This document shows, one piece after another, positions 1-23,273 of a stretch of 23,273 bases of DNA. The notes below the pieces were generated by a model, which saw only the letters and a list, made by a program, of their open reading frames with translations, did not search any database and was not told the origin of the DNA. The stretch covers positions 1 to 23,273 of IMG/VR virus record IMGVR_UViG_3300010354_000684. One strand, written 5' to 3'. Origin of the DNA: a virus. Each line of letters begins with the position of its first letter. The stretch's first letter is position 1. A program made the position numbers and the translations under genes.

Positions 1-185
1 CGTTTATATTCTATGTGTTGATTGGCCACTTCTTGTCCACAGGCAAATTCACACTGCTTGTAAACGGGTTTAAGTTCTCTTATGGCCAATGTTATGGTGT
101 GATTTTGGGCCTTAATAATACCAGCCCAACTTTTATCAACTTCTCCATACTTTTTAATTTCTCTACAGAATTTGGCATATTTCAC
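1..185 (-). CDS. Unknown protein, GTG start, cut by the window edge
   Basis: An open frame of 61 complete codons that runs off the left edge, with no stop. It starts at a GTG (183-185) whose last two bases and following A form the TGA stop of the preceding gene, a common overlap type. GAGG lies 5 nt before the GTG. The N-terminal residues read MKYAKFCREIKKYGEVDKSW, followed by AGIIKAQNHTITLAIRELK and two Cys (CEFAC) further on. The composition (Lys, Glu, Ile, Tyr) is protein-like and unlike the Thr/Ser-rich fibre genes. I do not recognise a family. The plus-strand frame in this area is a shadow. Confidence 0.6.
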   Translation of the reverse strand, partial: MKYAKFCREIKKYGEVDKSWAGIIKAQNHTITLAIRELKPVYKQCEFACGQEVANQHIEYK

Positions 186-505
186 GCTGACCTCGCAAGT
201 ACTTTGACACGGAAAAATCTGCGATCTATGATACCATCATTGGTAGTAATCTGTGCAGTGACCACATAACTTTTTCCTTCTTGTCCATTACTTAGTTCTA
301 CATAGGTTTTGGTGCCTTGAATACCTTGACTTACAATGGCCAAGGGATCTGGGTCATTGGCACGTGCTGTAATTGTATAAGTGACTGTGCTTAAACTATC
401 ACCAGTGGGCAAATAATCACTCCACTCAAAGGTATAGACCAGTTGTGCTTCTGTATCTTTTTCAATTTGCAAGCCCTGAGTTGTTTGTTGGTATCCACTG
501 GCCAT
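182..505 (-). CDS. Phage fibre-tail adaptor-like protein
   Basis: A 107-residue all-beta protein resembling the phage fibre-tail adaptor (Gp77-like) family. What is seen: an N-terminal KDTEAQLVYTFEWSDYLPTG, with the Trp-Ser-x-Tyr-Leu-x-x-Gly-Asp pattern, then TVTYTITARAN, TYVELSNGQEGKSYVVTAQI, the Leu-Ser-x-Gly-x-x-Gly-x-x-Tyr pattern, and TNDGIIDRRFFRVKV, like the family end Thr-x-x-Gly-x-x-Asp-x-Arg. The family has an immunoglobulin-like fold and is thought to connect fibres to the tail. Its place next to several fibre genes agrees. AAGGA lies 7 nt before the ATG. The assignment is from remembered motif patterns and needs a profile search. Confidence 0.62.
   Translation of the reverse strand: MASGYQQTTQGLQIEKDTEAQLVYTFEWSDYLPTGDSLSTVTYTITARANDPDPLAIVSQGIQGTKTYVELSNGQEGKSYVVTAQITTNDGIIDRRFFRVKVLARSA
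191..194 (-). promoter_or_regulatory. Ribosome binding site for the GTG-started gene
   Basis: GAGG lies 5 nt (TCAGC) before the GTG at 185 and inside the end of the preceding gene. No ATG is available in this frame between the upstream stop and the GTG, so this site decides the start. Confidence 0.6.
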
Positions 506-509
506 ATTC

Positions 510-749
510 TTATCCTTTCTTTATTTCGTACAATCTTGTTTCTTCTGCAATGCGTCTTAGTCTTGTTTCTTCACGTAGTTTATATAATCTTGTTTCTTCT
601 TTTATTCTGTAGGTCAATTGCTGCATTAAGTGTATGGCTCTAATTGCACAGGTAGCCAAGTCAAAGGCTGTCATTGCACTTTCAGCACGGGCTATGGTAG
701 CAAAATATTTTTCATCAATATAACCATATTCAAAGTAGGTAATATCCAT
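510..749 (-). CDS. Small protein with nonapeptide EETRL repeats
   Basis: A 79-residue protein of unknown function. The first half (MDITYFEYGYIDEKYFATIA) is aromatic-rich and followed by a helix with ESAMTAFDLATCAIRAIHLM. The second half is a run of 9-residue repeats: KEETRLYKL, REETRLRRI, AEETRLYEI, with a degenerate first unit QQLTYRI. A 9-residue period does not fit a coiled coil heptad and may form a beta-solenoid edge or a charged helix. The DNA repeats are 27 bp. The start overlaps the stop of the LamG gene (TAATG), and an AAGGA site for the next gene lies just past its own stop. I recall similar ETR repeat peptides in marine phage fibre regions, but cannot confirm this. Confidence 0.72.
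   Translation of the reverse strand: MDITYFEYGYIDEKYFATIARAESAMTAFDLATCAIRAIHLMQQLTYRIKEETRLYKLREETRLRRIAEETRLYEIKKG
512..604 (-). repeat. Three 27-bp repeats encoding EETRL nonapeptides
   Basis: The plus strand shows CTTGTTTCTTC three times at a 27-bp spacing, the reverse complement of GAAGAAACAAG (Glu-Glu-Thr-Arg). Silent and replacement changes lie mainly between the cores. Confidence 0.8.
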
Positions 750-2146
750 TATGCGTTATCATCCGTAAATGTTGTGCTATTGTTGGCACCTTCAAAATGT
801 AATAGCAACAGAGTATTTTGGTCATTGGTAAAGGCTGTGGTACTGGGTGTAAAGTTTGAGGTATATCTTGCTATATTACTGATTCTAAATTCATCCATAT
901 AACCTTTCCAACTTCCTCTGCTGTCACTGAACTTGCCTATGGTTATGCTACTTTCAAAAACTTCTGTGGTTCCACGAAGTGTAGTAGTAGTGCCAGTATC
1001 ACTTCCATCCCAATATACACGCCAGTTGCCATTATATCTTACTATGGCAATATGATACCAAGTATTGATAGCAATGGTTTTTCCTGTGTGTATAAAATCT
1101 TGATATCCTGCGGCCAAACCAAAACTTACCAGTGGATTAAGACCAGCAGTATGACTGACTAAGAAGTAAGGTTCTCCTGTAGCACTGGTTATCATCATAT
1201 AGTTTCCACCACCAAGTGTTTGATTGCCTGGTAAAATATCAAACCAGGCCCATAGTTCTATGGTTAAATCAAATACATTGCTTAATGGAAAACTGCTTAC
1301 GGTTAAGAAATCAGTATTGCCATCAAAGTAAGCACTGCTGGATCCTACTCGACTTTGGTCAGTGCTTATTTTAACATTGCCACCAGCACTTACGGTCTTG
1401 GCTATTCTATTAGGAATGGTTATGGTTTGACCAACATCATCATAGAGCATACCAGTATCACCGTTATAACTTTCCATATGTAGCAGCAATAGGGTATTAG
1501 CATCATTAGTAAAAGGTTCTGTTTGTGGAGTAAAATCTGCTGTATATCTACAGACATTACTGATCCTAACTTCATCAATGAATCCACCATAATCATAACT
1601 TAAATCATTAGTGGGTCTATTGCCCAATACAAATCCACTATCTGTGTTGGTAGTTGGAAATTGATTAGTTCTTGTATAACCAGTTGTGCTTTTTACACCA
1701 TTTAAATATAATCTAAATTCACCATTACTATCTCTACACACTGCGGCGTGATGCCACTGATTGAATCCTGCTGCGTTTTGGTGTTGTAAAGGAGTGGCTG
1801 ATGATTCACTATCAAAACTTAGAGCAAGACTATTAGCAGTACTACTTCTATAATTTAAAAATGGATTACCATTAGGGAATAAAGCATTACCACCTCTATA
1901 GTAGATCAAAGGACCTGTTTTAGTGGCGTAGAACCAACACTCCCAGGTCAGTTCACCTGTGATCCTGAGATCAGCACCTGGTACGCTAATGTTGGCACGG
2001 TCATCTACACCATCAAAAAATAAACTACTTGTTCCAAACTTTTTCTGGGCCGTGTTCAAATAACAGCCATTGAATGGATATATTTGCCAAGGTCTAACAA
2101 TATAGTTTCGACCTATACCTGTTTGTTTACTGGCTCCGAATGGCAT
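749..2146 (-). CDS. Double LamG (concanavalin-like) fibre protein
   Basis: A 465-residue protein with two LamG-like beta-sandwich domains. Domain 1 (about residues 35-235) has SLFFDGVDDRANISVPGA, LTWECWFYATKTG, QWHHAAVCRDSNGEFRLYLN and FIDEVRISNVCRYT. Domain 2 (about 255-455) has SAYFDGNTDFLTVSSFP, LTIELWAWFDI, NTWYHIAIVRYNGNWRVYW and YMDEFRISNIARYT. Each ends in the same NTLLLLHME/FEG linker as the LamG parts of the collagen fibre, and the protein stops right after TTFTDDNA, the module boundary. LamG domains bind carbohydrate or protein ligands. There is no signal peptide and no collagen tract. Start and stop are both in TAATG overlaps, so it is translationally linked to its neighbours. It is probably an accessory receptor-binding or decoration protein. 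Confidence 0.8.
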   Translation of the reverse strand: MPFGASKQTGIGRNYIVRPWQIYPFNGCYLNTAQKKFGTSSLFFDGVDDRANISVPGADLRITGELTWECWFYATKTGPLIYYRGGNALFPNGNPFLNYRSSTANSLALSFDSESSATPLQHQNAAGFNQWHHAAVCRDSNGEFRLYLNGVKSTTGYTRTNQFPTTNTDSGFVLGNRPTNDLSYDYGGFIDEVRISNVCRYTADFTPQTEPFTNDANTLLLLHMESYNGDTGMLYDDVGQTITIPNRIAKTVSAGGNVKISTDQSRVGSSSAYFDGNTDFLTVSSFPLSNVFDLTIELWAWFDILPGNQTLGGGNYMMITSATGEPYFLVSHTAGLNPLVSFGLAAGYQDFIHTGKTIAINTWYHIAIVRYNGNWRVYWDGSDTGTTTTLRGTTEVFESSITIGKFSDSRGSWKGYMDEFRISNIARYTSNFTPSTTAFTNDQNTLLLLHFEGANNSTTFTDDNA

Positions 2147-5100
2147 TATACATATCCTTTAGCCAAACTGGCATAATAAGTTGTGCCATCATAGAACACA
2201 CTGATAATATCTGTGGTATTGGTTGTGCTCAATGTTTTCATACCACCAGCAAACTTCATAGTGCTGGTTAGAGTTCTATTTGTACCACCTGTGTTTATGA
2301 TTAATGTAATAGTCTGACCTGCTACTGGATTGGTAAAAGCATTCCAGGTCAAGTTTCCATTTAGCGTTATAGTTTGTGTGCTACCATTACTAAAACTGGG
2401 TGTAATAGTTCCACTGGTTGTTCCTAAACTATAAACGGTTTCTAATAAAGTACCCGTAAGTCCTTGAATACCTTGAATACCCTGTGCTCCATCTACACCT
2501 ATGGTACCATTTGTACCAGTAGCACCTTGAATACCCTGTATACCTTGACTACCTGCTGCATCAACACCTTGAATACCTTGGATACCTTGAATTCCTTGCG
2601 CTCCATTAATGCCTATAGTTCCATTTGTACCAGTAGTACCTTGGATACCTTGATTACCAGTTGCGCCATCAATGCCTTGAATACCTTGAATACCTTGACT
2701 ACCTGCTGCATCAACACCTTGAATACCTTGGATACCTTGATTACCAGTTGCGCCATCAATGCCTTGAATACCTTGAATACCTTGACTACCTGCTGCATCA
2801 ACACCTTGAATACCTTGTATACCTTGATTACCAGTTATACCTTGTACTCCTTGTTCTCCGGTTATTCCTTGTGTTCCTTGACTACCGGTAACGCCTTGGA
2901 GTCCTTGTTCTCCGGTTATTCCTTGTGTACCCTGAACGCCTATAGCGCCCTGAATACCTTGGTCACCAGTTATACCTTGAACTCCTTGACTACCAGTTGT
3001 ACCCTGAGTACCCGTTGTACCTTGGATACCTTGCGTTCCCTGTACACCTTGAACACCTTGTACTGCTGGTTGTAGGGCCAATCTTACATCTTGATTGTCT
3101 GAAAAATTAGTTGTACCACTGCCACTATGACTTTGAATAACCACAGGTACGGTGTAGTGATTTGTATTATTGGTCAATGAGCCAGTAACACGCCAGGTCT
3201 GTTGATTGCTGGCATTTGAACTATCTTGTAGAATAAATCTACTTGTGGGTTGTAATAGGGCCAAATAATTGATAGCACTTGCACCTGCATAAGGTGTTTT
3301 ACTAATGAATAATTCAGTACTATCAATTTGAGTTGCAGCACCGCCACCACCTGTACCACCATCATCTGTAAAAGTAGTTGAATTATTAGCACCGTCCATA
3401 TGCAATAATAATAAGGTATTGGCATCATTGGTAAAGGCAGCATTTGGTACACTAAAGTTCGTGGTGTAACGTGCTGAATTACTAATCCTAAACTCATCTA
3501 TGTAACCATTAAATCCATTTACATTACTATTGATATACATTCCTAATACACATTTGTTGTTGTTATAATCATTGCTGTCACTATAAGTTGAACCAGTTTG
3601 TGTACCATCAACATATAATTTTGTACTACCACTATTCCTAACTAAAGCAATATGGTACCAAGTGTTGCTTACTAAAGGAAAACTGGTATTAATTATAGTA
3701 GTACCAAGATTAATATTAATATACAATGTACTATTAACAATTAACCACATTAATTTACTATTATTACTGTTATCAAGTAAATCTACTAAAACTTGGCTTC
3801 TACCATCTCCTGGATTATTAGGTCTAAACCTACCTTCTATTGTAAAGTTACCAGTACTAAGATTAAGTGTGCTATCAGTTGCACTTATTCCATCATCTCC
3901 ACCGCCACTAAGTTCAAATAGACCGCTACTACCTCCAAATACGCTTTGTGCTGTACTAATAGTAGGGGTAAAGATATTAGTTATTGTTAATGGTGTTCTA
4001 CTTGAGCCACCACCTCCACCACCTGTAGCATTGTATCTTATAAAGCCGCTACCTGGATCACCACTGCTGGCATCTACATCTATTCTATAATCAAATACAA
4101 GACTACTGGCTCCAATATTTCCTTGTACTCCCTGTACACCTTGCGTGCCTTGCGTACCTTGTGCTCCTTGAGTACCTGCACTACCAGTTGCACCATCTGT
4201 ACCTTGCACACCTTGTGTGCCTTGCGTACCCTGTACACCTTGTGATCCATCTGTACCTTGAATACCTTGAATACCTTGGATACCTTGGATACCTTGGATA
4301 CCTTGTGCTCCTATGGTACCTTGAACACCTTGGATTCCCTGTACAGCAGGTTGTAGAGCCAACTGAACTTGTAAATTATCAGCAAAATTAGTAGTACCGC
4401 TTCCACTGTGACTTTGAATTATCGCAGGTATAGTGTAATAATTAGTATTATTGGTCAATGAGCCAGTAACACGCCAAGTTTGTTGGTTACTGGCGTTAGC
4501 ACTATCTTGTAGAATAAATCTACTTGTGGGTTGTAATAGAGCCAAATAATTAGTAGCACTTGATCCTACAAATGCCGTTTTACTAATGAATAATTCAGTG
4601 CTATCAATTTGAGTTGCAGCACCACCACCTGTACCACCATCATCTGTAAATGTTGTGCTATTATTGGCACCATCCATATGCAACAATAACAATGTATTAG
4701 CATCATTGGTGAATGCTGTGGTACTGGGTGTAAAATTACCTGTATATCTGGCTACATTACTAATCCTAACTTCATCAATATACCCATTCCAGCCACCACC
4801 AGTATTTGGATAAAATACACCTATGTTAAATGGAAGATTTACATAATTAAAATTATCTGTATAATCTTGTGCAAAATTAACACCATTAACGTATAATCTT
4901 GTTAAATTGTTATTGCGTACTAAGGCTATATGGTACCAAGTATTTGCTGATATTGTTGTAGGTGATGCCAAGTAGTATCCACCACTGACATCATAGATTA
5001 TTTGACCATTACCTTCACAAAATAATTTAGGTGTAACTGTTTGAGTGTTATCAGTTCTTTGATCAAACATAAATTGTTGTACACCTGGAGTAAATCCTGA

Positions 5101-7008
5101 ACAATAAAACCATCCTTCTAAGGTAAAATTACCTGTGCCAAATGTCAAACTGGCATCACTAATTCTAAGACCACTATCAGAATATGCATTACTGGCCACT
5201 AATTTTAAACTGCTACCACCAAATTTGCTTTGTTCTGTACTAATTATTGGTGAATTAATATTGGTAACTGTTAATGGTGTTCTACTTGATCCACCACCTC
5301 CACCACCTGTAGCATTATATCTTATGAATCCACTACCTGGATCACCACTACTGGCATCCACATCTATTTTGTAATCAAATACAAGACTGCTGGCTCCAAG
5401 ATTTCCTTGTATGCCTTGAACTCCTTGTGTACCTTGTGTACCTTGGATACCTTGGCTTCCAATTGTACCTTGAACACCTTGTGCACCATCTACACCTTGG
5501 ATACCTTGACTACCATTTGATCCAACAAATCCAGCAGTACCTTGTGCACCATCTAAACCTTGGATACCTTGAACACCCTGTGCTCCTATAGTACCCTGTG
5601 CTCCAGTTGCACCTTGTACACCCTGTGCACCACTGACTAAACCTAAGAACACTGTGTGATTATTGCTAAATCCTGTAGTGCCAGTACCACCACTGCTGGT
5701 TAGTGTAACTGGATAAGTCCAATAGGCTGTGGCTGTACCTTGATTACTAACAGTTGGTGTACCTGTAACTGTCCAATTTTGATAATTGGCACTGGCATTT
5801 CTGTCCTGTACAATAATTTGTTCACCAACACTGATTGTACTCAAATAGATATCTACATCTGTGTTTAAGTCATCTAAATGACTGACCAATAATTGTGTGC
5901 TACTGGTCTGTGTGGCATTATTATAAATTATGCTTGAATCACCTGGATAACCACTGGTGGCTGCTGTGTTTATTTTGTAAAAGAACAAGTTGCTGCTATA
6001 ACCAGTGGTACCCTGAATGCCTTGAATACCTGTAGTGCCTTGGATACCTTGCGTGCCTTGGATACCTTGCGTGCCTTGGATACCTTGTTGGCCTAAGGTG
6101 CCTTGTAGTCCCTGCTCACCTTGAACACCTTGTGTGCCTTGTGCGCCCTTAATACCTTGAATACCTTGTTCACCTTGAATACCTTGTTGACCTATGGTTC
6201 CTTGTAGGCCTTGTTCACCTTGAATACCTTGTGTTCCTTGATATCCCTGTGTGCCTTGAACACCTTGAAGACCTTGTGTGCCTTGAACACCTTGTTCACC
6301 TTGAATACCTTGTGTACCCTGACGACCTTGTACACCTTGTTGTCCCTGTACGCCTTGTGTACCTTGTACTCCTTGATATCCTTGTAGACCCCAATCTCCT
6401 TGCACACCTTGTAAGCCTTGCGTACCCTGAATACCTTGTTGTCCCTGTACGCCTTGAATACCTTGCTCACCTTGAATACCTTGTGTGCCTTGTGCTCCTA
6501 TGGTACCTTGTAGTCCTTGTTGGCCCACTGCACCTTGTAGTCCAATTGTTCCTTGAAGACCCTGTTCACCTTGGATACCCTGAGTGCCTTGGATACCTTG
6601 TTCACCTTGAATACCCTGAGTGCCTTGGATACCTTGTGTACCTGTATCACCTGGAACACCTGCAGGTCCAGGTCCACCTAATCCACCAGTTGTACCCTGA
6701 ATACCTTGCACACCTTGTGTACCCTGACGACCTTGGATACCTTGTGCACCAGTTGTACCCTGAATACCCTGAATACCCTGAATACCTTGTGCTCCAGTTG
6801 CACCTTGGATACCTTGAATACCCTGAAAACTACCAGGTGTGGCCCAAGCATAATCATAATTAGTACTTGAGTTCTTGGCTAATATTTGACCAGTTACACC
6901 ACCATCTGGTACTGAAGCCTGTTGTAGGCCTGTGAAATTGGCATCTCCCTCAGCCCAACTTAATGGTGAGCCTTTGGCTGCTCTTGTAGTTACTGAAGGT
7001 TTTGCCAT
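2146..7008 (-). CDS. Giant collagen-like tail fibre with embedded LamG domains
   Basis: A 1620-residue fibre. In order: an N-terminal anchor (residues 1-58) with AAKGSPLSWAEGDANFTGL, a motif typical of tail fibre bases; collagen-like Gly-x-Y tract 1 (about 59-336); a beta domain (337-456); tract 2 (456-538); the same beta domain carrying a LamG insertion (538-886); tract 3 (886-966); a second LamG-bearing copy (966-1314); tract 4 (1314-1520); and a C-terminal tip (1520-1620) with SGTITPSFSNGSTQTITL, probably the trimer knob. The tracts are rich in GIQ, GTQ, GVQ and GEQ, with Gln in the Y place and almost no Pro. LamG domains bind glycans or proteins (established). The start has AGGAG 6 nt before ATG. 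It is expected to trimerise as a long rod with bulky globules. Its stop shares a base with the next start (TAATG). Confidence 0.88.
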   Translation of the reverse strand: MAKPSVTTRAAKGSPLSWAEGDANFTGLQQASVPDGGVTGQILAKNSSTNYDYAWATPGSFQGIQGIQGATGAQGIQGIQGIQGTTGAQGIQGRQGTQGVQGIQGTTGGLGGPGPAGVPGDTGTQGIQGTQGIQGEQGIQGTQGIQGEQGLQGTIGLQGAVGQQGLQGTIGAQGTQGIQGEQGIQGVQGQQGIQGTQGLQGVQGDWGLQGYQGVQGTQGVQGQQGVQGRQGTQGIQGEQGVQGTQGLQGVQGTQGYQGTQGIQGEQGLQGTIGQQGIQGEQGIQGIKGAQGTQGVQGEQGLQGTLGQQGIQGTQGIQGTQGIQGTTGIQGIQGTTGYSSNLFFYKINTAATSGYPGDSSIIYNNATQTSSTQLLVSHLDDLNTDVDIYLSTISVGEQIIVQDRNASANYQNWTVTGTPTVSNQGTATAYWTYPVTLTSSGGTGTTGFSNNHTVFLGLVSGAQGVQGATGAQGTIGAQGVQGIQGLDGAQGTAGFVGSNGSQGIQGVDGAQGVQGTIGSQGIQGTQGTQGVQGIQGNLGASSLVFDYKIDVDASSGDPGSGFIRYNATGGGGGGSSRTPLTVTNINSPIISTEQSKFGGSSLKLVASNAYSDSGLRISDASLTFGTGNFTLEGWFYCSGFTPGVQQFMFDQRTDNTQTVTPKLFCEGNGQIIYDVSGGYYLASPTTISANTWYHIALVRNNNLTRLYVNGVNFAQDYTDNFNYVNLPFNIGVFYPNTGGGWNGYIDEVRISNVARYTGNFTPSTTAFTNDANTLLLLHMDGANNSTTFTDDGGTGGGAATQIDSTELFISKTAFVGSSATNYLALLQPTSRFILQDSANASNQQTWRVTGSLTNNTNYYTIPAIIQSHSGSGTTNFADNLQVQLALQPAVQGIQGVQGTIGAQGIQGIQGIQGIQGIQGTDGSQGVQGTQGTQGVQGTDGATGSAGTQGAQGTQGTQGVQGVQGNIGASSLVFDYRIDVDASSGDPGSGFIRYNATGGGGGGSSRTPLTITNIFTPTISTAQSVFGGSSGLFELSGGGDDGISATDSTLNLSTGNFTIEGRFRPNNPGDGRSQVLVDLLDNSNNSKLMWLIVNSTLYININLGTTIINTSFPLVSNTWYHIALVRNSGSTKLYVDGTQTGSTYSDSNDYNNNKCVLGMYINSNVNGFNGYIDEFRISNSARYTTNFSVPNAAFTNDANTLLLLHMDGANNSTTFTDDGGTGGGGAATQIDSTELFISKTPYAGASAINYLALLQPTSRFILQDSSNASNQQTWRVTGSLTNNTNHYTVPVVIQSHSGSGTTNFSDNQDVRLALQPAVQGVQGVQGTQGIQGTTGTQGTTGSQGVQGITGDQGIQGAIGVQGTQGITGEQGLQGVTGSQGTQGITGEQGVQGITGNQGIQGIQGVDAAGSQGIQGIQGIDGATGNQGIQGIQGVDAAGSQGIQGIQGIDGATGNQGIQGTTGTNGTIGINGAQGIQGIQGIQGVDAAGSQGIQGIQGATGTNGTIGVDGAQGIQGIQGLTGTLLETVYSLGTTSGTITPSFSNGSTQTITLNGNLTWNAFTNPVAGQTITLIINTGGTNRTLTSTMKFAGGMKTLSTTNTTDIISVFYDGTTYYASLAKGYV
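2450..3065 (-). repeat. Collagen-like tract 4 with 87-bp tandem repeats
   Basis: Gly-x-Y codons fill this segment as repeated 9-bp units. From 2653 to about 2831 an 87-bp unit (29 codons: GNQ GIQ GIQ GVDAA GSQ GIQ GIQ GID GAT) is tandemly duplicated. The GVDAA pentapeptide breaks the Gly-every-third rule and recurs three times in the tract. Confidence 0.8.
3338..4026 (-). other. LamG insertion B within the collagen fibre
   Basis: A second LamG-like module (FTIEGRFRPNN, NTWYHIALVRNSG, KLYVDGTQTG, YIDEFRISNSARYT) in the same place of another copy of the beta domain, about 1.28 kb from insertion A. The joints again read GGGGGGSS on entry and GGTGGGGAA on exit. The sugar-facing middle differs strongly from insertion A while the edges are nearly identical. 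Confidence 0.75.
4258..4302 (-). repeat. Perfect 9-bp minisatellite in collagen tract 3
   Basis: Five consecutive GIQ codon sets, of which three are identical 9-mers (TTGGATACC on the plus strand) and two differ by one silent base. This is the most uniform stretch and a likely site of copy number change. Confidence 0.8.
4618..5310 (-). other. LamG insertion A within the collagen fibre
   Basis: A concanavalin/LamG-like module (motifs FTLEGWFYCSG, NTWYHIALVRNNN, RLYVNGV, YIDEVRISNVARYT, NTLLLLHMDGANNSTTF) placed between NAT and ATQIDSTELF of a beta domain that is uninterrupted in the copy at 5640-6000. Both joints are poly-Gly and encoded by similar DNA. Confidence 0.75.
6001..6835 (-). repeat. 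Collagen-like tract 1 (longest)
   Basis: About 92 Gly-x-Y triplets, dominated by GIQ, GTQ, GVQ, GEQ and GLQ, with one PGPAGVPGD-type stretch holding the few prolines. 9-bp units give stretches of near-perfect microsatellite. All six frames are thin in stops here, which creates long false reading frames. Confidence 0.85.
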
Positions 7009-7020
7009 CTCTTGCTCCTA

Positions 7021-7464
7021 TTAGGCTAAGGTTACTGTTAAATTACCTGCTGTTATTTGAAAAATATCACCTGCATCTATAGTTTTACTCTGTGTTACAG
7101 CGCCGTGAAACAAACAATTTCCACCTGTAGCAGCATCAAATACAGCAAGATGTGTAATTGTACCCCAACTTATGGTTGCACCAGCACCACCACTGGGAAA
7201 ACTTAATGTGGCTGTACTTGTACCACCTGTAGTACCACTTCCATCTGTGCTTACAGTAAAATTGACTTGTTGACGACTATAACCTGTACCACTGGTACTA
7301 ACTTCACCTTGACCAGTTCCACCTGTTGTTACAGTATCACTTGTCGCTGAAGTAAAAAGTCCTACATACCAAGCAGTTGGTCTGGCATTAGTACTGGTTA
7401 GTGCATTGGTTGTTAATATATAATTTAAAATATTTGCTTCCGCATAGTTGCTTGCCGCTGACAT
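7021..7464 (-). CDS. Phage tail fibre protein, paralogue 2
   Basis: A 147-residue paralogue of the preceding protein. Shared features are MSA-x-SNY, x-GLF, EVS...GY-x-R, WGTITH-x-A-x-x-DA, LF-x-GAVT-x-SK-x-I and GD-x-FQITAG-x-LTVTLA. The middle is Gly/Thr/Ser-rich and about 10 residues longer. The strongest conservation is at the C-terminus, the part most likely to form the trimer core or docking surface, while the middle has diverged. AGGAG precedes the ATG, and the two genes are 12 nt apart. The pair probably arose by tandem duplication within the fibre module and may give two related knobs or a heteromeric assembly. Confidence 0.72.
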   Translation of the reverse strand: MSAASNYAEANILNYILTTNALTSTNARPTAWYVGLFTSATSDTVTTGGTGQGEVSTSGTGYSRQQVNFTVSTDGSGTTGGTSTATLSFPSGGAGATISWGTITHLAVFDAATGGNCLFHGAVTQSKTIDAGDIFQITAGNLTVTLA

Positions 7465-7476
7465 TATTATCTCCTA

Positions 7477-7890
7477 TTATGCTAATGTAATTGTTAATGA
7501 ACCAGCAGTGATTTGAAATGTATCACCTGATTCAATTAGTTTACTGGTTGTTACTGCACCCCAAAATAACACATTACCACTGGTTAGTGCATCCATAATG
7601 GCAATATGTGTGATTGTGCCCCAGGTTGCACTTGCTTCATCAAAAGTTACTGTAGCATCAGTGGCAATGACCCCTGTAGTTGCATTAGCAGCAGCAAATG
7701 TTATTGTTTTTCTTGCATAACTGCCACCACTAACTTCATCTGTTAAAGTTCCTGCTTCTAAATTAGTGGCTGCATTACCACTGGTATTTTTAAACAGACC
7801 TATATATAATGTTGCTGGTGGAGTATATGCTGTATTTCTTAGCACGTGGTCTAATAATTTCTTCTCCAAATAATTTGAAGTTGCTGACAT
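7477..7890 (-). CDS. Phage tail fibre protein, paralogue 1
   Basis: A 137-residue beta-rich protein of a family common in tail regions of marine and other phages, usually annotated only as tail fibre or hypothetical. What is seen: MSATSNYLEKKLLDHVL, a helix that probably anchors or trimerises, TPPATLYIGLF, SGGSYARKTITFAA, TWGTITHIAIMDA, LFWGAVTTSKLIESGDTFQI and an end TAGSLTITLA. It is followed by a paralogue with the same motif order. AAGGAG lies before the ATG, at the foot of the inverted repeat in its leader. It has no Cys and no signal peptide. It may form a fibre knob or decorate the base of the fibres; this is inference. Confidence 0.72.
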   Translation of the reverse strand: MSATSNYLEKKLLDHVLRNTAYTPPATLYIGLFKNTSGNAATNLEAGTLTDEVSGGSYARKTITFAAANATTGVIATDATVTFDEASATWGTITHIAIMDALTSGNVLFWGAVTTSKLIESGDTFQITAGSLTITLA

Positions 7891-7901
7891 AAAATTCTCC
7901 T

Positions 7902-7937
7902 TTAAATTGTCTACTATCTATGAATCAGACAATTTAA
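7902..7937 (-). repeat. 11-bp perfect inverted repeat in a gene leader
   Basis: TTAAATTGTCT (7902-7912) and AGACAATTTAA (7927-7937) are exact reverse complements separated by 14 nt. In RNA of the coding strand they form an 11-bp AU-rich hairpin whose 3' arm touches the AAGGAG ribosome site of the next gene. It could control translation, protect the 5' end, or bind a dimeric protein at DNA level. Confidence 0.6.
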
Positions 7938-7949
7938 TGTCTGCTTCAA

Positions 7950-7957
7950 TATTTACT
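7950..7957 (-). promoter_or_regulatory. Candidate promoter motif AGTAAATA in the fibre gap
   Basis: The 110-nt gap between the DUF285 fibre and the next gene carries AGTAAATA on the coding strand, the same 8-mer as at 20150-20157. If it is a T4-type late promoter, transcription would begin about 6 nt downstream and the leader would hold the inverted repeat at 7902-7937 and an AAGGAG ribosome site. No clear terminator was found before it, so it may be an internal booster. Confidence 0.3.
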
Positions 7958-8000
7958 CTGAAACTCAAAAAAACCCTGAAAATCATTGAAAAAACTTTAA

Positions 8001-10034
8001 TTATGGACAAGTACCCCAAATTGGTTTTTCTGCTGTGGTCCAACTTGTTAAAGTACCTGTATCAAATCCACTTGGTTTAGTAGAAATTAAACTTACACAC
8101 CAATTACTAATATTTTGATCAAAACTACTTGCTCCATTAAACATATTGACCATATTAGTAACAAGAGCAGTATTCCAACTATCACCACTTCTTGCAAGTG
8201 GTTGATTAAATGCTGTTGCACCACTAAACATACTACTCATAGAAGTAACTTTGGCAGTATTCCAACTACTGATATTTTGATTAAAATTAGTGCATTGTAA
8301 AAAAGTTTGACTCATTGAAGTTACATTTGAAGTATTCCAATTGCTTAATGGTTGGTTAAAGTTCGTACATTGGTAAAATGTCCTAAATAAACTTGTAACA
8401 TTACTAATATTCCAACTGTTAATATTTTGATTAAATGAGATGCAGCCATAGAAACAATCAGCAAGGTTTATCAGTGATTGTGTATTCCAACTACCTATTG
8501 GTTGATTAAATTGAGTACAACCGGTTAATGCAAAATTAGTTAAATTTTGTGTATTCCAACTAACAATATTACTATCATTAAATATGCTTGCAAATTCTAA
8601 AGCAAAAGAAGTTAAGGTATTTGGAATTTTATTAGGTACGCTGGTTAAATATAAATTTGGAAAATTATTTGATCCAGTCAAGCGAAAAGTTCCTAATTTT
8701 TTACCGAAACTATTAATGCTGGTTATTCTTTTGGCTGTTGATGGTTGACTTGAATTTTGCGCTATAATAATACTACTTAGATAATTGTTAGTAGTATCTT
8801 GATCTACTACTCTAATAGTATAAGTACCTGCTTTTGGATAAGTGTAACTTATGTTCGCTGATTGTCCAGGACTTGGGCTTACAAAAACTCCACTTGATTC
8901 ATCTCCCCAATAAACGTATACACCGCCTACAGTTTGTAATGAAACATTAGCAAAAAGAAAATTATCTACAGGCACTGTATGAGTAAATGAAGTATCTAAC
9001 CCATCAACAAAAACCTGTTTAAAATTTGCTGTTGTTGCATAGGTATTATTATTTGATCTTTGTGCTCTAAAACCTATTGGAGATATTGTTGCAGCACTTG
9101 CATAGGAATTAGAATTAGATATTTGTCGTCTATATCCAGTCGGTGATATACCTGTTGTTGTTGCATAGGTATTAGAATTAGATATTTGTCGTCTAAAACC
9201 TGTTGGACTTATTGTTGTTGAGATTGAATATGTATTGTTTAAAGGAATTTTAATGGCACGTATTTGGTAATTTGATTGGAATGAACTTTGAATAGTTGCT
9301 GTAGATTTAAAAACACCATTGGTTCTACCTTCAAACCCAAAAATTGAATTAAGAACAGATTGATACAATCTAATTCTTATTGTACTATCGCTTATTGTAA
9401 ATTCACCAAGTACTAATCCAGATGTCTTATCAAAATCAAATGGTACAGCAATTAATCCATTTTCTAATGCTAATAATGATTGTCCAAATGTTATTCTTTG
9501 TACCCCTGAACCTACAGTATCTAAAGTACCAAGGGTATTCAAATTAGATTCAAACAAATGTGGTACGTGAAATGTATACAATACTTTGGCTTCACTATAA
9601 CATTCCATATCCTCATTGTAGACATAACCTTCTGTGATTTCATATTGAATATCGTGACCTTCAATATAAGGTATACCCATATTTGGAATACGCCATATTT
9701 GTGCAAATGCTTCTTTAAGTTCTCTTTGAGCAGTAGTAGTTAGAGCACTACTGGTTCTAACATAATTTCTTGTGTCTAATACTAAATTTGTATAACCATT
9801 TAGATTGGCTTCTGCTTGTCTTATGGCTCTGAATTTACTGGCATCTGGACTTATAGATACTGTGGCATTAAGATTAAGTGCATCTAAGACAATTGCACTA
9901 TAATTTACATAGCCTAATGCACGTAATTTGGCTGTACTAATAATATCAAAGCCAAGAGTTTTTACAGTACTTCTTTTGGCTGTAGCCGTGGCTGTACTTG
10001 ATGCCGTTATATAACTTTCACCATACTTGACCAT
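8001..10034 (-). CDS. Fibre protein with PKD domain and DUF285 repeats
   Basis: A 677-residue probable tail fibre or adhesin following J. The N-terminal third (about residues 1-230) looks like a virion-anchoring part with ASKFRAIRQAEANLNGYTNL and IWRIPNMGIPYIEGHDIQYE. Next come three 21-residue repeats (about 270-332, unit SNTYATTTGISPTGYRRQIS), a PKD-like domain (about 350-425, with VYWGDESSG and YTYPKAGTYTIRV), and six or so DUF285/BspA-like repeats (about 475-645) of the form FNQ-x-I/L-x-x-WNT-x-x-V-T-x-M-x-x-x-F. It ends in WCVS...KPIWGTCP, the usual DUF285 cap. DUF285 proteins are surface proteins of diverse microbes (established). No signal peptide is present, in keeping with a virion part. 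The role in host binding is inferred. Confidence 0.8.
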   Translation of the reverse strand: MVKYGESYITASSTATATAKRSTVKTLGFDIISTAKLRALGYVNYSAIVLDALNLNATVSISPDASKFRAIRQAEANLNGYTNLVLDTRNYVRTSSALTTTAQRELKEAFAQIWRIPNMGIPYIEGHDIQYEITEGYVYNEDMECYSEAKVLYTFHVPHLFESNLNTLGTLDTVGSGVQRITFGQSLLALENGLIAVPFDFDKTSGLVLGEFTISDSTIRIRLYQSVLNSIFGFEGRTNGVFKSTATIQSSFQSNYQIRAIKIPLNNTYSISTTISPTGFRRQISNSNTYATTTGISPTGYRRQISNSNSYASAATISPIGFRAQRSNNNTYATTANFKQVFVDGLDTSFTHTVPVDNFLFANVSLQTVGGVYVYWGDESSGVFVSPSPGQSANISYTYPKAGTYTIRVVDQDTTNNYLSSIIIAQNSSQPSTAKRITSINSFGKKLGTFRLTGSNNFPNLYLTSVPNKIPNTLTSFALEFASIFNDSNIVSWNTQNLTNFALTGCTQFNQPIGSWNTQSLINLADCFYGCISFNQNINSWNISNVTSLFRTFYQCTNFNQPLSNWNTSNVTSMSQTFLQCTNFNQNISSWNTAKVTSMSSMFSGATAFNQPLARSGDSWNTALVTNMVNMFNGASSFDQNISNWCVSLISTKPSGFDTGTLTSWTTAEKPIWGTCP
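8100..8570 (-). repeat. DUF285 (BspA-like) repeat array
   Basis: About six consecutive units of roughly 24-28 codons with conserved Phe-Asn-Gln, Trp-Asn-Thr and Met or Phe at fixed spacing. Five of the Trp-Asn-Thr/Ile sites read as TTCCAAC on the plus strand. One unit has a 4-residue insert (ARSGD) before Ser-Trp. Confidence 0.8.
9037..9226 (-). repeat. Three tandem 63-bp repeats in the DUF285 fibre gene
   Basis: Three 63-bp units encode 21-residue repeats with Ile-Ser-Pro-x-Gly-Phe/Tyr-Arg-x-Gln and Ser-Asn-x-x-Tyr. DNA identity is high between the two central units, pointing to fairly recent in-frame duplication. Confidence 0.75.
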
Positions 10035-10035
10035 A

Positions 10036-13000
10036 TTAATCTATCCTTACCTTGCTGTAGGGTACGCCTTTTGTGCCTGCTTGATTATAAAACGTGCTGG
10101 CAATATCATCTGCTTTAAACTCATCTATAACTTTATTTGTGGTTAAATCTGTTATACGTAATTTACCATAACCTGCTACTACTGAATTATTGAATCCTAT
10201 TGTAAAATATCCTTTAACAACTTCAAGATCGTGACCTACATAGGTCACTTTTACACCATCTGTAGTAAATTTAACTGCATTTGGATCAGTGCTACCAAGA
10301 TCACCAGTTTCCCAATATTGATCATAGACAAGATTGTTAAACAATATGTAATATTCTGTATCGCAATCAAATGCTTCAGTAAAGTTTAGTGTGAAAACAC
10401 CAAGACTACTATTATATTGAACACCTACATTGTTGGCAGCAAATGTTTTATCAAAATCTATTTGTTCTACTAATTGATCACGAGTTTTTCTATATAATCT
10501 TACCCAAGCACCTGCTGGTGGCGTTGTACTGATACCAATGTCTGCTGGATTTGTTGCACCAGTCATCTCGTAAATTTCATTGTCATTAAAAGTTTTATAG
10601 AATCTACGACCAAATGTCAATTTAATATTGCTACGTCTATTGACCTTGGTTCTATCTGGATCACTGGCATTTGGTGTACTATCCATTTGGTAACTAAACA
10701 ATTCTACTCTTGGATAAGTTTTGAAAATATAACTAAATGCACTATTAACACCAACTTCTACATCCTCACTTAATAGTGCCACCATTCCTTGTGGTAAATT
10801 TACTCTATACCTTGTATTTGATTGTATATTTGGTATAATATAAGGTATTTCAAACTCACCTTGATCATTAATTATACCTTCAGTTACTGGTATGGTAGCA
10901 ATTAGACTGTTATCACTATACTTGGTTATTGTAATATTTCCGCTGAGTATTTTTATTTTATATCTGTATAAAACTTTTATACGTGCTTCATCCACAAATG
11001 CGTTACCATTATTATTTGGAACTACACTATCCAAAACTTCATATCCATTGGCTGTATATGGCTTGTACCTCCAAGGCTCAAATAAGGCCAATCCTGCGCC
11101 TGTGCCTGTACCATAATTTAATTGTGTAGGTGTGCCTGTATTCCAACCTTGATTTGGAAATATGTTTATTAGAGTATACTGACTACCACTATAAAATAAT
11201 TCTGTGGTAAATGTCCATCTGGTATTGGTTTTGATTTCTTCACTGAGCACAAGATCCGCACTACGTACTAATCCTCTGTCCAATACAATATAATAATCAA
11301 CACCAAACTCTCTACTCTGAAATGGTATTTCTACCACATTGTTATGAATTGTAATTTGATTATACGTTTTGGTATCATAAAGTGTACCATCTGCACGATA
11401 TAATCTTGCACTGCCTTGATAAGCAGTTAGAGCAGTTGCCAAGGTATTTGTATCACCAAAACTACCAAGCAGGTCTGGCTTATATTCAAAATAATTGCCT
11501 GCCCACATATAGATACGACCATTACCAGCATTTAACGCACTGGTTTGTATGACTGCATATTCACCATATCGTATGGTATTACTGGTTACAGCATTGATAG
11601 CATCTACACTATCATAGTATTGTTTAATAATAATACTGTAAGGAGTGTTAGGTTCATAAACATAGGCACTACCTGTCCAACGATACATTCTATTATTTTC
11701 GTTGCTACTTAAACTGCTATGCACGATTCTTGCATATTGATTAGCACTTATTCCAGTTGGATTTGTATCTGCTTGCAATTGTGCTACACTGGTGTAGGTT
11801 TTGGTAACTGGAGTAACAAATCTTTGACCATCATACATTACTAACCAATTACCGCTGGTAATTTTGGCAAATTCACCTCTGTTGATACCTTCTACATCAC
11901 TAAGATTTACCACACTGTTAAAGTTTGCATATGTTTTTGGTTGTTTTAGATCAGTGTTATATCCAAAACTTACCCAATAACTACCATTTACTGGTTCATA
12001 GTTAATGCTGGTTTCACCTATTGGATAAGCATTTCTGGTGCGTGTTGGTGGATAAACATCTATAATTTCTAAATCTTTATATTCAATGCTTTGAACTGTA
12101 AATGCTGCACTGGTATAGGTTGTTTGTACTCCATTACGTGTGGCCTTGGTCTGCACTTTAATAGTGCTAAATCCATTTAGATCTCTTGATGGTGCAGTAA
12201 ACACAATTTCTGTGTTAGTTATACTGGTTGTTGCAGTTACCACATCACGCCACAGCAATTCTGTAACAATAGTGGCACCTTGTATATTAGGTATAAACAA
12301 TGTACCTGTAACAGTGACCACAGTGCCACCTTGATAATCTACAGTACTTGGTGTAACATTGGTAATGGTTGGTATATAACTGGGTTCAGGATCAACTACT
12401 CCACTGGTACCAGTTAATGAACCATCAGTTGCAGCCTTAACAATGTCAAAGCCAGTCTTTTGCGTAAATTCTTCAAAGACCTTATCTGCCAGAGTTTTGT
12501 TGCCATCTGCTGCTGTAAATGTATCCGCTACTTTGCCTAATATTGTGGGTAAACTTAGATCTCCAACAGGTGCACCACCACTATCCACAAGTGCTGTATT
12601 AACATCAATAACACTGGCCACTGGTTTTGGTGTAAATGTTGTGGTTGCACTGACCGTACTAAATGGACCTGCACCAATACGATTGATACCTCTGTATTTT
12701 ACAATAAGATTACTGCTGTCCAAACTATCAAAGTCAAATACAACTTGTGTACCTGTAGTATATGTGCCACCACTTGCAGGTCTTTCCACACGCATTAGTT
12801 TATAACTTCTTTGGCTTTCTTGTAGACCAACATCAAATGTTATCCAATATTCCATTGCTTCTACAACACCTGCTGGTACCACACTGGTCACTGTTATTTT
12901 TGGTCTACCACTGGTTTCACTAACTGCTATAGTTGGTGTTGTAGGTTGTTGTATGTCTACAATTGGAGCAATGCCTACATTTGCACTGGGTGTAAATGCA

Positions 13001-14553
13001 CTGGTTGCTTCTTCTGTATACACATCTTCATTGTATTCTAATGCTGTAATTTCTACTACAAGAGCACCATCTTGTGTTTCCATCTCCTTAACACGAGTAA
13101 TGCGAAATGGTTTACCATTAGCAAAGGTTCCTGTGTTCCAATTGTATAAACTATTCTTAACATAGACTACATCACCAGCCTGTGCCTGTAAGCCCACGTG
13201 ACTGGCATTAAATCTTATAACAAGATCATCTCTGGTCTGTTTTAATTGTATGCGACCAACTCTAAGTGCTTGAATGTTATTGTTGATAAGATCCAAGGTC
13301 ATACTTAGTTTATTGTCTGGTTCGTTGGGATGACGTGTACCTGCAGGATTATTAGCATCATAAACAGGTATACTATCTCGGGCATATAGTCTCTGATCAA
13401 AGTTGCTGGTATCGCAGTATTCAACTTCCAACATATTGTAGAGATCTTCTAAGTTGGTACTGCTTAATTCTATACCACCTACAATATTGTTATCATCAAA
13501 TGTTAGTGTTGCTGCCTGTGGTGCCTGAGGATAAACACGCCAAAGACCTGCACTAATGTCATAACTCATCCAAGCAGCACTATTTTGTAGTATTTGATCT
13601 ATGTTATTCTTAACTGGATTACCTGTGTCGACGATTCCATTAATTTGATATCTTGGTAGTTGACCACCTATAGCATTATTTTGCCATAGACTTGTACTGC
13701 TATTATAATATTGATTGCAGTGTGTGCGCCAAGCATTTAGGGCTGTGCTATCTATTTCTGCCGTATTCACATTGGCGCCATAGCGATTGCTGGTCATATA
13801 ATCATACCAAACATCAGCAGGATTGTTTAAGGTATTGTTTAGTTTGAATGTAATATTTGGTAAACCTGTTATACCTTTTTCTTGATTGTATTCAACACGC
13901 ACAATGGCAAAAACCAATCCCTGCATACCAACCTTGCCACCATATTGTGCATTGTTCCAATATTTGTTGTTGTTTGCATCTGTAGGCCAAAAGTCATAGG
14001 CATTGACCTTGTTGTTTTGTGGAAATATCTGTTGAGCACTTTCGCTATTGCCAGCATATACACGTATTTGTACAAGATTTGTTGAACCATTTTTAAAATT
14101 GTTATCTTCATAATCATCTGTAGTATCAACGGTTTTAACACCTTTTAGAACCTTGTGTGTATCTGCATTGGCACTTTCAAATACCAACTTTACATCACTC
14201 CAATAGATGTTGTCTACACCTACAGTACCTGTGTTGGTAAGTTCACTGAGCACAAGGCAATAATACATAACATTATTGGTTTTTGAATCTGTACTGACTA
14301 ATCTTGCATCTGTAATGATACCGTTGATATAGGCACTGCCATATAGCACAGGTATTTTGTTGTTGCTTTGTGGTGGTAATTGTACACGACCACCTTGGCT
14401 ACTACTTTTACTCTTGTTGGCACTTTTGTTTATAAGTCTGCTGACCAAGAAACTGGCAGCAATATTGAAAACGGTTTTGGCAATAAAACTTGAACCTACC
14501 CACGCTGCTACTGCCTGTGCTGCTGTGACAACTGCTGTTATAAATGCTGCCAT
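10036..14553 (-). CDS. Tail tip attachment protein, lambda J-like
   Basis: A 1505-residue central tip protein that contacts the host and links to fibres. What is seen: a hydrophobic N-terminus (about residues 1-45), then GGRVQLPPQSNNKIPVLYGS, a motif shared by J-type proteins, followed by the baseplate hub region with NRYGANVNTAE, QINGIVDTGNPVKNNIDQIL, MSYDISAGLWRVYPQ and RLYARDSIP. Further on are a fibronectin III-like stretch (about 535-640), an IPT/TIG-like domain (about 727-815, with ITNVTPSTVDYQGGTVVTVT), three copies of a roughly 50-residue module (about 873-1028), and further beta domains with Phe/Tyr-rich receptor-type sequence. GGAG lies 8 nt before the ATG. The C-terminal end probably sets host range (known for J). 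Confidence 0.88.
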   Translation of the reverse strand: MAAFITAVVTAAQAVAAWVGSSFIAKTVFNIAASFLVSRLINKSANKSKSSSQGGRVQLPPQSNNKIPVLYGSAYINGIITDARLVSTDSKTNNVMYYCLVLSELTNTGTVGVDNIYWSDVKLVFESANADTHKVLKGVKTVDTTDDYEDNNFKNGSTNLVQIRVYAGNSESAQQIFPQNNKVNAYDFWPTDANNNKYWNNAQYGGKVGMQGLVFAIVRVEYNQEKGITGLPNITFKLNNTLNNPADVWYDYMTSNRYGANVNTAEIDSTALNAWRTHCNQYYNSSTSLWQNNAIGGQLPRYQINGIVDTGNPVKNNIDQILQNSAAWMSYDISAGLWRVYPQAPQAATLTFDDNNIVGGIELSSTNLEDLYNMLEVEYCDTSNFDQRLYARDSIPVYDANNPAGTRHPNEPDNKLSMTLDLINNNIQALRVGRIQLKQTRDDLVIRFNASHVGLQAQAGDVVYVKNSLYNWNTGTFANGKPFRITRVKEMETQDGALVVEITALEYNEDVYTEEATSAFTPSANVGIAPIVDIQQPTTPTIAVSETSGRPKITVTSVVPAGVVEAMEYWITFDVGLQESQRSYKLMRVERPASGGTYTTGTQVVFDFDSLDSSNLIVKYRGINRIGAGPFSTVSATTTFTPKPVASVIDVNTALVDSGGAPVGDLSLPTILGKVADTFTAADGNKTLADKVFEEFTQKTGFDIVKAATDGSLTGTSGVVDPEPSYIPTITNVTPSTVDYQGGTVVTVTGTLFIPNIQGATIVTELLWRDVVTATTSITNTEIVFTAPSRDLNGFSTIKVQTKATRNGVQTTYTSAAFTVQSIEYKDLEIIDVYPPTRTRNAYPIGETSINYEPVNGSYWVSFGYNTDLKQPKTYANFNSVVNLSDVEGINRGEFAKITSGNWLVMYDGQRFVTPVTKTYTSVAQLQADTNPTGISANQYARIVHSSLSSNENNRMYRWTGSAYVYEPNTPYSIIIKQYYDSVDAINAVTSNTIRYGEYAVIQTSALNAGNGRIYMWAGNYFEYKPDLLGSFGDTNTLATALTAYQGSARLYRADGTLYDTKTYNQITIHNNVVEIPFQSREFGVDYYIVLDRGLVRSADLVLSEEIKTNTRWTFTTELFYSGSQYTLINIFPNQGWNTGTPTQLNYGTGTGAGLALFEPWRYKPYTANGYEVLDSVVPNNNGNAFVDEARIKVLYRYKIKILSGNITITKYSDNSLIATIPVTEGIINDQGEFEIPYIIPNIQSNTRYRVNLPQGMVALLSEDVEVGVNSAFSYIFKTYPRVELFSYQMDSTPNASDPDRTKVNRRSNIKLTFGRRFYKTFNDNEIYEMTGATNPADIGISTTPPAGAWVRLYRKTRDQLVEQIDFDKTFAANNVGVQYNSSLGVFTLNFTEAFDCDTEYYILFNNLVYDQYWETGDLGSTDPNAVKFTTDGVKVTYVGHDLEVVKGYFTIGFNNSVVAGYGKLRITDLTTNKVIDEFKADDIASTFYNQAGTKGVPYSKVRID
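11469..11935 (-). repeat. Three-copy roughly 50-aa module inside the J-like protein
   Basis: Three tandem segments share the pattern Ser-Val-x-x-Leu/Ile, then Gly-Glu-Tyr/Phe-Ala-x-Ile, then Tyr-x-Trp-x-Gly and Tyr-x-Pro: SVVNLSDVEGINRGEFAKI, SVAQLQADTNPTGISANQYA and SVDAINAVTSNTIRYGEYA followed by RIYMWAGNYFEYKP. They are diverged, so duplication is not recent. Similar modules occur in other phage fibres. Confidence 0.6.
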
Positions 14554-14554
14554 A

Positions 14555-14998
14555 TCATTGACTCCAATTCTCGTCTACAGGCACAAATCCAAATCTGCTG
14601 TAATTAACCTGTGTACCTGCCCTGCGTGTCATAGTAAATGCCTGTATTTGACCTGACTTTTTCATACCCTGACCAATGCGTACATATTCTTTTAGCAACA
14701 AATAACCTAATCTACTTTTACGTGCCTCTGGTTCCATCCAAAATACAAGTTCATTAAGTGTATAAGTATTTGGTTCCCATACCATAGGTGTCATTAGACT
14801 TAGTAATACTCCAACAGGTACAAGATCTTTACAGGCCACAAGTCCAACTCCTCCACCAGCACGAATATGATTTAGAATCATTTCAATATGTTGGGCATTA
14901 TTGAATTTTTCTACAATCTTAACTTGGCTACAATCTCTAAAATGACATAGCATTTCATAGATTTTGCTGTCATCAAATCTTGTTATGGTTCTAATCAT
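14555..14998 (-). CDS. GNAT-family N-acetyltransferase
   Basis: A 147-residue protein with the GCN5-related N-acetyltransferase fold, which moves an acetyl group from acetyl-CoA to an amine; the substrate is unknown. What is seen: an N-terminal helix-loop-helix (DDSKIYEMLCHFRDCS), a strand GVGLVACKDLVPVGVLLSLM, the central TLNELVFWMEPEARKSRLGY with a degenerate acetyl-CoA loop (Arg-Lys-Ser-Arg-Leu-Gly instead of Arg-x-x-Gly-x-Gly), then a long helix LLLKEYVRIGQGMKKSG, and a C-terminal NYSRFGFVPVDENWSQ typical of the last GNAT strand. It is embedded in the tail-tip operon between hub and J, where lambda has genes K and I. Translation is coupled by TAATG. It could modify a virion protein, lipopolysaccharide-linked target or host protein. 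Confidence 0.8.
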   Translation of the reverse strand: MIRTITRFDDSKIYEMLCHFRDCSQVKIVEKFNNAQHIEMILNHIRAGGGVGLVACKDLVPVGVLLSLMTPMVWEPNTYTLNELVFWMEPEARKSRLGYLLLKEYVRIGQGMKKSGQIQAFTMTRRAGTQVNYSRFGFVPVDENWSQ

Positions 14999-15726
14999 TA
15001 CATTCCACTGGTATCTTGAACATAGGTATCACTGACACCTGTGCTTACATCTGTTTGACCTTGTACTGTACTTTGTCCACTGGGCTTATAGGCCATACCA
15101 AAGTCAAACTTTTCATCAAATAAGGTTATAACACGATTCATACTGGGGTCTGTGGTCACTGTACTGGTAATATAACGTTCATCAGTTTTTACACCTGCTA
15201 CAATATTTTGATATCTAACCTGATAATCTATTTGATTAGTTCTACGTCCACTAAGACGATTTTCTAATACTCCGAATAAACTGCTGCATACCAGGCTAAT
15301 AGTATAGTTAATGTCCACGCTGTTGTCATTATTTTGAATATCCTCACTAACACTATAGTTGGTTATGATACCTTTGAATCTGGCAAATACACGATTGTCC
15401 ACAATTTGACCATTGTTGTCTAAAAAATATCTGTAGATGTCTATACTACCACCTTTGATTTTGGTACCAACAATGACTCCAATATAGTTTTGCGGAATAC
15501 CACTTAGACTTATGGTCAATTCGTCTGCACTATTTTGCAAGTTATTTTGTATGTCACTGATAGCAAGAAATCCACCAAGTGGTTGATGTACATTGCCACC
15601 TGCTGATGGATAAGTTACAGTATTGATTCCTGTGGTAAAATAGTAGGTAGTTGCTTCAATATCCAAATGTATTAACAGACCGTGTGTAATGGCCTGCGAT
15701 TGTACTGGAGTCATAGTTTGTGTCAT
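14998..15726 (-). CDS. Tail tip hub-like protein
   Basis: A 242-residue protein that probably forms part of the tail tip between the distal protein and J, as lambda gpL or the DUF2163-type hub proteins of other phages. What is seen: an N-terminal beta domain with LLIHLDIEATTYYFTTG, GFLAISDIQNNLQNSADELT, KGIITNYSVSEDIQ, and an LENRLSGRRTNQIDYQ segment, which resembles the Asn-Arg-x-x-x-Arg-Arg-Thr-x-x-x-Asp/Gln pattern near the end of the tube-like domain in several minor tail families. The C-terminus is Ser/Thr/Val-rich and probably flexible. No Cys cluster for a gpL-like iron-sulphur centre is seen. Its stop shares a base with the next start (TAATG). Confidence 0.6.
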   Translation of the reverse strand: MTQTMTPVQSQAITHGLLIHLDIEATTYYFTTGINTVTYPSAGGNVHQPLGGFLAISDIQNNLQNSADELTISLSGIPQNYIGVIVGTKIKGGSIDIYRYFLDNNGQIVDNRVFARFKGIITNYSVSEDIQNNDNSVDINYTISLVCSSLFGVLENRLSGRRTNQIDYQVRYQNIVAGVKTDERYITSTVTTDPSMNRVITLFDEKFDFGMAYKPSGQSTVQGQTDVSTGVSDTYVQDTSGM

Positions 15727-16373
15727 ACTACATTCTCCAAGATTTGAAAATCACCACTAAATTGTATAAGTTTACCAGGCAAATAATTATAACTGGGTAA
15801 ACTGGTCACAAGCACTTTGAATTCACAGGTTGGTCCTGCTCTAAATCCACCACCAGTAAGTGTGCCAATAATATCTCTATGCACAGGTATGCTGATACTA
15901 CTTGTGCTACCTCTTGTAACATTTTCTGTTACTACATATGGATAACGATGCGTATTCTGTAAAGGTTGTATGAGATCACCAGCAGCAAATATTATGTCTG
16001 TGCTCTGCTTGCTTAATACTGTACCACTAATTGTGGCTGTGATAGTTCTTGATGTGGCACCAGTTACTATGACATTGTTTTGTAGTTCACTGTTGGTCAA
16101 TGCACCTTGATATGCAAACATCCAACTTTGTCCACTCACACTAAAACTTATGGTTGATTCTTCATAACGGTCTTTTGCCAAGATACCTTCAAGTGCTGTT
16201 CTTGCTATGTCCCAAGGATAGAAGTCTGCAGGTGTTACACGAAATTGCCAAGGCTTAACAGTGTCTCTGCGTCCTGTATATACTCTACCACTGCGTGTAA
16301 CAGTTTGGGCTACAACTTCTGTTCTTGTAATTTCTATATTACTGGCTGTATTGATTATACCTTGTAGGCTCAT
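15723..16373 (-). CDS. Distal tail / minor tail protein
   Basis: A 216-residue protein right after the tape measure, the place of lambda gpM or of Dit-type distal tail proteins that start the tip. What is seen: a beta-rich protein with SNIEITRTEVVAQTVTRSGR, a Trp-containing RDTVKPWQFRVTPADFYPWD, and a C-terminal KLIQFSGDFQILENV, the sort of closing strand seen in tube-like minor tail proteins. It also has a segment on rejoining of values (GDLIQPLQNTHRYPYVV). Its start overlaps the tape measure stop as ATGA with AAGGAG before it, and its stop overlaps the next gene as ATGA. A ring-forming hub-adaptor role is inferred from gene order; no catalytic motif is present. Confidence 0.62.
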   Translation of the reverse strand: MSLQGIINTASNIEITRTEVVAQTVTRSGRVYTGRRDTVKPWQFRVTPADFYPWDIARTALEGILAKDRYEESTISFSVSGQSWMFAYQGALTNSELQNNVIVTGATSRTITATISGTVLSKQSTDIIFAAGDLIQPLQNTHRYPYVVTENVTRGSTSSISIPVHRDIIGTLTGGGFRAGPTCEFKVLVTSLPSYNYLPGKLIQFSGDFQILENVV

Positions 16374-19099
16374 CTACGACTCCTTGCGGGCAAACTACGT
16401 CTTGCCTGTTCTGTGACATTATATATAAACTCTGGATCACGTGACACTAACTGTTTAAAACTGGCTGCATCCACTGCCTGTATGCTATAACTTACATTAG
16501 TAACTGCTGCTGCCTGCATACCAAGTTGATTGTTATTCATAATACTACCATTAGTGCTGGGTACAAATAATTCTGGACCTCTTTCACCAACAACATATGG
16601 TTTATTTGAACTTACTGGTCCGCCACTTGCTCTACCACTTAGAAAACTGAATATACTACTTAAAATATTTCCACCTTGACCATCATTGCTACCAAAAATA
16701 CCTTTAAGTAAGTTTTGTGCCTGTATACGAACAAATTGTGCAATTATATCATTGGCCAAATCTTTAAAACTTAACTTGCCAGTTCTAACAAATCTAATAA
16801 TAGCATCCTCAAAACCTGTTGTAAATTTTTTAAAATAATCTTGTGCTTGTTGTGCTGTATTACCACTGGCCTCTAAGAAATCAGTAAATGCTTGATTCCA
16901 ACCTGTGTTAAATTCTCTACTTTGTACATACAAGCCCATTTGTGCATCTTTGAGTCGATTAGCACCAACTACGGCTGCGTCATAGTATTGACTTACCACA
17001 TCTGCTGGCACTTCACTTCTAAGAATGTTTTGTCTTTGTGCATAGGCCTGTAGTTCACTTTCGGCTGCTTCTCTTGCTGCTATATCTATGTTTTGATATA
17101 TTTTACCAATTGTGCTAAGTCCTAAGGCGCTTCTTTGATCTTCAATGTTGCGTAATTGTTTTTGTAAATCTAATTCAGTCTTTTGTTCAAACATTCTAAA
17201 ACTTTGACGTTCTTTGGCAGCATTAAGATTTTGTTGTGCCTGTGTTAGTGCATTTAATCCTTTCTGTGCTTCTTCATAATATTTTTTCTCTTCTTCAGCA
17301 GTCATTGTTGCCAATTTTAAACTGCGTCTACGAGTATTTTCTTGTTCAATTTGGCTGCGTGCTGTTTCTTGAGCACTTTTATTAAGATCTAATTGTTGTT
17401 GATTTAATAATGGCAGTGTTACTTTGGCTGCTTCATCTTGCAAATCACGCAACTTCTTTTCACTATCTGTTCTTGCTTTAATACTAAATTCTAAGAAAGT
17501 ATTATTTCTACGTTCTTGTTCTGCACGATCATAATTTAAAGTTGTTAAATCTTCTACAACTTTTCTTTGATTAGCATACTCAGTAGTCAACTCCTTCATC
17601 TTTTGTTGTATGGCAGGAACCGCTGCTTGTTCATCTCTGTTTTTACTGGCCTGTTTAATTTTAAGTTCTTCAACCAGCCTATTCATTTCTTTATAATAGG
17701 TGCTATCTACATCTGCCAGTGCCTGACGTATAGTTCTTTCTCTATCACTGGCACCTATTAATTCACCCTCCAACATAAGCCTACGCTGTAATTCTACATT
17801 GGCATCCTTATATTGTTGCAGTTGCTTGTCCAGTTCTTTTGAATATTTTGGATCTAAGAACCCAGGAGCACCAGCACCTTTTTCACTTTTGAATCCATCC
17901 ATTAGACTATCAAAACTTTTTTTGTAGTCTTCAAGTTCTTTTCGGGCTTCGCTGGTTGGATCCTTCATTTCCTCCATCTTGTCGCCAATCTTGCCAATAC
18001 CTAACCAAGTTGCAATAGCAGCAGCACCGCCTGTTAGTATTGCAATAGTTGGTGCTACAGTTTTAGCCAATGCAGCAAAACCACTGGTTACCTTACTGAG
18101 ACCTGACATTAATGGTCCAGCAATGGTTGTGGCAACATTGCCTATACGTATTCCAAATGCGACTATACTGGCACCAATTGCAGTTATTTGAGCACCAAAT
18201 ACCCCTATAGCAGTAACTACCCCTGATACTATCCCTGCTACTAATTTAAATGCAGTAAAGGCCAATATAATTTTACCTATGGTAACGATTATTCCGCCCC
18301 AACGATCTATAAAGGCATCTAAACTTTTTACAGTGACATAAATGGCAAAGCCCATTGATTCTATAGTACGACTCAATGTTTCTGCTGTTTTAGTATTGGT
18401 TTCAAATTCATTAAATGCCAATGCTACAAGATTTTTAAATGTTGTAAATGCATCGCTAATGGTTGGAATTGTTTTGCCAAATCCTGCATCAATTTGATCA
18501 CTGGCGGCAAGTAATGCATCTGCAACCTGTTTGGCACTGATCTGTCCTTCACTACCTAACTTTTTAAGTGCTCCAACTGGAACTCCAAGACTATCTGCCA
18601 ATATTTTAGCAACTGGACCTAAACCTTCTAAGACGCTGCGTAATTCATCACCTTGGAATACACCGCTTTGAAACGCCTGACCCAACTGATACAATGGTCC
18701 CGCTGCTTCCTTACTGCTCTGACCACTCATCTTAAGTGCTTTGGCCACTGTTTCACTAATACGAGCAGCATCACGTTGACTAATACCTAAATCATTGGCT
18801 GCACGAGCAGTTCTATAATATAAATCACCTACTGCTGCTATGTCACTGCGAGCACGAATGGCTATACTGGCTAATCCATTTAATTGACGAGCAGCATCTT
18901 CTTGACTATCATTTAAGGTTATGAGTTGATTACGTAAATTTGTTATACTATCTGTAAAACTAACCACAGCGCCAGTAGTAGCAACTGCAAATGCTGCCTT
19001 GAATGTACTTCCAATACCTGCAATTTGGTTTTCTAAACTTCTTAAATTGCTTATTGCTCTACTGGTATCAACATTAACACTAAGATCTAATGCAGCCAT
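16370..19099 (-). CDS. Tail tape measure protein
   Basis: A 909-residue protein that sets tail length and is later ejected, probably helping DNA cross the envelope. What is seen: an N-terminal tape-measure domain of the TP901/lambda-H kind (about residues 60-235, with LYYRTARAANDLGIS, FQGDELRSVLEGLGPVAKIL, GQISAKQVADAL), a long hydrophobic Gly/Ala/Ile region (about 266-371), charged coiled-coil segments (about 375-700), and a C-terminal lambda-H-like part with FEDAIIRFVRTGKLSFKDLA (about 761-780) and ASGGPVSSNKPYVVGERGPE (about 822-841), a hallmark of these proteins. At about 0.15 nm per residue the tail would be near 135 nm, a lambda-like length; that is a rule-of-thumb estimate. AGGAAAA lies before the ATG. 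Lambda gpH is cleaved near its C-terminus; whether this one is cannot be seen. Confidence 0.93.
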   Translation of the reverse strand: MAALDLSVNVDTSRAISNLRSLENQIAGIGSTFKAAFAVATTGAVVSFTDSITNLRNQLITLNDSQEDAARQLNGLASIAIRARSDIAAVGDLYYRTARAANDLGISQRDAARISETVAKALKMSGQSSKEAAGPLYQLGQAFQSGVFQGDELRSVLEGLGPVAKILADSLGVPVGALKKLGSEGQISAKQVADALLAASDQIDAGFGKTIPTISDAFTTFKNLVALAFNEFETNTKTAETLSRTIESMGFAIYVTVKSLDAFIDRWGGIIVTIGKIILAFTAFKLVAGIVSGVVTAIGVFGAQITAIGASIVAFGIRIGNVATTIAGPLMSGLSKVTSGFAALAKTVAPTIAILTGGAAAIATWLGIGKIGDKMEEMKDPTSEARKELEDYKKSFDSLMDGFKSEKGAGAPGFLDPKYSKELDKQLQQYKDANVELQRRLMLEGELIGASDRERTIRQALADVDSTYYKEMNRLVEELKIKQASKNRDEQAAVPAIQQKMKELTTEYANQRKVVEDLTTLNYDRAEQERRNNTFLEFSIKARTDSEKKLRDLQDEAAKVTLPLLNQQQLDLNKSAQETARSQIEQENTRRRSLKLATMTAEEEKKYYEEAQKGLNALTQAQQNLNAAKERQSFRMFEQKTELDLQKQLRNIEDQRSALGLSTIGKIYQNIDIAAREAAESELQAYAQRQNILRSEVPADVVSQYYDAAVVGANRLKDAQMGLYVQSREFNTGWNQAFTDFLEASGNTAQQAQDYFKKFTTGFEDAIIRFVRTGKLSFKDLANDIIAQFVRIQAQNLLKGIFGSNDGQGGNILSSIFSFLSGRASGGPVSSNKPYVVGERGPELFVPSTNGSIMNNNQLGMQAAAVTNVSYSIQAVDAASFKQLVSRDPEFIYNVTEQARRSLPARSRR

Positions 19100-19100
19100 A

Positions 19101-19397
19101 TTATTTTCCTAAAATACTTTTAAGTTTTTGTCTTACAAACTTTTCTGTTGGAACTATCATTCCTTGTGGTGCTTGACGACTGTAGCCTTTATCTAATTTA
19201 CCAGCATATGGATAATTGGCTTCTATAACATTGCTACCTGATAACCTTGTATTCATTCTTGCGTTACCAGTTCTTATAGGTGTTTGTGCATAAAAATAAT
19301 TATAAGCATCTTTTGGTAATTTATTCAGTTGAGTTTGAACACGTTTACTGGCTGCTGTAAATGTATTTCTATCAACTTTTACGTCCATTTTGATCAT
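19101..19397 (-). CDS. HK97-gp10-like tail completion protein
   Basis: A 98-residue protein of the HK97 gp10 / lambda gpZ type, which helps finish the tail so that it can join the head. What is seen: an N-terminal helix (RNTFTAASKRVQTQLNKLP), the family-typical TPIRTGNAR motif (Pro-x-Arg-Thr-Gly-Asn followed by a basic residue), then NYPYAGKLDKGYSRQAP, matching the conserved Tyr-Ala...Gly pattern, and a closing basic helix ending SILGK. It is shorter than most family members. The start overlaps the GT reading frame by 26 nt, with GGAG 10 nt before ATG. Its position between the chaperones and the tape measure is unusual, since this family is usually placed before the tail terminator and tube genes. 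Confidence 0.72.
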   Translation of the reverse strand: MIKMDVKVDRNTFTAASKRVQTQLNKLPKDAYNYFYAQTPIRTGNARMNTRLSGSNVIEANYPYAGKLDKGYSRQAPQGMIVPTEKFVRQKLKSILGK

Positions 19398-19952
19398 TTT
19401 TAACTCGCTCCATCATTGCTAACATTTCTTCTTGAGTTGGCATACGTTTTGGTTGTCCTACAAGTCCTTGACTACGCCTATTTTCTTCCTCAATTTGAAA
19501 CTTATTATATTTTGCACTTACATCCATTACAAACATATCAAAAGTACTGGCATTACACAAAACATCACTGGGTAGTTGACTATACCTATGAGCGAGATTG
19601 TCCAAGGTTAGGATCATCTGTATATAAGGTTGATCCCAATCTATGGTCTCGCTGGTTACTTTCCCAACAATTCTACAATCTTAGTCACACACTTGAGTAA
19701 TACTGTACCAGGAAGCATACTTTCCTCACTGATTATTTCATTACCTTTTTCATCTAAAATTAATTTTCGTATAACTTGAAACATTTTACCTTGATCTTGT
19801 TGGTCCATACTAACCAAACTCATAAAAACATCTAATGGTTGACGATCATATGTATGAAAAGTCAAAGTTTCTCCAAATTGCTTAACAATATCTTCATCAG
19901 CAATTTCTACTTCAATTAATTTGGGTTTTCCTGCCAGTTGATTTAATTTCAT
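19372..19952 (-). CDS. Tail assembly chaperone GT, -1 frameshift fusion
   Basis: The predicted long form made when ribosomes slip back one base on the GGGAAAG site at 19659-19665. The first segment is 19952-19659 (98 residues), the second 19659-19372 (95 residues), giving 193 residues. After GK the -1 frame reads VTSETIDWDQPYIQMILTLD and continues without a stop through a helical, charged T domain (NKFQIEEENRRSQG, QEEMLAMMERVKND). An ATG within this segment (19617) has no ribosome site before it, so independent translation is unlikely. In lambda the T part is the piece that recruits tube protein to the tape measure (established). The T end overlaps the next gene by 26 nt. Confidence 0.85.
19656..19952 (-). 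CDS. Tail assembly chaperone G (short form)
   Basis: A 98-residue protein equivalent in place and size class to lambda gpG. Such chaperones bind the tape measure and tube protein during tail assembly and are not kept in the virion. What is seen: a mixed alpha/beta protein with IEVEIADEDIVKQFGETLTF, a helix DVFMSLVSMDQQDQGKMFQV, and a C-terminal helix LLKCVTKIVELLGK. It lies two places before the tape measure. The reading frame ends in the slippery sequence G GGA AAG directly followed by TAA, and the -1 frame continues openly into a second coding segment. AGGAG precedes the ATG. Similarity to lambda G is by position and frameshift, not clear residue identity. Confidence 0.85.
   Translation of the reverse strand: MKLNQLAGKPKLIEVEIADEDIVKQFGETLTFHTYDRQPLDVFMSLVSMDQQDQGKMFQVIRKLILDEKGNEIISEESMLPGTVLLKCVTKIVELLGK
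19659..19665 (-). promoter_or_regulatory. Programmed -1 frameshift site GGGAAAG
   Basis: On the coding strand the zero-frame codons are TTG GGA AAG TAA. The heptamer G GGA AAG fits the X XXY YYZ rule for tandem slippage and is identical to the lambda G/GT slippery site. A stop immediately follows, and the -1 frame is open for 95 codons. No strong downstream hairpin was noticed by eye. Confidence 0.9.
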
Positions 19953-20131
19953 CCTTCAATCTCCTTTCTTTGGATCATTCTATTAACAAGAACTATGTTA
20001 AAACTTAATCTACTATTGATTTTTTCTAAATCATTGCGAGCACATTGTAATTCTGCCTTGCTCTTGGCCAATTCTGCTAACATACTTTTCAGAATATCTT
20101 TATCTGATTTTGAATCTATAACGTCATCCAT
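19949..20131 (-). CDS. Small coiled-coil protein before tail chaperone G
   Basis: A 60-residue charged protein of unknown role. The middle, from about residue 12 to 45, is a heptad-like helix (DILKSMLAELAKSKAELQCA, then NDLEKINSRLSF), followed by a basic end (NRMIQRKEIEG). It is the first gene after the terminator and its stop overlaps the ATG of chaperone G as ATGA, so the two are likely co-translated and may act together in tail assembly. I do not recognise a family. The ATG at 20131 is preferred to TTG at 20134 because of ribosome site spacing. Short coiled-coil proteins at this place could be chaperone partners or regulators; neither can be shown here. Confidence 0.7.
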   Translation of the reverse strand: MDDVIDSKSDKDILKSMLAELAKSKAELQCARNDLEKINSRLSFNIVLVNRMIQRKEIEG

Positions 20132-20137
20132 CAATCT

Positions 20138-20142
20138 CTCCC
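20138..20142 (-). promoter_or_regulatory. Ribosome binding site choosing ATG over TTG
   Basis: GGGAG lies 6 nt before the ATG at 20131. A TTG one codon earlier (20134) would leave only 3 nt and is unlikely to be used. Confidence 0.65.
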
Positions 20143-20149
20143 GATATTG

Positions 20150-20157
20150 TATTTACT
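20150..20157 (-). promoter_or_regulatory. Candidate promoter motif AGTAAATA after the terminator
   Basis: AGTAAATA on the coding strand lies between the terminator and the ribosome site of the next gene, 19 nt before its ATG. The same 8-mer occurs at 7950-7957 and the related TATAAATA at 23214-23221. A promoter here would restart transcription for the tail-assembly genes after termination. This is an inference from position and motif sharing. Confidence 0.3.
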
Positions 20158-20165
20158 GCCTGCAT

Positions 20166-20191
20166 AAAAAAAGGGGCAGAAACGCCCCTTT
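20166..20191 (-). terminator. Intrinsic terminator after the tail tube gene
   Basis: On the coding strand AAAGGGGC, a 6-nt loop (GTTTCT) and GCCCCTTT form a perfect 8-bp stem, GC-rich in its lower part, followed by an uninterrupted T run of 7. This is the classic rho-independent layout. It lies 17 nt beyond the tube stop. The plus-strand reading lacks a T run, so it works for leftward transcription only. Confidence 0.92.
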
Positions 20192-20207
20192 CTAATCAAA
20201 CTAAAAC

Positions 20208-20705
20208 TTATTCTGTTGCGCTGGTAGTGTATTCACCAGTTACAGTAATAGTAATTGGACTGACCCATACTGGAGCATCTGCACTTACTGTTGGAGCAAG
20301 ACCAGTAATATAGCCTTGACCTTTTAGGTAAGTATCAGTTGCACCGCCCTCATATGCTTTTAAACTAAAAGTAACAAGAGTTTTATTACGACTAAGTCCT
20401 AAAATTCCTTGTGCTGCCACGGTGTCAGTTTGCACTGATGCCAATGTGGTGCCAAAGAATGTAGTAGGATCAACTACTAAGTTCATACTAATACTATTAG
20501 TGCTGGTTGTAGCAACTTGTTTTTTAGCAGTAGAATCTAATTGACTCCAAGTAAAAACATCGTTAGCAGCATTAACAGTAATATCTTGTAGTGCAGGCAC
20601 AGTTAATGGACTGCCTCCAAGAGTTAGTGTGCCAAGAGCAATACCACAGTCAAGTTTTAGTACAATTTGACTTGAAGTGCCTGGCGCTGGATTAATGTAA
20701 GCCAT
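20208..20705 (-). CDS. Major tail (tube) protein
   Basis: A 165-residue protein that probably stacks as hexamer rings to form the tail tube. What is seen: an Ala/Thr/Val-rich beta protein with an early strand (QIVLKLDCGIALGTLTLGG), a segment on tube-type strands (ATTSTNSISMNLVVDP), and a C-terminal SPITITVTGEYTTSATE, the kind of closing strand seen in tube subunits. It follows the terminator gene and precedes the chaperone genes, as gene V does in lambda. AAGGAAT lies before the ATG. A strong intrinsic terminator begins 17 nt after the stop, so high expression of the head and tube genes can be separated from the tail-assembly genes. It has no appended Ig domain. Confidence 0.8.
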   Translation of the reverse strand: MAYINPAPGTSSQIVLKLDCGIALGTLTLGGSPLTVPALQDITVNAANDVFTWSQLDSTAKKQVATTSTNSISMNLVVDPTTFFGTTLASVQTDTVAAQGILGLSRNKTLVTFSLKAYEGGATDTYLKGQGYITGLAPTVSADAPVWVSPITITVTGEYTTSATE

Positions 20706-20717
20706 ATGTGTATTCCT

Positions 20718-21113
20718 TTATAAAATTTTACTGAATTGATAAGTCAATTCCGTTATAAGAAGATTGCTTTCATACCTTTTGAGTACGTTGCAGGTTCTTC
20801 TTGTATACCCTAATGCACGTAAGTCTGCGTGATCTCTTAATTGTTTAAGATTAGTGACTGCGTCGTCGTAGCCAGCAACAATTTTGGCTTCAACACAAAA
20901 GTAAATGGTAAGTTGTGTAGTTTCTGTAACAAGGCTCATATTGTCTAAGGTATGAATGACGTCCTCCTGATTAATCTGTGCGTTATCCACATATATTCTA
21001 CGTGGGTTCTTCACATACAGGGCTGTGCCATCTACCTCATAGGGCAATTCTTGACTAACACTAAAAATTCCAGTGTCGGTGTCTTGAACCAAGGGTAAGA
21101 AAATGTCTCTCAT
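20718..21113 (-). CDS. Probable tail terminator / neck protein
   Basis: A 131-residue alpha/beta protein lying between the connector and the tail tube gene. In lambda-like phages this slot holds the tail terminator (gpU), which caps the finished tube and joins it to the head. What is seen: a strand-rich first half (LYVKNPRRIYVDN), then TTQLTIYFCVEAKIVAGYDDA, a helix with NLKQLRDHADLRALG, and a closing strand LLITELTYQFSKIL. The alternation strand-helix-strand and the length match gpU/gp17-type terminators. The start overlaps the preceding stop as ATGA with an AGAG-type ribosome site in the upstream gene. A head-closure role is the main alternative. The assignment rests on order, size and predicted fold, not on a signature motif. 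Confidence 0.55.
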   Translation of the reverse strand: MRDIFLPLVQDTDTGIFSVSQELPYEVDGTALYVKNPRRIYVDNAQINQEDVIHTLDNMSLVTETTQLTIYFCVEAKIVAGYDDAVTNLKQLRDHADLRALGYTRRTCNVLKRYESNLLITELTYQFSKIL

Positions 21114-21619
21114 CTCACTCTCTTAAGTGTTATTTGACCAGGACTGCGCTCATTCTGTTCTACTGTGTTGTCACCATCAAAACTATACCAATCACCTAAT
21201 GTAATAAGTTCTTGAAATAATTTGTCTGCTTGAACACTATAGTAGCCCATCTTTTTGCGTTCTGCACTATCATCATTGCCAAAGTCGGCAATTAATGGTA
21301 GTATGTATTCGGCTAAGCCTACATAAACGCATAAGTCCGTAAATTCCTGCTGTCTCAGTTGGATATTATCAGGATCCATACTGGGAATGTCGGCCACAGT
21401 TTGTACATTTGTGCCAGTTTGGCGACGTAGCCAGTAACTACGCCACCAATTGCTTGCACTAAACATCGTTAATATACGCTGTGTGGCTCGCTCCAACAAG
21501 GGCTCAACAACATCATCACTAAGACCTTCATTAATCTCGAACAATCTTTGATCTCGCAGTAACACATCTGTGTATTCTGCAAAACTTACAACGGTATTAT
21601 TTGATATAACGAAGGCCAT
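21110..21619 (-). CDS. Head-tail connector / adaptor protein
   Basis: A 169-residue, mainly helical protein directly after the capsid gene. This is the usual place of the adaptor that docks under the portal and starts the neck (gp6/gp15-like connectors). What is seen: an N-terminal segment with FAEYTDVLLRDQRLFE, then LERATQRILTMFSASNWWRSYW, resembling the two-helix start of connector proteins that register termini of helices on a ring, and a middle region YVGLAEYILPLIADF. It ends with a basic tail (TLKRVR). AGGAG lies before the ATG. Its stop overlaps the start of the next gene as ATGA, indicating coupled translation. The role is inferred mainly from position and helical content; no diagnostic motif is visible. 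Confidence 0.65.
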   Translation of the reverse strand: MAFVISNNTVVSFAEYTDVLLRDQRLFEINEGLSDDVVEPLLERATQRILTMFSASNWWRSYWLRRQTGTNVQTVADIPSMDPDNIQLRQQEFTDLCVYVGLAEYILPLIADFGNDDSAERKKMGYYSVQADKLFQELITLGDWYSFDGDNTVEQNERSPGQITLKRVR

Positions 21620-21632
21620 CTTATACTCCTAA

Positions 21633-22481
21633 TTACACCAGACTACTATCTGCTGTGATAGCGCATCCATAACCGTCATATAATTCACCGACGGCATAGT
21701 GCATACTGGCCACAACATCATCACCGATATAACTGGCTCTACGCTGTGTTTCGATGTTAATATCACCGATCATAGCAAGTCCAAGTGCATCACGATGGAA
21801 TACTGCACCTACATAATCTCCTGCTGTACCTGTGTCTGCAATGTTGGCACTCTCAAATACTGGCACACCAAATAGTGTACCAACATAACCAGTAGCCATT
21901 GCTTCATTTTGAACTACACCTGCATTTGGATTGGCAAATGTATTGGTCAAACTGGCTTTTAGGTCATAGGCCACATATGGATGTACCACACAATATAAGG
22001 CATCTGCTGGTACTGCATTGGCACGCAATTTGGCAATAGCCTGTGCAATAATTGCTGGGCTTAGTGCTGTTGCTGCACCACCTACTGTTAGACCTGTAAA
22101 GCCACTAAACAATGCTAATAGGTCTACGTCTACTTTTTTGGCAATTGCTTCACCAAATAAGCGACCTAAATCTGCTACAACATTGCTGGCTGCACTTGTG
22201 CGTGCCAAATCTGTAACAATGGTACGAATGGCTGCTGTGCTTACAGTTAGTGTAACACCATCAGTGCTTACTGCTGTATTGCTGACTTCATCACCTTCTG
22301 TTACTGCTGCTGCTGTTTGTACTGGATAACGTGGAACTGTAATAGTTTTGCCGCTACCTGCTGGGATTGAATAATTACGAACAAGACCTCTCATAATACT
22401 GCGTTCGTTGGCTACAAACATAGCCTCTGCTACAATACTTGGGAGCAGGTCATTTAACGTGGTTGTTGTTGAACCGGCCAT
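21633..22481 (-). CDS. Major capsid protein (HK97 fold)
   Basis: A 282-residue protein forming the icosahedral shell. What is seen: an N-terminal helix with SIVAEAMFVANERSIMRGLV, a strand-rich stretch with GKTITVPRYP, then DLARTSAASNVVADLGRLFG with alternating helices like the spine helix of HK97-type capsids, and a C-terminal half typical of the A-domain (VVHPYVAYDLKASL, LFGVPVFES, GAVFHRDALGLAMIGDI). The length is that of a mature capsid subunit, without the long N-terminal delta domain of HK97 gp5. This fits the use of a separate scaffold gene upstream. AAGGAAA precedes the ATG by a suitable spacing. It is expected to be the most abundant virion protein. The family call is strong; the exact subfamily is not resolved. 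Confidence 0.9.
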   Translation of the reverse strand: MAGSTTTTLNDLLPSIVAEAMFVANERSIMRGLVRNYSIPAGSGKTITVPRYPVQTAAAVTEGDEVSNTAVSTDGVTLTVSTAAIRTIVTDLARTSAASNVVADLGRLFGEAIAKKVDVDLLALFSGFTGLTVGGAATALSPAIIAQAIAKLRANAVPADALYCVVHPYVAYDLKASLTNTFANPNAGVVQNEAMATGYVGTLFGVPVFESANIADTGTAGDYVGAVFHRDALGLAMIGDINIETQRRASYIGDDVVASMHYAVGELYDGYGCAITADSSLV

Positions 22482-22503
22482 AATAAATTTCCTTTATAAA
22501 ATG

Positions 22504-23178
22504 TTAAACAAAGCCTTGTGCTTTGCGATATTCTCTATAACGAGCACGGTCCTGAGGATCATTCATATTCAACTTTGTGATATCCAATGCACCTGAGCCA
22601 TTGCCCCTTATATTACTCTTAGTCATAGTTGTAGCAGGTGTAGCAGTTTTAAAATGAGGATTCGAATCTAAAAATTCTCTCACTAAATCATCAACTGCCA
22701 ATGGAGTGCCCTTATCTGTATAACGAACACTACCCTTGCTATCAACTACTTCTACTTCGCCATCATCATTGAGTCTTACATTTGTGCTTAAAAGAGTACG
22801 CACCTGTTCAGCATTTACAGCATTATAACGTGCTGCTGCACTGACCAATGGTGTGTTAATCTTATAATCTTTGATAATAGCATCCCTTTTTGTAATTTCA
22901 GCATCTTTCTTTGACACAATATCTTGTAGGGTCTTTTCAAATTCACCACGTTTCAACTGCTGTTCCTGCTGTCTTTGTTGGTGTTGTTTAAGCACCTCAC
23001 GTAGTTCATTTGGGTCACCTAAATCCTCAAAAGGTTTAAGTAATTTCTTTTCCAATGATGTTCTTGTACGAGCCATCAATGCATCTACTTCTTGTTGTGT
23101 GTAAGTCTTTGCTGGAGCCTGGTCAGAGTTATTTACGGCAGCACCAGTTGCCACCTCGCCAATGTTTTCGTCGGCCAT
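22504..23178 (-). CDS. Prohead scaffolding protein
   Basis: A 224-residue protein that probably acts as the internal scaffold around which capsid subunits assemble and which leaves before DNA packaging. What is seen: an acidic, low-complexity N-terminus, a long charged, Gln-rich helical stretch (about residues 45-105, coiled-coil type, with a QQRQQEQQ run), and a short basic C-terminal segment ending near REYRKAQGFV, the usual place for capsid contact in scaffolds. It lies directly upstream of the capsid gene, as expected for the family (GP20-type minor structural or scaffold proteins). The frame stays open for 31 more codons upstream, but I chose the ATG at 23178 because GAGG lies 5 nt before it and the upstream stretch looks non-coding. 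I see no protease motif. The role is inferred from composition and position. Confidence 0.82.
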   Translation of the reverse strand: MADENIGEVATGAAVNNSDQAPAKTYTQQEVDALMARTRTSLEKKLLKPFEDLGDPNELREVLKQHQQRQQEQQLKRGEFEKTLQDIVSKKDAEITKRDAIIKDYKINTPLVSAAARYNAVNAEQVRTLLSTNVRLNDDGEVEVVDSKGSVRYTDKGTPLAVDDLVREFLDSNPHFKTATPATTMTKSNIRGNGSGALDITKLNMNDPQDRARYREYRKAQGFV

Positions 23179-23183
23179 TGTTA

Positions 23184-23187
23184 CCTC
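23184..23187 (-). promoter_or_regulatory. Ribosome binding site fixing the scaffold start
   Basis: GAGG (inside GGCGAGG on the coding strand) sits 5 nt before ATG at 23178. It supports that start over an in-frame extension to the right edge, whose codons (Cys, Trp, Ile, Lys rich) do not resemble a scaffold N-terminus. Confidence 0.7.
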
Positions 23188-23213
23188 GCCTTTATAAAAA
23201 AGTTTATACCAAA

Positions 23214-23221
23214 TATTTATA
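23214..23221 (-). promoter_or_regulatory. Candidate late promoter motif TATAAATA
   Basis: The 95 nt upstream of the scaffold gene hold an exact TATAAATA on the coding strand, the -10 consensus of T4-type late promoters. It lies about 35 nt before the start codon, leaving room for a short leader with the ribosome binding site. Two related motifs lie in the other larger gaps. The region is very AT-rich, so chance is possible, and no convincing -35 box was found. Confidence 0.35.
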
Positions 23222-23273
23222 CAATCGGTGTTTTTTAGTGTAGAAAATGGCGATATTGACGTGTTTAACAAAA

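Follow-up and report, generated by a model that had tools for sequence, protein, structure and literature searches.

The locus analysed here raises the question of whether two adjoining reading frames in a phage tail module, G and T, encode two separate small proteins, or whether G and a longer G-T fusion are made from one start by programmed -1 frameshifting, as in phage lambda. The window, by which we mean the whole stretch of DNA that was analysed, is 23,273 bases long (37.9% G+C), and its tail gene module lies on the minus strand. G runs from 19952 to 19656 behind a ribosome-binding site that we rate as strong (AAAGGAG, 19967 to 19961), and its 3' end reads TTG GGA AAG TAA, giving a protein that ends in LLGK. 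Within this end lies the heptamer GGGAAAG (19665 to 19659), which occurs a single time in the window when both strands are counted. A preliminary description of this DNA had proposed that a -1 slip on the heptamer opens a 95-codon extension of G, and the sequence bears out both the coordinates and the junction GK-VTSETID: after the slip, T reads GTA ACC AGC GAG ACC ATA GAT (VTSETID...) and continues to a stop that ends at 19372. The features at the junction are as follows.

19961..19967, minus strand: ribosome-binding site of G, AAAGGAG (from the sequence, with Shine-Dalgarno-like matches in relatives)
19656..19952, minus strand: gene G, 98 amino acids, the zero-frame product and N-terminal part of a putative tail assembly chaperone (open reading frame, 81 relatives, predicted fold)
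19659..19665, minus strand: slippery heptamer G GGA AAG (sequence, presence of a slippery heptamer in 81 of 81 relatives, codon choice)
19656..19658, minus strand: zero-frame stop TAA adjoining the heptamer (adjacent in 78 of 81 relatives)
19372..19659, minus strand: T frame of 95 codons and a stop, entered by a putative -1 slip and giving the GT fusion with G (open frame, selection on codons 2-12, predicted four-helix fold)

If the heptamer is used, it should be kept among relatives. Scanning IMG/VR with G alone gave 34 loci, and a profile scan gave 329 confirmed loci, 80 of which were retrieved. With the window included and duplicates removed, 81 distinct loci could be read across the slip site; all are uncultured phages. 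One locus (L116) originated from a beta-proteobacterial metagenome bin. Cultured phages (INPHARED), searched by tblastn with E values up to 1, gave no match to either G or T. All 81 loci have, at the 3' end of G, an in-frame heptamer of the form X XXY YYZ, which is GGGAAAG in 65, GGGAAAA in 14 and GGGGGGC in 2, so that the variants in the family are all still slippery forms and a search for relatives lacking such a heptamer returned none. Because 80 of the 81 loci fall into 55 clusters at 85% DNA identity, this conservation is not one lineage counted repeatedly. Codon choice is also constrained at the site: the codon preceding the Gly, a Leu codon, is TTG or CTG in 81/81, whereas 25% of the other Leu codons of these genes end in G, and the Gly of the heptamer is GGA in 79/81, against a background of 12%. 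In the two GGGGGGC loci (L029 and L031) the slip site has been replaced naturally, and the stop remains directly 3' of it. Several of the GGGAAAA relatives (e.g. L060, L085 and L092) have AAGGTGACC, resembling an internal Shine-Dalgarno sequence, roughly 12-18 nt upstream of the heptamer; it is absent from the window, and its association with the heptamer type may reflect shared ancestry. For the window, an upstream anti-Shine-Dalgarno stimulator of the dnaX type was considered and rejected (-1.3 kcal/mol, versus a mean of -2.3 kcal/mol in random G windows).

The alternative to a fusion is a separate small T gene that is translated from its only early ATG (19617), either through a ribosome site of its own or by reinitiation after the G stop. 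Most relatives do have an ATG at T codons 12-15, and in the window a gene caller would annotate an 81-amino-acid ORF from this position. Yet the window's ATG has no ribosome site, as the preliminary description had noted. Whereas G is preceded by a Shine-Dalgarno-like match of 4-7 nt, mostly AAGGA, in each of the 79 relatives that could be read far enough upstream, the matches before the first T ATG resemble those at random positions in T, and a search among the relatives for a separate T gene with its own ribosome site thus found SD-like matches at background level only. In three relatives (L030, L088 and L095) the first 40 T codons include no ATG, and those of L088 lack GTG and TTG as well. 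The codons upstream of the usual ATG also behave as coding sequence. Among the 55 cluster representatives, codon periodicity, taken as the most variable codon position, changes frame at the heptamer; T codons 2-12 are free of stops in the -1 frame in 55/55, and their ratio of nonsynonymous to synonymous change, compared with expectation, is 0.31 when they are read in the -1 frame, as against 1.02 for the zero frame and 1.16 for the remaining frame, placing protein-level selection on this segment in the -1 frame only. Moreover, this ATG is about 40 nt downstream of the stop and is predicted to be partly paired, and an independent T would leave the conservation of the heptamer unexplained. We consider such a gene very improbable.

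A change of frame during transcription, by polymerase slippage, is more improbable still. The run of six Gs at the site in L029 and L031 would suit it, but the usual GGGAAAG offers three-base runs only. Runs of three bases are too short for polymerase slippage. The conserved phasing of X XXY YYZ to the G frame suits tandem tRNA slippage instead. The conserved heptamer, together with T starts whose Shine-Dalgarno matches do not rise above background, supports the earlier proposal that G and T are joined by the programmed -1 frameshift of a tail assembly chaperone, and we hold with high confidence, from sequence comparison, that GT is produced in this way.

The genes around G and T are arranged in the window and its relatives in the order major tail protein candidate, (small ORF), G, T, completion-like gene, tape measure gene:

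20208..20705, minus strand: major tail protein candidate, named from its position two genes upstream of G; upstream in 66/66 relatives with enough sequence
19949..20134, minus strand: small ORF, 61 amino acids, between the major tail candidate and G; 28 of the 66 relatives whose upstream sequence is long enough have a similar ORF
19101..19397, minus strand: tail completion/Neck1-like protein, 98 amino acids (phrog_169, E 4.2e-8); follows T in 75 of the 76 relatives whose downstream sequence is long enough
16370..19099, minus strand: tape measure protein, 909 amino acids (Pfam TMP_3, E 9.4e-51; Tape_meas_lam_C, E 2e-17; phrog_339, E 1.3e-66)

The major tail protein candidate matched no PHROG or Pfam family. 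The completion-like protein matches the C-terminal part of tail completion/Neck1 families. Its gene, which overlaps the end of T, is found between T and the tape measure gene, here and in 75/76 relatives, and not upstream of the gene for the major tail protein. Elsewhere on the minus strand of the window are a 1,620-amino-acid collagen-like protein (2146-7008; G-X-Y, QGIQGIQG) with repeated inserted domains, probably a tail fibre; a 677-amino-acid tail-region protein (8001-10034) with BspA-like repeats in its C-terminal half (FNQ...SWNTSNVTSM); and, within the tail module, a 147-amino-acid acetyltransferase-like ORF (14555-14998) with no Pfam match.

Scanned against PHROG and Pfam, 48 members each of G and T gave scattered weak matches only. 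Among the 48 G relatives, the Pfam matches were Phage_TAC_13 (PF16459) in three and Gp41_Mu (PF23746) in one, with best E values of 0.004 and 0.049, respectively, the window's own G having no match; a G profile compared with PDB sequences found nothing relevant. G was also modelled with AlphaFold (pLDDT 85). The model's best two PDB matches are chains A and B of the HK97 tail assembly chaperone (2ob9_A/B), a protein of similar size (104-107 residues, against 98 for G), although the scores are weak (E 0.12 and 0.22, TM 0.4-0.5), the identity is 7-10%, and no other PDB match comes close. In BFVD, a collection of predicted viral structures, the second match to the G fold is named 'Tail assembly chaperone' (E 3.5e-9). 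T is modelled as an all-helical, four-helix fold (pLDDT 82, pTM 0.47) that found no match in the PDB. We therefore infer the chaperone function of G and T from gene position, two-frame architecture and fold, and not from sequence descent from lambda. A GT chaperone made by frameshifting is of an already known kind; its family here is new to PHROGs, Pfam and cultured phages.

The comparison with lambda (NC_001416, 9711-10549) is close in design. Lambda G/GT uses the same heptamer, GGGAAAG, with the same -1 direction and phase, and in the lambda tail operon G and then T likewise lie upstream of the tape measure gene. There they directly precede it, whereas here the extra completion-like gene separates T from the tape measure gene; G has 140 amino acids in lambda and 98 here. 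The preliminary description had gone further, presenting the heptamer as lambda-identical and kept. The identity of the seven bases stands. Descent does not follow from it: profile comparison (hhalign) gave no homology between G and lambda G (probability 0.2%), library searches gave no match to a lambda G family in PHROG or Pfam, and within the family the heptamer itself varies (GGGAAAA, GGGGGGC). Independent origin of the shared heptamer is as possible as descent. What the earlier reading had overlooked altogether is the stop codon directly after the heptamer and the conserved RNA structure downstream of it.

The lambda heptamer and stop are five sense codons apart, and in published sets of tail chaperones the distance from slip site to stop averages 26 and 36 nt (PMC10885494). 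Here the zero-frame stop adjoins the heptamer in 78/81 loci and lies five codons later only in L011, L034 and L113. The third base of the first T-frame codon is nearly always A, though GTA makes up 32% of Val codons. Placement of a stop directly after the HIV-1 slip site gave less slippage on bacterial ribosomes, and extra release factor abolished slippage (PMC4373837), so the adjacent stop could brake GT production. By analogy with that result, we give even chances to the proposal that the stop acts as a brake on slippage through release factor. A stop directly 3' of a slippery heptamer (PMC4373837), followed by RNA structure, is also found in eukaryotic viruses, the differences here being a bacterial host and tail chaperone products.

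We next consider the RNA that follows the heptamer, where the following elements are predicted.

19647..19653, minus strand: stem 1, 5' arm AGCGAGA, at a distance of 5 nt from the heptamer; the conserved helix with the highest score in clade 1
19591..19597, minus strand: stem 1, 3' arm TCTCGCT; conserved helix, with choice of the Leu codon CTC
19635..19640, minus strand: stem 2, 5' arm ATTGGG, within the stem 1 loop; second-best conserved helix of clade 1, putative pseudoknot
19567..19572, minus strand: stem 2, 3' arm CCCAGT; conserved helix, with choice of the Pro codon CCC
19608..19639, minus strand: inner hairpin within stem 1; minimum-energy single-strand fold of the window, z -3.2

In the window, the 75 nt that follow the heptamer have a fold z score of -4.7 (-3.0 to -4.7 when stretches of other lengths are folded). 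Clade 1, to which the window belongs, comprises 25 loci including the window; its mean fold z is -2.98 for the 75-nt stretch right after the heptamer and lies between -1.14 and +0.31 elsewhere. An unsupervised scan of all six-pair helices possible in clade 1 (about 3,500) placed stem 1 (positions 6-11 with 61-66, 0-based after the heptamer) first and stem 2 (18-23 with 86-91) second. With helices scored instead by how far they exceeded synonymous shuffles that preserve the protein, the top seven places of 3,486 all went to registers of these two stems. Since stem 2 begins inside the stem 1 loop and ends beyond it, the two together would form a pseudoknot. In clade 1 the spacer between the heptamer and stem 1 is 5-6 nt long, which falls within the 5-9 nt that are usual between heptamer and structure in a bipartite signal (PMC7618472). 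The inner hairpin shares bases with the 5' arm of stem 2 and competes with that stem in the window's own single-strand fold; bases of the internal ATG (19617-19615) are paired in it as well.

No single consensus fold was found for the whole family, nor did alifold find one for clade 1 alone, probably owing to the 49-nt loop of stem 1; pairs were therefore counted explicitly. In clade 1, 86.5% of cells are paired, versus 37-46% when the arms are slid by 1-3 columns, and there are 8 double-change cells versus 2.5 in shuffles (0/500). Covariation of stems 1 and 2 is thus modest, and both arms are under amino-acid constraint. The sister clade (23 loci) has different helices, which are hairpins, with 88.6% of cells paired versus 22-51% when slid and 23 double-change cells versus 10.2 in shuffles (0/500); its clearest covarying pairs are UA 9/AU 8/GC 3 and GC 14/AU 6. 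The shuffles leave relatedness in, which makes these pair counts supportive and short of proof. A second strongly covarying hairpin in the sister clade (e.g. L083, L050 and L046), TCACTTGG...CCAAGTGA, follows the first at about 59-93 nt from the heptamer, too distant for a usual stimulator.

These patterns could arise in at least two ways. The downstream structure could be a frameshift stimulator, or the frameshift could be real while the pairing is a mere by-product of amino-acid and codon constraint, the heptamer alone being enough, as described for lambda. The paired bases overlap conserved residues (GE, DW, NLA, LPS), five clade 1 members (L014, L018, L030, L041 and L057) have a poor stem 1, and tail frameshifts have been described as seeming to need no stimulators (PMC5009743), all of which would fit constraint alone and the last of which sets the conserved structure here apart from lambda-type sites. 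Against it, the fold-energy signal of clade 1 is confined to the stretch just past the heptamer, and the stem registers exceed shuffles in which the protein is preserved. Synonymous codons at the partner positions are also unusual, with Leu CTC in 20/25 versus 9%, Asn AAC in 17/22 versus 32% and Pro CCC in 17/25 versus 27%, and the sister clade shows clear double changes (UA/AU/GC and GC/AU) in helices of its own. On this evidence, which is comparative, a role for the downstream RNA as stimulator appears likely, and pairing through constraint alone rather unlikely. Folded as a control, lambda itself (L036) has a z of -2.3 to -2.8 over the 75-95 nt after its own heptamer; a single sequence proves nothing, and lambda's downstream RNA may deserve a second look.

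We infer slippage itself, its stimulation by RNA and its braking by the stop codon, and suggest that they would be combined as follows. Most ribosomes would read G and terminate at the adjacent TAA, releasing the 98-residue G protein. In a minority, the Gly- and Lys-tRNAs on GGA AAG would re-pair one base back, on GGG AAA, and the slipped ribosomes would read GTA in place of TAA, producing a G-T fusion of 193 residues. A pause at the RNA structure 5-6 nt past the heptamer, which in clade 1 could be the long-looped pseudoknot of stems 1 and 2, probably promotes slippage, and competition from release factor at the adjacent stop probably caps it. By analogy with lambda, G would coat the tape measure protein, and the T domain would recruit the major tail protein.

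The frameshift itself is textbook. What is added is the combination of an adjacent stop with structured RNA, in a family without detectable sequence kinship to lambda; with a conserved, clade-specific downstream structure and the adjacent stop, the locus is a variant of the known G/GT kind. Stimulators at tail-chaperone sites may have been reported earlier, our literature search having covered open papers only. Rather than relying on the heptamer alone, this uncultured family may set its G:GT ratio from two sides, an RNA pseudoknot (hairpins in the sister clade) pushing ribosomes back and the adjacent stop letting release factor terminate, a proposal that we put forward tentatively and at slightly less than even odds. 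The ratio in lambda, about 30:1, is crucial for building the tail (PMC5009743). The 329 IMG/VR loci offer natural variants for studying how phages tune a ratio on which lambda tail assembly depends, and with the family at hand, gene callers and family libraries, which now overlook its proteins, would be able to annotate the tail chaperones of many uncultured phages.
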